From Planctomycetaceae bacterium (GTDB lineage: Bacteria > Planctomycetota > Planctomycetia > Planctomycetales > Planctomycetaceae), in contig JAKFUG010000054.1 of NCBI GenBank assembly GCA_021732785.1, forward strand, positions 1 to 64,000: 64,000 nucleotides of DNA. The letters are read 5' to 3'. Positions within the stretch are counted from its first letter, which is position 1; every line of letters starts with the position of its first letter. The position numbers were made by a program, and so were the translations under genes. Below the pieces are notes generated by a model. That model was not told the DNA's origin, ran no database searches, and saw nothing but the letters and a program-made list of their open reading frames with translations. Shown here piece after piece: positions 1-64,000 of the stretch.

Positions 1-213
1 GCCCAGTCCACCCCCTGCTCCACCGAGGCCACCCGTCCCGCCGCCCAAGCCGCCGGTCGTTCCCCCGGAGGAAAACATGGACCCGCCCGTGAAACCACCC
101 GCACCGCCCTTATTTCCGAGTGCGGATTTTGCCTGCGCGCTCGCCGTCCCTGACAGGCTTCCGAGGGCCAGAGTTGCGGCGGCAAAAATCACGATAGGCA
201 GACGCATGTTCAT
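1..213 (-). CDS. Glycine-rich exported protein, 3' part outside window
   Basis: The first 71 codons read on the minus strand from the window edge. The start is ATG at 213 (a second ATG lies at 207). Residues 1-27 form a standard Sec signal peptide: Met-Arg near the N-terminus, a hydrophobic core and a Thr-Ala-Ser-Ala-Gln cleavage region. The mature part turns almost at once into a glycine-rich tract made of Gly-Gly-Leu/Thr units, which continues past base 1. No domain can be named. A similar architecture (signal peptide then polyglycine) occurs in the gene at 6196-6669, so this may be one of a class of small glycine-rich exported or cell-wall proteins. Function unknown. Confidence 0.6.
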   Translation of the reverse strand, partial: MNMRLPIVIFAAATLALGSLSGTASAQAKSALGNKGGAGGFTGGSMFSSGGTTGGLGGGTGGLGGAGGGLG

Positions 214-361
214 TTCTCCCGGGCCACGCTTCAATTGTGGCAGGGACCGTTTTCGGTCTCGTTCTATCATCTCGGTTCGCTGATCGGTCGTCAAGAAGCC
301 GTTTCCAGACTTGCTGCGGATCAGGTCGAAGGGATTGTTCCGGTTATGTCACGTCTGTGGA

Positions 362-994
362 TTATTGCAAGGATTCCAGCAATTCCGAGACGGCTTCTTC
401 GTCCCAGATTTCCGCTTCCACCTGCAGCATCAGCTTTGCCGGGCCGTGTTTCCCCAGGAACGTTCCCTCAACCTGATAATATTCCGTTTTCGACGACACA
501 TCCTGACCAAACACCGTGGTGAACGTCGCGGACTGCCCGCGGATGTCCAAATCCCGCGTTTCCGTCGATTTGACGGTTAACGCCTTCATTTCCATCTGCT
601 TTTGTTTCTGCATCTGGGCTTCCAACTCCGCGTTTCCGCCAGCGTTGTTCGCGTTCATGGCCATTTCCATGAGCTGCAATTCGCCCTTGCCCGAGGTGTG
701 TGCGTACCGGCACATCCGCATTTCCATGAACACGAAGTTCATTTTGACGCCGGTTTCCCCCTTGAAATCGGGGAGCATCTTGACGTCGGCGACCTCCTGC
801 AGGAAGGCGTCGACCTGCGCTGGCTTGGTGACGATCTTCGGCATGAACAGGTAGTACCCCACGCCGCAACAGCCAAGGATGCCGACGGCACCCAGCCCGG
901 CGAAAACGAGGAACCACTTGAGACAACCGCTGGACCGCGGCCGCGCGGGCGAACCGGTGTCTGCTGAGGGAAGCTCGTCTTTGGAGACCGACAT
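362..994 (-). CDS. Hypothetical single-span membrane protein
   Basis: 210 residues. A polar, Ser/Pro/Arg-rich N-terminus of about 25 residues is followed by one strong membrane segment (about 26-50, with a Cys-Cys pair), then a soluble domain likely to lie outside the membrane. The soluble part is Met- and Gln-rich in the middle (around residues 105-140) and ends in a predicted alpha/beta region. A weak AGGA lies about 12 bases before the ATG. I do not recognise a family. It is divergent from rnpA, sharing a 164-base upstream region with it. The reading frame runs uninterrupted and has strong codon bias, so I regard it as real. Confidence 0.6.
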   Translation of the reverse strand: MSVSKDELPSADTGSPARPRSSGCLKWFLVFAGLGAVGILGCCGVGYYLFMPKIVTKPAQVDAFLQEVADVKMLPDFKGETGVKMNFVFMEMRMCRYAHTSGKGELQLMEMAMNANNAGGNAELEAQMQKQKQMEMKALTVKSTETRDLDIRGQSATFTTVFGQDVSSKTEYYQVEGTFLGKHGPAKLMLQVEAEIWDEEAVSELLESLQ

Positions 995-1069
995 ACGGAT
1001 GCAATTCCTGCGAGAGCGAACCGCGCGGCGACATCACCGCGCGAAGCCAATCCTTCAGATTGTCGACCG

Positions 1070-1099
1070 CTGACTCATCGGCGTCAATTACGGTAGACT
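1070..1099 (+). promoter_or_regulatory. Possible sigma-70-type promoter for rnpA
   Basis: CTGACT (1070-1075) and TAGACT (1094-1099) are 18 bases apart, about 60 bases before the preferred rnpA start. This is a match by eye to a relaxed -35/-10 consensus only; planctomycete promoters are poorly defined, so the call is weak. Confidence 0.25.
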
Positions 1100-1158
1100 G
1101 GAATTCCTCGCAGGGGACGAGGAATACGTCCCCATCCGCGAGCCAGGAATGCCGTTTC

Positions 1159-1566
1159 ATGACGCCGCCGCTCCGTCCGTTACATCCCTTTCAGTTTTCC
1201 AAAGCGATGCGCTTGCGGAAGAGCGTGGAATTCAAGGCGGTTTATCATCAGCGGTGCAAAGCCAGCGACGGCGTGTTACTCGTCTTTGCCTTGGGGGCCG
1301 GTTTGGAACGCACGCGGATTGGGCTGAGTGTGTCCCGGAAGCTTGGTAACGCCGTGGTGCGGAACCGATTGAAGCGGTTGCTGCGCGAAGCGTTTCGGCT
1401 GTCGCAGGGCGAATTCCCCCCCGGTCTGGATTTGATTGCGATTCCGCAAGGAGCCGCGCGGGCTGGGCTGTTGGCGTACCGTCAATCACTGGTGCGGCTG
1501 GCGCAGAAGTTACACCGCCGAATGGCCGCCGCTGCTCCTCCCGCCGCTGCGGAGCCGTCCCCGTGA
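1159..1566 (+). CDS. rnpA: Ribonuclease P protein component
   Basis: Protein subunit of RNase P, which helps the catalytic RNA cleave 5' leaders from tRNA precursors in the cytoplasm. The family signature is clear: a basic N-terminal Arg-Leu-Arg-Lys-Ser-Val-Glu-Phe element, then the RNR motif region with Gly-Leu-Ser-Val-Ser-Arg-Lys, Gly-Asn-Ala-Val-Val-Arg-Asn-Arg and Lys-Arg-Leu-Leu-Arg-Glu. From ATG 1159 it is 135 residues, usual for RnpA; an in-frame start at 1060 would add 33 low-complexity residues, and ATG 1207 is also possible. The C-terminus is an Ala/Pro tail. Its stop overlaps the yidD start. The usual upstream neighbour rpmH (ribosomal protein L34) is not here. Confidence 0.93.
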   Translation: MTPPLRPLHPFQFSKAMRLRKSVEFKAVYHQRCKASDGVLLVFALGAGLERTRIGLSVSRKLGNAVVRNRLKRLLREAFRLSQGEFPPGLDLIAIPQGAARAGLLAYRQSLVRLAQKLHRRMAAAAPPAAAEPSP

Positions 1567-1799
1567 ATCTCGGCCGACAAATCCAGAAACTGCCGGCTCG
1601 GGGACTGATTCTCGGCGTGCGGTTTTACCAAATGTTTATTGGGCCGCTGATCGGGAAGCACTGCCGTTTTACGCCGTCGTGCAGTGTGTATTTCATTGAA
1701 GCGGTGGAGAAATACGGGGCGATTCGCGGTGCCTGGAAAGGCGTCTGCCGCATCGGGCGCTGCAATCCGTGGTGCGAAGGGGGACACGATCCCCCGTGA
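1563..1799 (+). CDS. yidD: Membrane protein insertion efficiency factor YidD
   Basis: 78 residues, the typical length. It carries the conserved Cys-rich YidD core: Arg-Phe-Tyr-Gln near residue 20, Cys-Arg-Phe-Thr-Pro-Ser-Cys-Ser near 34-41, then Ala-Val-Glu-Lys-Tyr-Gly and Arg-Ile-Gly-Arg-Cys-Asn-Pro-Trp near the end. YidD is a small membrane-associated protein thought to help YidC insert inner-membrane proteins. The start is GTG at 1563, in a GTGA overlap with the rnpA stop, implying translational coupling; rnpA-yidD order is the widespread bacterial arrangement. yidC would normally follow but the next gene is a sigma factor 366 bases on. Confidence 0.93.
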   Translation: MNLGRQIQKLPARGLILGVRFYQMFIGPLIGKHCRFTPSCSVYFIEAVEKYGAIRGAWKGVCRIGRCNPWCEGGHDPP

Positions 1800-2165
1800 T
1801 CCGGAATCCCGTAGCGAGAGAAAATGCCGACCGTGAAGCCAATGGTGCGGCTGGCTCCACGGTCGGGCGCGGTCTACAAGACACGCGCTGCGGGGACACG
1901 AGCGATTTCCGATTGCCGAGCGCCCCCACGCCACCAGGTCGCAGACAGACGACGATCTCCAGCGGTACGGTCACGCGTATCGCCCGGCAATTTTGATGCG
2001 ATTCTCGATGAGGAGCCGTTCCTCCGCCCGGTTTGTCTGGCTTCAGAGGGAGTTCCTCGTCAAGATACAAAACGAAAGCCGATGATCCGCATCAACACGG
2101 CTTCGCCAGAATTTGGGTGAAGTGGCGTAAGCCGTGTTCCACGAAGAAGCTTCCTTCAGGTCGAC
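1800..2165. other. Intergenic region with an imperfect hairpin
   Basis: No convincing reading frame between yidD and the sigma factor. An imperfect inverted repeat at 2094-2138 has a 10-base outer stem (AACACGGCTT / AAGCCGTGTT) extended by CGCC/GGCG around a 16-base loop. It lies about 30 bases before the sigma factor start, so it would be in the leader of that transcript or be a site in its promoter region. Confidence 0.5.
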
Positions 2166-2816
2166 ATGTCCGATTCGTCCACGAATTCTGATGTCGTTGC
2201 CTCCCGTTTGCGGAACGGTGATCGCGCGACGCTGGCTGCGCTGTGTCACAGCATGAAAGAGCGGTTGCGGGGGATCGTGCGGGAACGGTTGAATCGACGG
2301 CTCAGCGGCCGGTTGGATGACGATGACGTCTTGCAGGAAATCTACCTGCAGGCCGAAGCGCGGCTGATGCACTTCAACGGTCAAGCGGACGATGAAGCCG
2401 AAGGCTGGCTGATTCTCGTCTCCAAACAAACGGTGATCGATATCCACCGCCGTCATCTGGCCGCCCAGGTGCGGGACCTGCGGCGCGAGTTACGCCCCGG
2501 TGATGTGGCCAATTCCGTTTCGCAGCCATCGAGTTGGCTCTTCGGTTCTGCCGGCCTGACCTCGCCGAGTCAGATCGTGGCGCGCGACGAACGCCAGCAT
2601 TGGTTGCATGGCATTCTCGACAGCCTGCCGGAGAACGATCGCGAGATTATTCTGTTGCGGCATTTTGTCGAGTGCTCGAATTCGGACGCCGCGGAGATTC
2701 TCGGACTCACCCCCCAGGCGGCCAGCATTCGGTATGTGCGGGCGTTATCGCGGCTGCGGGACTTGTGCGGACCGTTCCTGAACGGCATGACCGGGCTGTT
2801 CCCCTCCGCGAATTAG
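2166..2816 (+). CDS. ECF-type RNA polymerase sigma factor (copy 1)
   Basis: 216 residues. Region 2 is recognisable from the Asp-Asp-Asp-Asp-Val-Leu-Gln-Glu motif (about 50-57), which contacts core RNA polymerase, and the Trp-Leu...Asp-Ile-His-Arg-Arg-His segment. Region 4, with its DNA-binding helix-turn-helix, covers about 150-200 (Leu-Pro-Glu-Asn-Asp-Arg-Glu-Ile ... Ala-Ala-Glu-Ile-Leu-Gly-Leu ... Tyr-Val-Arg-Ala-Leu-Ser-Arg-Leu). The kinase gene starts 12 bases after its stop, so the two are almost surely co-transcribed. No anti-sigma factor is adjacent; in planctomycetes such sigma factors are commonly linked to Ser/Thr kinases instead. A paralogous pair follows at 4218-6126. Confidence 0.9.
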   Translation: MSDSSTNSDVVASRLRNGDRATLAALCHSMKERLRGIVRERLNRRLSGRLDDDDVLQEIYLQAEARLMHFNGQADDEAEGWLILVSKQTVIDIHRRHLAAQVRDLRRELRPGDVANSVSQPSSWLFGSAGLTSPSQIVARDERQHWLHGILDSLPENDREIILLRHFVECSNSDAAEILGLTPQAASIRYVRALSRLRDLCGPFLNGMTGLFPSAN

Positions 2817-2828
2817 AAATGGCGTTCG

Positions 2829-4061
2829 ATGTCCGACATTCAATTCTCGGAATGGAGCGCAGACGAATCGTCGGCGACATCACACCCGCCGGAAGCTCTC
2901 GTCCGGATTCCGTTGGAAGAATTGGCGACGGAGTTTCTCGAAGCCTGGCGCGACGGCCGCAATCCCTCGATTGAAACCTATGCTGCGGCTCATCCCGAGT
3001 TGGCCGATGAGATTCGCCGGTTGTTTCCCTTCGCGATTGCTCTCGAAGACCTCAATCCGTCGAGCACTGTCCGCTTCGATCCGCGCCGGCAGGAATTTGC
3101 ACCCGGCACACGCATTGGGGAGTTTCGGCTCATCCGGCAAGTCGGCCGCGGTGGCATGGGCGTGGTTTACGAAGCGGAAGAGGTGGAATCCGGCCGTCGA
3201 GTCGCGCTCAAGCTCGTGAGCGATGAAGTCGCCGCGGAAAATGAAATCTGGCGCGAACCCATGTTGGCGGCGAAGCTGGCGCATCCACGGATCGTGCCGG
3301 TGTATACATCGGGAAGCGACAGCGGGATTCGCTTCTATGCCATGATGCTGGTTCCGGGCGTCGGTCTCGATCGCCTGATTGAGTGGTTGCGCGAATATCC
3401 GCAAGGGGTGACCGATGACGATCTCCGCCGCATCGTGGCCGGCGAGCAGAATGCGCCCCGTCCGGCGAATTCCAGTGCGAATGCCCCGCCGACGCAGCAC
3501 GTGATTCGTCGCACCAGTTGGGTGCAGTTCGCAAAAATCGGCGTGCAGATTTGTGTGGCCATGCAGCATGCTCACACGCGATCGATCCTGCACCGCGATA
3601 TCAAACCGGCGAATATCCTGATCGATTCGCAAGGCGCAGTGTGGATCACCGATTTCGGGCTGGCGCGGTCCTCCGGGCATCCGCAGTCGACCGATCCGCA
3701 TCGGGCCGCGGGAACCTTGCGGTACATGTCGCCGGAGCAGCTCGCCGGGCGAACCGATCTCCGCACAGATGTGTATTCGTTCGGCGTGACGATGTACGAA
3801 CTCTGCACGCAGCAACCGGCGTTCACCGCCCCGACGCGCGCCGAACTGGTGCGCAAGATTCGCAAAGCGCAGTATCCGTGGCCGCGGCAGGTGCAGAGCC
3901 GCTTGCCGCGGATGCTGGAACGAATCATTCTCCGCGCGATGGCTGTGAATCCCCACCGGCGTTACCGCTCGATGGACGCCGTCCGTGCGGATTTGCTCCG
4001 ATTCATCCAATCCCAATCGCAGAAATCGAAATGGCCCTGGTCATGGATGCGGTGGAAATGA
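2829..4061 (+). CDS. Serine/threonine protein kinase (copy 1)
   Basis: 410 residues, soluble (no membrane span seen). Residues 30-70 form a small helical N-terminal domain with Ala-Ala-His-Pro-Glu-Leu-Ala-Asp-Glu, common before planctomycete kinase domains. The Hanks-type kinase runs about 97-395: Gly-rich loop Gly-Arg-Gly-Gly-Met-Gly at 106-111, ATP-binding Lys128, catalytic HRD at 255-257 followed by Ile-Lys-Pro-Ala-Asn, DFG at 275-277 and a Met-Ser-Pro-Glu activation-segment end. An insertion (about 190-230) separates the hinge from helix E. All catalytic residues are present, so it should be active. Forms a two-gene unit with the sigma factor upstream. Confidence 0.92.
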   Translation: MSDIQFSEWSADESSATSHPPEALVRIPLEELATEFLEAWRDGRNPSIETYAAAHPELADEIRRLFPFAIALEDLNPSSTVRFDPRRQEFAPGTRIGEFRLIRQVGRGGMGVVYEAEEVESGRRVALKLVSDEVAAENEIWREPMLAAKLAHPRIVPVYTSGSDSGIRFYAMMLVPGVGLDRLIEWLREYPQGVTDDDLRRIVAGEQNAPRPANSSANAPPTQHVIRRTSWVQFAKIGVQICVAMQHAHTRSILHRDIKPANILIDSQGAVWITDFGLARSSGHPQSTDPHRAAGTLRYMSPEQLAGRTDLRTDVYSFGVTMYELCTQQPAFTAPTRAELVRKIRKAQYPWPRQVQSRLPRMLERIILRAMAVNPHRRYRSMDAVRADLLRFIQSQSQKSKWPWSWMRWK

Positions 4062-4217
4062 TTCGGCTTTGCTGCCGCCAAATTCTTTTCCCATCGCGGT
4101 TTGTGTGAATCGGGGTTGAAGTCGGGGGGGCAAAGCCGTTTAGATAGAGGAAGTCACTTCGCTCGCGCTGGTTCCGAAGTCTTTCCCCATTTCACGGCCC
4201 GGCCGCCTGAATCCCTC

Positions 4218-4901
4218 ATGGACAATGCGAACCCCCCCGCTGTGCCCCCGCCGTCACCGGATGGACTCGATGAGTTCGAACGGGGTTGCCTCGATCGGAT
4301 CGCCAACGACGACAACAGCGGCCTGGCGGATTTGTTCACGCGACATCGACCGCGATTATGGCGGATGGTGAGTTTCCGCATGCACCCGAAGCTCCGCGGT
4401 CGCATCGATCCGGATGATGTTCTTCAAGATGCGTGGGTCCGGGCGGTCGATCGCGTCGAACATCTGCTTGCGACTTCGGCGAGTTCGACTTACGTCTGGT
4501 TCCGCTTGCTGGTGTGTCAAACCCTGGCGGATTTGCACCGTCGGCATTTCGGGGCGGCAAAACGATCGGCGGGTCGCGAGTTTTCCATTCACGGCCGTTG
4601 GAGTCCCGCGGAAACGTCCTCTTCCCTGCAATGCTATTTGCAGGCTGATGTCGCTTCTCCCAGCAGCACGATGGGGCGTGCCGAACGAGCGCAACAAGTG
4701 GATACGGTGTTGGAAGGGATGGACCCGGTGGATCGCGAAGTTGTGGTCCTGCGGCATTTCGAGCAGCTTTCCAATACCGAAATCGCCACCGTTCTGGAAA
4801 TGACCGAGCAAGCGACCAGTGCCCGGTATGTCCGTGCCTTGTTGAAACTGAAACGTGTGCTGGAACTGATGCCCGACTTCTTCGACTATCGCCCGCAGTA
4901 A
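4218..4901 (+). CDS. ECF-type RNA polymerase sigma factor (copy 2)
   Basis: 227 residues from ATG 4218; an in-frame start at 4101 would add 39 residues that do not resemble the family. Region 2 shows Ile-Asp-Pro-Asp-Asp-Val-Leu-Gln-Asp (about 62-70) and a Thr-Leu-Ala-Asp-Leu-His-Arg-Arg-His segment; region 4 shows Asp-Pro-Val-Asp-Arg-Glu-Val-Val-Val-Leu-Arg-His and an HTH ending Tyr-Val-Arg-Ala-Leu-Leu-Lys-Leu. Region 4 aligns closely with that of copy 1, so the two are paralogues. It precedes its own kinase by 61 bases, repeating the order of the first pair. Confidence 0.9.
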   Translation: MDNANPPAVPPPSPDGLDEFERGCLDRIANDDNSGLADLFTRHRPRLWRMVSFRMHPKLRGRIDPDDVLQDAWVRAVDRVEHLLATSASSTYVWFRLLVCQTLADLHRRHFGAAKRSAGREFSIHGRWSPAETSSSLQCYLQADVASPSSTMGRAERAQQVDTVLEGMDPVDREVVVLRHFEQLSNTEIATVLEMTEQATSARYVRALLKLKRVLELMPDFFDYRPQ

Positions 4902-4962
4902 TCCATGGCGCGAATTGCGGGAATGATCTTGAATCGAGCGAGAACCACCGGAATCGCGGTCG

Positions 4963-6126
4963 ATGGCTGAGACACCCGCGTCGTCTGAAGAACGACTCGA
5001 TTCCATCGTCAGCCAATACGTTTCCGATGTGCGCGACGGCAGTGCTCCGGATGTCGAAACCATCTACGCGGCGCATCCCGATCTGGCGGAAGAACTGCGC
5101 GAGTTATTGCCGCTGGTGGCGCGTCTCGAACGTTGGGGAACCGCCAAGGAAGTCGAGTGCGTCCGCCAGAGTTTGCCGATTCACTTTCCCTTGCGGGAAC
5201 TCGGCGAATACCGGCTGATTCGTGAACTCGGCCGCGGGGGCATGGGCGTTGTTTTTCATGCGGAACACCGCTTCTCCAGCCGGGCGGTGGCGCTGAAGTT
5301 GCTACCTTTTCGCTTAGGGGCCGATCTTTCGCAACGGCAAGCCCAGTTTCGATTGGAAGCGGATGCCATTGCGAAGTTGCGGCATCCCAGCATTGTGCCC
5401 ATTTACTCTTTCGGTGAAGAAGCCGGTTTCTTTTATTACGTCATGCAGTTGATTGATGGCGTCACGCTCGCAAACGTCATTCAGCGGCTTCGCGAATCGG
5501 ACGAGCCGTTCGGCCGGAAATCTCGTTCTGTAATGCGTCCCGCAGCCTTGGCGTGGCCCAAAGCGAACATGGCCCTGTGTCGCGATTCCTGGGCGGCATT
5601 CGCGAAGATTGGCATCCAGGTGGCCGAAGCGTTATCCCATGCGCACGGGGCCGGTTTGCTGCACAACGACATCAAGCCGGGGAATATCATGCTCGACGCC
5701 AATGGCCGCGTCGTCGTGACCGATTTCAGCGGCAATGGCATGATTGAAGAGTTCGCGCAGGATGAAAACATCCAGGGCCTGGGGACGCTGCGCTACATGG
5801 CTCCGGAACGCTTTCATCGGCAAGTGGACGCCCGCAGCGACGTCTATTCACTCGGGGTCACGCTGTACGAATTGATGACGCAAGCGACCGCGATTCCCGG
5901 ACATTCGGTCCCGCAAATGATGGCCGCGATTCAACAAGGAAACGTCCTGCCGCCGCGCTGGCATGCCCCCCATCTGCCTTTAGAACTGGTGAAAATCCTC
6001 GGCAAAGCGATCCATCCCGATCCCGAGTTGCGACAATCGTCGGCAGAAAAACTGCGCGTGGAATTGGTTGCATTTCTGAATCGTCCGCGGTCGCCCGGGC
6101 GCTCAGGGCGATGGTGGCCGCGCTAG
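4963..6126 (+). CDS. Serine/threonine kinase-like protein with altered catalytic motifs (copy 2)
   Basis: 387 residues, paralogue of the kinase at 2829-4061, with the same N-terminal helical module (Ala-Ala-His-Pro-Asp-Leu-Ala-Glu-Glu, 36-44). The kinase fold is intact: Gly-rich loop 90-95, ATP Lys112, and Pro-Glu-Arg ending the activation segment. But the catalytic loop is HND (234-236) in place of HRD and the magnesium-binding motif is DFS (254-256) in place of DFG. The catalytic Asp236 and the metal-binding Asp254 remain, so weak activity is possible; loss of the HRD arginine usually means control does not rely on activation-loop phosphorylation. No membrane span. Could be a pseudokinase-like partner of copy 1 or of sigma copy 2. 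Confidence 0.88.
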   Translation: MAETPASSEERLDSIVSQYVSDVRDGSAPDVETIYAAHPDLAEELRELLPLVARLERWGTAKEVECVRQSLPIHFPLRELGEYRLIRELGRGGMGVVFHAEHRFSSRAVALKLLPFRLGADLSQRQAQFRLEADAIAKLRHPSIVPIYSFGEEAGFFYYVMQLIDGVTLANVIQRLRESDEPFGRKSRSVMRPAALAWPKANMALCRDSWAAFAKIGIQVAEALSHAHGAGLLHNDIKPGNIMLDANGRVVVTDFSGNGMIEEFAQDENIQGLGTLRYMAPERFHRQVDARSDVYSLGVTLYELMTQATAIPGHSVPQMMAAIQQGNVLPPRWHAPHLPLELVKILGKAIHPDPELRQSSAEKLRVELVAFLNRPRSPGRSGRWWPR

Positions 6127-6195
6127 ATCATCACCAACGAAAGAAGCCCAGTCAGCGCGATGACCAGGCTTCCTCCCGGATCGTCGTTGATCCGC

Positions 6196-6669
6196 TTACG
6201 GGTCGATCGACCGTGATGCGACCGTCTTCTGACGCAAGGCTAGCGCTTGCTGTTTTCGTTGCCGGGCGTTTGCCCACATCGTCTGAGTGTCGGCGCGAAG
6301 TTGGGCATTCGCCGCGAGCGCGTTCAATTGCGCCTGACGAAATTGCGCGCTGTGCGCCTGCATCGACTGCAGCACCGACGTTGTCGGATTCAACGCAGCA
6401 CCGTTCGTTCCGAGTCCGCTATTGCCGCGGAAACTCGCCGCGGCGATAGACGCCATCGCTCCGGAAGTGGTTGTGCCGCCGGTAGTGGTTCCGTTGCCAC
6501 CACCGCTTCCTCCACCCTGGCACATTCCGCCACCACCACCACCACCGCCGCGTTGGGCCGATGCGTTCACGGCGGCCAGTGCCAGAACACATGCCGCACA
6601 GACCGCAATCCGCAAACACGACCCCCGTGTTCGATTGGGAAATGCTGTTCGCAAGAACATCACTGCCAT
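6196..6669 (-). CDS. Glycine-rich exported hypothetical protein
   Basis: About 157 residues from ATG 6669 (ATG 6660 also possible; the longest frame starts at 6732). A basic N-terminus (Arg, Asn, Arg) precedes a hydrophobic segment rich in Cys/Ala/Leu and an Asn-Ala-Ser-Ala-Gln signal cleavage site. The mature protein begins with eight consecutive glycines, continues Gly/Thr-rich, then changes to an Ala/Gln-rich, probably helical C-terminal half. No known domain. It is convergent with the kinase of the second sigma-kinase pair. It resembles in design the truncated gene at 1-213. Probably a cell-surface or matrix protein; function unknown. Confidence 0.6.
   Translation of the reverse strand: MAVMFLRTAFPNRTRGSCLRIAVCAACVLALAAVNASAQRGGGGGGGGMCQGGGSGGGNGTTTGGTTTSGAMASIAAASFRGNSGLGTNGAALNPTTSVLQSMQAHSAQFRQAQLNALAANAQLRADTQTMWANARQRKQQALALRQKTVASRSIDP
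6527..6550. repeat. CCN trinucleotide microsatellite
   Basis: Eight consecutive CCG/CCA triplets (CCG, five CCA, two CCG), encoding the eight-glycine run of the minus-strand gene at 6196-6669. Slippage here would change the glycine count in steps of one without shifting the frame. Confidence 0.85.
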
Positions 6670-6818
6670 CCTTTCTCTGAGACTTTCCACCTCGTCACCG
6701 CCGTCGTTTGCTGCTGCTTTCGACATCATCAACCGACCGCACTCCTTTGTGAACGCGGGAGAACGCCGAACCTCAACAGCAATTCAGTTCGATTTCAGGT
6801 TCACCCGAAAGGGTTCTC

Positions 6819-7129
6819 GGGTGCATCCGGTGTCTGGTGGTCGTGGAAAGGTTGGCCTTCAGCCCCGAAGGGGGCGCGATTCGATAGCCAGCGGCGAAGC
6901 GTCTTCGCGCAGCCCTGGGTCAACGGATCATCGGAGGACCTTGGCAAGCCCCCACGGGGCGCGACGGTGTTGTCCGGAAAGAGTCACGCCCCGTTGGGGC
7001 TGCGTGGGCTGGCGATCACGAACCCAGCCCTTCGGAAGACCTCGGGCTGGGCTATCGAATCTCACCCCGTTGGGGCTCCAGAGTCCGGAATTGTTCGCGG
7101 ATGTTTCCCACCCAACACCGCATGCACCC
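6819..7129. repeat. Dispersed MITE-like repeat, copy 1
   Basis: About 311 bases in the 554-base gap between 6669 and 7224. The ends are inverted: GGGTGCATCCGGTGTCTGG on the left matches the reverse complement of the right end (GGGTGCATGCGGTGTTGGG). The inside holds short palindromic cores of the type CGCCCCGTTGGGGCT and a conserved block containing CGCGATTCGATAGCC. A second, shorter copy lies at 45691-45921. This copy has about 80 extra bases, mostly an additional palindromic unit. There is no transposase, so any movement would need enzymes supplied elsewhere. Weak open frames across it are not genes. Bases 6670-6818 hold nothing else I recognise. Confidence 0.8.
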
Positions 7130-7223
7130 AGGGTTCTCCCATTCCGATGGCATCCGATCACATGCGGCGGCTTTCCTCGTCTGATATGATTGCGTTCCGA
7201 TGGGTTCGACAGGAGCATTCGGT

Positions 7224-9521
7224 ATGGGGCCGTGGTGTCAGACTGGGTGGATCGGCATCGTCGTCACCGCGATGGCCGGGGCTGCACACGCCGTCGAGAT
7301 TCACTTCGAAGAATCGATCCGTCCGTTGTTTCAGGCGCATTGCTTCGTGTGCCACGGCGAAGCAGCGGACCTCGCGGGCAAGCTGGATGTCCGTCTTGTG
7401 CGGCATTTGCAGCACGGCGGCGATTCCGGCCCGGCCGTCGTTCCCGGCAATCGCGGCAAGAGCCCGCTGTATCAAAAACTGCAAGCCGGCGAGATGCCCC
7501 CCGACGGCAAGCGGGGACTGAACGCCGCAGAAATCGAACTCGTCGGCCAGTGGATTGATGCCGGCGCCCCAACGAAGCGCCCCGAGCCCGCGCAGTTCTC
7601 GGAAGCGATGCTGATCGACGAACAACGTGACTTCTGGTCGTTTCGCAAGCTGCCACCGGTTCAGGCCATATCTATTAAACCTGAGCAGCGGGAATGGGCA
7701 ACCGGTCCGATCGACACCTTCATCCTGCACGGATTGGATCGTGTCGGATTGCAACCCACTCCGCGTGCCCCGTCGCGCGTGCTCCAACGTCGAGTCCATT
7801 TCGCGCTGACGGGCTTGCCGCCCGTGGACAACGATGCCGTCGCACCGAACGAATTGTCGTCCGCGGAATATGTCCGCTTGGTGGATCGATTGCTGGCCTC
7901 TCCTGAATTCGGCGAACGCTGGTCGCGGATGTGGCTCGATTTAGTCCGTTATGTCGATGAAACGCCGAATTATCTGAGCAGCGCCGAACGGGCGTGGCTC
8001 TACCGCGATTGGATCATTCGGGCCTTCAACGAAGACCTGCCGTACAGTGAATTCGTTCGGCGGCAACTCGCGGCGGATCACATCGAGGGGCTGCCCCCCA
8101 GTGAATTTGCGGCCCTCGGATTGCTCGGACTGAGTCCCACGTTCTGGAAAGAATTGCAGCTCTCACCGGAAGTCATTTCGAACATCGTTGCCGATGAATG
8201 GGACGAGCGGATTGATACGGTTTCCCGCACGTTTCTGGGCCTTTCTGTGGCGTGTGCCCGCTGTCATCATCACAAGTTCGATCCGATCACCGCGGCGGAT
8301 TATTATGCCCTCGCCGGGGTGATCGCCAGTTCGCAATTGACCGAACGCCCGATGATGGAACCGGTATCGGCGACGGTAGTGCAAGCCGCGCGGAAGCAGG
8401 TCATAGCGCTGCAGGCGGACCTCGCCAAGTTCCCGCAAGAGACCTCCGCCCTGGCCGCAATTCTGCGCGGTCAAATTGAAACCGTTCGTTTTGGCACGCC
8501 GCGCTACGAGGAACCGTGGGCGCATGTCGTGGAAGATTCCGTTCTCGACGTCTTGCCGCTCGGTGATGATCGGACGAAGCTCGAATATCATCCGGGAAAA
8601 AGTCGCGACCTGCCGGTCTATCGCCGGGGGAATCTTGCCGATCCGGGGGACATTGTGCCACGGCGGTTTTTGTCCGTGCTCTCTCCCGGACAACCACGTC
8701 TGCTGCAACAGGGAAGCGGTCGCATCGACCTGGCAAACGCCCTTGTCATGGAAGCCGGGCCGCTCACAGCGCGCGTCATTGTCAATCGTATTTGGGCCCA
8801 GGTGTTCGGCCAGGGACTCGTCGCCACCCCGAGCGATTTCGGACGTCAGGGCGATCGTCCGACCCATCCGGAATTGCTCGATTATCTCGCGGCCAAACTC
8901 GTGGAAGACGGCTGGTCGATGAAACGCCTGATCCGCGAAATGGTGTTGTCCGCGACGTTTCAACAGGACAGCAGCGGCAGCGCGGCTTCATGGGAGCATG
9001 ACCCGGTCGCACAGTTCCTCAGTCGCATGCCGCGGCGACGGTTGGACATCGAGCAATGGCGCGACAATTTGCTCGCCTTGACCGGCAAGCTGGATCGTCA
9101 GTTGTATGGTGTGGCCGGACCGCTTGATCAGCCCGCGTATGCCCGCCGCACGCTGTACGGCCGGGTGGTGCGCGAAGAACTCAACACGATGCTGCGGCTC
9201 TACGATTTCCCCGAAGCCTCGGGACATTGCCCCAATCGCGCCCCGACGACAACACCGCTGCAGCAACTGTTCGTTCTGAACAGCCCGCAGATGCTGCAAT
9301 GGGCCGCGGGCTTGCCGTTACCGACCAACAACCGTTCTGCGGAAGAGTGTGTCAACGAGGCTTACCGTCGGCTCTTTCAACGGGCCGCCACGAAGCTCGA
9401 ACGAGATCACGGAGCGGCATTCCTCAAGCGTGTTTCCGGCGGTGAAGCCCTGTCGCAACCGGCATGGGAAGCGTATCTGCAGGTGTTACTCGGGTCGAAT
9501 GAATTGATGTTTCTCGATTAA
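7224..9521 (+). CDS. DUF1549/DUF1553 planctomycete cytochrome (PSCyt1-PSCyt2-PSD1)
   Basis: 765 residues from ATG 7224, chosen because AGGAG sits 8 bases upstream; an in-frame ATG at 7200 lacks one. A signal peptide (1-23) is followed by a PSCyt1 cytochrome domain with one heme c site, Cys-Phe-Val-Cys-His (40-44), then the DUF1549 domain (about 140-350, including Cys-Ala-Arg-Cys-His-His-His, a second possible heme-binding motif) and DUF1553 (about 480-750). Such proteins are exported to the periplasm and are typical of Planctomycetota. Their biochemical role is unproven; they are often found with polysaccharide-degradation genes. It is followed 80 bases later by the DUF1501 gene, its usual partner. 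Confidence 0.92.
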   Translation: MGPWCQTGWIGIVVTAMAGAAHAVEIHFEESIRPLFQAHCFVCHGEAADLAGKLDVRLVRHLQHGGDSGPAVVPGNRGKSPLYQKLQAGEMPPDGKRGLNAAEIELVGQWIDAGAPTKRPEPAQFSEAMLIDEQRDFWSFRKLPPVQAISIKPEQREWATGPIDTFILHGLDRVGLQPTPRAPSRVLQRRVHFALTGLPPVDNDAVAPNELSSAEYVRLVDRLLASPEFGERWSRMWLDLVRYVDETPNYLSSAERAWLYRDWIIRAFNEDLPYSEFVRRQLAADHIEGLPPSEFAALGLLGLSPTFWKELQLSPEVISNIVADEWDERIDTVSRTFLGLSVACARCHHHKFDPITAADYYALAGVIASSQLTERPMMEPVSATVVQAARKQVIALQADLAKFPQETSALAAILRGQIETVRFGTPRYEEPWAHVVEDSVLDVLPLGDDRTKLEYHPGKSRDLPVYRRGNLADPGDIVPRRFLSVLSPGQPRLLQQGSGRIDLANALVMEAGPLTARVIVNRIWAQVFGQGLVATPSDFGRQGDRPTHPELLDYLAAKLVEDGWSMKRLIREMVLSATFQQDSSGSAASWEHDPVAQFLSRMPRRRLDIEQWRDNLLALTGKLDRQLYGVAGPLDQPAYARRTLYGRVVREELNTMLRLYDFPEASGHCPNRAPTTTPLQQLFVLNSPQMLQWAAGLPLPTNNRSAEECVNEAYRRLFQRAATKLERDHGAAFLKRVSGGEALSQPAWEAYLQVLLGSNELMFLD

Positions 9522-9601
9522 AAAACCGCACGAGTCCGAAGCGCGAGCGCTGGGTCAATGGGATGGATAACCACCCCGTCATTCGGATGGAAATCGCCTG
9601 C

Positions 9602-10984
9602 ATGATGACGAGAATGCCTGTGCTTGATTCTTTATTGCTTTCCCGGCGCGCCGCGTTGCAACGCCTGGGCGGCGGGTTCGGCGGACTCGCCCTCGCACAG
9701 ATGCTCCACGATCCGGCGAGCGCGGCGACATTGCCCGCGCACCATCCGCCGAAGGCCAAACGCGTCATTCAGCTTTTCATGAATGGCGGTCCGTTCGGTC
9801 CCGATTTTTTCGACCCCAAGCCCGCTCTCGCCAAGTATGCGGGGCAACGGCCCGATTCCGTCAACCTGCGGACCGAACGCAAGACCGCGGGGCTCTTGCC
9901 ATCGCCCTTTGCGTTTGCTCCTGCAGGCGAGAGTGGTGTCCCCGTCAGTGAATTGTTACCCCGCTTTTCGCCGCACATGGATGATGTCTGCGTCCTGCGG
10001 TCGGTCCACACCGACAATCCCAACCACGGCCCGGCTCTGCAACTGATGAATGCCGGCGTCGTCGTTCCCACGCGGCCCACATTCGGGGCATGGTCGCTGT
10101 ATGGACTGGGCGTCGAGAATGAAAGCCTGCCGGGGTACGTCGTGCTCTGCCCCGGTCGCCCGGTCCGCTTTTCGATTCTGTGGACCAGCGGATTTTTGCC
10201 GGGGGCTTATCAAGGAACGTACGTCAATCATGCGGATCTCACACCGTCGAAGTTGCTGCCCTTTCTGCAACCGGCGCGATCGTCTGACGTGCAGCAACAA
10301 CAGATGGAACTGTTCCGCCAGTTGAACGCGGAACATCTTGTCGAGCGCCATGGTGATCGGCAACTCGAAGCCCGCATTCAGTCAATGGAGACGGCGTTCC
10401 GCATGCAGACCGCCGCCGCGGAAGCGTTCGATTTGTCGCAGGAAACGAAGAGCACACGGGAGAGTTACGGTGAGGGACACTTCGCGAACGGTTGCCTGCT
10501 GGCCCGCCGTCTGGCCGAACGGGGCGTGCGGTTCACGCAGGTCTATTACGGCAACGGCCAGCCGTGGGACACGCATAATGATCACCACAACGCCGTGCGG
10601 AAATTAGCCGCAGACATTGACCGCCCCATGGCGGCGCTGCTTGCCGATCTGAAGCAGCGCGGGTTGCTTGAAGACACGCTGGTGGTCTGGGGCGGCGAGT
10701 TCGGCCGCACGCCCACTTCCGAGAACGGAAACGGCCGCGATCACAATCACTATGGCTTCTCGATGTGGCTCGCCGGTGGTGGTGTCAAGGGGGGGCAAAC
10801 CTATGGCGAAACCGATGAATTCGGTTTCCGCGCGGCCGAGAACCCGGTCCACATTCATGACCTGCACGCGACGCTGCTGCATCTGCTGGGATTGAATCAC
10901 ACTCGCCTCACCTATCGTTACGCCGGTCGTGATTTTCGGCTCACCGACGTCGCCGGGAATGTGATTCAAAAAGTCATTGCGTGA
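9602..10984 (+). CDS. DUF1501 domain protein, Tat-exported
   Basis: About 460 residues from ATG 9602 (alternatives at 9563, 9587, 9605 and 9614). The N-terminus has Ser-Arg-Arg-Ala-Ala-Leu followed by a Gly-rich hydrophobic stretch, a twin-arginine signal. The family's Met-Asn-Gly-Gly-Pro ... Phe-Asp-Pro-Lys-Pro-Ala-Leu block and the later Gly-Gly-Glu-Phe-Gly-Arg-Thr-Pro motif are present, as is a His-Asn-His-Tyr-Gly-Phe segment. DUF1501 belongs to the alkaline-phosphatase/sulfatase-like fold, with putative metal ligands in these motifs, but no substrate is known. It pairs with the DUF1549/1553 gene just upstream, the standard planctomycete two-gene unit. Confidence 0.92.
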   Translation: MMTRMPVLDSLLLSRRAALQRLGGGFGGLALAQMLHDPASAATLPAHHPPKAKRVIQLFMNGGPFGPDFFDPKPALAKYAGQRPDSVNLRTERKTAGLLPSPFAFAPAGESGVPVSELLPRFSPHMDDVCVLRSVHTDNPNHGPALQLMNAGVVVPTRPTFGAWSLYGLGVENESLPGYVVLCPGRPVRFSILWTSGFLPGAYQGTYVNHADLTPSKLLPFLQPARSSDVQQQQMELFRQLNAEHLVERHGDRQLEARIQSMETAFRMQTAAAEAFDLSQETKSTRESYGEGHFANGCLLARRLAERGVRFTQVYYGNGQPWDTHNDHHNAVRKLAADIDRPMAALLADLKQRGLLEDTLVVWGGEFGRTPTSENGNGRDHNHYGFSMWLAGGGVKGGQTYGETDEFGFRAAENPVHIHDLHATLLHLLGLNHTRLTYRYAGRDFRLTDVAGNVIQKVIA

Positions 10985-11011
10985 AGACAACTGTGAGGAT
11001 GCGGAAAATGC

Positions 11012-11262
11012 GATCCACAGATTTCACAGAGGGATACAGATGGGGAGAGGAAGTGGCAGAAAGGCGAAGAAGAGAGAGAACCACGGAATGCACGGAGGAC
11101 ACGGAAGGAAAAGGAAGAAGTAGTATCGAATCGTTAGAACGACCTGATGGATCGCGACAGCATCAATGCCCCGCGACATCTCTTTCCTCTCTTTTTCCGT
11201 GTCCTCCGTGGTTCCTGTCTCTTTTTCTTCCAATCTGTGGCCCTCTGTGAAATCTGTGGATC
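11012..11262. repeat. Long imperfect inverted-repeat element A
   Basis: The left end GATCCACAGATTTCACAGAG (from 11012) is repeated in inverted orientation at the right end (to 11262), with the match continuing for about 30 bases. A nested pair follows: a block containing CCACGG...CACGGAGGACACGG near 11090 and its complement CCGTGTCCTCCGTGG near 11200. The strand is purine-rich on the left and pyrimidine-rich on the right, so the transcript would form a long rod. A related element lies at 12271-12715. It fills the gap before the mannonate dehydratase-like gene. Confidence 0.8.
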
Positions 11263-11296
11263 CTCTTCATCCGGCAAAGAAACCCAGGGAATCTCC

Positions 11297-12244
11297 ATGC
11301 GGCTCGGTACGGTTCTCACTCCCATCAACGAAGCGAACCTGCAACTCGCGGCCCAGTGCGGCGTGACCGATCTCGTCGCGCGGTACTACGGATCGGATGT
11401 GGCGGCGCTGGTAAAAACGCAGCGATTGGCCGAATCGTTCGGACTCAAGATCGCCGTGGTCGAAGGGTATCTGCCGATCGAGAATCTCAAACTCGGCAGC
11501 GACGACGGGACCGAACTTCGCGCGATGAAAACGCTGCTGGAGCAGATGGCCGACAGTGGTGTGAACCTGCTGTGTTACAACTTCATGGCGGGAACCGACT
11601 GGGTCCGCACGCGCGTCGATCTCCCCGAGCGCGGCGGGGCGACCGTCACCCAGTTTCGGCTGGCCGATGTCGAACGTGCGGTGTCGTTGAACACATCGCA
11701 CGCCCCCGCGGGGCCGTTGATCACCGCCGCGCAGTTGTGGCAGAATCTCGATCGCTTTCTGAACGAATTGTTGCCGGTTGCCGAACGGGTCGGGGTGACG
11801 CTCGCCATGCACCCTGATGACCCGCCCTTACCCGAGATGCTCGGCCGGGCGCGGATCATGTATGGCGTCGACAATTTCGAGCGGTTGGTGGCAATGGCTC
11901 CCAGCGAGCGCAACAAAATCTGCTTCTGTCAGGGATCATTTGCCTCAATGGGTGTCGATGTCCCCGCCACGATTCGCCGCTTGGGAAAGCACATCCGCTA
12001 TGTCCATTGCCGGGATGTCCGCGGGATTCCCACCAATTTTGCGGAAACGTTTCACGATAACGGCCCGACCGATATGGCCGCCGCGATGAAAGCTTATGCA
12101 GACGCCGGTTTCAACGGAACGCTTCGGCCCGATCACGTCCCCATGTACGTTGGCGAAGAGGGGGAGCCGGGGTATACGATGCTCGGCCGCTTGTTCGCAT
12201 ACGGCTATCTCCGCGGGTTAATGCACGCCGCGCAGCCGCGATGA
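11297..12244 (+). CDS. uxuA: Mannonate dehydratase-like protein (UxuA family)
   Basis: 315 residues from ATG 11297; longer in-frame readings run into the upstream repeat. The TIM-barrel UxuA signature is good: Tyr-Asn-Phe-Met-Ala-Gly-Thr-Asp-Trp (94-102), His-Pro-Asp-Asp-Pro-Pro (172-177), Cys-Gln-Gly-Ser (211-214), His-Cys-Arg-Asp-Val (237-241), His-Asp-Asn-Gly-Pro-Thr-Asp-Met (253-260) and Arg-Pro-Asp-His (277-280); the His, Cys and Asp residues match the family's metal-binding positions. UxuA removes water from D-mannonate to give 2-keto-3-deoxygluconate in hexuronate breakdown. It is shorter than the E. coli enzyme (about 394), so another sugar acid is possible. Both flanks are inverted-repeat elements. 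Confidence 0.82.
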   Translation: MRLGTVLTPINEANLQLAAQCGVTDLVARYYGSDVAALVKTQRLAESFGLKIAVVEGYLPIENLKLGSDDGTELRAMKTLLEQMADSGVNLLCYNFMAGTDWVRTRVDLPERGGATVTQFRLADVERAVSLNTSHAPAGPLITAAQLWQNLDRFLNELLPVAERVGVTLAMHPDDPPLPEMLGRARIMYGVDNFERLVAMAPSERNKICFCQGSFASMGVDVPATIRRLGKHIRYVHCRDVRGIPTNFAETFHDNGPTDMAAAMKAYADAGFNGTLRPDHVPMYVGEEGEPGYTMLGRLFAYGYLRGLMHAAQPR

Positions 12245-12270
12245 AAACCAGACGGGAACCGGAGCAAGAC

Positions 12271-12715
12271 GATCCACAGATTTCACAGAGGGACACAGAT
12301 TGAAGAGGCGCATGCAATGAGAGAAGAAGAGGGGAACCCGCAGTCCAAGTGGCCAGAATGAAGCTCCAAGTTCCAAATTCCAAGCTCCAGACAAATTCCC
12401 AAGAAGCCAGAACTTCCAAACGAAGAGTGCCATTCCTCGTTTGGGATTTGATCCTTGTTTGGAATTTGGCGTTTGAAAATTGGAACTTCAACATTCTTCG
12501 CGCCGCACAAAGATTCTGACCCTTAGTTAGTACGAAGCACACGGAAGAAAACCAAGGGGCTGAGCAAGACGGAAAGCCCTTGAATTGCCGACGCAAGTTC
12601 CACGATCCCGCTTTCTTTGAAGGCTGTTGCTGCGCTCTTTTTCCGTGTGGTCCGTGCCTTCCGTGGTTCCCCTCCTGGTCTTTGAATCGGCGTGAATCAG
12701 TGAAATCTGTGGACC
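12271..12715. repeat. Long imperfect inverted-repeat element B
   Basis: Starts with GATCCACAGATTTCACAGAG, the same end as element A, and ends near 12715 with an inverted partner (GTGAAATCTGTGGACC). Inside are a second inverted pair (12363-12425 with 12434-12491) built on CCAAGTTCCAAATTCCAAGC and its complement, and a block near 12645-12670 (CCGTGTGGTCCGTGCC) related to the inner part of element A. It fills nearly all of the 534-base gap between the mannonate dehydratase-like and transporter genes. Open frames that cross it are by-products of the repeat. Confidence 0.78.
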
Positions 12716-12778
12716 GCATTTTTGAACTTGTCCCCATGAACGAGTTGCTTGTCGTTACATCCTTGGAAGTGCAGCACG

Positions 12779-14251
12779 ATGACGGAAATTGCAGAAACAG
12801 CGCCGCTTTCGACACGCGATCATGGTTGTCTCCCCGCATGGCGCGAATGTGATCTGCCGGAACCGCTGCCGTTTTCGTTTGTGAATCTCTTGCGCACGAT
12901 TGGTCCGGGTGCGATTCTGCTGGCCGGGGCGATTGGCGGCGGGGAGTGGATTGTCGGGCCGATGATGGCGATCAAGTATGGCACCGGCATTCTCTGGATC
13001 GCGACCATCGGCATCATTCTCCAGACAATCTTCAATCTGGAAGCGATCCGCTACACGCTCTACACCGGCGAACCGATTCTCACCGGCATCATGCGGCTGT
13101 CACCGGGGCCGAAGTTGTGGGCCCCGTTTTACATTCTGATCGGCGTCGCCCAATTGGCCACGCCAGCGCTGGCGGCCGGGTGTGCTGTGGTGTTATTTGG
13201 AGCGATCGCGGGGCAGATGCCGACCCCGGATGATAAGGCGACGCTCGACTGGATCGGCATGGGCCTGATCGCCGCGGCAGCCATCCTGCTGCTCAGCGGG
13301 AAATCGATCGAGCGTGTGCTGGAAAAAGCCTCGTGGGCGATGATCCTCTTCATCTTCGTCTTCCTCATCGCGGTGAATGTGCTCGCGGTGCCGGCGGAGA
13401 CCAGCTTAAACACGTTGAAGGGGTTTCTGGTGGTGCGGCCGCTGCCGACGGGAGTGAGTCTGGTCCTGATCGGCCTGTTCGCCGCAACGGCGGGTTCGGG
13501 TGGGCTCGGCAATCTCGCGGTGACGAATTGGTTCCGCGATAAAGGTTTCGGAATGGGGGCCCATGTCGGCGGCATCGGTGGGGCGTTGTCGTCGGAACAC
13601 GCCACGCTGCAACCCGTCGGGGCCGTGTTTCCGTTGACGCCCGAGAATCGACGCCGTTGGAGCACATGGTGGCGTTACGCACTGCTGGATCAACAAGCCC
13701 TCTGGGGCGTTGGCTGTTTCATCGGGATGTTTCTCAATGTCAATCTGGCGATTGCCCTCATCCCGCCGGGCAGCGTCTTCAGCGATTACGATATGGGTGC
13801 TTTCCAGGCTAAACATCTTGCAAAACAGCTATGGCAGGGATTGTGGTTGCTTACTCTGCTCAACGGCTTCTGGATTCTTTTCTCGACGCACCTCGGCAAT
13901 ACGGACGTACTCGTCCGCACGGTCGCGGATGTGTTGTGGGCAACGTCTCCCACGGTGCGACGCTGGCCCGCAAGTCGCTTGTATGCATGCCTGTTAATCC
14001 TGCTGACAGCGTGGGCACTGTACGCCATCCGTCTGGGAACCGTGCTGCAACTCTTTCAGGTGCTCGGCATCGTTGCCAGTCCGATTCTGGCGATCGCCGC
14101 CGTGCAGATCCTCATCATCAACCGGCGTTTCCTGCCCCGCGAATTACGGCCCTCGATTGGCCGCTGCATTGGGCTGGTTTGCTGCACGGTGGCTTACGGC
14201 GGCATCACCGTGGCGTTGATGATGAAGCTGCTGTCGAAGTCCGCGGGTTAG
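12779..14251 (+). CDS. Nramp-related membrane transporter, atypical substrate site
   Basis: 490 residues from ATG 12779, with about 11 hydrophobic membrane segments starting near residue 38. The overall pattern (first helix Thr-Ile-Gly-Pro-Gly-Ala, long loop after helix 3) fits the Nramp family, whose members move divalent metals with protons. The helix-1 metal-binding motif Asp-Pro-Gly-Asn is not present: the corresponding stretch reads Ala-Gly-Ala-Ile-Gly-Gly-Gly-Glu-Trp. The helix-6 Met-Pro-His motif also appears replaced by a Gly-rich run. The substrate may therefore not be Mn or Fe. It lies downstream of the mannonate dehydratase-like gene, though the repeat between them makes co-transcription uncertain. 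Confidence 0.8.
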   Translation: MTEIAETAPLSTRDHGCLPAWRECDLPEPLPFSFVNLLRTIGPGAILLAGAIGGGEWIVGPMMAIKYGTGILWIATIGIILQTIFNLEAIRYTLYTGEPILTGIMRLSPGPKLWAPFYILIGVAQLATPALAAGCAVVLFGAIAGQMPTPDDKATLDWIGMGLIAAAAILLLSGKSIERVLEKASWAMILFIFVFLIAVNVLAVPAETSLNTLKGFLVVRPLPTGVSLVLIGLFAATAGSGGLGNLAVTNWFRDKGFGMGAHVGGIGGALSSEHATLQPVGAVFPLTPENRRRWSTWWRYALLDQQALWGVGCFIGMFLNVNLAIALIPPGSVFSDYDMGAFQAKHLAKQLWQGLWLLTLLNGFWILFSTHLGNTDVLVRTVADVLWATSPTVRRWPASRLYACLLILLTAWALYAIRLGTVLQLFQVLGIVASPILAIAAVQILIINRRFLPRELRPSIGRCIGLVCCTVAYGGITVALMMKLLSKSAG

Positions 14252-14257
14252 GATGCG

Positions 14258-14707
14258 TCAAATCTTGATTTCGACCGTGGTCGATTTGTCGACGACTTCG
14301 TGTTCCAGCGGGGAGGAATTGGGACGAGTCCACGAATCGGGAAAGGGCGCGGCAGCCTTCGGCATCCCTTTCGCTTTGGTGCCATCGCCGGAAATTTTCT
14401 TGTAGTCTTCGTGCGACATCGGCTTTGACGAAACGACGCCGAGGACGACTTTATATTTGCCTTTGGCCGCACCCAGTTTGCCGTTGGTGGAAACGACGAA
14501 CCGGCCATCGCTGCCCGTGATGCCGGACGCGGGGCGCGCTCCGGAGTTGACATCCATGGGCATCAACTGCACGGCGACATCGGGCGTGGGCTTATCGCCG
14601 ATCGTAAGAATTCCCGACACGGAAAAGAGCGGCGGAGCCTTGGAGGCCCCCGTTTCGGAACAGCCCACGACAGTTGCCAACAAGAGCAGACAGCACGCGC
14701 AACGCAT
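14258..14707 (-). CDS. Small lipoprotein with transthyretin/carboxypeptidase-regulatory-like domain
   Basis: 149 residues from ATG 14707, supported by AGAGGA about 9 bases upstream. The signal ends in a lipobox (Val-Val-Gly-Cys), so the protein is anchored by lipid. The remainder is a short beta-sandwich pattern beginning Val-Ser-Gly-Ile-Leu-Thr, with Gly-Ser-Asp-Gly-Arg-Phe and Gly-Lys-Tyr-Lys-Val motifs typical of the regulatory-like domain of carboxypeptidases. In planctomycetes, proteins like this often sit directly after DUF1559 genes; here the DUF1559 gene is 3.3 kb upstream on the same strand, with two genes in between. Role unknown. It converges with the transporter with only 6 bases between stops. 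Confidence 0.75.
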   Translation of the reverse strand: MRCACCLLLLATVVGCSETGASKAPPLFSVSGILTIGDKPTPDVAVQLMPMDVNSGARPASGITGSDGRFVVSTNGKLGAAKGKYKVVLGVVSSKPMSHEDYKKISGDGTKAKGMPKAAAPFPDSWTRPNSSPLEHEVVDKSTTVEIKI

Positions 14708-14798
14708 TTGACGTATCCTCTCAGTCAATCGGAGTCGAATTAAAACGTGACGAAAACCCGCCCGCTTGATGGATAACGAAGTTCTGGAAGGGAGTCAA

Positions 14799-16145
14799 TC
14801 ATCGCGAAGCGACTCTTTTCTGAAGCGCTTCAACAACTTCTTTATCATCCACCAATTGTGCCAGCTTCAACAGGGAAATGCAGAATTTTGGATCATCGAA
14901 ACCGTTCTCGGATCGGTTCAGCCGTGTAATTTGAATCGCCAGATCGTGGGACACATCGTAAATTTTGAGGTAATGAGCCGATTCGTCCGGGCGGTTCATG
15001 CGGCGCAGCAAATCGTGGAGTTGATAATGCACCTGCCACCAGTAGGGGTCCAGAGCATTGGCGTTTCGTAGCGAATTTTCCGCTGCCGCCAGGTCGCCGT
15101 CCAGTTCCTGCAGCCAGGCGCGGGCACACCAGCAGCGGGGATCGTTTTGGGAAACCTCGGGGGAAAGTTGATTCAGCAACTCGACGACACGCTCCCGGTT
15201 GCCCTCGGAAATGCTTTGCTTGAGAAAGAAGGCCACCAGTTCGAGGTTCCGCGGGTATTGCGCCAGCAATTCTTCCGCCGGAAGGATGTGCTCAAATTCG
15301 GCCGCCACTTCGAGATCCTGTTTGGCTTCCGAGGCGTAAATCTGCAGCGCCTGGGCCACGCGAAAGGTCTCGTTATTCGGATCGGCTTCCAGCCAGTGCG
15401 TGTTGTGCCGATACAGCGAACCGCTGTAGAGCCACGAGGCGCTGATGAGGAAAACATACGATTCCGGCGACTCGCGGCGTGCGCGAATGGCCTGCCGAAT
15501 GCGTCGCATCAACTCGGCACGTTGCAAGGTCATGGCGTGAAAGAAAATGGATTGCTTGTGAGCGATCAAGACGCGCGGATCGAGTTCCAGCACGCGATCG
15601 CAGGATCGGCTTCCGTCCCACGGCCGATTCAGAAATTCGAACTCGACGGTCGCTTTTCGCAACCACGCCGCTATGGCCCGTCGGTCATTTGCCGGCACGC
15701 GACTCAGGGACTCGACGAGTTGTTTCCATTCTTTTTGACCTTCGGCGGCCTCGGCAGCAAAGAGCCACGGTTCGGCTTTGTTCGGCTCCAGTTGCGACCA
15801 GCGCTCCGCCGCGACGGCCAAGTCGTCCCAATGCTCCTGAGCACTGAGTTTGCGGCAGTTCTGGTGAAGCGCCGCGACGGTTCGGACATGCCATGAATGC
15901 CACGACCAGGAACCGATCAGAGCGATGGCAAAAATCCCGAAGGACGCGATTCCCAGCCCGATGAGACGTCGCGACAGACGTGGATCGGCGTGAATCGGCA
16001 GCGCCACACCGGGTGGTCGCAGCGGTCCTGGCACCACCGTGGTCATGGGCGTCGATTTGTCACCGGTCACGAGATCCACTACCGAACCGTCCTGATCAAA
16101 ACTGTAAAAATGAACGTTGCTGGAAATTCTTCGTACGACAAGCAC
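14799..16145 (-). CDS. Membrane-anchored TPR protein (partner of UnbV protein 1)
   Basis: Up to 448 residues. One membrane span lies near residues 60-82 of the longest reading; the rest is helical with degenerate tetratricopeptide-like repeats (Trp-Ser-Gln-Leu-Glu-Pro-Asn near 115, Asp-Pro-Arg-Cys-Trp-Cys-Ala-Arg-Ala-Trp-Leu near 340). The start is unclear: GTG at 16145 is 5 bases after the preceding stop but has no ribosome site; ATG 16046 would give 415 residues with the span nearer the N-terminus. TPR arrays bind other proteins. The gene follows the UnbV/FG-GAP lipoprotein directly and is very likely co-transcribed with it; the same couple occurs at 19433-22514. Confidence 0.78.
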   Translation of the reverse strand: MLVVRRISSNVHFYSFDQDGSVVDLVTGDKSTPMTTVVPGPLRPPGVALPIHADPRLSRRLIGLGIASFGIFAIALIGSWSWHSWHVRTVAALHQNCRKLSAQEHWDDLAVAAERWSQLEPNKAEPWLFAAEAAEGQKEWKQLVESLSRVPANDRRAIAAWLRKATVEFEFLNRPWDGSRSCDRVLELDPRVLIAHKQSIFFHAMTLQRAELMRRIRQAIRARRESPESYVFLISASWLYSGSLYRHNTHWLEADPNNETFRVAQALQIYASEAKQDLEVAAEFEHILPAEELLAQYPRNLELVAFFLKQSISEGNRERVVELLNQLSPEVSQNDPRCWCARAWLQELDGDLAAAENSLRNANALDPYWWQVHYQLHDLLRRMNRPDESAHYLKIYDVSHDLAIQITRLNRSENGFDDPKFCISLLKLAQLVDDKEVVEALQKRVASR

Positions 16146-16150
16146 ATGGT

Positions 16151-17911
16151 TTACGGAGTGGGTTCGCCGCGCGGTTGCCGGAGGGTGAGCGTTTGGTTCA
16201 CGGCGACATTCTCGATGATTTGTCGCGAACCGTCCGGCCAGCGGACTTTCAGGATGACCGGCGATGCCGCGTCACTCAATCCGAAAATCATGGCGGCTTC
16301 GTGAGCCGCGCAATAGCTCGTCCCGCCGACCAGTTCGTTGGTCAGTTCTTTGGTCCCTTGTTGCAAGACGATTCGCGTTCCCCAACCGCGGCGATTTCCT
16401 TTGGCGTTGCAGAGCACCTTGAGCCAGTGGCCGCGCTGGGAATCGTTCTGCAAAATGGCGGTGGGTGCGTTCTGATGCACAACCGCCAGATCCCAATCTC
16501 CGTCGTTGTCGAAATCCCCGCGGGCGACTCCTCGGCCAACGTGCTTCTGAGAAAAGAACTCGCCGGCCTGCGTGGAACACTCCACGAACCGCGGTCCTTC
16601 GAAACTGAACAGTTGCGGTTCCATTTCCCAGTCGTCGCCTTTGTACCGCCAGTCGTCGATGTGGCCGTTTGTGACGAAAAGCTCTTCGTGGCCGTCCTGA
16701 TTGAAGTCGGCCATGATCGTGCCAAAGCCGAGCTTGGACAGTGTGGGTTGGTGCAGTCCGACGATGCCCGTCACATCCTGAAAACCGTGCTGGCCGATGT
16801 TCCTGTAGAGCGTATTGGATTCTTTCGTAAAGTGCGTGCAATACAGGTCGAACCGGCCATCGTGATCGTAGTCGCCGAAGGCCACACCCATGCTCGCCTG
16901 AGGGTGACCATCGCGGCTGACGGCGCACCCCAGCAGGTATCCCGATTCGACGAAATGGCCATCACCCTGATTGATGAACAGGAAATTAGCCGTCGTATCG
17001 TTCGCGATGTAAACATCCGGGCGCGCATCGTCATTGAAATCGGCAATCACCACGCCGAGACCTTTGTTCTCCGGTCCAAACAGTCCGCGCTGCTGGGATT
17101 CGGCGGTAAACGTGCCGTCCCCCTGGTTGAAGTAACACTCATCGGGGACCGCGGTCATGTGCATGGGATGACACGTGCCGGGATGTCCGTCGCTGCCGCA
17201 CGCAAGGGGGTGATACGGGTCGTAGTCCACATAGTTGCAGACGTAGAGATCGAGGTCCCCATCCCCATCGAGGTCGCCCCATGCCGCACTGGAACTCCAG
17301 AGCGGGTTGGACACCGCGGCCGTCGCTGTGACATCAACGAATGTGCCGTCGCCGGCGTTGTGGAGCAGCGTATCGGCACCGACATTCGTGATGTAGATGT
17401 CGTCGAAACCATCGTCGTCGAAATCCGCGACGGCCACGCCCTGACTGTATTGCGTTTCGGTGATTGCGGCGGGCGAGGTGGTCGCCAGGAATCGTCCCGG
17501 TTCGACCTGTCGGTAAAGCTGATCGAGCGGTTCCTGCTCGCGATGCTCCGACGCCGGGTTCCCTCCCTGGCAAAGATAGAGGTCGAGCAGGCCGTCGCCG
17601 TCGTAATCCAGCCACCCGGCTCCACCGCCGGTCGCCTCCACCATTAACGAGCGCCCCGTGGCCCCGTTGGCATAGGTGAATTCCACGCCCAACGCTTGTG
17701 CCACTTCCGTGAAGCGTGGAAAGCTTGCCAGCCTGGGTGGGTGAATTGGCTTGGGAGTCAGAGTGGCTTTGGCTCCCTGCACAAGCGGAGTGACCGCATG
17801 CTCAATTTTGTCGATGGGCGCACTTGTCGAAGGGGAACTGGACGCATTCGATGAGCAGCCGAGCCCGGCACTTGCCAGCCAGCCCAGCCAGAGCGCTCGC
17901 TGCCATCCCAC
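16151..17911 (-). CDS. UnbV/ASPIC and FG-GAP repeat lipoprotein 1
   Basis: 586 residues from GTG 17911. I prefer this start because GGAG lies 10 bases upstream, it gives a clean lipoprotein signal (lipobox Ala-Gly-Leu-Gly-Cys, Cys19), and a longer frame from 17995 would run through a hairpin that closes the previous gene. The body holds many FG-GAP/VCBS calcium-loop motifs (Asp-Tyr-Asp-Gly-Asp-Gly, Asp-Leu-Asp-Gly-Asp-Gly, Asp-Phe-Asn-Gln-Asp-Gly), indicating a beta-propeller outside the cytoplasm. The C-terminal 80 residues are the ASPIC/UnbV domain. Family roles are binding and assembly at the cell surface; no enzyme activity is established. Followed at once by a TPR gene. Confidence 0.88.
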   Translation of the reverse strand: MGWQRALWLGWLASAGLGCSSNASSSPSTSAPIDKIEHAVTPLVQGAKATLTPKPIHPPRLASFPRFTEVAQALGVEFTYANGATGRSLMVEATGGGAGWLDYDGDGLLDLYLCQGGNPASEHREQEPLDQLYRQVEPGRFLATTSPAAITETQYSQGVAVADFDDDGFDDIYITNVGADTLLHNAGDGTFVDVTATAAVSNPLWSSSAAWGDLDGDGDLDLYVCNYVDYDPYHPLACGSDGHPGTCHPMHMTAVPDECYFNQGDGTFTAESQQRGLFGPENKGLGVVIADFNDDARPDVYIANDTTANFLFINQGDGHFVESGYLLGCAVSRDGHPQASMGVAFGDYDHDGRFDLYCTHFTKESNTLYRNIGQHGFQDVTGIVGLHQPTLSKLGFGTIMADFNQDGHEELFVTNGHIDDWRYKGDDWEMEPQLFSFEGPRFVECSTQAGEFFSQKHVGRGVARGDFDNDGDWDLAVVHQNAPTAILQNDSQRGHWLKVLCNAKGNRRGWGTRIVLQQGTKELTNELVGGTSYCAAHEAAMIFGLSDAASPVILKVRWPDGSRQIIENVAVNQTLTLRQPRGEPTP

Positions 17912-17958
17912 GGAAACTCTGCTCCCCGGATCGAAAAAGAAGTCGTGATACAAAATCG

Positions 17959-17980
17959 GCCACCGACCGAAGTCGGTGGC
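17959..17980 (-). terminator. Hairpin after the DUF1559 gene
   Basis: Perfect 9-base stem (GCCACCGAC / GTCGGTGGC) with a CGAA loop, 46 bases beyond the DUF1559 stop on the minus strand. There is no strong U-tract, so it may be a processing or stability hairpin more than a classic terminator; its palindrome resembles other REP-like units in the window. Confidence 0.5.
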
Positions 17981-18025
17981 GCGACTGAAAACCAATGCTG
18001 CTCAAATCGAGCGGGCGATGGGCGA

Positions 18026-19054
18026 TTAGAACTCGCCCACAGTTTCATTGTTACCACGCGTGGCGATGGATTGCAGCACCAACACCGAAATGTTTTCGCC
18101 GAGGAAGCGAACCGTGCCGTCGCACATCAGAATGTGGGCACCACCGACATGGGTGCTGCTGATGCCGTGGCACTTCACATCGGAGTTGGAGCCGTACGGC
18201 ATATTGACCAGATTCACCGCGGTCGAGATCGCCATCGAGCTCGCCCAACCGGCATCCGGGCTGTAGTTCGAGTAATTCTTCTTGCCGGTGGTATTCCAGT
18301 GGTGGTCTTCCATCACCATCATCGTGGTGGAGGTCCCGTCGGTGATGTCCCGAATCTTCGCGGTGCTGAAGAAGCTGAAAACCCCGTCGTCGCCGCCGAG
18401 ATAGTTCACGTTCCAGCCCCAAGCGTCCTTGGCCTGACCGGCGGGCGTCGGCAATGTCCCGGTCTTCACGATCGGAATGACGCCGCCGTCACCGACGATG
18501 CAGGAACGCCAGTCGCCGACACCGAAGCCCATGTTCCCAGTATAGTCGGTCCGGCCAACCTGGGCACCACCGGCGGGAGCGCCGGCACCACCCGTACCAA
18601 CACCGCAACTGACTTTCGGCGTTTGCGGATTGCTGGGACACAACATCGCAGGAAGGATCGTCGCTGCCACGGCGGTGTTGGCGGTCGATGTCCAGCCCGA
18701 GCCCCCGTTGTTGTCGCTGAAGTTAAACTTGTTGTAGAGCGGGGCCTGATCGAAATAAGGCAGCGCCATGATGATCCAGCCAAAGCTGCCCGGACCGTTC
18801 TGCCATTGTCCGCCGCCGGTGGAAACTTCCAGCGGGCCGCGGGCGTCGTAGTTGTGCGGGAACTGGTTGAACGCGTCGTGATAGTTGTGACACGCGAGAC
18901 CAATTTGCTTCAGGTTGTTCTTGCACTGCGTCCGGCGGGCCGCTTCACGGGCTTGTTGCACGGCGGGCAACAGCAGAGCGATCAGAATCGCGATGATGGC
19001 AATGACCACCAGCAATTCGATCAGGGTAAATCCGCGCCACTTTTTGACTCTCAT
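18026..19054 (-). CDS. DUF1559 protein with type IV pilin-like N-terminus
   Basis: 342 residues from ATG 19054 (AAAGG about 9 bases upstream). The start is a textbook prepilin signal: Lys-Lys-Trp-Arg-Gly then [10 protein letters not shown], with Glu at position 5 of the mature helix. The DUF1559 domain follows, including [15 protein letters not shown] and a C-terminal His-Val-Gly-Gly-Ala-His ... Cys-Asp-Gly-Thr-Val-Arg-Phe block. Planctomycete genomes carry dozens of these; they are thought to be pseudopilins or fibre-forming surface proteins processed by a prepilin peptidase. It sits between the two UnbV-TPR couples. Confidence 0.95.
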
Positions 19055-19432
19055 GAAGGCAGCCTTTCAAAAACGGACAATGAAGAAAACCACAGGTCTC
19101 AAGCCTCAAGAACGATAGCTTCGCTCGGGAGACAGGATTTCAAAGACAAGGGAAATTAAGGACAACTGAAATGGGATCTGTCACTTGGGAAACTGGCAGA
19201 AGCCACATCAGATCAAGCACGAGTTTTTTTGAAAATGAAGACTGGTCAACTAGTGGATATACCACTGGGGTGATGCCGGTTCAACCCTGTTCTGCGGGAA
19301 TCTCATAAATTTCGGTTTTATCCGGAAATTTTTGGGAAAAGAGCCGTTTTGTTAGTGTCGTTGCGTGAGCTATGTGGTTGGTGCGGAAGAGTTTAGACAA
19401 AATGACTATGAATCCCGCGAAAGCGAGATAAG
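19055..19432. other. Intergenic region, presumed promoter of the DUF1559 gene
   Basis: No supported gene. A 78-codon minus-strand frame (19281-19517) overlaps the next gene's 3' end and has no family or ribosome site. The stretch is more AT-rich than its surroundings (around 19225-19360), as expected for a promoter region serving the DUF1559 gene, but I cannot point to a specific box. Confidence 0.4.
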
Positions 19433-21163
19433 TCATTTTTCGTCTGTTTCCTCGACGATCTGGAGTCGCCGATTCGGTAATAGCTCTTTGAGCACGGACT
19501 TTCGACCCGAGGGCCATTCCACTTCCAGACGATCGACGAGTTTCTGATCCCCCAAGCCAAAATGGACAGTGGGATTGCTGGTCGACAGGTAACTTCCGCC
19601 CCCTTTGACGACTCCCGATTGCGTGCGGTTGTTGCCGGTGACTTTCACGATGGCTCCCGTCGCACAGCGGGGGCTGGTCGTGCCGATCAGTTCCACGGCC
19701 AGCCAGTTCGCGACGGGGGTTTCGTTTCGCAAGAGCGCGACCGGCTCATTGTTATGCGTGACGACGAGGTCGAGTGTCCCACTTTCGTCAAAATCGCCCG
19801 TGGCACAACCACGCCCCAGATGCCGCTGACTTAAATAGTCTCCCGCAAACGGGGCGACATTCACCATCCGCTGACCGCCGACATTCTGGAAAAGATACGG
19901 AAGCTGTCGCCGATCTTCTTTGACATTCGGCGCAGAGATGTGACCGTTTGTGCAGAAGATGTCGGTGTAGCCATCGCCGTCGGCATCGAACATCACGGTG
20001 CCAAAACCGACCGCCGAAGCGCCGACCGCCGTCAGTCCGTAAGCCTGGCTGGCATGCAGGAACAAATCGCGATCGAGTTTGCGGTACAGCGCAAAGCTCT
20101 GGTTTTCAAAGTTCGTCACCCCGATGTCGAGATTGCCATCGCCATCGATATCGCCTACGTCAACGCCCATGCTTCCATCGGAAGAACCACTTTCCCCCAG
20201 GGCCACACCGGTCTCAATTCCGACCTCTCGATAGCTTCCCGTGGGTTGCGATTGGAAAAGCTGGTTCGGCAAGGTGTCATTCGTCACATAAACATCCGGT
20301 CGGTGGTCGCCGTTGAAATCCGCGACGACCACACCGAGGGCTTTTCCAATTTCGTGGATGCCCAGTTCTTCGCTCCCATCGCGATACGTTCCATCTCCCC
20401 GGCTGAGATAGACCATGCAAGGCAAACCGTGGAACCGGGTGGGATCGCAGATCATTCGCTGCGATAAGCGCGTGTCGATACACACGGGATTGTTTGTCGG
20501 AGACCAGTCCACGTAATGGCCGACGAAGAGATCGAGATGGTGATCCTGGTTGAGATCGGCCCACGCCGCGGCCAGGCTCCATTGCCGGTCGTGAAGTCCC
20601 GAATGGTCCGTCACATCGATAAATGTGCCATCGCCCTGATTCCGAAAGAGTTGCAGACCTTCCCAACCGGTGAGCAACAGGTCGGTAAAACCATCGTGGT
20701 CGATGTCCGCGGTGCATAAGCCGTGGTGGTAATGTCGAATGGGTTCGAGCCCGGCCAGCGCAGCGACATTCGCGAATTGCCAGTCGGCAATCTGCCGTTC
20801 GAGTGCCATCGGCAAGGAACGAATCTCCCGACCGGGGCCGATGGTGCCTCCACCGCCGAGAAACAAATCCAGGCGGCCGTCCCGATCGAAATCGGCCACG
20901 GCGCAGCCGGCTCCGAAGGTTTCAAGGATCGCGAAGAGTCCGGCCTCCTCCCCGTTGCGGCAGGTCCAGTTCACGCCGCTCTCTTGCGTGACGTCTCGAA
21001 AATGCACAGTTGTGGAAATGGTTTGATCGAAATCCTGTGCGACCGGCAACGCGACAGTCGGAGTGGCCTGATCGACTGTTTTCACAGAAGCCGAATCGCC
21101 GTAACAGCCGCCCATGCAGACAAGGGCGAGCAGGCCGACGGTCATGCGGTCGTGGAGGGGCAT
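19433..21163 (-). CDS. UnbV/ASPIC and FG-GAP repeat lipoprotein 2
   Basis: 576 residues from ATG 21163; the frame can be read from a TTG at 21196 but the Met start puts the signal at the N-terminus. The lipobox is Val-Cys-Met-Gly-Gly-Cys. At least six calcium-loop FG-GAP motifs are visible (Asp-Phe-Asp-Arg-Asp-Gly, Asp-Ile-Asp-His-Asp-Gly, Asp-Ile-Asp-Gly-Asp-Gly, Asp-Ala-Asp-Gly-Asp-Gly), with a C-terminal ASPIC/UnbV domain (Val-Glu-Trp-Pro-Ser-Gly-Arg near the end). It is a paralogue of the protein at 16151-17911. It follows the TPR gene at 21228 by 64 bases, so gene order in this couple is TPR then UnbV, the reverse of the other couple. Confidence 0.9.
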   Translation of the reverse strand: MPLHDRMTVGLLALVCMGGCYGDSASVKTVDQATPTVALPVAQDFDQTISTTVHFRDVTQESGVNWTCRNGEEAGLFAILETFGAGCAVADFDRDGRLDLFLGGGGTIGPGREIRSLPMALERQIADWQFANVAALAGLEPIRHYHHGLCTADIDHDGFTDLLLTGWEGLQLFRNQGDGTFIDVTDHSGLHDRQWSLAAAWADLNQDHHLDLFVGHYVDWSPTNNPVCIDTRLSQRMICDPTRFHGLPCMVYLSRGDGTYRDGSEELGIHEIGKALGVVVADFNGDHRPDVYVTNDTLPNQLFQSQPTGSYREVGIETGVALGESGSSDGSMGVDVGDIDGDGNLDIGVTNFENQSFALYRKLDRDLFLHASQAYGLTAVGASAVGFGTVMFDADGDGYTDIFCTNGHISAPNVKEDRRQLPYLFQNVGGQRMVNVAPFAGDYLSQRHLGRGCATGDFDESGTLDLVVTHNNEPVALLRNETPVANWLAVELIGTTSPRCATGAIVKVTGNNRTQSGVVKGGGSYLSTSNPTVHFGLGDQKLVDRLEVEWPSGRKSVLKELLPNRRLQIVEETDEK

Positions 21164-21227
21164 CGGTGAGCGATCTGAGAAGTGTGCGGAGATCAACGGG
21201 CTGATGGGTCAACGGCCAGACGTGGGA

Positions 21228-22514
21228 TCAGGGACGAACGTCCGAATTGGCAGGCACGATTGTACCACGAACGTCGGCCGGGGGTTGTTCGCCCAGGGAC
21301 CGATAGAGTTCGGCCAGGGCCCGTTGCGCAGGGGCATAGTTAGGTGCGATCTGCAACAGGGCTTCGTACCACTGAATTCCTTCACGCCGCGAAACATACT
21401 TCGCGGTGACTTCCGCAAGTTTCATGCGGAGTTCGAGGTTGTTGGGTTGCATGCGGAGACGTTCCTCCAGATCGTTGAGCTGATCGAGTTCCGGGCGGGA
21501 TTCCGAGACAAAGGCGAACAGCGGGACGGCTTGATCTCCTTTTCCTGTCGCCTTGAGCGCTCGCGCGTAGGTGTAGGCCAGGTTGGCATATTCCGGGACC
21601 TTGCGGTGCGCCTGCTCCAGAATCGAAACCGCTTCCGCGGCATTTCCGGACGAGAGCAGCAACTCGCCGTAAGCGTGCTGGGTGAGGAAATCATCGGGAT
21701 TCTTCGAATAACACTCGCGCATGATCTCCACCGCGCGGGAAAGATTCCCGCGGTTGGCCGTGCATTGGGCAATGCCCCGCAGGGCGACCGGGTCGGTGGG
21801 GTGTCGCTGGACATAGTTTTGAAACAGACGGATGGCCTCTTCATCCTTCAGCCGAACCCGCAGCGCATTCGCTAACGACAGCAGGGTCGCATCATTTTTC
21901 GGGTCCCGTGCCCAGGCCTTACGATAGGCGTCTTCCGACCCTTCCCACTTTTGCAACGACTGGTAGTAACGGCCGAGAAGTATCCAGGGCTGCGGGTCTT
22001 GCGGATAATCCTGACTCCACAGAACGAGAATCTGCTCGGCTTGCGCGGGCCGGTGATTGATCATGCACCAGTTGTAATAGGCTTGCGCAATCTCGGGGCC
22101 GTCACTCCGCTGATCGTTGAGCAGTTCGTCCCAGCGCGATTGCATGGCGATGAATTGCTGCGTCTGGGCCATGGCCAGCAGACGCTCGCGTTCCAGGTCG
22201 ACATGCCGGACGCCGAGTGTGGCCGCTTGCTTCAAGAGGCGCTCCACTTCCGGGAAGTCCAGCAGGCGACGTGCCGCACGAATCTTCAGCAAGCAGGATG
22301 GCGCGTCGAGTTGCCAGCGCCCCCACTGCCCGCGGGCCATCCACAGCGCGGCCGAGGCATTTCTGCGTTGCAAAAGATCGCCTTCCGCACGCCACAGGCA
22401 AAAGTCGCGCCAGAAATAGCCCGTGAATCCCAGCCCGATAACGATCAATCCCATCCGCACGGCATAGCGCCGCAGGAATCGCACCGTTCGCGATCGGCTC
22501 GGTTCGGTCAACAT
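21228..22514 (-). CDS. Membrane-anchored TPR protein (partner of UnbV protein 2)
   Basis: 428 residues from ATG 22514, preceded by GGAAGCAGGAG. A basic N-terminus (Arg-Phe-Leu-Arg-Arg) precedes a membrane span at about 20-36; the rest is a chain of tetratricopeptide repeats, clearest at 175-330 (Trp-Ile-Leu-Leu-Gly-Arg-Tyr-Tyr, Ala-Tyr-Arg-Lys-Ala-Trp, Ala-Leu-Arg-Gly-Ile-Ala-Gln, and Ala-Leu-Ala-Glu-Leu-Tyr near the C-terminus). It shares design with the TPR protein at 14799-16145, including an early Trp-rich stretch. Its position directly upstream of an UnbV lipoprotein suggests the TPR domain is a scaffold for the FG-GAP propeller on the outer face of the membrane. Confidence 0.85.
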   Translation of the reverse strand: MLTEPSRSRTVRFLRRYAVRMGLIVIGLGFTGYFWRDFCLWRAEGDLLQRRNASAALWMARGQWGRWQLDAPSCLLKIRAARRLLDFPEVERLLKQAATLGVRHVDLERERLLAMAQTQQFIAMQSRWDELLNDQRSDGPEIAQAYYNWCMINHRPAQAEQILVLWSQDYPQDPQPWILLGRYYQSLQKWEGSEDAYRKAWARDPKNDATLLSLANALRVRLKDEEAIRLFQNYVQRHPTDPVALRGIAQCTANRGNLSRAVEIMRECYSKNPDDFLTQHAYGELLLSSGNAAEAVSILEQAHRKVPEYANLAYTYARALKATGKGDQAVPLFAFVSESRPELDQLNDLEERLRMQPNNLELRMKLAEVTAKYVSRREGIQWYEALLQIAPNYAPAQRALAELYRSLGEQPPADVRGTIVPANSDVRP

Positions 22515-22721
22515 GGTCTCCTGCTTCCGAACGCACCCGAAAATCGATTCCGGTCTGGTTTCATGGAATCCAATGGACTCCAGCGACATGACCCGGAAGA
22601 GTCTGCCGGTCATGACACAAATGATGCAATCGGGCTGGATGAGGGCGACTTGGATGTGATTGCGAACTTCCCCGAACGAGGCCGGGATCGAGTCACCGTT
22701 GTCCGCGAACCGACGGTGAAA

Positions 22722-24071
22722 TCAATTCGCTCCCGCATCGGTGGACTCCGCACCGTCCGAATTGCCGAGATCGAGTTTCGACCATTTTTTCGCCTGGAGT
22801 TTTTTCAGCCCGTCCGCGGTGACGGAGCCATTTTCCTTGAACGTCAGCGATTGCAAGTGCGGCATTTTCAGCAGCTTGTCGACGGCGGCATCCGTCACTC
22901 CGGTGGCCCGGATCGACAATTCTTTCAGACCCGGTAAGGAGGCAATCACATCGACCGTTGCGTCGGACATCTGCGGAACGGTCCAGAGATCGAGCAATTC
23001 CAAAGACTTCAAAGCCCCGAGATGGGCCAGCCCGGAGTCGCTGACGGACGCGAGTTCGTGCAGATATAACCGCTTGAGTTGCGGCAACTCATCGAAGGTT
23101 TCCATCGCCCGGTCATCCACGTTGGGCAGGTCGCGCAGGGTGAGCCGCGTCAGTCCCATTCCTTTCAGTGCGAGCACGCCATCGGACCCGAATCCCTGAC
23201 AGCGGAAAACTTCGAGTTGGGTGAGCTTGCCGAGCTTGGCGAGGGATGGACCCGATTGATCGGTGATCACGAAGTCCTGCAACAACAGCGATTCCAGCGA
23301 CGGATTGTGGCTGAGGGACTCCAGGCCGGAATCGGTCACCGCCGTGCTGCGATGCTTGAACGCGGTGAGCTTCGGCAGCGCGGCGACGACTTCCAGCGCC
23401 ATATCGCCGGCTTCCATATTGCCCCGCAGGTCGAGGGCGCGCAGGTTTTCCAGTTTGGAAAGACGTTGGGCACCAATGTCGTTGACCTGGTTCTGGACGA
23501 GCGTCAATCGCTGAAGTTTGCTCAATGCGCTGATGATTTTCACCACGCCGTTGGTCATGTTCGTGTTGGAGGAAAGATCGAGTTCCGTCAGGTCCGGAAA
23601 CGATTTCACAATCGTTACAACCGCCGCGTCGTTGATGACGGTGTTGGTCAGCGCCAGGCTGGTCAGATGCTTCAATCCGCTGAGTTGCGCGGCCATCTCA
23701 TCGTTGAGCGTGCGGCAGTTGAGAATCTGCAGCTTTTCGAGATCGCTCAGTTTGGCGAACAGCGAGAGGTCTTCCGCGGTGACGTTCGAACCGTCTTGAA
23801 TGACGATTTCCTTCAGCAAATCGCCCTCTTTCGGAGCGTAGCGCGCGCGGGGGCCGAGTTCGCCGATGCGGGCCCTGGCTGCTTTGACGTCCGCTGGGTT
23901 GGCCGTTGCGGATGGAGTCGCAGCCTTGGCTTTCGGATCACTCGCGGATGTCGACGCCGTGCCGGTGGCCCCGCCGTTATCGCCCAGTGGGTTTGCACAC
24001 CCGGCGACGGCCAACGATCCCAGCACGATGCTTGTCACGACTCGTTGCGTCCATGTTCCATTGCCCATCAT
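22722..24071 (-). CDS. Leucine-rich repeat lipoprotein
   Basis: 449 residues from ATG 24071 (ATG 24068 next to it). The signal ends at a lipobox (Leu-Ala-Val-Ala-Gly-Cys), followed by a Gly/Thr/Ser/Ala-rich linker of about 45 residues. From about residue 80 to the end there are some 13 to 14 leucine-rich repeats of 24-27 residues, with cores such as Leu-Thr-Glu-Leu-Asp-Leu-Ser-Ser-Asn and Leu-Arg-Ala-Leu-Asp-Leu-Arg-Gly-Asn, of the cysteine-free bacterial/RNase-inhibitor-like type. Such proteins bind protein or glycan partners. It is probably on the outside of the cytoplasmic membrane. It precedes the TPR-UnbV couple by about 200 bases. Confidence 0.85.
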   Translation of the reverse strand: MMGNGTWTQRVVTSIVLGSLAVAGCANPLGDNGGATGTASTSASDPKAKAATPSATANPADVKAARARIGELGPRARYAPKEGDLLKEIVIQDGSNVTAEDLSLFAKLSDLEKLQILNCRTLNDEMAAQLSGLKHLTSLALTNTVINDAAVVTIVKSFPDLTELDLSSNTNMTNGVVKIISALSKLQRLTLVQNQVNDIGAQRLSKLENLRALDLRGNMEAGDMALEVVAALPKLTAFKHRSTAVTDSGLESLSHNPSLESLLLQDFVITDQSGPSLAKLGKLTQLEVFRCQGFGSDGVLALKGMGLTRLTLRDLPNVDDRAMETFDELPQLKRLYLHELASVSDSGLAHLGALKSLELLDLWTVPQMSDATVDVIASLPGLKELSIRATGVTDAAVDKLLKMPHLQSLTFKENGSVTADGLKKLQAKKWSKLDLGNSDGAESTDAGAN

Positions 24072-24103
24072 GCGTGCCTCAATCTCGTTCCGCTCGGTGT
24101 CAA

Positions 24104-24140
24104 AACAAAAAGGGGGCACACGCATGGCGCGTGTGCCCCC
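24104..24140 (-). terminator. Intrinsic terminator of the Gfo/Idh/MocA gene
   Basis: On the minus strand a 12-base perfect stem (GGGGGCACACGC / GCGTGTGCCCCC) with a 5-base loop is followed by TTTTTGTTTTG. This is a strong factor-independent terminator 12 bases beyond the stop of the oxidoreductase gene. Confidence 0.92.
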
Positions 24141-24152
24141 AAGCTCAATCAA

Positions 24153-25658
24153 CTAGTCCAACTTGTGACCTTCGGCGTAAACCGGCTTGATCAGGTCCGC
24201 AACTTTGGGGGTCTTGAGGGACTCAAGGTTGGTTACCTGGAGATTCTTGGCATCCCACTCAACCTTTTCGCCCCACTCGCCCATTTCACCGTTTGGCACA
24301 CCGCTGTCCTTATCGATCCCACCGGCGGAAGCGGCCCACACAGCGAGGTTCCCCAGCAGGATCGTTTCGGAGAGCGGGCCCGCACGATGGATGAAGTTCG
24401 ACTTGCAGATCATCGGATCGCCGGCACGCTTCGCGCGGAACAACTCGTACATGTTGTTCAGATCGTTGTTGCCTTTGTTTTCCGCTTTCTCGTAGTCGAC
24501 CTTAACCTTGTCGACACCCTTCAGTTCGTAGACGCCGCAATAGTCGTCGGAGCTGTAGAAGGCCCCCTTCTCGCCGACGATCATCACGCCGCTGTCGGAC
24601 ACCTTCGTGATGCCCTGCTTCTCGAAGACTTCCATCGGCGGCTTGTTGCCTTTGCGGTCGTACCACCAGAAGGGAATCGCGGGGCGTTCGGAGGTTTCCG
24701 GGAACTCGAACTTGATGATCGAGCTGGCGGGAAAGCTGTCGAAGTCATGTCCGGTCGACTTGGCCTGGACCGAAATCGGATCGCGCAACCCGCACGAGGC
24801 GAACGGAACGGTCAACTGATGGCAGGCCATATCGCCGAGAGCCCCGGTCCCGAAGTCCCACCAGCCGCGGTGCTGGAAGGTGTGGTAGATACCGGGCCAG
24901 AATTCGCGGGTGGGAGCCACACCAATCCAGCTCTTCCAGTCGACCCGTTCCAGCGCCTTGGCGATTTCTTCCTTCTTCTTGTCGATCAGCTTTTCGGCAT
25001 TTTCCGGATCGGCTTCCTTCGCCTGGGCAATGAACTTGTCCATCGTCATCCGGCGACCGGGGCCTTGTGCCCAGACCGGACGGTTGGACCACGCATAGAC
25101 TTCCTTCAAGGTACCGAGCACGCCGGATTGAATCTGGGCGATCGCTTCCCGAGAGGAATCGAGCGCCGTGCCCTGGTTGCCCATCTGCGTGCAGACGCCG
25201 GTTTCCTTGGCGACTTTCGCGAGCAGGCGGGCTTCGTAAATCGTCCGCGTCAGCGGCTTCTGCGTGTAGCAACTGATTCCCAACCGCATCGCCGCGAGGG
25301 TGATCGGGCCGTGCATGTGGTCCGGCGTGCTGACCGTGGCGATGTCGATCTTCTTACCGTACTTGGCGAGCAGTTCGCGGTAATCGGTGAACTTTTCGGC
25401 TCCCTCGAAGCCCTTCGATTTCCCCTTGCTATCCAGCGTGTTGCGATCGACGTCGCAAATGGCAACCACGTTGCCGAAGGTGGCCGCGTTGGCGGAATCG
25501 CTGCCACCTTTCCCGCCCACGCCGAAGCTGACCACGTTCAATTGCTCGTTGGCCGAGCGTTCCTGTCCGCGGAGATTCACGGACCCGCCGACGAACAGCG
25601 CGGCACTAATCGCCGATGTATTTCGAATGAACTCGCGACGCGACGGTTGTCGACTCAT
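24153..25658 (-). CDS. Gfo/Idh/MocA family oxidoreductase, Tat-exported
   Basis: 501 residues from ATG 25658, with AGGAGA 8 bases upstream. The N-terminus Ser-Arg-Arg-Glu-Phe-Ile-Arg is a twin-arginine signal, so the folded, cofactor-loaded enzyme is exported. The Rossmann domain follows (Val-Gly-Gly-Lys-Gly-Gly near 47-52, variant of the NAD-binding loop; Ile-Cys-Asp-Val-Asp; Thr-Pro-Asp-His-Met-His at about 110-115; Glu-like Gln-Lys-Pro-Leu-Thr-Arg where most members have Glu-Lys-Pro). The C-terminal domain has Gly-Ala-Leu-Gly-Asp-Met-Ala-Cys-His. Members oxidise sugars or inositols with tightly bound NAD(P). The EKP glutamate replaced by Gln is common in the planctomycete branch. Monocistronic, with its own terminator. 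Confidence 0.92.
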   Translation of the reverse strand: MSRQPSRREFIRNTSAISAALFVGGSVNLRGQERSANEQLNVVSFGVGGKGGSDSANAATFGNVVAICDVDRNTLDSKGKSKGFEGAEKFTDYRELLAKYGKKIDIATVSTPDHMHGPITLAAMRLGISCYTQKPLTRTIYEARLLAKVAKETGVCTQMGNQGTALDSSREAIAQIQSGVLGTLKEVYAWSNRPVWAQGPGRRMTMDKFIAQAKEADPENAEKLIDKKKEEIAKALERVDWKSWIGVAPTREFWPGIYHTFQHRGWWDFGTGALGDMACHQLTVPFASCGLRDPISVQAKSTGHDFDSFPASSIIKFEFPETSERPAIPFWWYDRKGNKPPMEVFEKQGITKVSDSGVMIVGEKGAFYSSDDYCGVYELKGVDKVKVDYEKAENKGNNDLNNMYELFRAKRAGDPMICKSNFIHRAGPLSETILLGNLAVWAASAGGIDKDSGVPNGEMGEWGEKVEWDAKNLQVTNLESLKTPKVADLIKPVYAEGHKLD

Positions 25659-25953
25659 TAGTCTCTCCTGGTGACGGACTGGGTTGCGAAAGTGGGAAAA
25701 AGCGGATTCTTGCCGGGAAGCCAGACTGCTTACGGACTCGCATCGTAAACCATTGACGCAAACTTTTCAGCAGTCCGCAATCCGGTCGACACAACTGTCC
25801 ACAAATTCATCCGTTGGAAACCCGGTCTGCGGAAAGTTGAGGCGATCTGTCCGGACAAATCGTCACAGATTTCTTTTTCGCAATCTTGGTGGAATTGCGA
25901 TGGCACCCCGCGCCGCTTACCTTCGTACAAGTTTACCCCTTCGGAGCGCTCCC

Positions 25954-27477
25954 ATGCCCACCTGCCGGATGATCATCGCTGCAATTTTCTGTCTGCTCAC
26001 GACGGCCGCCACAGCCGCCGATGCCAAGCGGCCCAACGTGCTGTTTTTGATGGCGGACGACCTTAATAACATGCTCGGTTGCTATGGCGACCCGTTGGTC
26101 AGGACGCCGAACATCGACCGCCTGGCGGCCCGTGGCGTGCGGTTCGACCGGGCGTATTGCACGTTTCCGTTGTGTGGTCCGAGCCGGAATTCGATGCTGA
26201 CGGGGCTGTATCCGAACAGCACGGGCATTCTTGCCAATGCGCAGATTTTCCGGCAAACGATTCCGGCGCAGGTCAGCCTGCCGCAGGCGTTTCGCCAGGC
26301 GGACTACTTCGCCACGCGGATCGGGAAGCTGTATCACTACAACGTGCCGAAGTCGATTGGCACGAACGGGCACGATGATCCCGGTTCGTGGGAAATGGAA
26401 TTGAATCCCGCGGGTGTCGACCGATTGGAAGAAGAGGACCAAATCTTCTCGCTGTTGCCGGGACAATTCGGGGGCACGCTGAGTTGGTATGCGTCGCCGA
26501 AAAGCGACCAATATCACACCGATGGATTAATGGCCGACGACGCCGAATGGGTGCTGGAACGCTGTGCAAAACGCCGCGAACGCCCGTTCTTTCTCGCAGT
26601 GGGCTTTTTCCGCCCGCACACGCCGTATGTTTCGCCGAAGCCGTATTTCGACCTGTATCCCGAAAAAGCGATGCCGGTCGTACAGGGCGTGAAAGAAGAT
26701 CAGGCGGACATCCCTCCCGCGGGATTGGGCAGCCACAAAAAAGAGCAGGAAAAACTGACCGATGATCTGCGGCGGCAGAGTCGACAGGCGTATTCCGCCA
26801 GCATCAGCTTTATGGATGCCCAGGTCGGCCGGGTCATCGATGCCCTGGATCGGCTGGGACTCGCCGAGAACACCATTATCGTGTTCACCAGCGATCACGG
26901 TTACCACATGGGCGAGCATGGCCTCTGGCAGAAAATGAGTCTTTTCGAAGAGAGTTCTCGCGTTCCCCTGTTGATTGTGGCTCCGAGCATCACCACCAAA
27001 GGAACGGTGGCAAAGTCGCCGGTGTCCCACATTGATGTCTTCCCGACGCTGGCCGAATTGTGCGGCATCAAACCGCCTGCCAACATTCAAGGACAAAGCC
27101 TCGTCCCAATGTTGAAGGACACCAGTGTCGCCGGCCGCGGTTGGGCGATCACGCAAGTGACGCGCGGCGGCGGACCGGCGCGAGCCGCTGTGACGACCAA
27201 TGTCAGTGCGAACGACAACCGGTACTTCGGCTACACCCTGCGTACGCCGCGCTGGCGTTACACGGAATGGGACGAAGGCCGGAAGGGTCGCGAGTTGTAC
27301 GATCACGAGTCGGACCCGCGCGAACTGACCAATCTCGCCGACAAACCCGAGCATGCAAAAACCGTCGAAGAGTTGTCGCAGAAAATTCGCGAGGCTTCAA
27401 AAACGACGTTCCCGCCATCGGGGGAAACCCCGGAGCTCAAGCCCGGCCTGTGGGCACCGAGTCTCACCGAGCCATAA
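25954..27477 (+). CDS. Secreted sulfatase (iduronate-2-sulfatase-like)
   Basis: 507 residues from ATG 25954, with GGAG 8 bases upstream; the frame is open further upstream but that part is not protein-like. Signal peptide 1-21. The sulfatase fold is clear: metal-binding Asp-Asp at 35-36, the formylglycine site Cys-Gly-Pro-Ser-Arg at 74-78 with Leu-Thr-Gly at 82-84, a second metal site Ser-Asp-His-Gly-Tyr-His, and Asp-Leu-like Asp-Pro-Arg-Glu-Leu-Thr-Asn-Leu near the end. The Cys must be converted to formylglycine by a maturation enzyme not seen here. It would remove sulfate esters from sulfated glycans. The next sigma factor begins 41 bases downstream on the same strand. Confidence 0.94.
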   Translation: MPTCRMIIAAIFCLLTTAATAADAKRPNVLFLMADDLNNMLGCYGDPLVRTPNIDRLAARGVRFDRAYCTFPLCGPSRNSMLTGLYPNSTGILANAQIFRQTIPAQVSLPQAFRQADYFATRIGKLYHYNVPKSIGTNGHDDPGSWEMELNPAGVDRLEEEDQIFSLLPGQFGGTLSWYASPKSDQYHTDGLMADDAEWVLERCAKRRERPFFLAVGFFRPHTPYVSPKPYFDLYPEKAMPVVQGVKEDQADIPPAGLGSHKKEQEKLTDDLRRQSRQAYSASISFMDAQVGRVIDALDRLGLAENTIIVFTSDHGYHMGEHGLWQKMSLFEESSRVPLLIVAPSITTKGTVAKSPVSHIDVFPTLAELCGIKPPANIQGQSLVPMLKDTSVAGRGWAITQVTRGGGPARAAVTTNVSANDNRYFGYTLRTPRWRYTEWDEGRKGRELYDHESDPRELTNLADKPEHAKTVEELSQKIREASKTTFPPSGETPELKPGLWAPSLTEP

Positions 27478-27518
27478 CCTCGAGTCTCGCGGCGCAGCAA
27501 GAGTGACTTCAAGGAATC

Positions 27519-28154
27519 ATGACGATGTCCGATCATTACGATCAATCCGTGACCCAATGGATTCAGGGATTGAAAGCGGGTCATGAAGACGCCGCGGCGG
27601 CTCTTTGGCAGTGCTATTTCCAGCAGCTTGTACGGATGTCGGGTCGCAAGCTCGGTGCGGCCTCACGCCGCGTTGTCGATGAAGAAGACATTGCGCTGAC
27701 GGCGTTCAAAAGTCTTTGCATGGGGGCCGCTGCCGGACGGTTTGAACGGTTGGAAAGCCGCGATGATCTGTGGCAAATCCTGGTCGCGCTGGCCAGCCGA
27801 AAGGCGGTGGACCAAATCCGCCGGAATGTCAGCCAGAAACGAGGCGGCGGAACGGTCCGTGGCGATTCGATCATGATGTCGGCCGGTTTCGACGAACCCG
27901 GCGGGTTCGAACAGTTCATGTCTCAGGAACCGACACCGGATGTCATCGCCTCGGTTGAAGAGGAATGCCAGGCAATGCTGGACCGCTTGCCCGATGACAC
28001 GATGCGGCAAATGGCGACACTGCGGCTGGAAGGTTATTCCAACGAAGAACTCGCCGAGAAGACCGGCCTGTCGATCCGCAGCGTCGAACGCAAACTCGGA
28101 GTCATTCGGCAGGTCTGGACGCAGGACATTGCCGCATCGACAGGTGAAGTGTGA
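27519..28154 (+). CDS. ECF-type RNA polymerase sigma factor (copy 3)
   Basis: 211 residues from ATG 27519; ATG 27525 is better spaced from the AGGA at 27512-27516 and may be the true start. Region 2 is present (Val-Val-Asp-Glu-Glu-Asp-Ile-Ala-Leu-Thr-Ala-Phe at about 52-63), and region 4 has Leu-Glu-Gly-Tyr-Ser-Asn-Glu-Glu-Leu-Ala with a Ser-Ile-Arg-Ser-Val-Glu-Arg-Lys-Leu recognition helix. This belongs to the planctomycete type that ends region 4 with Val-Glu-Arg-Lys. It is close to the sulfatase upstream on the same strand and converges with a Ser/Thr kinase downstream, so sigma and kinase are adjacent again but on opposite strands. Confidence 0.9.
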   Translation: MTMSDHYDQSVTQWIQGLKAGHEDAAAALWQCYFQQLVRMSGRKLGAASRRVVDEEDIALTAFKSLCMGAAAGRFERLESRDDLWQILVALASRKAVDQIRRNVSQKRGGGTVRGDSIMMSAGFDEPGGFEQFMSQEPTPDVIASVEEECQAMLDRLPDDTMRQMATLRLEGYSNEELAEKTGLSIRSVERKLGVIRQVWTQDIAASTGEV

Positions 28155-28160
28155 TGAGCA

Positions 28161-28198
28161 TCAACACGGCTGCGGACGGGCTCAATCCCCCGTGTTGA
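28161..28198. terminator. Hairpin between convergent sigma factor and kinase
   Basis: A 9-base stem (TCAACACGG / CCGTGTTGA) with a 20-base loop starts 7 bases after the sigma factor stop and overlaps the last codons of the kinase on the other strand. No U-tract on either side, so it may act as a bidirectional 3'-end hairpin; weak. Confidence 0.4.
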
Positions 28199-29483
28199 GG
28201 ACATCGAGCGCGGCGATGACCTCGGTCATGGATTGAAACCGATCGGCCGGGCGTTTGGCGACCATTCTCTGGAAGAGCGCATCGATCGCGACCAACCGCG
28301 GATCCTGTGTCCGTTCCGATGATGCCAATGCGGCGACAAGGGACGGAATCGGCGCGTCGCTATGGGCGATGATGCGTGAAGTAATCGACTTGCCTTCGTA
28401 AGCCGGGCGGTTCAGCAGCAGATACCACAGGACGATTCCCAGACTGTAAATGTCACTGCGGGCATCCGCATTTTTCGCGGACATCGCTTGTTCGGGGGAG
28501 ATGTAATCGACGGTTCCCATGAAGTCGCCGGTGCCCGTCAGGCAGGTGTGCGATCCGGTATCACTATCAATGCGGGCTAACCCCAAGTCCAGAATTTTGA
28601 TCGTTCCCGATCGATCCTTGAGCAAATTTGCCAGCTTGATATCCCGGTGGATGATGCCCAATCGATGCGCGCACCCCAACCCGTCCGCCACTTGAGAGAC
28701 CCACTTCAGCGCGGTTGAGACGGAGACCGGCCCTTCGGCTTTCAACAGGGATGCGAGATCAATGCCGTCGATATATTCCATGACGAGAAAATAGTGCGAA
28801 CCATGACGATTGGCCCGGTGGGTCGCCACGATGTTGGGATGCTTGAGCAGTGTTGCCAACCGCGACTCCCGCCGAAAGCGGCTGACCATCTCCTTTCGCA
28901 GCGTGAGCGCTGGATCGAGGACCTTGAGTGCGACAATCTCATCGGTGTCGCGGTGCCGGGCCTTCCACACGGTTCCCATTCCCCCCTGTCCCAATTTGTC
29001 GAGCAGGATGAATTTCTCGAGCGTCAGAGTGTATCCTTTCCCTGCCGACAGCCGTTTCGCTTGCAGCGCAGTGAGAACGTTGTCGGACACAAACGCGGTC
29101 AGCCACTCTTCTCCTGACAATGTCGGGGAATCAACCATGATCCGCTGTTGCAGCGCTGGCAAGGAAACCTTGCTCACCAGTCCCAGGGTCGTGATCTGTT
29201 CGAAGACCATCGTTGCTGTCAGATGCGGTCCCAGCAATTCGGTGAGCAACTCGGTCGCTTGTGGAAACCGAGAGAGATATTCCCCCCACAGCAACTTTTC
29301 GCCGCGCTGACGGCGATAGTCCACTTCCAGCGTCAGCAGCGGCTTGAGGAGGTCGCCCGCAATCTCGGGAAACTGCCGCTGGTAATCCTCGATTCGAGGC
29401 CGATCCCCCAACTGGCATGCCGATTCAAAGCGGTCGCAAGCCTGCTCAATCTGCAGCATCTGCTTGAGGGACGGCTGACTCAT
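28182..29483 (-). CDS. Serine/threonine protein kinase (copy 3)
   Basis: 433 residues. The N-terminal 155 residues are helical and non-catalytic; around 95-150 they match a module often seen before planctomycete kinases (Leu-Thr-Ala-Leu-Gln-Ala-Lys-Arg-Leu). The kinase domain covers about 157-425: Gly-rich loop Gly-Gln-Gly-Gly-Met-Gly (165-170), ATP Lys187, HRD 279-281 with Ile-Lys-Leu-Ala-Asn, and Asp-Leu-Gly (299-301) where DFG is usual; this DLG form is common in active bacterial kinases. Activation segment ends Ile-Ser-Pro-Glu. No membrane span. It differs clearly from copies 1 and 2. The gene converges with the third sigma factor. Confidence 0.9.
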   Translation of the reverse strand: MSQPSLKQMLQIEQACDRFESACQLGDRPRIEDYQRQFPEIAGDLLKPLLTLEVDYRRQRGEKLLWGEYLSRFPQATELLTELLGPHLTATMVFEQITTLGLVSKVSLPALQQRIMVDSPTLSGEEWLTAFVSDNVLTALQAKRLSAGKGYTLTLEKFILLDKLGQGGMGTVWKARHRDTDEIVALKVLDPALTLRKEMVSRFRRESRLATLLKHPNIVATHRANRHGSHYFLVMEYIDGIDLASLLKAEGPVSVSTALKWVSQVADGLGCAHRLGIIHRDIKLANLLKDRSGTIKILDLGLARIDSDTGSHTCLTGTGDFMGTVDYISPEQAMSAKNADARSDIYSLGIVLWYLLLNRPAYEGKSITSRIIAHSDAPIPSLVAALASSERTQDPRLVAIDALFQRMVAKRPADRFQSMTEVIAALDVLNTGD

Positions 29484-29777
29484 TCGATGCGTAGGCCCGG
29501 TGGTGCAATCCGTTGCGAAGTCGTTGTTTTCATAGCATAGCCCGCCACGTTCGCACCGTCACGGCCGAGATGGTGTTTGCTTTTTGTCGCTCATCGTCAT
29601 CGATCCTGGGGTGGCCTGCGGGGCATCGATACCGATGTCGTCGTTCCACTCGCATGGAAGTTCCTGCCGATTCCTTGCCAAACCGCGGTAACCTTCACAA
29701 GATCTGGCAACGGCGGAAACGTTCAGCGCATTGCCGGTCAATACGCAGGAACAGCAGTTTCACCGGTAGGAAACTTC

Positions 29778-30905
29778 ATGAGCACCGATTCTCCCGCGCC
29801 CGAACGCATCACCATGCCCGCCGGAGCACCGTCGCCCTTTCAAGTGGTGGCTTCCCGCGGATTCACCGACTGGATGGCGGCGCAGCGGTTGAGCGTCGCC
29901 GTTTCGACGTATCACATCGGCGCGGTGATTTTTCTGGGGCTGAAACCGAACCGCGATTTGTCGATGTTCGTCAGTTCATTCGATCGCGCGATGGGCATGT
30001 GCGCGCAGGGCTCGGCCTTATGGTTGGTGACGAAACACACCGTCTGGAAACTGGAAAACGCGCTGAGTGGACGGCCGCTGGATGGGTATGACCGGTTGTA
30101 TGTCCCGCGCGTAGGACACATGACCGGGGACGTCGACATCCACGATATCGCGATCGAAGACAGCGGTCGTCCCGTGTTCGTGAATACGAAGTTCAATTGT
30201 CTTGCCACGTTGGATGAACGTTTCAGCTTCACTCCGTTGTGGCGACCGCCGTTCATTAGCGCGCTCTGTCCCGAGGACCGCTGTCATTTGAACGGGATGG
30301 CGTTGGAGAACGGCGTCGCAAAGTATGTCACGATGGTGGCCAGGAGCGATGTCGCCGACGGTTGGCGCGACTTCCGTGACCACGGCGGATTGGTGATGGA
30401 TGTCACGACCAACGAAGTGGTGGCGGAGGGGTTGTCGATGCCCCATTCGCCGCGTCTGCATGACGGCAAATTGTGGCTGCTCAATGCCGGGACGGGGCAT
30501 CTCGGATTTGTGGATCGAACCACGCACAAATTCGAGGAGGTCACGTTCCTGCCCGGCTATGCCCGGGGCTTGTCGCTGCACGGAAACTACGCGGTGATCG
30601 GCCTGTCGAAACAACGCCGCGAAAATGCGTTCCAGGGATTGTCGCTCGACAGGAATCTGACCGAAAAAGGGGCCGCCGCCCGGTGTGGGATTCAGGTTGT
30701 CGATCTGACGTCCGGGGCGGTGGTTCACTGGGCGCGGATCGAACCCCCCATCGAAGAGTTGTACGACATTGCGATTCTCCCCGAGGTGGTCCGCCCGAAA
30801 GCGCTCGGTTTCTGCAGCAGCATCGTGGGCGATCAGATCACGTATCGGGAAAACGACACGATTCAACTCTGGTCGGCGGTTCCCGCACCACGCAAGACAC
30901 CGTAA
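29778..30905 (+). CDS. TIGR03032 (DUF4915-like) family protein
   Basis: 375 residues from ATG 29778, with AGGAAA 7 bases upstream. The family's motifs are visible in order: Gly-His-Met-Thr-Gly-Asp-Val-Asp-Ile-His-Asp (about 113-123), Phe-Val-Asn-Thr-Lys-Phe-Asn-Cys-Leu-Ala-Thr-Leu, Pro-Glu-Asp-Arg-Cys-His-Leu-Asn-Gly-Met-Ala (about 169-179), Pro-His-Ser-Pro-Arg, and Trp-Leu-Leu-Asn-Ala-Gly-Thr-Gly. It looks like a beta-propeller. No signal peptide. Function of the family is not established; some members occur with TPR or exopolysaccharide genes. The GH63-like gene starts 72 bases downstream on the same strand, so the two probably form an operon. The 294 bases before it (29484-29777) show no gene. 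Confidence 0.82.
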   Translation: MSTDSPAPERITMPAGAPSPFQVVASRGFTDWMAAQRLSVAVSTYHIGAVIFLGLKPNRDLSMFVSSFDRAMGMCAQGSALWLVTKHTVWKLENALSGRPLDGYDRLYVPRVGHMTGDVDIHDIAIEDSGRPVFVNTKFNCLATLDERFSFTPLWRPPFISALCPEDRCHLNGMALENGVAKYVTMVARSDVADGWRDFRDHGGLVMDVTTNEVVAEGLSMPHSPRLHDGKLWLLNAGTGHLGFVDRTTHKFEEVTFLPGYARGLSLHGNYAVIGLSKQRRENAFQGLSLDRNLTEKGAAARCGIQVVDLTSGAVVHWARIEPPIEELYDIAILPEVVRPKALGFCSSIVGDQITYRENDTIQLWSAVPAPRKTP

Positions 30906-30977
30906 TACGGTCCATGCGATCCGTCGGCAAATGGTGTCGCAGCCGTCGATTTGAAGAATACTCCGGAGTAGTCGGGC

Positions 30978-33752
30978 ATGTTGGAGGAAGAACTGCGGCT
31001 TCAGCAGTCGTATCAACGGACGGCGAACTGGCATCGCTGGGGACCGTATTTGTCCGAACGGCAATGGGGGACGGTCCGCGAAGATTACTCCGAAAACGGC
31101 GATTGCTGGCATTATTTCCCGCACGATCAGGCCCGTAGCCGCGCGTATCGCTGGGGGGAAGACGGGTTGCTCGGTTTCTGTGATCGCAGTTGCCGGCTCT
31201 GTTTCGGTCTGGCGCTCTGGAATGGCCGTGATTCCATCCTGAAGGAACGGTTGTTTGGGCTGTCCGGTCCCGAAGGAAACCACGGCGAAGATGTGAAGGA
31301 AGCGTATTTCTACCTCGATTCTACGCCGACGCATTCGTATGTGAAGTCGCTCTACAAGTATCCGCAGGCGGAGTTTCCCTACGACCATCTCGTGAACGAA
31401 AGTCGTCGTCGCAGTCGGCTCGATCCCGAGTACGAATTGGCGGACACGGGCCTCTTTGACGATGATCGTTATTTCGATGTGACGGCCGAATATGCGAAAG
31501 CCGCGCCCGATGACATTCTCATTCGCATCACGGTGGCCAATCGGGCTGCCGACGAAGCCACGGTGCATTTGTTACCGACGTTCTGGTTTCGCAATTCGTG
31601 GTCGTGGGGTTGCACTCATGAAGGCTGTGAACGGAAGCCGCTGATCGCGCTTCAACCGGACGGCTCATTGCTTGCCGACCATCCGTCCTTGGGCCGCTTC
31701 CGTTGCTTCGTGGATCGCGGTTCGCATCATCCCCAAATGCTGTTCACTGAAAATGAGACGAATGCGCAAAGGCTCTATGGCGACGCCAGCAACCCGCATC
31801 CCGTCAAAGATGCGTTTCATGAATATGTCATTCATGGCGATACGACGGCGATTAGCAAGCGGTCGTTCGGTACGAAAGTGGCACCGCATTTCGTGCTGAC
31901 CATTCCGGCCCACGGTGAAGTGACCGTCCGCTTGCGATTCACCGCCGACGAACTGGGCATCGGCGATCCGTTCGATGAGAGCTTCGAAACGATCTTCGCT
32001 GAGCGAATCGCAGAGGCCGAGGAATTCTATTCCCGGAAACTCCCCGCCTCGGCCACTGCTGAGGAACGGTCCGTCGCGCGGCAGGCGTATGCCGGTTTGT
32101 TAACCAGCAAGCAGTTCTATCATTACGCCGTCCAGCATTGGTTACAGGGTGATCCGGACCAGCCGCTACCACCAACCACTCGTCAGCAGGGACGCAATCA
32201 TGAATGGACGCACCTCTTCAATCGCGACATTATCTCGATGCCCGATAAGTGGGAGTATCCGTGGTATGCCGCATGGGATCTGGCGTTCCACATGATCCCG
32301 ATGGCGACGGTCGATTCCGAGTTTGCCAAGTCGCAATTGCTGCTATTGCTGCGCGAATGGTACATGCATCCGAACGGCCAGATTCCTGCGTACGAGTTCG
32401 AGTTTTCGGACGTCAACCCCCCGGTGCATGCGTGGGCTTGCTGGCGGGTGTACAAGATGAGCGGGCCGCGCGGCCGACGCGACCGGGACTTTCTGGCCCG
32501 TGCTTTTCAGAAGCTGCTGATCAATTTCACCTGGTGGGTGAACCGCAAGGACGTGAATGGAAAACACCTGTTTTCCGGCGGCTTTTTGGGTTTAGACAAC
32601 ATCGGCGTCTTCGATCGCTCCAAACCCTTGCCCACCGGCGGCCATCTCGAACAGGCCGACGGCACAGCTTGGATGGCATTCTATTGTGCGACAATGCTCG
32701 CCATGGCCCTGGAACTCGCGCAAGGGGATTCGACATACGAAGATGTGGCCTCGAAATTCTTCGAGCATTTCGTGAGTATCGCCGACGCCATGAATTGCCT
32801 CGGCGGAAGCGGGTTGTGGGATGAGGAAGACGGTTTCTATTACGATCAATTGCAGGCGGACGGCCAGTCGCACCGATTGCGCATCCGCTCTATTGTGGGG
32901 ATCATCCCCCTCTTCGCCGTGGAAGTGCTGGAAGACGAACTGCTTCACGAGCTTCCCGGCTTCCGCAAACGCATGGAGTGGTTCCTGAATCATCGTCAGG
33001 ATTTAGCACGACAGATCTCGTATCTGGAGCGTGCGAGTCATGATGGCCAGAGCCACACGCACCGATTGCTCGCGATTCCTTCCAAAGAGCGCTTGCAAAA
33101 AGTGTTGCGATACGTGCTCGATGAAAATGAGTTTTTGTCACCGCATGGCGTGCGGGCCTTGTCGCGCGTGCATAAAGATCGGCCTTACTCGTTCTGGGTC
33201 GGCGGCGAAGAACACCGGGTCGAATACGTTCCCGCGGAATCCACGAGCGGGCTCTTTGGCGGGAACTCGAACTGGCGCGGTCCCGTCTGGTTCCCGGTGA
33301 ACTATCTGCTGATCGAAGCCCTCGAACGGTATCACCACTTCTACGGTGACGACCTTGTGGTGGAATGCCCCACCGGTTCCGGGCAATTGATGACTTTACA
33401 GCAAGTGGCTCAAGAGATCAGCCGTCGACTGAGCGCCCTGTTCCTTCCCGATGCGAACGGACGCCGCCCCTGTCACGGCGACGACGAGCGATTTGCCACC
33501 GATCCCAATTGGCGGGACCTGGTGCTGTTTTACGAATACTTCCACGGGGACAACGGCCGCGGCGTCGGGGCCAGTCACCAGACCGGATGGACGGCGCTGG
33601 TCACCCGCCTGCTGGCGGCGGACGATGAGGCGCAGATGAACCCGCTGGATGACGCCGTTAAAGTCGAAATGAGTCAGCCTCCCGGCCCCACCAATTCTCA
33701 ACCTCACGAATTGCAGAAGCGTCCGCCAGAGTCAACGGTCAAATTGACCTGA
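30978..33752 (+). CDS. GH63/MGH1-like glucosidase
   Basis: 924 residues from ATG 30978, with GGAG about 10 bases upstream. The N-terminus (Gln-Arg-Thr-Ala-Asn-Trp...Leu-Ser-Glu-Arg-Gln-Trp-Gly-Thr-Val-Arg-Glu-Asp-Tyr) and the C-terminal part with Trp-Glu-Tyr-Pro-Trp-Tyr-Ala-Ala-Trp-Asp-Leu-Ala-Phe-His (about 416-429) and Asn-Trp-Arg-Gly-Pro-Val-Trp-Phe-Pro (about 767-775) are typical of the bacterial cytosolic glucosidase group related to GH63, with an (alpha/alpha)6 barrel. No signal peptide, so it acts in the cytoplasm. Relatives hydrolyse alpha-glucosidic bonds, some of mannosylglycerate or glucosylglycerate; the substrate here is unknown. Paired with the TIGR03032-like gene. Confidence 0.88.
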   Translation: MLEEELRLQQSYQRTANWHRWGPYLSERQWGTVREDYSENGDCWHYFPHDQARSRAYRWGEDGLLGFCDRSCRLCFGLALWNGRDSILKERLFGLSGPEGNHGEDVKEAYFYLDSTPTHSYVKSLYKYPQAEFPYDHLVNESRRRSRLDPEYELADTGLFDDDRYFDVTAEYAKAAPDDILIRITVANRAADEATVHLLPTFWFRNSWSWGCTHEGCERKPLIALQPDGSLLADHPSLGRFRCFVDRGSHHPQMLFTENETNAQRLYGDASNPHPVKDAFHEYVIHGDTTAISKRSFGTKVAPHFVLTIPAHGEVTVRLRFTADELGIGDPFDESFETIFAERIAEAEEFYSRKLPASATAEERSVARQAYAGLLTSKQFYHYAVQHWLQGDPDQPLPPTTRQQGRNHEWTHLFNRDIISMPDKWEYPWYAAWDLAFHMIPMATVDSEFAKSQLLLLLREWYMHPNGQIPAYEFEFSDVNPPVHAWACWRVYKMSGPRGRRDRDFLARAFQKLLINFTWWVNRKDVNGKHLFSGGFLGLDNIGVFDRSKPLPTGGHLEQADGTAWMAFYCATMLAMALELAQGDSTYEDVASKFFEHFVSIADAMNCLGGSGLWDEEDGFYYDQLQADGQSHRLRIRSIVGIIPLFAVEVLEDELLHELPGFRKRMEWFLNHRQDLARQISYLERASHDGQSHTHRLLAIPSKERLQKVLRYVLDENEFLSPHGVRALSRVHKDRPYSFWVGGEEHRVEYVPAESTSGLFGGNSNWRGPVWFPVNYLLIEALERYHHFYGDDLVVECPTGSGQLMTLQQVAQEISRRLSALFLPDANGRRPCHGDDERFATDPNWRDLVLFYEYFHGDNGRGVGASHQTGWTALVTRLLAADDEAQMNPLDDAVKVEMSQPPGPTNSQPHELQKRPPESTVKLT

Positions 33753-34435
33753 CAGCGTGTGGAAGTATTCCATTTCGCGTGCCACGGCCGTGGCACGCAA
33801 TAAAACCACACGCAGAGCGGCCATGGTTCGTGTTGGTACAACTACTGAAGTGCACGGCTGGATTTGTGATTTTTTTTGAAACTTAGCAGTTGTGCAAGTT
33901 GCAACGGTAGCTTGCTTGGTGCGATGCTTTCGTCAGTCTGCCCCTTCCCCGATCGGAATGTCAAATCCGGGGCATGAATGCCGTTCGTGATTCTCGTCGT
34001 CGATTTTCCATTTGAGGCCACGCCATGTCATTTTTTCACTGGCTTGCCGGTTTAGTCACAATTCTTCTGGGTGGAATCCGCGTGGTGGCGATTGCAGGAT
34101 TTGCCATCGGACTTCGAGCGCATACGAAGTCGCGGCAGTGGAAGTGGGAAGCTCACCACAAATGCCAGAGACACCCCACCGTGTGAACTGTCCGTTAAAC
34201 GTGTCACGACATTGCTATCTTGTGCCATGGTCAAAAGTCGTCATGAGGGGACCTCGTTTATCCAGCAAGATTGCCACATTGATGTGCTGGCGATAGAGTG
34301 CGGTTGCGAGGGCTTTTCGAACTTGCCAGATCCGTTGGTAAGCATGCCATTCGCTCGCGGCTCCACTGGCTGGAATCTTCCGGCTGCGCTTTTGTTTCAC
34401 TCATCGAATTCAACACCTCAAAAAGGCCATCCTCA
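33753..34435. other. 683-base intergenic region
   Basis: No supported gene; several short frames exist but none has a ribosome site, signal or family. The first part contains the perfect palindrome listed separately; a run of eight T's lies at about 33872-33879. The rest is presumably the promoter and leader of the large exported protein that follows. AAAAGG 9-10 bases before ATG 34436 is the likely ribosome site. Confidence 0.5.
33777..33798. repeat. Perfect 22-base palindrome
   Basis: GCGTGCCACGG followed by its exact reverse complement CCGTGGCACGC, with no spacer, 25 bases after the glucosidase stop. It could be a 3'-end hairpin or a dimeric protein site. The GTGCCAC core recalls the inverted repeat at 53885-53966. 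Confidence 0.8.
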
Positions 34436-37400
34436 ATGATCCGCACCTCTTGGCTGAAGACGATTCAGAAAACACTGACGCACCGGACGGTCGGGCGCTC
34501 GCTCCGTTCGGGAGGATGGCGAAATCATAAAAGCTTCGCGGTCGATGTAAGTCGTTTGGAGACGCGAACGCTGTTGGCCGCAACCATGCCTGAAGCGTCC
34601 GCGCCGGAAACCGTCACTGGTCCGGCGGTGGAATTGCCGGCAGCAGAAACGAAAGTCTTGTTGCCGAACGCTCCGAATTCGGCCTCTTTCCAGGCGATCG
34701 GACTCCAGGATCAATTTAACGCATTTGGTACAGGGTCGATTCCCCCGGACTCCATGGGGGCGGTCGGCCCGAATCATTTCGTAGAGATGATCAACAGTTC
34801 GGTGGCGATCTACAGCAAGTCTGGCTCGTTGCTCAGCCACGTCAGTCTGGATAGTTTCTTTACCAACGCAGGACAGGGCGTGACACCGGCCAATGGCACG
34901 TTCGATCCCCGTATTCTTTACGATCAGATGTCAGGTCGCTGGTTTGCCACGGCCATGGAAACAGGTGTGGTTGCGGGAAAAGATAACGACATCATTTTGG
35001 CGGTCTCGGACACATCTGATCCGACCGGGTCTTGGAAGCTGTACCGCATCGACGTCGGGATTACGACTGGTTCCGATTCCTTCTTTACCGACTATTCGAC
35101 GTTGGGCGTGGATGAAAATGGCGTCTATTTTGGAATGACGGAGTTTCAGGATGTCGGTGACAACGGTTCGACTGACGGGTCGTTTGCCAAGATCGCTGTG
35201 ACACCGAAGGCCTCGCTCATTGCCGGATCACCAAGCCTGAGCACCATCACGCAATTCAGCAATATTACCGATATGTTTTCTTCCCCGCAGCCGGCAACGA
35301 ACTTCGCCGACATCGCAGCCACCGATCCCTTCTTTTTTGTCAGCTCCTCAACAACAGTATTCGGCAACGTGAATTATCGCACGGTCACCTGGAGCGGGAA
35401 TACGCCGACACTTTCAAGTACAAGTGCGGCGGCGACGCCCGCGTACGCCAACCCCATTAATGCCCCGGCATCCGGTAGCACAACCGCCGTTAACGTCGGT
35501 GACGACCGGTTGATGATGGCCACGGTCCGCAATGGCCATCTGTGGACCACTCGAGGCATCGGCGTCAACAGTTCCGGTACATCTTCCAGCGCCGATCGTA
35601 CGGGTGTCGAGTGGGTTGATTTCAATATATCCTCAAGCACCTTGTCGCTGTCGCAGTCGGGACGGATTTTCGACAACGCGGCGTCTACCCCACGGTTTTA
35701 TTATTACCCTTCGCTGGCCGTGAACGGTCAGGGGCATATGCGGATTGGATTTTCCGGATCCAACGCCAATGAATTTGTTGGCGCGTACTCCAGCGGAAGA
35801 CTCGCCACAGACGCTAGCGGGACCACGACCGCGCCAACGCTGATCAAAGCCGGAGAAGCATCTTACACCCGGACCGATAATTCGGGGCGCAATCGCTGGG
35901 GCGATTATAGTTTTACCAGCGTTGATCCCACGGACGACATGACCGTCTGGACGCTTCAGGAATACGCAGAATCCAACGGAACGAATGCCTGGGGCACATG
36001 GGTTTCGACGATTGCTGCTCCGACACCGACGTTGAACAATCCCGGTGCGTCCGCCAATCAGGGAGCCTCGAGCGTCACTTTGAATCTGACCGGGGCGAAC
36101 TTCTTCGATCCGGGAATGGCCTTCCCCAACCATCTCGATGTGCAACTGCAGGGCGGGGCAACGAACGGTATCACGATCAACAGCGTCACATTCAACAGTG
36201 CGACGAGTGCGACAGTCAACTACAGCATTTCGGCAGGGGCAAGCACGGGTTCGCGCAACATCGTGTTGACGAATCCCGACGGTCAAACCGTGACCGTCAC
36301 CAACGGCCTGACGATTAACGGAGCAGTCAACACCGCCCCGGCGCTGGGCGGCGCGGTGGCGAATCAACCGGTCAACGACGACGCCACCATTACCCCGTTC
36401 GCGACGTTGACCGTCACCGATCCCGACACGCAGGCGATGTCCGCCATTGTGCAGGTGACGAATGGGACCATCCGCGGCGACCTCACCGCAGCGTCAACGG
36501 TCGGCTGGAGCCGCAGCGTGGTGGGGAATAACTTTGTCTACGCCAGGACGTTCAGTGTCGGGGCGAACATTGGAGCCACCGTCCAGACCGCCATTCGGGC
36601 TTTGGTTTTCCAGCCGCGCAGTAACGCTCTCACTCCGCCGGCAACGGAAACGACCAGTTTCAGTGTGACCGTGACCGATGGTGTTGCGACGCCGGTGACG
36701 AACTCCAGTACCACGGTCGTCGCCACCAGCGTGAACGATGCGCCCGTCATTGCTTCATTGAATCCGAACCAGTTCGCCGACGATAACCTGGCCATCAATC
36801 CGTTCGCCTTGACAACGTTAATTGATCCCGATAATCAAAACATGTTCGCCCGAGTGACCATTTTCAACGGCGTGGTTCGGGGAGACTTCACCGTCGCGTC
36901 GCGGACCGGATGGACCCGATCGGTTGTTGGGAACAACATTGTTTATGAACGCTTCTACAATCCGACGCCGAACGTGGGTGACACGGTGCAGGCCGCACTC
37001 CAGACGCTGGTCTTTCAGCCGCGGACCGATGCCATCAAGCCCGGGACGTCGGAACTGACGGACATTACCCTCTTCGTGAATGACGGGACGGCGAACGCGT
37101 CGGCCACCACCCGCCTCCAAACCTTCAGCATCAACGACAATCCCCTTATCGACGGTGCGAGCCCGAACGTGGCCGTGAACGATAATGCGACCGTAAATCC
37201 GTTCAGCACGTTGACGGTGAGTGATCCCGACAATCAGGACAAGCTGGCAAAGATCACCGTTCTCAACGGCGTCGCGCGGGGGGATTTCACCAACGCCGTC
37301 AGCAGCGGGTGGACGCGCTCCGTGCTCGGCAACAACATCTCGTATGTTCGCTTCTTCGGTGCCACGGCGAATAGCGGTGCCGCTGTTCAGGCGGCGTATC

Positions 37401-38056
37401 GCGCATTGATCTTCCAGCCGCGGGCGAATGCGATCAAGCCGGGGACGACGGAAGCCACCGATTTTCTGGTCTCCGTGAGTGACGGCGTCGCTTCACCGGT
37501 CTCCGATAGCAACACGCGCGTCACGACCACGAGCGTGAACAACGCCCCGTTCGTCGGCGGTGCTGTGGCCGGTCAAACCATCAACGACAACCAGACGAAG
37601 GCGGTCTTCAGCACGTTGACGGTCACCGACGTGGATACGCAGGACCTGTTGGCCACGGTCCGGATTACCAACGGTACGAATCGCGGTGACTTCACGGCCG
37701 GTACATCAGCCGGTTGGACGCGCACCACAAGCGGCAGCGACATCGTCTATTCTCGTTACTTCGCGCTGACCACGAATGTCGGTGCCGCGGCACAAGCGGC
37801 GATTCGCGCTCTGGTCTTCCAGCCCCGTACCAATGTGCCGATTGGGACGTCCGAAACGACGACGTTCACGGTCACCGCGAAAGACGGTTCCAACGCTTCG
37901 GCCACGAACTCGAGCACAACGGTCATCACGACCGGTGTTGCACCACGCGTCGGTCTGACGGCGATTCTGGAGAGCGACATTACGACGCTCGTCCTGCCCA
38001 CGGTGGAGAAACCCTCGACGAGTCCGCTCAATCGACTCGTGAAGAAAGCCCGCTAA
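34436..38056 (+). CDS. LEPR-XLL exported protein with four tandem cadherin-like modules
   Basis: 1206 residues from ATG 34436; the frame is open from 34298 but the extra part is not protein-like. The N-terminus is basic, then Leu-Glu-Thr-Arg-Thr-Leu-Leu-Ala-Ala (41-49), the LEPR-XLL type sorting motif found on large planctomycete surface proteins. Residues about 80-530 form one domain (Gly-Pro-Asn-His-Phe-Val-Glu-Met-Ile-Asn-Ser; Gly-Asn-Arg-Trp-like Arg-Asn-Arg-Trp-Gly-Asp-Tyr) that resembles adhesive or sialidase-like propellers. About 530-630 is an Ig-like segment. Residues 632-1169 are four modules of about 134 residues. No C-terminal anchor is evident. Likely an adhesin or surface-layer protein. 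Ends in a strong terminator. Confidence 0.82.
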   Translation: MIRTSWLKTIQKTLTHRTVGRSLRSGGWRNHKSFAVDVSRLETRTLLAATMPEASAPETVTGPAVELPAAETKVLLPNAPNSASFQAIGLQDQFNAFGTGSIPPDSMGAVGPNHFVEMINSSVAIYSKSGSLLSHVSLDSFFTNAGQGVTPANGTFDPRILYDQMSGRWFATAMETGVVAGKDNDIILAVSDTSDPTGSWKLYRIDVGITTGSDSFFTDYSTLGVDENGVYFGMTEFQDVGDNGSTDGSFAKIAVTPKASLIAGSPSLSTITQFSNITDMFSSPQPATNFADIAATDPFFFVSSSTTVFGNVNYRTVTWSGNTPTLSSTSAAATPAYANPINAPASGSTTAVNVGDDRLMMATVRNGHLWTTRGIGVNSSGTSSSADRTGVEWVDFNISSSTLSLSQSGRIFDNAASTPRFYYYPSLAVNGQGHMRIGFSGSNANEFVGAYSSGRLATDASGTTTAPTLIKAGEASYTRTDNSGRNRWGDYSFTSVDPTDDMTVWTLQEYAESNGTNAWGTWVSTIAAPTPTLNNPGASANQGASSVTLNLTGANFFDPGMAFPNHLDVQLQGGATNGITINSVTFNSATSATVNYSISAGASTGSRNIVLTNPDGQTVTVTNGLTINGAVNTAPALGGAVANQPVNDDATITPFATLTVTDPDTQAMSAIVQVTNGTIRGDLTAASTVGWSRSVVGNNFVYARTFSVGANIGATVQTAIRALVFQPRSNALTPPATETTSFSVTVTDGVATPVTNSSTTVVATSVNDAPVIASLNPNQFADDNLAINPFALTTLIDPDNQNMFARVTIFNGVVRGDFTVASRTGWTRSVVGNNIVYERFYNPTPNVGDTVQAALQTLVFQPRTDAIKPGTSELTDITLFVNDGTANASATTRLQTFSINDNPLIDGASPNVAVNDNATVNPFSTLTVSDPDNQDKLAKITVLNGVARGDFTNAVSSGWTRSVLGNNISYVRFFGATANSGAAVQAAYRALIFQPRANAIKPGTTEATDFLVSVSDGVASPVSDSNTRVTTTSVNNAPFVGGAVAGQTINDNQTKAVFSTLTVTDVDTQDLLATVRITNGTNRGDFTAGTSAGWTRTTSGSDIVYSRYFALTTNVGAAAQAAIRALVFQPRTNVPIGTSETTTFTVTAKDGSNASATNSSTTVITTGVAPRVGLTAILESDITTLVLPTVEKPSTSPLNRLVKKAR
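36329..37942 (+). repeat. Four in-frame tandem repeats of about 400 bases
   Basis: Units begin at 36329, 36734, 37133 and 37538 (405, 399 and 405 bases apart). Each codes for a module starting Asn-x-x-Pro, then a Thr-Leu-Thr-Val-x-Asp-Pro-Asp-x-Gln-like strand, Asn-Gly-x-x-Arg-Gly-Asp and Gly-Trp-x-Arg, followed by Leu-Val-Phe-Gln-Pro-Arg. DNA identity between units is moderate, so the duplications are old. Confidence 0.85.
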
Positions 38057-38072
38057 CAATTGTTCGGTGCTT

Positions 38073-38113
38073 CCCACCGTGCGGGAATTCCTGCGCGGTG
38101 GGATTTTCCTTTT
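38073..38113 (+). terminator. Intrinsic terminator of the LEPR-XLL gene
   Basis: A 13-base stem (CCCACCGTGCGGG pairing with CCTGCGCGGTGGG, two G-T wobbles) around an AATT loop is followed by ATTTTCCTTTT. It begins 17 bases after the stop codon. Confidence 0.92.
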
Positions 38114-38600
38114 ACGTTCTCCACTTCGATCGTGCGTCTCGGCTTTTTGAGAGGCGGCGATCTTGCGCGCAGGTTGATTTCCACCAAGCCCCGCATGCGC
38201 TGCTGAGCGGCAACGTCTCGCGCGACCAGATTAGCCCCGGTTTGAATGATCCCGGGAGATTTTTGCCGGCGAATGCAACACCGCCGTTGCGACCGCCGCA
38301 TGCAGACGTGCCACAATTCTTCGCACGTGCGACCCGCCCGGTGGTGGTTTAGGTCTTCGGGCGCTGCGGAATCCCGAAGTCGCACCGTGCGGAAACCCGA
38401 AAAAGAACGGGTTTAACCACCGGGAGGCATCGAATCTGCAATCGAGCGAGATTAGAACTCCGGCGAAGACAGACTGAACTCAGACCTGCCCTTCCCGAAG
38501 TTCGATGATCACATGCGGTTTGATTCGGGGTTTCGCTCACCCCGCATGGACCGGAATCGGATGTTGTTCCGTTCGCTGACGTCTGGAACGTGCCGCCGAA
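38114..38600. other. Intergenic region before the molybdoenzyme operon
   Basis: Nearly 490 bases with no supported gene. I saw no strong ribosome site before ATG 38601. A loose inverted repeat at about 38512-38548 (CATGCGG ... CCGCATG, with GGGGT/ACCCC inside) could be a regulatory structure in the operon leader. No known nitrate- or oxygen-response box could be identified by eye. Confidence 0.4.
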
Positions 38601-40360
38601 ATGAGCGATGCCACATTGACGACACGGCCGCTGACTCTGGACGATCTGATGGAGGGCTTTGGCAGCTCGAAGTCGTCGTCGGAGACGCCGGCCTTCCTGC
38701 GAGAACTTTTGCAGGAGCAACAGGAACTCTCTGCGGTCGATCAATTCGTTTGCGACGTGGAGTCGCATCCCGGTCCCGAGCAAGCCCGCTACTATTCGAA
38801 GTTGCTGCCCGCCACGCCGCCGGGTCCGGGACAGCAGTTAGCATTCGAGGTCAATCTCGACAATTGCTCGGGCTGCAAGGCGTGCGTAACGGCTTGCCAC
38901 TCGTTGAACGGGCTGGATGAATCCGAGACCTGGCGCGACGTCGGCTTGCTGATCGGCGGGACGGAAACGTTGCCGGTGATGCAGCACGTGACTGCGGCGT
39001 GTCACCACTGTCTCGAACCGGCCTGCATGATTGCCTGCCCGGTGAACGCGTACGAGAAGAGCCCGATCACGGGGATCGTGCAACATTACGACGACCAGTG
39101 TTTCGGTTGCCAGTATTGCACCCTGGCATGTCCGTACGATGTTCCCAAATATCACAGTGCGAAGGGCATCGTCCGCAAGTGCGACATGTGCTCGAATCGC
39201 ATGTCGCAGGGAGAAGCGCCCGCCTGTGTGCAGGCCTGCCCGCATGAAGCGATCGCCATTCGCGTGGTGGATGTCGCGCGCGTGCGGGAAAACGCCGAGG
39301 CCGATCCGTTTCTTCCCGCGGCTCCGGAACCGTACCTGACGTTTCCCACAACGACGTACAAAACGAAGCGGACTTTTCCGCGGAATTTGCTGCCCGCCGA
39401 TTACTACTCCATCAGTCCGCAGCATCCCCATTGGCCGCTGATTGTGATGCTGGTGTTGACGCAGCTTTCCGTGGGGGCGTTCGCCATCGGTTCGCTGATG
39501 GACGAGTTTCTGTCCCCCGAACTCATGACGACGCTGCGACCGCTGCACGCCACGGCGGCACTGGTGCTCGGGTTGCTCGCCCTGGGAGCCAGCACGCTGC
39601 ATCTGGGTCGCCCGCTGTATGCCTTTCGCGGCATTCTGGGCCTGCGGCATTCCTGGTTGAGCCGTGAAATTCTGGCGTTCGGGATCTTCGCGGCACTCGC
39701 CATCGTCTTCGCCGGGATTTGCTGGCTGACCTCGGTTCCCGGTTGGTTGACGCCCGCGTGGTCTTCGCGGCTCAGCGCGAGCTTGCCGGGTCTGGGTTGG
39801 ACCGTGTCCGCGGTCGGCGGCATCGGCGTGTTCTGCTCGGTGATGATCTACGTTTTCACCAAGCGCGAACTTTGGAATCTCGATCGGACGTTGATGCGGT
39901 TTGGACTGACGACGGTCCAACTCGGCATCGCAACGACCTGGCTCACGCTGTGGTTCGCCGGGGCCGTGTTACCACAGGACAAAGTGGCGCTTCTGTTTGC
40001 GGAGATCGCGCGACCGCTGGCGATCGCCGTCCTCGCGGCCACCGTCTCCAAGCTTGCCTATGATGCGGCCCTGCTTCGTCATTTGGCGACGTATCGCAAT
40101 TCGCCCCTGAAACGGTCGGCGCGACTCATCGTGGGCGTCTTGCGTCCATTTGCCTTCGCGCGCGTGGCGACCGCGATCGTCGGGGGCGTGATCATTCCGC
40201 TGCTGTTTCTGGCGGAATCGACGGTACCCGAGTCGATGACCTGGCCTGCCACCGTCGGTATCTGCCTGATGTGGCTGGGCTGTGTCACCGGCGAACTGAT
40301 GGAACGCTATTTGTTCTTTGCCGCCGTCTCGTCAGCCCGGATGCCGGGAGGGGTGCGACC

Positions 40361-40364
<4 letters not shown>
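38601..40364 (+). CDS. Fused iron-sulfur (DmsB-like) and membrane anchor (DmsC-like) subunit
   Basis: 587 residues. The N-terminal half is a four-cluster ferredoxin: Cys 89/92/95/99, 134/137/142/146, 167/170/173/177 and 194/197/209/213, the DmsB/NrfC pattern for four [4Fe-4S] clusters. Residues from about 275 to the end hold eight or so membrane segments resembling DmsC, the quinol-binding anchor. Normally these are two proteins; here they are one chain, so cluster protein and anchor are fixed at 1:1. The start overlaps no signal, so the iron-sulfur domain should be cytoplasmic. It would pass electrons from quinol to the molybdoenzyme encoded next, whose start overlaps its stop (ATGA at 40361-40364). 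Confidence 0.88.
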
Positions 40365-42583
<2,219 letters not shown>

Positions 42584-42604
<21 letters not shown>

Positions 42605-43531
42605 CTCGCTGCCGCTGAGCCCGGCTTTCAGATTGATGACGGTCATTTCTTCCATTCGCCGCCGCGTGCGGTTGGCCGCACTTCCTAAATGCGGGGCGAT
42701 CACGAGATTGTCGAGCTTCAACAACGGGTGATTGCGCGGCAGCGGTTCCGGTGCGGTCACGTCCAGCGCCGCTCCGGCAATCTGTCGGGATTGCAGCGCA
42801 CCCAACAGTGCCGCGTGATCAACCACTGCGCCGCGGGCCACGTTGACCAGAATCGCCGTCGACTTCATCAGGCCGAGTTCCCGCGAACCAATCAGGTTGG
42901 TCGTTTCAGAAGTGAGTGGGCAGTTCAATGTGACAAAGTCACTTTCGGCGAGCAGTCCATCCAGGTCGGCATAGATCACGCCCAGTTCCCGTTCGGCGGC
43001 TTCATCGCGGCGGCGATTGTGGTACAGGATCTTCATGTCGAAAGCCCGCGCGCGTTTGGCCACCTGCTTGCCGATGCGGCCCAGTCCAATGATTCCCAGT
43101 GTGCTGCCGGAAACTTCATAGCCAATCATGAACGACGGGTCGTAATGCTGGAAGGCGTCCGAGCGGGCGAACTTGTCGCCCACCACGACATTCCGCGCGG
43201 CCGCAAGCAGCAGCGCCATGGTTATGTCCGCGGTGGCGGCATCGAGGCAACCGGGCGTATTGCCGACGATGATTCCTCGCGAACGGGCGGCAGCGCAATC
43301 GATATGATCGACGCCCACCCCGTGATTGCTGACGATTTTCAAGTGCGGCGTCCGATCCATCAGCGGGCCATCGACGCGCGGATGTCCGTAAGTGATCAAC
43401 GCCACAGCCCGTGACAATGCGGGTGAATGCGGGCTGTCGTCCCAATCCAGAATCTCAATTTCCGGTCCCAGCATTTCTACCAGACTGGCGGGCAAACCAT
43501 CGGCCATCACCGGCGTACGCATCGTCGACAT
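42584..43531 (-). CDS. D-2-hydroxyacid dehydrogenase (NAD-dependent)
   Basis: 315 residues from ATG 43531, preceded by GAGG at 7 bases; an upstream TTG at 43549 is also in frame. Rossmann motif Gly-Leu-Gly-Arg-Ile-Gly (about 148-153) is clear. Catalytic residues of the family are seen: Arg in Asn-Val-Ala-Arg-Gly-Ala (about 233), Glu in Pro-Glu-Pro-Leu (about 261) and His in Ala-Pro-His-Leu-Gly-Ser (about 280). The enzyme reduces 2-oxo acids (glyoxylate, hydroxypyruvate, phosphoglycerate or similar); the sequence does not decide which. Its 3' end overlaps the convergent molybdoenzyme by 21 bases. It is divergent from the MFS gene, with 216 bases between. Confidence 0.9.
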
Positions 43532-43747
43532 GGACAACCTCAATGACAACGGGAAGGGAAGAAACCGGAGAGCACGCCGAACCCACCGACGTCATCGGTG
43601 TCGGCAATCCGAGACGCAACTCGGGTCCCCCCAGTCTAACCGTCACGGCCGCTTGCCTGCCATCGGTGCATAATGAGCGAAGGATGTGTACGGTTGATTC
43701 GAGGAATGACCGCCGCGATAAGACACGCCCGCAGACAGTGACCACCG

Positions 43748-45055
43748 ATGAATCCCCCTGCCCTGCACGATCCTTATGAAGCCTTTCGACATCCGGCGTT
43801 TCGGCTCTTCGCCCTCAGTTACATCCTTGCCATCGTCGGCAGTCAGGTGTTATCGGCGACCGTCCAGTGGGACGTTTATCAACAAACGAAAGACCCGCTG
43901 GCAATCGGTCTGGTGGGACTGATCGGGGCCGTTCCCGTCTTGTTGCTGGCGTTGCCGGCGGGGCATGTCGCGGATTCATTCAGTCGCAAGCGCGTGCTGC
44001 TCATCACGCAGATTCCGTTGACTTTGGTTCCGATGGCACTGGCCATGCTACAGGCTCGGAGTGCTCACGGCATTTCTCTGATCGTGACATTGTCGTTGTT
44101 GGGTGTGAATGCGATTGCCCTGACGTTCGCGCGTCCCGCCCGGTCCGCTTTCCTGCCGAACCTTGTGCCACGGTCGGCTTATCCGAATGCGTTTGCCTGG
44201 ATGAGCAGCATGTTCGAAACCGCGGCATGGGTGGGGCCGGCCATTGCCGGCGCGCTGATTGTCTTCGATATCAAATGGTCCTATCTCACCTCGGGGCTTT
44301 GCCTTTTGGGTTGCCTGATGATCACCGTCTTTCTGCCGCGTGATACGCCCAGGAAGGAGAAGACACGCGAGCCGGGTTGGCAGTCGCTCCTGGCGGGACT
44401 GCGCTTTGTCATCGATTCGCCCTTGCTCATTGCCGCGATGACATTGGACCTCCTGGCCGTGTTGCTCGGCGGGGCGGCGTATCTGATGCCCGTGTTCGCA
44501 GAACGGTTGGGCGTGGGGCCGCTGGGCTATGGCTGGATGCGGGCGGCACCGGCCATTGGTGCGTTTGTGATGGCCGTGGTCCAGGCGCATCGTCCCCACT
44601 CCGCCCGCGCCGGTTTGACCATGCTGTGGTCGGTCGCGACATTCGGTGCCGCGACAATTGTTTTCGGATTGTCGCAGAACTACTGGCTCAGTCTCGCGAT
44701 GCTGGTCCTGATCGGTGCCAGCGATAACGTCAGCGTGATCATCCGCCAGACGTTAATCCAGACGTTGACTCCCGACGCGATGCGCGGGCGTGTCTCCGCC
44801 GTGAATCAGGTTTTCATTGGTGCCAGTAACGAACTCGGCGGTCTCGAATCGGGGGTCACCGCGAAATTTTTCGGCCCGGTGCTGTCAGTCGTTGCCGGCG
44901 GAATGGGGACATTGCTGGTGGTCTGCGGCGTCGCCCGGCAATGGCCGCAGATTCGCCGACTCGGTTCGCTGAAGGATCTCCAACCCCTGCACGAGACCCC
45001 TTCGCAGCGCGACGAAGTGGCCTCATCACCAGCAGGTGACAGCACATCCCCATGA
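43748..45055 (+). CDS. MFS transporter (EntS/MFS_3-like)
   Basis: 435 residues with about 12 hydrophobic segments and a short charged loop after helix 6 (Arg-Asp-Thr-Pro-Arg-Lys-Glu-Lys). The loop 2-3 motif Gly-His-Val-Ala-Asp-Ser-Phe-Ser-Arg-Lys-Arg is the major facilitator signature. A Phe-Ala-Arg-Pro-Ala-Arg segment at about 120-125 fits the enterobactin-exporter (EntS) branch, which exports siderophores or drugs. It follows no biosynthetic genes, so substrate is unknown; it is not of the NarK nitrate type despite lying near the nitrate reductase-like gene. The last 40 residues are a polar tail. It converges with the CBS protein. Confidence 0.88.
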   Translation: MNPPALHDPYEAFRHPAFRLFALSYILAIVGSQVLSATVQWDVYQQTKDPLAIGLVGLIGAVPVLLLALPAGHVADSFSRKRVLLITQIPLTLVPMALAMLQARSAHGISLIVTLSLLGVNAIALTFARPARSAFLPNLVPRSAYPNAFAWMSSMFETAAWVGPAIAGALIVFDIKWSYLTSGLCLLGCLMITVFLPRDTPRKEKTREPGWQSLLAGLRFVIDSPLLIAAMTLDLLAVLLGGAAYLMPVFAERLGVGPLGYGWMRAAPAIGAFVMAVVQAHRPHSARAGLTMLWSVATFGAATIVFGLSQNYWLSLAMLVLIGASDNVSVIIRQTLIQTLTPDAMRGRVSAVNQVFIGASNELGGLESGVTAKFFGPVLSVVAGGMGTLLVVCGVARQWPQIRRLGSLKDLQPLHETPSQRDEVASSPAGDSTSP

Positions 45056-45083
45056 AACGGTGCCGCATCACGATCCAAAATGA

Positions 45084-45527
45084 TCAAGTTCGGCCCAGCA
45101 TGTATTCGTGCAGATAGTGAATCGTCACTTCCTGGTGATTGGCGTGGTGAGCATTCAGGTCGCCGATGGAGAGCAAACCGACGACTTCACCGGCGTCGCT
45201 GAGGACTGGCAGGTGGCGAATGCGATATTGACGGAAAATGTTGTGCGCATCGTCGATTTTGGTCTCCGGCGAGCAGCAGGCGATTTCCGTGGTCATCACG
45301 TCTTCGACCAGAACGCTCGAGGGGGCCAGTTCGACCGCCACAACGCGGCGTAACACGTCGCGCTCGGTAAAGATGCCCACCAGATTTTCATCGCTGTCGA
45401 TGACGAGCAACGCGCCAATTCCATGTTCGTTCATCAATTGGGTCGCGGTCAGCACCGATTCGCGGGGATGAATCGAATGGAGACTTTGGCCCGATTTTTG
45501 GCGCAGGATTTCAGCAACGTTTCCCAT
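45084..45527 (-). CDS. CBS domain-pair protein
   Basis: 147 residues from ATG 45527, with AGGAG 8 bases upstream; an earlier in-frame start adds 14 residues without a ribosome site. It consists only of two tandem CBS domains (about 20-75 and 85-140; Gly-Ile-Phe-Thr-Glu-Arg-Asp at about 52-58 and Leu-Ser-Ile-Gly-Asp-Leu-Asn at about 122-128). CBS pairs bind adenosine nucleotides such as AMP, ATP or S-adenosylmethionine and act as sensors. As a stand-alone protein it may regulate a partner in trans. Single-gene unit; the flanking dispersed repeat lies upstream. Confidence 0.9.
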   Translation of the reverse strand: MGNVAEILRQKSGQSLHSIHPRESVLTATQLMNEHGIGALLVIDSDENLVGIFTERDVLRRVVAVELAPSSVLVEDVMTTEIACCSPETKIDDAHNIFRQYRIRHLPVLSDAGEVVGLLSIGDLNAHHANHQEVTIHYLHEYMLGRT

Positions 45528-45690
45528 GGGACAGACTCCTGAGTGACGGAAAGAACACCGTGGTTGCAAACGACCGAATGGTCATAGGGACGGGAGAGTG
45601 CTCGCGAAAGGAGTGCCGATCGCAAACAAATCTTACGGTACCGTGATTTTATCGAAAGGAAAAGAATTTTCTCGCAAAGTGCGTGACCGT

Positions 45691-45921
45691 GGGTGAATCC
45701 AGTCACTGGTGGTTGCGGAAAGGTTGGTCTTCAGCCCCGAAGGGGGCGCGATTCGATAGCCCAGCGGCGTAGCGTCTTCGCGCAGCCCTGGGTGAGCGGA
45801 TCGGAGCACCTTGCCAGCCCCACCGGGGCGCAACGCTTTATCTTGAAAGAGTCACGCCCCGTTGGGGCTCCGGAGTCCGGAATTGTTCACGGATGTTCCA
45901 CACCAAACACCGGATGTACCC
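45691..45921. repeat. Dispersed MITE-like repeat, copy 2
   Basis: About 231 bases sharing extended near-identity with 6819-7129, including GGAAAGGTTGG, CAGCCCCGAAGGGGGCGCGA, CGTCTTCGCGCAGCCCTGGG and GAGTCACGCCCCGTTGGGGC. The right end reversed (GGGTACATCCGGTGTTTGG) resembles the left end of copy 1. It lies in the 543-base gap between the CBS gene and the enolase-superfamily gene. The rest of that gap (45528-45690, 45922-46070) shows no gene and presumably holds both promoters. Confidence 0.8.
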
Positions 45922-46070
45922 TCTGGTAGTTCGACTTTCACGCTGCGCGATGCACAGCCATTGTGCGCCGATACGAAAGCCTTCATTTCGTAGAGTTGTT
46001 CCGGATCACGCGAACACCGAGAATCGTTCGGGAACAATGTCTCCCGTACCGCAACGGACAAGAATTGACT

Positions 46071-47252
46071 ATGCGTATTGATGCGATCGACTTTTTTTAC
46101 CTGGCGATGCCGGAAATTCTCGACATCGGCGACGGGAGCCAGGATGCACTATTGGTGCGTGTCTGCGCGGGAGACCATGTCGGCTGGGGCGAATGCGAAG
46201 CCGCGCCGCTGGTATCGATTGCGAGCCTGGTCTGCCCGATGTCCCACAGTGCCTGCAAGCCGGTGCAGGCATCGGTACTGGGACAAACGATCGACAGCGC
46301 GGCGGATATTCGCCGCATTGGTGATCTGGTCCGCGCGAACAGTCTCGATCTGTTGCAGGCCGATCATACGCTCTCCGGCATCGATATCGCGCTGTGGGAC
46401 CTGCTGGGGCGTCGGTTCGAAGAACCCGTATGGAAGCTGCTCGGATACGGTCAGTCTTGTGCGAAGACGCCGTATGCCTCCGTGCTCTTCGGCGGCACCC
46501 CCGAAATCACGCTGCAAAAAGCCCAGCGCATTCAATCGCAAGGCTTCCGTGCCGCGAAGTTCGGCTGGGGTCCGTTTGGCTTGGGAAGCGTCGCCGATGA
46601 TGACGCACAACTTCATGCCGCGCGCGAAGGTTTGGGACCGGATGGAATCCTGCTGATTGACGCCGGTACCGTCTGGAACACGGATATCGCAGCAGCCCGC
46701 GCCCGGCTGCGGACGCTCAAAGAAGTGAGCGCGACCTGGTTGGAAGAACCGTTCGTCTCCGGGGCGCTGGCGGAATATCACGCGCTGTCATTGGAGAGCG
46801 GGCCGGTGGGTCTCGCCGGGGGCGAAGGGTGCCACAATGTCCACATGGCGAAACACATGATCGATCACGGAGGCTTGAAGTACGTGCAGATCGATGCCGG
46901 GCGGATCGGCGGCATCACCATTGCGAAAGACGTCGCCGATTATGCGGTCAACAAAGGTGTGACCTACGTCAATCACACTTTTACATCGAACTTGGCGTTG
47001 TCCGCATCGCTGCAACCGTTCGCCGGTTTGGAGTTGCACGTGATCTGTGAGTTCCCCACCGAGTTGAAATCCCTCGCCGTAGCGATGACGAAGAACCACA
47101 TCACGCCCGACGCCAACGGGCAAGTCCGCGCCCCGGATGCCCCCGGTCTGGGAATCGAACCGGATTTGGCGGGCATCGAGCCGTATCTCGTGGACGCGGA
47201 GATTCGTGTCGGTTCGCAAGTGTTGTATCGAACGCCTGTTCTGTCGCGATAA
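46071..47252 (+). CDS. Enolase superfamily enzyme, mandelate racemase subgroup
   Basis: 393 residues from ATG 46071; the frame is open upstream to 45963 but without protein character. The capping domain is followed by a TIM barrel with Lys163 at the end of strand 2 (Ala-Ala-Lys-Phe-Gly), metal ligands Asp197 (Leu-Ile-Asp-Ala-Gly), Glu226 (Trp-Leu-Glu-Glu-Pro) and Glu252 (Gly-Gly-Glu-Gly), and a catalytic Asp275/His302 pair (Gln-Ile-Asp-Ala-Gly-Arg-Ile-Gly-Gly; Val-Asn-His-Thr-Phe) as in mandelate racemase and sugar-acid dehydratases. It abstracts a proton next to a carboxylate. Substrate cannot be read from the sequence; sugar-acid dehydration is likely given the neighbours. Monocistronic. 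Confidence 0.88.
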   Translation: MRIDAIDFFYLAMPEILDIGDGSQDALLVRVCAGDHVGWGECEAAPLVSIASLVCPMSHSACKPVQASVLGQTIDSAADIRRIGDLVRANSLDLLQADHTLSGIDIALWDLLGRRFEEPVWKLLGYGQSCAKTPYASVLFGGTPEITLQKAQRIQSQGFRAAKFGWGPFGLGSVADDDAQLHAAREGLGPDGILLIDAGTVWNTDIAAARARLRTLKEVSATWLEEPFVSGALAEYHALSLESGPVGLAGGEGCHNVHMAKHMIDHGGLKYVQIDAGRIGGITIAKDVADYAVNKGVTYVNHTFTSNLALSASLQPFAGLELHVICEFPTELKSLAVAMTKNHITPDANGQVRAPDAPGLGIEPDLAGIEPYLVDAEIRVGSQVLYRTPVLSR

Positions 47253-47487
47253 TCCGGGCTCCATGATTGCAACCCGGCCCGTTCGATTGGTCACGATTCA
47301 AAAGATTTTCCGACCAACGGGTCCGGAAACAGTGGAGTCGCAAGCCATGATTGGTTAACCTATCGGAATCGCTGGATGCGAGCCTGCCCCAACGAAGGAA
47401 TGAATTGTCGCCTGCCGGTGACATTCCCTGCCTGATTGCCCGCACTGACTTCGACGCCCCCGAACTACATCGTGAAAGGACGCCCAG

Positions 47488-50400
47488 ATGGTGTCGCGGT
47501 TTCTTTGTTTCACGCTGCTCCTTGCCAGTGCGTCAACGGCTTCTGCACAGCTTCCGCAGACGCGTGTGTACGCCGTGTTTCCGCCGGGCGCTCAAAGCGG
47601 GACGTCCGTAGACGTCGTGGTGACCAGCGGGGCGGATCTCGAAGAGCTTTCAAAGTTGCTCTTCAGCCATCCCGGCATCACCGCCGTCCCCAAGATGCAG
47701 GACCAGGCGGGCAAGCTGGTTCCGGTCGTCAACACCTTCACCGTCGCCGTGGCGGGTGATGTGCCTGCCGGGGCGTATGAAATCCGCGGTGTGGGACTGT
47801 ACGGCATCAGCAATCCGCGGATTTTCACGGTCGGCAGTCGCAAGGAAATTCAGGAAACCGAACCGAACAACGCCACCGAACAAGCGACCCCGCTCGAACT
47901 CAATGTCACGGTGAATGGCAAGATCAACGGGGCGACCGATGTCGATGTTTTCAAGCTGACACTCGCGCAGGGACAGCGGTTGCTCGTCGACTGCCTCGCA
48001 CGGCGGATCGATTCCAAACTGGATGGCAGCCTCGAACTGTACGACCCGAACGGTCGCCGGGTTGCCACCGCCCGCAACAACATCTCGCGTGATCCCCTGC
48101 TCGACTTCTCCGTGCCGGCGAACGGCGATTACCTTTTGCGACTCACCGATTTCGTTTACGCCGGTGGTGAAGATTATCTGTATCGCCTGACGGCACACAC
48201 CGGTCCGCAGGTCGATTACGTCTGGCCTCCGGCGGCGGTACCGGGATCGACGGCCGCTTACACGCTCTTTGGTCGCAACCTTCCCGGTGGGGAACCGTCG
48301 GGAGTCATGATCAATGGTCGCCCGCTCGACAAATTGACCGTGAACATCGCCGCGCCGGCCGATGCCGCCCAACTCGATGCCAGCCTGCCGACCGAACCAT
48401 CGTCCTCGGGAATCGACACATTCGCCTATCGGTTCGCCGGTGCCAATGGAATTGCGTCGCCGGTGATGATGACGTTTGCCACTGCTCCTGTGGTGAGCGA
48501 AGTCGAACCCAACAACCTGCCGGCACAAGCCCAGAAGATCACGGTTCCCGGTGAATTCGCCGGTCAATTCCAGGCCAAGGCCGACGTGGATCTGCTGCAG
48601 TTCGAAGCCAAAGCCGGACAGATTCTGTGGATGGAAGTCGATTCGCAGCGCCTCGGCAACGGGGCCGATCCGTACCTCACGCTCGATCAAGTCACCGTCA
48701 ACGAAAAGGGTGAAGAGACACTCAAGCGGATCACCGCGGTGGATGACGATGGCACCAATTTGTTGCCGAATGTGTTCGACACGCTCAATGACGATCCGGT
48801 CTACAAATTCACGGTTCCGGCGGATGGCAATTATCGGATTTCGTTGCGGGATCGTTACGCCGCCAGTCGCGGCAGCCCGCTGCTCATCTGGCGGTTGACA
48901 ATCCGTGCGGAAGTGCCCGATTTCCGCCTGGTGGCCGTTCCGACCTCGCCCACGCCGCCGCCGCAAAAGCAGGCGCTCACGTGGTCCGTCGGGTTGCGAC
49001 GCGGCGACAACGTTCCCCTCAGCGTGCTCGCCCTTCGGAAAGACGGCTACGCAGGAACAATCGATGTCTCGGTGGAAGGTCTCCCGGCTGGCGTGACGTG
49101 CAAGGACATTTCGATCGGGACCACGCCGTCCTTCGGGACATTGGTCTTCACCGCTGCGGAAGATGCTCCGGCGTGGGCGGGAACCGTGCGAATCCTCGGC
49201 AAAGCCAAGGTCGAAGACCCCGTGAAAGTTGCCGCGGTCACCGCTGCGCAAGCCGCCGTGAAGCCGGCCACCGATGCACTCGCTGCGGCGGATAAAGCGA
49301 TCGCCAAACCGGCGGAAGATTTGAAGAAGGAAACGGACGCCCTCGCCGCGGCGAAGACCGAACTCGCTGCCAAGACGGACGACGAAGTCCTGAAAAAGAA
49401 AGTGGCCGACGCCGAAGCGAAAGTTGCGACCGCAACGCAAGCCCATCAGGCCGCGCTGGCCGCAAAAGTTGCGGCGGAAGCCAAGGTGGCCGAAGTCAAC
49501 ACGGCGGTGGCCCAGACACAGGCGGCGAACCTGGCGGCCATCAAGGAAGTCGTCCGTTTTGCCCGCACCGGCACGATCGTCTGGAATGGACAACCCAACG
49601 TTCCCGGCGATGCTCGAATCAGTCAGAATCTGGAACTGTCGGTCATCGAAGAATCGGCACCGTTCCAGCTCGTGACGACCGTTCATCGTGAAGTCGCCCA
49701 TCACAACCGGCAGATTCTCGTCCCGGTCAAATTGATCAAACGGCCAGGGTTCGACGCCAACGTCAACTTGCAGTTCGTGGGACAACCGCAGAACCTGCAG
49801 GTCGAAAACAAAGCGATTAATAAAGACAAGCCGGATGAAACCTTCCGCATCTTCGTTCCGCCGAACGCTGCGGTGGGGACGTACACGATGTATTTGTCGG
49901 GGCAAGCGCAGGTCTCGTATCGTCGCAATCCGCAAAAGGTGGACCGGCTGAAAGCGGAACTCGATGAAGCCGACAAGACCGCAGTCGCTGCCGCCGAAGT
50001 GGTGAAAGTCATCACGACGAAGCGGGACGACGCGGTCAAAGCGGTTCCCGTGGCACAGGAAGTTTTGAAGAAAGCGACCGAAGCCAAAGCGGCCGCGGAT
50101 AAGGCTCTCGTCGATTCCCAAGCCGCGGAAAAGGCAGCGGCGGAAGAGGTCAAGAATGCGGGAGATAATGCGGACGTCAAAGCGGCTGCCGAGAAGAAGC
50201 TGGTCGATGCGCAAGCCGCAGTCAAGGCGGCGACCGAAGCGGTCCCCGTCGCTGAGAAAGTCCGTGCGGATGCCGATGCCGCGGTGAAGGCCGCCGAAGC
50301 GGCCAAGGTGGCCGCCGAAGCGGAACTCAAGCAGATGCAGGATAAGGCGGCAGCCGCTCTCGCTGAAAAAGCCGCCGCCGACAAGCGTCACAAAGATGCC

Positions 50401-50793
50401 GATACCGCCGCCAAACCACAGAACATCAACTTTCTGCCGACAACGACCGCCATCGTTCTCACCATCAAAGCGGCTCCGTATACGTTGACGGCCACACCAG
50501 CCGATGGCGGTAACGTGAAGCAAGGGGGCAAGAACGAAGTGAAGGTCGAAGTCAAACGACAGAACGGCTTCACCGGCCCGGTCACTTTGACGTTACCGCT
50601 CCCGCCGGGCGTCGTCGGTGTGAAAGCCGAGCCGGTCGCCATTCCCGCCGATCAAACCGCCGGCACATTGGTGGTAGACGCCGCCGCCGATGCCCCGGAA
50701 GCCCAACTCGCCAATATGGTGGTCCGGGGCGTTTCGCAGTTCGATGGTGAAGCCGCGGTCGATCAACCGGTCGCACTAAAAGTGGTGAAATGA
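47488..50793 (+). CDS. Large secreted PPC-like/Ig-like protein with two Ala/Lys/Glu coiled coils
   Basis: 1101 residues from ATG 47488 (AGGA 9 bases upstream). Signal peptide 1-20. Two PPC-type (pre-peptidase C-terminal) beta domains begin at about 125 and 335, each opening with Glu-x-Glu-Pro-Asn-Asn, the family signature. Beta-rich Ig-like parts fill 450-580, 680-810 and 985-1101. Between them are two low-complexity helical stretches, about 590-685 and 810-980, made mostly of Ala, Lys, Glu, Asp and Val, predicted to form long coiled coils. One contains Lys-Thr-Glu-Leu-Ala-Ala-Lys-Thr-Asp-Asp-Glu, found also in the next gene product. No catalytic domain is evident. Probably an exported structural protein of a complex with the downstream cytochrome. 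Confidence 0.82.
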   Translation: MVSRFLCFTLLLASASTASAQLPQTRVYAVFPPGAQSGTSVDVVVTSGADLEELSKLLFSHPGITAVPKMQDQAGKLVPVVNTFTVAVAGDVPAGAYEIRGVGLYGISNPRIFTVGSRKEIQETEPNNATEQATPLELNVTVNGKINGATDVDVFKLTLAQGQRLLVDCLARRIDSKLDGSLELYDPNGRRVATARNNISRDPLLDFSVPANGDYLLRLTDFVYAGGEDYLYRLTAHTGPQVDYVWPPAAVPGSTAAYTLFGRNLPGGEPSGVMINGRPLDKLTVNIAAPADAAQLDASLPTEPSSSGIDTFAYRFAGANGIASPVMMTFATAPVVSEVEPNNLPAQAQKITVPGEFAGQFQAKADVDLLQFEAKAGQILWMEVDSQRLGNGADPYLTLDQVTVNEKGEETLKRITAVDDDGTNLLPNVFDTLNDDPVYKFTVPADGNYRISLRDRYAASRGSPLLIWRLTIRAEVPDFRLVAVPTSPTPPPQKQALTWSVGLRRGDNVPLSVLALRKDGYAGTIDVSVEGLPAGVTCKDISIGTTPSFGTLVFTAAEDAPAWAGTVRILGKAKVEDPVKVAAVTAAQAAVKPATDALAAADKAIAKPAEDLKKETDALAAAKTELAAKTDDEVLKKKVADAEAKVATATQAHQAALAAKVAAEAKVAEVNTAVAQTQAANLAAIKEVVRFARTGTIVWNGQPNVPGDARISQNLELSVIEESAPFQLVTTVHREVAHHNRQILVPVKLIKRPGFDANVNLQFVGQPQNLQVENKAINKDKPDETFRIFVPPNAAVGTYTMYLSGQAQVSYRRNPQKVDRLKAELDEADKTAVAAAEVVKVITTKRDDAVKAVPVAQEVLKKATEAKAAADKALVDSQAAEKAAAEEVKNAGDNADVKAAAEKKLVDAQAAVKAATEAVPVAEKVRADADAAVKAAEAAKVAAEAELKQMQDKAAAALAEKAAADKRHKDADTAAKPQNINFLPTTTAIVLTIKAAPYTLTATPADGGNVKQGGKNEVKVEVKRQNGFTGPVTLTLPLPPGVVGVKAEPVAIPADQTAGTLVVDAAADAPEAQLANMVVRGVSQFDGEAAVDQPVALKVVK

Positions 50794-50802
50794 ACTAACA
50801 AC

Positions 50803-50933
50803 TTGTTCCCATGCTCCGCGTGGGAACACACGGCCGAGACGCTCCGCGTCGATGTTATCGAGATGAATGAGCACCCGAAGGCGACGCAGAGCGTCGCAAC
50901 CGTTCGCTTCCACGAAGAGCGTGGGAACGAGGA
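50803..50933. repeat. Cluster of short palindromes between 47488 and 50980 genes
   Basis: Hairpin 1 at 50805-50827 (GTTCCCA...TGGGAAC extended by TGC/GCG, loop TCC), hairpin 2 GACGCTCCGCGTC near 50838-50850 and hairpin 3 at 50881-50897 (GCGACGC, AGA, GCGTCGC). The ends of the cluster also pair with each other: GTTCCCATGCTCCGCGTGG at the left and AGAGCGTGGGAACGAGG at the right. A dispersed-repeat-type composite element in the leader of the cytochrome gene. Confidence 0.75.
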
Positions 50934-50979
50934 ATCAATTTCTCATTGCCAATCGAATTGATCACAGAGGGAATGGTCC

Positions 50980-53862
50980 ATGCCTCGCTTCATTAGCACA
51001 TTCGTGGCGGTGATTTGTCTTGCTTCGGTTGTCGCGGCTCAGCAAGCCGCTGCTCCGGCGGGAAAGATCGAGGCCGTGGCCGTCAATCTCGGGCGACCGG
51101 TCGATTTCCAGAAGGACATCGTGCCGATTCTCGATTCGAAGTGCATCGCCTGCCATAACGTGGCGATCGCCGAGAGTCGCCTGAATCTCGAAGACGTTCC
51201 CAACATTCTGAAGGGAGGCAAACGGGGCCCGGCGGTGATCGCGAAAGATCCCGACAAGAGCCTGATGTTCCAGGTGGCCTGCCGCGCGGTGGAACCCGCG
51301 ATGCCGCCCCTGCCGAACAAGGTTTCCGCCGCAGCCTTCACCCCGCAGGAACTGGGACTGCTCAAGCAATGGATCGTCGAAGGGGCTCCCGCGGGAATGG
51401 GGAGCACGTCGGCGTCCATCGCATGGCAAGCGATCCCGCCAACCATGAACAGCATCTACAGCGTGGCGATGACGCAATGGGGCCGGTTCGCCGCGTGCGG
51501 TCGGGCCAACCAGCTTGATGTCTACGATCTCTCCATCGGTGAACCAGTCGCGCGTTTAACCGATCCCGCATTGACTGCGGCGAAATCGGGCGATAAACCG
51601 CTTTATCCGCGCGGTGCGGCTCATCAGGATTTTGTCCATGCGCTGGCGTTCCATCCGTCGGGCCACCTGCTCGCGTCCGCCGGTTTTCGGGAAGTGAAAT
51701 TCTGGTCGCGTCCGGAATCCGTTCAGCGGCAGAAGTTCGCGCTCGATCCCGCTGCCACCGCGGTCGCCTTGTCGCCCGATGGCAAATGGCTCGCCGTGGC
51801 CGGGGCCGACAACAACATTCGCGTCCTGCAAACGGCAGATGGCCAAATCGCGAAGACGCTCACGGGCCATACCGCACCAGTCACCGGACTCGACTTCGCT
51901 GCGGACAGCACGAAGCTCTTCTCCGCCGGGAAAGACAAGCTGGTTCGCGCGTGGACGCTCGCCGACGGTCAACCCGCCGGACAACTCGAAACTCCGGCCG
52001 AAATCACCAGCCTGCTGCTCGCTGCGGACGGCAAACGCATTTACACCGGTCATGCGGATAACCTCCTGCGCGGCTGGAATGTCCCTTTCGATGCCCCGAA
52101 GCCCGCCGAAGGGGACAAGCCCGCGGAGCCGGTGAAGCCCGTTGTCCAGATGACCGGTCACGGTGGTCCGGTGACGGCGCTGGCAAATGTGCCTGCTCAG
52201 CCGCAGATCGCATCCGCCAGCGCCGACGGCACCTGGCGCGTGTGGGACATCAACAACGGTGGTCAGGTCCGCGCGGCCAATCACGGCGGCCCCATCACGG
52301 CGATGAGCATGAAGTCCGATGGTCAATTCGTGGTGACCGCGGGGGCGAACATCGGGAAACTGTTCAACATCAATGGACAACAAGTCGCCGAGTTGAAAGG
52401 CAATCTTGCGGCTCAACGGGGCGTGCTCACTCTCACCGACGATGATGCCGTGATGAAGTCGCGCATCGGTATTGCCGACGCGGGTTTCAAAGCCGCAGAG
52501 AAAAACTTCAAAGAGCGCGAAGAACAAACCAAGAAGGCAACGGAAGCCAAAGCCGCGGCCGAGAAAGCCAGGGGGGAAGCCGACGCCAAGTTAAAAACGG
52601 CTCAAGACGCCGTGGCCGCGGCCAAGACCGAACTCGCGGCCAAAACCGACGACGAAGCCCTTAAGAAGAAGGTCGCCGATGCGGAAGCGGCGGCCGCGAA
52701 GGAAGTGGACGCTGCCAAGAAGGCGACCGATACGTTTGACGCCTCGGTGAAAGCCCTCGCGCAATCGGAAAAGGGGCAGCAATCGGCCGATGAACAGCAG
52801 AAGGTCGCCAAGCAAGCCCACGAAGCGGAAGTGGCGCTCGGCAAGGCCGCAGAAGACAAACTGAATGCCGCGAAGGCCGCTCTGCCGATGCAGGAGAAGC
52901 CCGTCCGTACGGCGATCTTCGTAGCCGATGGAAAGACCATCGCCACCGCGGGAGACGATGGTGTCGTGCGCACGTGGGATGCGAAAACGGGCAAGCCACT
53001 CGATGAATTCCCCGGGCACACCGCGCCCGTCAATTTCCTCGCAACGGGACCGGATCGGTTGCTCGTCAGCCTGAGCGAAGACAAAGCGGTAATCTTGTGG
53101 GACTCGAATCCGCAGTGGCAGTTTGCCGGCGTGCTCGGACCCAACGCGGCGGCTCCCCTCGATCTCGGGCCTTCGCCGTTCGTCAATCGCGTGCTGTCGC
53201 TCGCCTTCAGTCCGGACGGCAAACTGCTCGCGACCGGCGGCGGCGATCCTTCACGCAGTGGCGAAGTCCTGCTGTGGAATGTCGAAACGAAAGCCTTCGT
53301 GAAGGCCCTGCCTGATGCTCACAGCGATACCGTCTTCGGTCTCGAATTCTCGCGCGACGGCAAGTGGCTCGTTTCGGGGGCCGCGGACAAATTCGTGAAG
53401 GTACACGACGTCGAAACCGGTAAGCTCGTGCGGTCGTTCGAAGGTCATACGCATCATGTGCTCGGCGTCAGTTTCAAGGCCGACATGAACCGCATCGCCT
53501 CCGCGGGAGCCGATAACGCCATCAAGATCTGGAACGTGGAAACCGGCGAGCAACACCGCACGATTCAGAATTATTCCAAGCAGGTCACGTCGATCCACTT
53601 CATCGGCGTCGGCGATAACGTCATCAGCGGCAGCGGCGACAAAACTGTGAAAATGCACCGTGCCAACGACGGCGGCAACTACCGCGGCTTCAGTGGCCCG
53701 ACCGATTTCGTCTACAGCGTGGAGTGCGCGCGCGATGAATCGATCGTCGTCGCTGGGGGGGAAGACGGCGTGCTTCGCGTGTGGAACGGCACGAACGGGC
53801 AAGTCCTCTTCAACTTCGAACCACCGAAGCCCCCCGCGGAAAACACGCAGGCCGCGAAGTAA
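50980..53862 (+). CDS. Secreted PSCyt1 cytochrome-WD40 protein with coiled-coil insert
   Basis: 960 residues from ATG 50980 (GAGG 9 bases upstream). Signal peptide 1-20; a PSCyt1 cytochrome domain with heme c site Cys-Ile-Ala-Cys-His (55-59); WD40 repeats at about 155-480 (Leu-Thr-Gly-His-Thr-Ala-Pro-Val ... Val-Arg-Ala-Trp); a coiled coil at about 490-640; then a second set of WD40 repeats at about 640-945 (Asp-Gly-Val-Val-Arg-Thr-Trp-Asp; Ala-Ile-Lys-Ile-Trp-Asn). The insert carries the same Lys-Thr-Glu-Leu-Ala-Ala-Lys-Thr-Asp-Asp-Glu segment as the upstream protein. It is an extracytoplasmic electron-carrying propeller protein, probably in one transcription unit with 47488-50793. Confidence 0.88.
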   Translation: MPRFISTFVAVICLASVVAAQQAAAPAGKIEAVAVNLGRPVDFQKDIVPILDSKCIACHNVAIAESRLNLEDVPNILKGGKRGPAVIAKDPDKSLMFQVACRAVEPAMPPLPNKVSAAAFTPQELGLLKQWIVEGAPAGMGSTSASIAWQAIPPTMNSIYSVAMTQWGRFAACGRANQLDVYDLSIGEPVARLTDPALTAAKSGDKPLYPRGAAHQDFVHALAFHPSGHLLASAGFREVKFWSRPESVQRQKFALDPAATAVALSPDGKWLAVAGADNNIRVLQTADGQIAKTLTGHTAPVTGLDFAADSTKLFSAGKDKLVRAWTLADGQPAGQLETPAEITSLLLAADGKRIYTGHADNLLRGWNVPFDAPKPAEGDKPAEPVKPVVQMTGHGGPVTALANVPAQPQIASASADGTWRVWDINNGGQVRAANHGGPITAMSMKSDGQFVVTAGANIGKLFNINGQQVAELKGNLAAQRGVLTLTDDDAVMKSRIGIADAGFKAAEKNFKEREEQTKKATEAKAAAEKARGEADAKLKTAQDAVAAAKTELAAKTDDEALKKKVADAEAAAAKEVDAAKKATDTFDASVKALAQSEKGQQSADEQQKVAKQAHEAEVALGKAAEDKLNAAKAALPMQEKPVRTAIFVADGKTIATAGDDGVVRTWDAKTGKPLDEFPGHTAPVNFLATGPDRLLVSLSEDKAVILWDSNPQWQFAGVLGPNAAAPLDLGPSPFVNRVLSLAFSPDGKLLATGGGDPSRSGEVLLWNVETKAFVKALPDAHSDTVFGLEFSRDGKWLVSGAADKFVKVHDVETGKLVRSFEGHTHHVLGVSFKADMNRIASAGADNAIKIWNVETGEQHRTIQNYSKQVTSIHFIGVGDNVISGSGDKTVKMHRANDGGNYRGFSGPTDFVYSVECARDESIVVAGGEDGVLRVWNGTNGQVLFNFEPPKPPAENTQAAK

Positions 53863-53884
53863 TACGTCGTTATCGGCCGGTTTT

Positions 53885-53966
53885 CGGTGTGCCACTGGCT
53901 CGGCCAGTGTCTTATTTCAAATCCAGGCACAGTTTGTATCGCACTGGCAGAGCCAGTGGCACACCG
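53885..53966. repeat. Inverted repeat between convergent genes
   Basis: Arms of 25 bases (53885-53909 and 53942-53966; CGGTGTGCCACTGGCTC at both outer ends) match at 24 of 25 positions in inverted orientation. Each arm is itself nearly palindromic (CACTGGCTCTGCCAGTG). It fills the gap between the convergent cytochrome-WD40 and dehydrogenase genes and may end transcription from both sides. No U-tract. Confidence 0.78.
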
Positions 53967-53983
53967 TCTGAAGTCATCGTGGA

Positions 53984-56900
53984 TCATTTCTGTTTGTCGA
54001 CAATCGGAATGAGCCGCACCGATCTCAAGTCCATCAATGCGGGCAGCGGTCGCGACGCGGGTTTGAACGTCAATGGTTGCACGCCCGCTTGCAGGTCGAT
54101 GGTGCCGATGGTGGTTTTGCGGTAGTCGTCCCAGCCCGCGGTGGCGGTGATTTTGTGCGTCACAGTGCTGCCGCGAGATGTGACCACCAGTCGGTGTCCC
54201 GCCGCTTGTGCTTCGCAGGCCCACTCGATCTCAATCTGATATTTCCCGGCCTTCGGCACATCCAGCGTCCACACGACAAAATCGTCGGCGCTGCTCCACC
54301 AACCGAGATTGCCGTGCTCTGATTCGAGGACGATGGTCGGGCCGTAGATTTCACATGTTGCGGGGGTGAGTTCAAATTGTCCTTCGGCATCGGCAACGAT
54401 CCGCTTCGGTTCGTTGCCGGCGAATGTCTTTCGGGACGGCAGCGGGACGTTGCCACGGATGAAGGCGATCAGGTCGGCCATTGCTGCGGGGGATAATTCC
54501 TTTTCGAGACCTTCCGGCATCAGCGATTTGTTGACCGCAAAGAGTTCGTCGATCTCGGTCCGCAGCAGCGTGGTCGCTTTGGCTTCCGCGGCGAGCAACG
54601 TAACGCTGGTCGCGGTTTCGTTGGTAAGCAGGCCCGTCACCACCAGCCCATTGTTGGTCGCCGCGTTGAATTGCAGGAACTTCGTTTCGACGGCGCGGTT
54701 GGGATCGAGCACCGCGGTCACCAGTGCGGACACGCTTTTATCGGACAGCGATGCCAAATCCGGCCCGACCGCGTGGCCGATCTCGCCGAGCTTGTGACAC
54801 TGCCCACACCGTTTCGCGAATATTTCCCGGCCTGCGGCAGCATCGCCTGCTTCCGGCATCGTGCGCAGATAATTCGCCACGACTTCCGCCCGGTTCGCGG
54901 TGTCGGTCCGCTTCAGCACGCGCTCCGCTTCCTGCCGGATTTTTTCGTCGCGGTGTGACCGCAGGAATTGTTCGGTCTCGGGATCGATGTCCGCGGGCGT
55001 GAGTGCCTTCGTCGCCACCGCTTTCAACAACGCCGCGGCCACCGGCGGACGACCCAGCAATTGTTCCCGTGCCGTTGGTCGTAATGCGGGTGACAATTTC
55101 GGCCAACCGACCACAATCTGCTCCGCGGTCGCCGTCGACTTCAACCGCCCGGCCAACTCCATCGCCGCCCGTTGGACTTCGACCGGTTGGATGGGTTTCA
55201 ACCAGTCCGCGGAGAAGGCGGGGTTAGTGGTCGTCTCTCCGTAGAGTCGCAAAGCCGTCGCGCGTTGTGATGCCTCTACCTTAGGGTCATCGATCATGGG
55301 ACGCAGCGTCCTCAGCCAATCGGTCCATGCGATACCGAGTTTAAGCTGCGCTATATTGGTCGCTTCCAGCCACGTCGACCAGGTTTCATTCCGCCGTCGT
55401 TGAGCCCGCATCCATAGATCGATCGCTGCCCACTGCCACGGCTCGGTTTCCGCCGGTGGCTTCGACAACACGATCTCGGCGAAATACCAAAGAGAATCAA
55501 GATCGTTGACTGCGACTGCATAGTTCAGCAATGGTTCAAAAACCGGATGCTTCGTAAGTTCATCAGGCGGAATTAGAAAGGACATTGAGAGAATAAGAGT
55601 CGGTAGCGATTTCTCATCAATCGAACTGAGCGCCATCGCGCGCACGTATGGATCATCCGTAAATATCAACAACTGGAGAAACGCATGCCGTTTAAGCCCA
55701 TCGGAATGAAGTCCGCCCAAGATCGCCGCGAGTCGCAGTTGGACCCACGGCTCAGGGGCAGCCATCATAACGGCAATTTCCCGAAGAACCTCGTCATTCT
55801 TGTTCGCAAAAGCCTCTGCAATCCGGACGGCGTTGGCTCGCACACCCGGGTGATGATCTTTCAATCCAGCCAACAGAATTTCGGGAGACAAACCGCCGAG
55901 TTGGTTCAAAGTATACAGCGCCTGCACGCGCACTTCCGGATGCTTTGAGTCCTTGATGATCGCCGTCAGTGCAGCGAAGCACCCCGGCTGCTCGGAAGCA
56001 GCCGGGGTGCTGTTGGCAGCCCGCGTGATTAAAAGTTGTTGCACCGTATCCCGCTGCCAGCGGTTCGGCGTATCCATCGCGGCGACGAGTTCCACATCGC
56101 TGAGTTTGTCCAGCCGTGGCGACTTCGACAGTTTCGCTCCAGTCGGAAAGACGCGCCATAAGCGGCCTTTGTCTTCGCCGGCGCGGACGTTGAGTTTTTC
56201 CTGCCATTCCTGCGGGATCCATTGCGGGTGTTCGATCACCAGCCGGTACATATCCGCGATCCACAACGCCCCGTCGGGACCGACCCGCAGTTGCGTCGGC
56301 CGGAACCAGTTGTCGGTCGACGCGAGGAATTCCGACTGCTGCTCGTCGTCCAGCCGCCGACTGCGAAATGTCACGCCGCTCGGCTCCATGAGTTCGCAAT
56401 GGACGAGGTTGTGGACGGGTTCGCTCACGAAGGAAAGCTGAGGGCTGAGGGCTAAGGGCTGAGGGACGGAGGAAGACGTAACATCGGCAGCGCTGGGATT
56501 TTTCTCTTCTCTGTCCCTTAGCCCTAAACCCTTAGCCCTTAGCCCCTCCATCAGCTCCCCCGTCACAATCGCCCCACACGCCGACGTGAACCGGTTCGCA
56601 GTATGAAAATCGTTGAACCGTGTCAGCGTTTTGCTCGCGGGGAACACGGGGGCGTTGCCGGGTTGGTTCGAGACGTCGCGGCGGGTGTCGGGCGGGGCGA
56701 GGTGCGGGTTGCGGCTGAGGTAGCGGTCTTCGAGGACATAGTGCCACAACGGACGGCTGTTGTTGTTGCCGAACCAGTGGCCCCAGTCGTCCCGATTGCG
56801 GCCGAACTGCGTCTGCCCTTCGATCGCTTCCATGTCGCCGGTCTCGGGGTGAATCCGCAAGTCACGGCCGCGGATGTCGAGTTTTTTCCCCGTCTTGGTG

Positions 56901-59176
56901 GATGTGATCGCCCCGCCGGAATCGCCGTTGCCGAGGTGCAGCCAGCCGTCGAGTCCCCACGTGAAGCCGTTCACGCGGTGCTGCTGGTTCCCCTCGGTGA
57001 AGCCGGTGTAAAGCACCTCGCGGACATCGGCTTTGCCGTCGCCATCGGTATCGGCGGCGAAGAAAATGTCCGGGGCGGCGGAGATGAGGACGCCGTTTTT
57101 CCACGGATGGACGCCGTTGGGGAACGGCACTTTGTCGAGGAACAGCGTCGACTTGTCGTACTCGCCGTCGTCGTTGGTGTCTTCGAGGAACCGCACGCGG
57201 CCGCCCGGTGAGCCGCGGCCGTCCATGCCGTTGGGATAGTCGGCCATCTCGACGACCCACAGCTTGCCGTCCGGTCCCCATTGGAAGGCAACGGGGTCCA
57301 TGACCATCGGCTCGTGGGCCATCAGTTCGATGGAGAACCCCGGCCGCACGCGCATCGACTCGACCGCCGCCCGCGGAGTTTTCGCCGTCGGCATCCGGTC
57401 GCCGAGCAGCTTGTCGAAGTCCCAGCTCACCGCCAGATTCGGCCGATCCGCGGTGTCCTCATTGATCCAGTGCAACCCGCGATCACGCACAAAGAACCCG
57501 TTGTCGGTGCCATCCACACGGACAATCGGCGGTAGTTCCTGATCCGCGGGCTTGTCGCCGCGCTTGCCGGACATCAGTTCGATGGACCAGCCTTTTTCCA
57601 TCGACTCGAAGAGCCAGACGCCGTAGTCTTCATTGGATGAATAGACAACATCAAGCCGTCCATCTTCATCGATATCAATGAAGCGTTGCCCAATATCATC
57701 CCTCGTATCGCTTCTGCGAATGCCATTCATCGGAAGCCACGCTCTGACCTCCGATAGCCCGAGTCGCTTAAATATTACGGAGTCTTTTCCTCGTCTTGCC
57801 CGGATGATTTCCTCGACGACGCCATCGCCGTCAATGTCTGGAAACGGATATCGCAACCAAGGTGCATCCCATGCGTATCCTCCTAGGGAGACGGGTCGCG
57901 CATTCAAACGAATGATGGCACCATCGGAAGTGGTAATCGCAGTTTGAGCCTTCTCGATATGGAAACTCACTCCGGAGACACGCGTTTCCCCGGCGGGGAG
58001 TCGGGTTGATGTCCATTTTTTCGCGATTGGGTTCCATATCTTGGCAAGACACTGATCTCCGGCCTGCGTGACGATGTCTTGAATGCCATCACTATCCAAG
58101 TCAATCAACTCAATAAGCTCAGTTAACTCTGAACTCGGAGTTCGAACAGACCTGCCATCGAACAGATTTTTGTTCAACCGTTCCAGCGCTTCCTTGAACG
58201 TCAGAAACTTCACCTTCTTGCCGTGCTTGGTGACGGCGTGGTCGATGAGTTCGTTGACTTGCTCGGCTTTGATCCAGCCGTGCGGGTGGAAGACGAGGTT
58301 GAGGACGCCCTGCTTGAGGACTGTGATGTCGAGGGCCGCCTTCATGTCCTCGACCGTCTGCGGATTGTTCGGCTGATGCAGGAAGTTGGCTTCCCAGTCC
58401 GACGGCGTCATGCACGGGAACTCCCAGCAGAGCCGGTCGATGACGTAGGGGTACGGATAGTTCTCGACGTAGTTGAGGAACCGGTCATGCGTGGTCTCGC
58501 CGCGTGTCAATCCCTTCGGAAAATATTTGCGGAAGCGTTCCTTGCCGTCGGCATCAAAGAGCAATTCGCGCGGGATATCGGGGTCATCGGCCGTATAGAC
58601 CTGAAAGACCGACGAACTGATCTGCAGGAACTTTCCGCTGGGCGAGGTCTTGTTGAAAATCTCCTTATAGAACCGCGGGCTGACGGTGTTGAGCGAGTCA
58701 CAGCACGGCATGCGATACGCCACCGGCGTGTTGTTGGGGATGCTGAACAGCAGGTCGACGCACTTGTCGTACGTCCCCTTGGCCTTCGCGAGTTCGCCCT
58801 GCAACAACGGGCAGGGATGATCGAACGTGTGGACTTCGAGGCTCACGCCTTCCTGCAGCCACGTCTGCAACTGCGGGTCGTTCGGGTCGACCTTGCACGT
58901 CATGATGCTGACCGGCGCGCGGCCGTCGATCTGCTTCAACCGCTGCAAAATCGGCCGCAGATACGACTCATACTTCGCCGTGTCGCGCATGTCGTCGATG
59001 GCGAGAATCACCGCTGCTTCGACGCCGTCCTCGCCAACCCACTGCGGTGTGATGAGCTTGGGAAATTTCGTGTGCGGATAGTAGATGTCGTGGCCATCGA
59101 GATACGCCAGGCGGTTGCCATCGACCGGATTCGCGGCCAATGCCGCACACAGACAGAAAGAAAGCCAGGACGACAT
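53984..59176 (-). CDS. Giant secreted fusion: deacetylase-like, FG-GAP-like, PVC dehydrogenase, heme domain
   Basis: 1730 residues from ATG 59176 (AGGAG 7 bases upstream; a GTG at 59182 is in frame). After a short signal, residues 45-345 are polysaccharide deacetylase-like, with Asp-Asp (61-62) and His-Thr-Phe-Asp-His (116-120). About 350-590 are FG-GAP-like calcium loops. About 605-1030 is the PVC-type membrane-bound dehydrogenase propeller (Glu-Met-Ala-Asp-Tyr-Pro-Asn-Gly; Ser-Ala-Cys-Gly; Ser-Thr-Asp-Asn-Trp-Phe-Arg-Pro). HEAT-like helices follow at about 1030-1330. A heme c site Cys-Gly-Gln-Cys-His lies near 1457, and the last 120 residues resemble a carbohydrate-binding module. Two repeats interrupt the frame (see separate entries). 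Probably oxidises or deacetylates glycans outside the cell. Confidence 0.85.
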   Translation of the reverse strand: MSSWLSFCLCAALAANPVDGNRLAYLDGHDIYYPHTKFPKLITPQWVGEDGVEAAVILAIDDMRDTAKYESYLRPILQRLKQIDGRAPVSIMTCKVDPNDPQLQTWLQEGVSLEVHTFDHPCPLLQGELAKAKGTYDKCVDLLFSIPNNTPVAYRMPCCDSLNTVSPRFYKEIFNKTSPSGKFLQISSSVFQVYTADDPDIPRELLFDADGKERFRKYFPKGLTRGETTHDRFLNYVENYPYPYVIDRLCWEFPCMTPSDWEANFLHQPNNPQTVEDMKAALDITVLKQGVLNLVFHPHGWIKAEQVNELIDHAVTKHGKKVKFLTFKEALERLNKNLFDGRSVRTPSSELTELIELIDLDSDGIQDIVTQAGDQCLAKIWNPIAKKWTSTRLPAGETRVSGVSFHIEKAQTAITTSDGAIIRLNARPVSLGGYAWDAPWLRYPFPDIDGDGVVEEIIRARRGKDSVIFKRLGLSEVRAWLPMNGIRRSDTRDDIGQRFIDIDEDGRLDVVYSSNEDYGVWLFESMEKGWSIELMSGKRGDKPADQELPPIVRVDGTDNGFFVRDRGLHWINEDTADRPNLAVSWDFDKLLGDRMPTAKTPRAAVESMRVRPGFSIELMAHEPMVMDPVAFQWGPDGKLWVVEMADYPNGMDGRGSPGGRVRFLEDTNDDGEYDKSTLFLDKVPFPNGVHPWKNGVLISAAPDIFFAADTDGDGKADVREVLYTGFTEGNQQHRVNGFTWGLDGWLHLGNGDSGGAITSTKTGKKLDIRGRDLRIHPETGDMEAIEGQTQFGRNRDDWGHWFGNNNSRPLWHYVLEDRYLSRNPHLAPPDTRRDVSNQPGNAPVFPASKTLTRFNDFHTANRFTSACGAIVTGELMEGLRAKGLGLRDREEKNPSAADVTSSSVPQPLALSPQLSFVSEPVHNLVHCELMEPSGVTFRSRRLDDEQQSEFLASTDNWFRPTQLRVGPDGALWIADMYRLVIEHPQWIPQEWQEKLNVRAGEDKGRLWRVFPTGAKLSKSPRLDKLSDVELVAAMDTPNRWQRDTVQQLLITRAANSTPAASEQPGCFAALTAIIKDSKHPEVRVQALYTLNQLGGLSPEILLAGLKDHHPGVRANAVRIAEAFANKNDEVLREIAVMMAAPEPWVQLRLAAILGGLHSDGLKRHAFLQLLIFTDDPYVRAMALSSIDEKSLPTLILSMSFLIPPDELTKHPVFEPLLNYAVAVNDLDSLWYFAEIVLSKPPAETEPWQWAAIDLWMRAQRRRNETWSTWLEATNIAQLKLGIAWTDWLRTLRPMIDDPKVEASQRATALRLYGETTTNPAFSADWLKPIQPVEVQRAAMELAGRLKSTATAEQIVVGWPKLSPALRPTAREQLLGRPPVAAALLKAVATKALTPADIDPETEQFLRSHRDEKIRQEAERVLKRTDTANRAEVVANYLRTMPEAGDAAAGREIFAKRCGQCHKLGEIGHAVGPDLASLSDKSVSALVTAVLDPNRAVETKFLQFNAATNNGLVVTGLLTNETATSVTLLAAEAKATTLLRTEIDELFAVNKSLMPEGLEKELSPAAMADLIAFIRGNVPLPSRKTFAGNEPKRIVADAEGQFELTPATCEIYGPTIVLESEHGNLGWWSSADDFVVWTLDVPKAGKYQIEIEWACEAQAAGHRLVVTSRGSTVTHKITATAGWDDYRKTTIGTIDLQAGVQPLTFKPASRPLPALMDLRSVRLIPIVDKQK
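55978..56011. repeat. Perfect 15-base-stem hairpin inside the giant fusion gene
   Basis: AGCACCCCGGCTGCT, a CGGA loop, then its exact complement. In frame it codes for a short Thr-Pro-Ala-Ala-Ser-Glu-Gln-Pro-Gly-Cys-like stretch (about residues 1055-1066) that interrupts the helical repeats. It looks like an inserted REP-type palindrome. Confidence 0.8.
56436..56547. repeat. Inverted-repeat element inserted in frame in the giant fusion gene
   Basis: The left part is AGCTGAGGGCTGAGGGCTAA and more of the same; the right part is CCCTTAGCCCTAAACCC and more. The two are complementary, separated by about 40 bases, a pattern of dispersed intergenic repeats. It encodes about 37 residues (near 876-913) rich in Gly, Leu, Arg and Ser, placed between Gly-Glu-Leu-Met and Ser-Glu-Pro-Val-His-Asn of the dehydrogenase domain, where the family normally has a short loop. 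The reading frame stays open across it. Confidence 0.82.
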
Positions 59177-59249
59177 CCGCACGCTCCTGAAAAGAGGATG
59201 CGGCTATCATCGCGTGCGACGAACAGAACGGCAACGGCGCACGCCTTGT

Positions 59250-59377
59250 GAGCGGCACGGCGCTAGCCGCCGGTCCGTGGTGAGTTGTTAGTGGGAACGA
59301 TTTACGCTTCTTTCCAACTGACCACGATCCACTGACAACGGACCGATGGGGAACCGGCGGCTAGCGCCGTGCCGCTC
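59250..59377. repeat. 128-base element with perfect 25-base terminal inverted repeats
   Basis: GAGCGGCACGGCGCTAGCCG and five further bases at 59250-59274 are exactly complementary to 59353-59377. The inner 78 bases contain weaker inverted similarity (GGTCCGTGGTGAG / CAACGGACC). It occupies the intergenic space between the giant fusion gene start and the KDPG aldolase stop. It has the form of a non-autonomous MITE. Confidence 0.88.
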
Positions 59378-59413
59378 ATAATGAGGTGGGCGGCCGTCGT
59401 TGGCGCTCCGGAT

Positions 59414-60061
59414 TTATGTGCCGCGGATTTTCTTCAGCAGGGCGACGTACTGTTGAGCGAGATCGCGGATGCGCGTCATGTTGCCCTGTTCGATGGCGTC
59501 TTTTTCGACGAGCGAACTTCCCAGCCCGACGGCACACGCGCCGGCTTTGATGAACGATTCCAGCGTGTTGAGGTTCACGCCGCCGGTGGGCATCAGACGG
59601 ACTTGCGGCAGCGGTCCCTTGATCGCTTTTAAGTACGGTGGGCCGCCGATTTCTGCCGGGAAGACTTTGATCACGTCCGCCCCGGCTTCCCACGCGGTTA
59701 GGATTTCCGTCGGCGTGTACGCGCCGGGCATGATCAGCTTGTCGTAGCGTGTCGCCAACTTGATGACGTCGAGATTGACGACGGGCGAGACGAGGAACTC
59801 GGCACCGGCAAGAATGGCCGTTCGCGCGGTTTCGGAATCGAGCACCGTCCCCGCGCCGAGCAGAATCTTGTTGCCGAGGTCCTTTCGCACGGCCGACAAC
59901 ACCTCGACGGCATTCGGCACCGTGAACGTGACTTCGAGGACGTCGATGCCCCCTTCATATAGGGCACGCGCCACGGAGACCAGTTGATCGCCCGAGGTCG
60001 CGCGGATGATGGCCACCATGCCGGTGTTCAGGACGCGCTGCAAATCTTCGTGTCGGCTCAT
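59414..60061 (-). CDS. eda: KDPG/KHG aldolase
   Basis: 215 residues, the usual length. The Schiff-base lysine is Lys132 (Ile-Lys-Val-Phe-Pro-Ala-Glu); Glu43 in Leu-Glu-Val-Thr-Phe is the catalytic acid/base; Gly-Ala-Gly-Thr-Val (69-73) and Pro-Thr-Gly-Gly-Val (158-162) bind phosphate. The Thr-Phe-Thr-Val-Pro-Asn-Ala stretch is the form found in thermophile-like KDPG aldolases instead of the Thr-Leu-Arg-Thr of E. coli. It splits 2-keto-3-deoxy-6-phosphogluconate into pyruvate and glyceraldehyde 3-phosphate, the last step of Entner-Doudoroff and hexuronate breakdown. No KDG kinase is beside it. A dispersed repeat sits upstream. Ribosome site weak. Confidence 0.93.
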   Translation of the reverse strand: MSRHEDLQRVLNTGMVAIIRATSGDQLVSVARALYEGGIDVLEVTFTVPNAVEVLSAVRKDLGNKILLGAGTVLDSETARTAILAGAEFLVSPVVNLDVIKLATRYDKLIMPGAYTPTEILTAWEAGADVIKVFPAEIGGPPYLKAIKGPLPQVRLMPTGGVNLNTLESFIKAGACAVGLGSSLVEKDAIEQGNMTRIRDLAQQYVALLKKIRGT

Positions 60062-60101
60062 GCGAATTTCTTATTTTCAGAGATGGGGGGAAGCGACCCA
60101 G

Positions 60102-60223
60102 ATGGTCCCTTCTCCCCCGTCCGCGGGGGAGAAGGTGGCCGAAGGCCGGATGAGGGGGCACGAGCGTTTCAACACGCCCCCTCACTCTAGCCCTCTCCCC
60201 CGCAGACGGGGGAGAGGGGACCG
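60102..60223. repeat. Dispersed repeat with CTCTCCCCC/GGGGGAGAG palindromes
   Basis: Left arm TGGTCCCTTCTCCCCC...GGGGGAGAAGG and right arm CCCTCTCCCCCGCAGACGGG...ACC are each palindromic and also complementary to each other across a spacer containing GGCCGAAGGCC. It lies upstream of the KDPG aldolase, within a 264-base gap that has no gene. Confidence 0.8.
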
Positions 60224-60300
60224 GAGGCACTGCTCGTGCGGCATGTTCACATTGACTCTCTACAAAGCAGAACTCCGCTTCATCGTGACATGTGGAGAGA

Positions 60301-60322
60301 CCCACGGTTCAGAAACCGTGGG
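60301..60322 (-). terminator. Hairpin after the 60326-60808 gene
   Basis: A perfect 9-base stem (CCCACGGTT / AACCGTGGG) with a CAGA loop begins four bases beyond the stop codon on the minus strand. No U-tract follows, so termination strength is uncertain. Confidence 0.5.
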
Positions 60323-60325
60323 CTT

Positions 60326-60808
60326 CTAGGCGGCGGCGAATTTTTCGGCGTATTCCAGAATCCAGTGGTCGACCTGTTCGCGGAACGTGTCGGTATCGAG
60401 ACGGTCGAGAACCTGATAATGAGTGCGTTGCAGCACCTCTTTATTGGCGATCGCGCCGCGGCAACTGATTTCGAACAAATGCCGCGGCGTGTAACTGCGG
60501 ACGATGAATTCCAGGTGGCTATATTCATGGGTGAGCGGTTTGCCTCCGCGGGAGCGGAGATCGTCGCGGGAGATTTTCGCTCCGAAGCCGTCGGGGGTGG
60601 CCACCGTCTGAAACGTGAATCCCGGAAACGTGTCCGCGAGCTGATGCAATCCCGCATCGATGTGATCGGAGAGTTCCAGACGCGATTGCGAGTGCAACGC
60701 CCGCAGTTGCTCTTCAGTCATCAGCGCTTGCGACTTCGCCTGCAATTCGGCATCGCGACGTGATTGTCCGCGCTCGACGGCGCGTTGCAGACGTTGATTG
60801 AAATCCAT
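60326..60808 (-). CDS. Conserved hypothetical protein
   Basis: 160 residues from ATG 60808 (an in-frame start at 60862 adds 18 residues). The first 60 residues look helical and charged (Arg-Leu-Gln-Arg-Ala-Val-Glu-Arg ... Glu-Glu-Gln-Leu-Arg-Ala-Leu-His). The rest is alpha/beta (Phe-Gly-Ala-Lys-Ile-Ser-Arg-Asp-Asp; His-Leu-Glu-Phe-Ile-Val-Arg). No signal peptide or membrane span, so cytoplasmic. I do not recognise a named family, but the composition and uninterrupted frame support a real gene, and a hairpin follows the stop. Confidence 0.65.
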   Translation of the reverse strand: MDFNQRLQRAVERGQSRRDAELQAKSQALMTEEQLRALHSQSRLELSDHIDAGLHQLADTFPGFTFQTVATPDGFGAKISRDDLRSRGGKPLTHEYSHLEFIVRSYTPRHLFEISCRGAIANKEVLQRTHYQVLDRLDTDTFREQVDHWILEYAEKFAAA

Positions 60809-61213
60809 GGATTCGAGACCCCCTGCCCTTTTGCCGCACTGATGCACGATAGTTTTTGCCAATTCTACTCCGGGGAGGAATCACCGGCTACGACGACGGA
60901 AGCGTTTGAGCGCCGACCGGCGAATGTAACCTCTACAAATCCGCGCGAGTAGGTTCTACCAGGACTGCCGAGCGAAGATTCAGTATGGGCTCGGCGGCCG
61001 TCCTTGGTCGGCAGATGTTGCTGTTCCGAACGCATCGAACGGGCTCCCCGACCGTGGAACGGGGTGGTCAAGCCAAATTTGCGAAACCGCGGGTTTTGGC
61101 GCGCGGAGTGCGTAAGAAGTGGGCATGTGATCCCAAACCCGCTTGCCGACGAGACGCATCGCCCCGATAATCCATGGGATAAGGGATGCGGGCGGCGTCA
61201 GCGGAGAGGGGCG
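60809..61213. other. 405-base intergenic region
   Basis: Divergent upstream region between the conserved unknown (minus) and the SHOCT-like gene (plus). I looked for signal recognition particle RNA, tRNA and other RNA genes here and found none I could support. GGAGAGGGG just before 61214 is the likely ribosome site of the plus-strand gene. Confidence 0.4.
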
Positions 61214-61651
61214 ATGGGATCGAAATGGAATGTTCTGAAGGATGTGTTGGGCCCCGCCGCGCCCGGCACGATTGAGTTCGTGGGGATGTCGGTCGGTGTG
61301 ATCGTACTCATCTGGGTGACTTTGCGGATCAAGGCATGGTTTCGCGACGATGAGGCGCGTGACGAGAATCCGGTTCATTTGCTCTCGGAGCTGGAAGAAA
61401 TGCGCCGCGAAGATGGCCTCACCGACGAGGAGTTCCGATTGATTAAATCGCGGCTCGCGAAAGCAGTTGTGGCAAATGTCGCCTCGCAGCGACCAGCAAA
61501 AACTGCCGGGAATCACCGGGTTCAAAACCGTCCGGTTCCCCCGCCAGCCGAGACCAGTCCGCTACATGGAGGCAGCGGTGAGAGTGAATCGATTGCGGCA
61601 GAGCCGTCGACTTCGGAAGACGGAATTGCTCCAGGAAACACCTCGACCTGA
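61214..61651 (+). CDS. Small membrane protein with SHOCT-like C-terminal motif
   Basis: 145 residues from ATG 61214 (GGAGAGGGG 2-10 bases upstream); the frame is open back to 61004 but that part is not protein-like. One membrane span at about 20-39 (Val-Gly-Met-Ser-Val-Gly-Val-Ile-Val-Leu) is followed by a charged loop and a short helical-hairpin motif at about 53-80, Leu-Leu-Ser-Glu-Leu-Glu-Glu-Met...Gly-Leu-Thr-Asp-Glu-Glu-Phe...Lys-Ser-Arg-Leu, matching the SHOCT (short C-terminal) oligomerisation motif. The last 60 residues are Pro/Ser/Glu-rich and likely disordered. It precedes clpX by 52 bases on the same strand, so it may be in the same operon; whether it relates to ClpX function is unknown. 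Confidence 0.7.
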   Translation: MGSKWNVLKDVLGPAAPGTIEFVGMSVGVIVLIWVTLRIKAWFRDDEARDENPVHLLSELEEMRREDGLTDEEFRLIKSRLAKAVVANVASQRPAKTAGNHRVQNRPVPPPAETSPLHGGSGESESIAAEPSTSEDGIAPGNTST

Positions 61652-61703
61652 CACCTTATGACTTTCCTGCACCTCCACACACGGCTGCGCTGAAGGAAAA
61701 CTG

Positions 61704-63005
<1,302 letters not shown>

Positions 63006-63030
63006 TTCGCGCCGGCCATCTGCTGAAAAC

Positions 63031-63076
63031 GAACGCCTCTTGCCTGGGATTCCTGGGGAAGAGGCGTTTTTGTTTT
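63031..63076 (+). terminator. Intrinsic terminator of clpX
   Basis: A 10-base stem (AACGCCTCTT / AAGAGGCGTT) with a 17-base loop is followed by TTTGTTTT. It begins 26 bases after the clpX stop. Confidence 0.92.
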
Positions 63077-63178
63077 CGTGGAATGAGAACGATTGTATCC
63101 GATGTGCTCCTGCCGTTAAGATTCTGAGTATCCAGAACATTCCGGGGGTAGGATGCCCGCAGTAAGGCCATTCGGGTC

Positions 63179-63997
63179 ATGCACGCGCAGTTGCGAGTCG
63201 TGCAGAAGCAGGCGAACGTCCAGCAAGTCCGCTTGCTCAGCGAAACCGTCATCGGACGGAGTGCGGATTGCAACCTCAAGATCGCTTCCACACAGGTCAG
63301 CCGTCGCCATTGCCGTGTGGTCGTTAACGATCTCGGTGTTTATGTCGAAGATCTGTGCAGCGCCAATGGCACCTATCTCGACGGAAAGCGGTTGCTGCCC
63401 AATCAGTTAACGCTGGCTCCCGCCGGTTCTCAACTGGTCATCGGTCCGGCGACGTTTGCCGTGGAATACCGCAATTCCGGCGTCATCCGTCCCGAATTAG
63501 GGGCCTCGCTTCCCCAACCCGAGGCACCCCAAGAACTTCTCGCGCCAGAGGAAACGACCAGTCTCCCGTTGGCCGAGGTCGAGGCCGCATTCAATTTTGC
63601 TTCAGTGTCTTCTCCCGACGATACGCCGTTCACCCCGTTCGCCCCTTTCGTGAGTGAATCCGTTCCGTCCCCTGCGGAATCGATCGCGGTCAACGAACCG
63701 CCGAAGCGAATGCGATCGCTGTTCGGTTTGTTTCAACGCGGAAACAAAAAGGCGGCCTCGCCGTCCGCCCCTGTCCCGTTTCTTCCCACCGAACCGGAGT
63801 CGGCACCGGATCAGGCGGAAGCCCCCGACGCACTCGAACCGGAGCCTGTGGCCGATCCCGTGGATACGGAGACCGCTACGATTGAGGACGCGCCGCAGTC
63901 GGTGCCAAACTTCGCGTTTGAGATCGACAGTGCTGCGGAAGCCCCGGCGGAATCGAGTGATGCGGACAATCCGTTCCGCCAGTTCTCACAGTTCTGA
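63179..63997 (+). CDS. FHA domain protein
   Basis: 272 residues. The forkhead-associated domain covers about 5-95: Gly-Arg-Ser-Ala-Asp-Cys (26-31), Ser-Arg-Arg-His-Cys (41-45), and Ser-Ala-Asn-Gly-Thr-Tyr-Leu-Asp-Gly (61-69), which make the phosphothreonine-binding pocket. The remaining 170 residues are acidic, Pro/Ala/Glu-rich and probably disordered, with a basic patch near 178-195. FHA proteins bind phosphorylated threonines made by Ser/Thr kinases such as those earlier in this window. No membrane segment. Its stop is three bases before the window end. It starts about 100 bases after the clpX terminator, as its own unit. Confidence 0.9.
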   Translation: MHAQLRVVQKQANVQQVRLLSETVIGRSADCNLKIASTQVSRRHCRVVVNDLGVYVEDLCSANGTYLDGKRLLPNQLTLAPAGSQLVIGPATFAVEYRNSGVIRPELGASLPQPEAPQELLAPEETTSLPLAEVEAAFNFASVSSPDDTPFTPFAPFVSESVPSPAESIAVNEPPKRMRSLFGLFQRGNKKAASPSAPVPFLPTEPESAPDQAEAPDALEPEPVADPVDTETATIEDAPQSVPNFAFEIDSAAEAPAESSDADNPFRQFSQF

Positions 63998-64000
63998 GCG

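Follow-up and report, generated by a model that had tools for sequence, protein, structure and literature searches.

A conserved planctomycete gene pair encodes an exported PPC scaffold and a heme-WD40 protein with alike coiled-coil hairpin tips that may join the two proteins

Introduction

In the PSCyt1 (PF07635)-WD40 proteins of PVC bacteria, WD40 repeats follow a PSCyt1 heme domain, and the genes have PSCyt2/PSD1 (DUF1549/DUF1553) genes as neighbours. The combinations of PSCyt domains found in Verrucomicrobia include WD40, and their functions were stated to be wholly unknown (PMC5615132); DUF1501 was noted near planctomycete WD40 genes (PMC5587647). The protein P0002 analysed here has the same domain order, and unlike the PSCyt1-WD40 proteins described it has two propellers with a long hairpin between them, and its partner, the PPC/hairpin protein P0001, is constant. 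In the openly licensed literature we found no description of this PPC/heme-WD40 pair or of its hairpins. Planctomycetes are rich in PSCyt proteins, for which a partner that is conserved and has matching arms offers a concrete, testable complex.

The nearest architectural analogue of the arms would be the cytoplasmic hairpins of the chemoreceptors (MCPs), the tip of which is conserved. Both are long heptad-based antiparallel hairpins with a conserved tip and heptad length classes: chemoreceptor hairpins fall into length classes counted in heptads (PMC2577667), and the commonest length step in the P0001 and P0002 families is 42 residues, 21 per arm. In contrast to the MCP hairpins, those of P0001 and P0002 are predicted to be exported and are fused to propellers and Ig/PPC domains, the likeness being one of architecture only. 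The MCP signalling domain was not found among the Pfam matches of P0001, which comprise PPC and a weak Transglut_N only, and was not seen among the best 25 of the 54 Pfam matches of P0002.

Results

Two neighbouring genes share a 25-residue segment

The two genes lie in a window of 64,000 nucleotides, the whole stretch of Planctomycetaceae DNA that was analysed. They and the segment that they share are located as follows.

47488..50793, + strand: PPC/Ig-like exported scaffold protein P0001, 1101 aa (ORF; Pfam PPC; AlphaFold2 mean pLDDT 81.6)
50980..53862, + strand: PSCyt1 cytochrome/double WD40 exported protein P0002, 960 aa (ORF; Pfam; AlphaFold2 mean pLDDT 85.2)
49345..49419, + strand: tip of PPC hairpin 1, AAAKTELAAKTDDEVLKKKVADAEA, residues 620-644 of P0001 (KTDD turn at 629-632, AlphaFold2 model)
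52615..52689, + strand: tip of the inter-propeller hairpin, AAAKTELAAKTDDEALKKKVADAEA, residues 546-570 of P0002 (KTDD turn at 555-558, AlphaFold2 model)

The original prediction was that both neighbours carry one motif, identical bar one residue and written in differing codons, and the alignment agreed on both counts: residues 620-644 of P0001, which is the exact position, and 546-570 of P0002 are identical at 24/25 residues and at 64/75 bases, and 10 of the 11 base differences are synonymous. The shared segment reads AAAKTELAAKTDDE[V/A]LKKKVADAEA. When both coils were shuffled with their composition preserved, the best match in 1000 trials was 15/25, which rules out a chance match from coil composition. 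Searched with a 48-residue profile (A3) built on the segment, the window's genome gave two matches (E 1e-14 and 7e-13) and no third place at E<2 in its 6.69 Mb, the next match having an E of 2. The possibility that the motif is common low-complexity sequence in this genome was thus ruled out, and across 61 family genomes about 58/70 matches of the tip profile fell, by position, within the PPC and heme-WD40 families.

An identical codon is used at 14 of the 24 matching residues, against the 10.9 that the codon usage of both genes predicts; since this is near chance level, a recent gene conversion in the window's genome is not supported. The same figures bear on the possibility that one hairpin arose within the locus as a copy of the other, perhaps accompanied by occasional gene conversion; the likeness would then be by descent and contact unneeded. 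The 21-residue repeats common to all hairpins are in line with such a duplication, as are the same-codon rate at matching tip residues of 45 genomes (0.50 versus 0.43 expected) and tips peculiar to one locus, e.g., D[A/P]NNDGLKKAK in all three hairpins of locus L050 (genome G046). We nevertheless consider it quite improbable, given the near-chance codon agreement in the window, the tips of L046, L047 and L049, which have no codon excess, and the near-identity of the amino acids at saturated codons, which descent alone leaves unexplained.

The shared segment is predicted to form the tip of a hairpin in both proteins

AlphaFold2 models of P0001 and P0002 were built on alignments of relatives. 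Together with the Pfam matches they delimit these further parts.

49219..49539, + strand: PPC hairpin 1, residues 578-684 of P0001 (AlphaFold2 helices 578-589, 591-628 and 633-684)
49930..50409, + strand: PPC hairpin 2, residues 815-974 of P0001, turn AGDN at 891-894 (AlphaFold2 helices 815-890 and 895-974)
51142..51309, + strand: PSCyt1 heme domain, residues 55-110 of P0002, CIACH at 55-59 (Pfam)
51460..52395, + strand: WD40 propeller 1, residues 161-472 of P0002, 28 strands (AlphaFold2 model)
52405..52881, + strand: inter-propeller hairpin, residues 476-634 of P0002 (AlphaFold2 helices 476-554 and 559-634)
52903..53817, + strand: WD40 propeller 2, residues 642-946 of P0002, 28 strands (AlphaFold2 model)

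Since both models place KTDD at the turn, the shared 25-mer is predicted to be, in the same register, the tip of one antiparallel coiled-coil hairpin per protein. In the predicted structures a short turn connects two long helices, and the arms have a heptad periodicity of 3.50 and an internal 21-residue repeat. The long helical coils proposed around the motif were therefore recovered, with the segment as their turn and not as part of an uninterrupted coil.

In P0002, Pfam detects WD40 (E 2e-79, 11 WD40 stretches) and PSCyt1 (E 1e-9; 39 bits versus a cut-off of 22) with its CxxCH motif. C55, C58, H59 and M108 are invariant among 19 relatives, and the domain is predicted from its sequence to bind heme. 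By strand count (2 x 28) the model corresponds to two seven-bladed propellers. The coil had been thought to interrupt a single propeller; this was ruled out, as the hairpin falls between two full sets of 28 strands.

In P0001, the PPC domain (PF04151) was found at residues 366-454 (E 5e-11; 43.7 bits versus a gathering score of 25.9). The coil was correctly described as an insertion: hairpin 1 takes the place of a loop of 5-16 residues in relatives that lack it, whereas the second, longer hairpin had not been separated out. PDB fold searches with P0001 and P0002 gave no whole-protein match; the matches of P0001 include the collagenase collagen-binding domains 3jqw and 1nqd. An antisense frame of 957 codons (window 47650-50523, - strand) overlaps the PPC gene and is probably a by-product of its codon make-up and no gene.

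The gene pair and its hairpins are conserved

Relatives of P0001 occur in 150/150 family genomes examined, many of the matches being paralogs. At each of 20 close loci the genes lie side by side and each encodes an in-register tip at this place, except at L052, where PPC hairpin 1 is lost and the partner tip is unchanged; the tips are alike in most of these loci and have diverged in the more distant ones. The set was extended with 80 named loci identified through conserved second-propeller peptides, so that the hairpin was not a selection criterion. The resulting 78 non-redundant pairs come from Planctomycetes, with a few records from Verrucomicrobia; in all of them the PPC gene is followed by the adjacent heme-WD40 gene on the same strand, the neighbourhood conservation that had been proposed as a check.

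The inter-propeller hairpin is present in 78 of these pairs, PPC hairpin 2 in 77 and hairpin 1 in 45, with a loop of mostly 5 residues where hairpin 1 is absent. The PPC partner has at least one hairpin in 77/78 pairs and the heme protein has one in 78/78; in the exception, L121, both PPC hairpins are lost and the hairpin of the heme protein is the shortest of the set (101 residues). Tips were taken as recognised at a profile score >10 bits, which yielded 36 in hairpin 1, 9 in hairpin 2 and 62 in the heme protein, with no recognition in many distant heme proteins and most hairpin 2 tips. Nearly all recognised tips, on hairpins of 112-293 residues, are centred at 0.49-0.51 of the length of their hairpin.

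Exact length steps of 42 or 84 residues recur across the 78 pairs (167/209/251/293; 113/197/239; 137/179/221/263), with many exceptions, as if each arm had gained three heptads (21 residues per arm). Of 49 length changes, 17 come to within 3 residues of a multiple of 42, with 8.2 expected (p=0.002), the periods and tolerances having been chosen after viewing the data; a strict 42-residue ladder has moderate support only. Hairpin length shows no positive correlation between partners (Spearman -0.03 and -0.39 in the 78 pairs, uncorrected for relatedness), and matched arm lengths were accordingly dropped as a sign of side-by-side packing.

Fused and unpaired relatives differ in their coils

As pairing controls, 40 further loci and 11 of the window's genome were analysed. 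Coils are present in both proteins at 25 further loci that have both genes, some of which may repeat loci of the 78. PPC paralogs without an adjoining heme-WD40 gene and uncut by a contig end are coil-less in 10/15 cases and have a short C-terminal coil only in 5/15, a count read from the table that includes L163, whose heme-WD40 paralog is one gene away. In G048, where the two genes lie far apart (about 0.19 and 1.99 Mb), the PPC protein keeps its coils and the tip profile matches both proteins. Three other arrangements were compared.

L167:5876-8683, + strand: fused PSCyt1-WD40-PPC protein (also L208-L244)
L163:543-2912, - strand: PSCyt1-WD40 paralog of the window's genome, C-terminal Ala-rich coil with a KPEDAAAKQ tip
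L166:6914-8965, - strand: PSCyt1-WD40 paralog with an Ala-rich N-terminal coil before the heme domain, without a PPC neighbour

Fused PSCyt1-WD40-PPC proteins occur in 52/58 genera of the family sampled. They unite the same kinds of domain in one chain in the same bacteria, have BLAST-detectable similarity to both P0001 and P0002, and in the window's genome have DUF1501 and DUF1549/DUF1553 neighbours. They differ from the split pair in lacking a coil, which is absent from all 37 inspected, and in their apparently single propeller. The fused and the split forms are probably one lineage each, and the coil contrast therefore comprises few independent events. The pairing contrasts fit hairpins that substitute for the covalent link. 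For the role of the arms, a natural mutant series is available in the fused, split, hairpin-less and shortened forms. The L163 heme-WD40 paralog lies near a PPC gene without a coil, and the PPC protein of L158 has a short hairpin but no heme-WD40 gene next to it; the C-terminal hairpin of the former and the short hairpin of the latter carry similar tips, though neither has a hairpin-bearing neighbour.

Tips of the two proteins tend to be more alike within a genome

Tips were placed by geometry alone, and near relatives were thinned at identity cut-offs of 0.8, 0.7 and 0.62. At these cut-offs the tips of hairpin 1 and of the heme protein matched better within the same genome by +1.58, +1.82 and +1.87 of 36 residues (p 0.003, 0.002 and 0.010), and for hairpin 2 the excess was +1.6 to 2.2 (p ≤ 0.0001). 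In 59 control windows of the arms it was +0.15, with a maximum of 0.94. With all 45 genomes kept and unthinned, the hairpin 1 excess was +0.39 (p=0.14); with GC3 matching the difference was similar in size, with p=0.14 for hairpin 1 and p=0.015 for hairpin 2. These figures are suggestive of an effect driven by some genomes, e.g., those of the window and of L050. The figure was stronger in an initial test on 20 genomes, which is not relied on because it ignored relatedness.

The weakness of the same-genome excess once GC3 is matched is one of the points in favour of a generic helix-capping turn, [K/D]-[P/T/K]-[D/E/N]-[D/N]-x-x-L, of the Ala-rich hairpins of this lineage, each arm being a stalk or spacer on its own, with no pairing between them. 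This residue pattern recurs in the PPC hairpin 2 tips of L046, L049, L050, L051, L103 and L112 and in the L163 and L158 hairpins, and the L052 partner keeps its tip although hairpin 1 is gone. On the other hand, the 24/25 identity spans both sides of the turn, elsewhere in the window's genome nothing scores above background, and the same-genome excess is far smaller in the arms; the strict pairing of hairpin-bearing genes and the coil-less fused forms would also be left unexplained. We regard a generic turn as a serious, if doubtful, account of the whole, and the near-identity of the tips may in part reflect a common turn sequence.

The hairpins may hold the two proteins together

The predicted hairpin anatomy has good support. 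The best single reading, which the generic turn follows closely, is that the hairpins hold P0001 and P0002 together, and we would put it somewhat short of an even chance. Antiparallel coiled-coil hairpins would project from each of the two exported partners, and the arms of the PPC scaffold and the arm of the heme/double-propeller protein would pack against or dock onto each other, either in the periplasm or extracellularly. Two separate chains would in this way form the unit that fused relatives make as a single PSCyt1-WD40-PPC chain. The likeness of the tips would stem from a turn design common to all these hairpins, and they would be near-identical here through tip contact or common origin. 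As for the heme unit, electron transfer by the single-heme PSCyt1 domain would be the default guess from the family.

The KTDD turns, the gene order (78/78), the mid-point tips, the coil-less fused forms and the same-genome tip excess suggest that the arms join the proteins, as do L121, whose partner hairpin is the shortest where both PPC hairpins are lost, and G048, where the separated genes keep their coils. L052, L163, L166, the lack of length covariation and the GC3-matched p=0.14 for hairpin 1 count against it. An undescribed assembly with pairing coils had been predicted: the conserved gene pair with hairpins in both partners (77/78) agrees with this, the contact itself being what we infer, and an exported two-protein assembly, previously undescribed, is probable. 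A wider proposal, of a heme assembly widespread in Planctomycetes and Verrucomicrobia in which co-evolving arms with matched tips replace the covalent link and lengthen symmetrically in three-heptad steps, is tentative and in our view rather unlikely.

Genes surrounding the pair

In relatives, a DUF1549/DUF1553 (PSCyt2/PSD1) gene usually lies directly upstream of the pair. In the window's genome this place is occupied by an enolase-superfamily gene, and the closest DUF1549/DUF1553 homologue is on another contig (G000 contig C85:12277-14751), 78% identical to the gene preceding the pair in L033. This arrangement bears on the possibility that both tips bind the same third molecule, be it the cell wall, the outer membrane or the upstream DUF1549/DUF1553 protein, which the same tip on unrelated scaffolds and the upstream gene of most relatives would fit. 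It would surprise us greatly, since the tips are almost identical here with that gene on another contig, and no candidate ligand was identified.

Beyond the pair, at window 53984-59182 (- strand), lies a gene for a 1732-residue protein with DUF7133, HEAT repeats, cytochrome c and a carbohydrate-binding-like end; its start is polysaccharide-deacetylase-like, below the Pfam cut-off.
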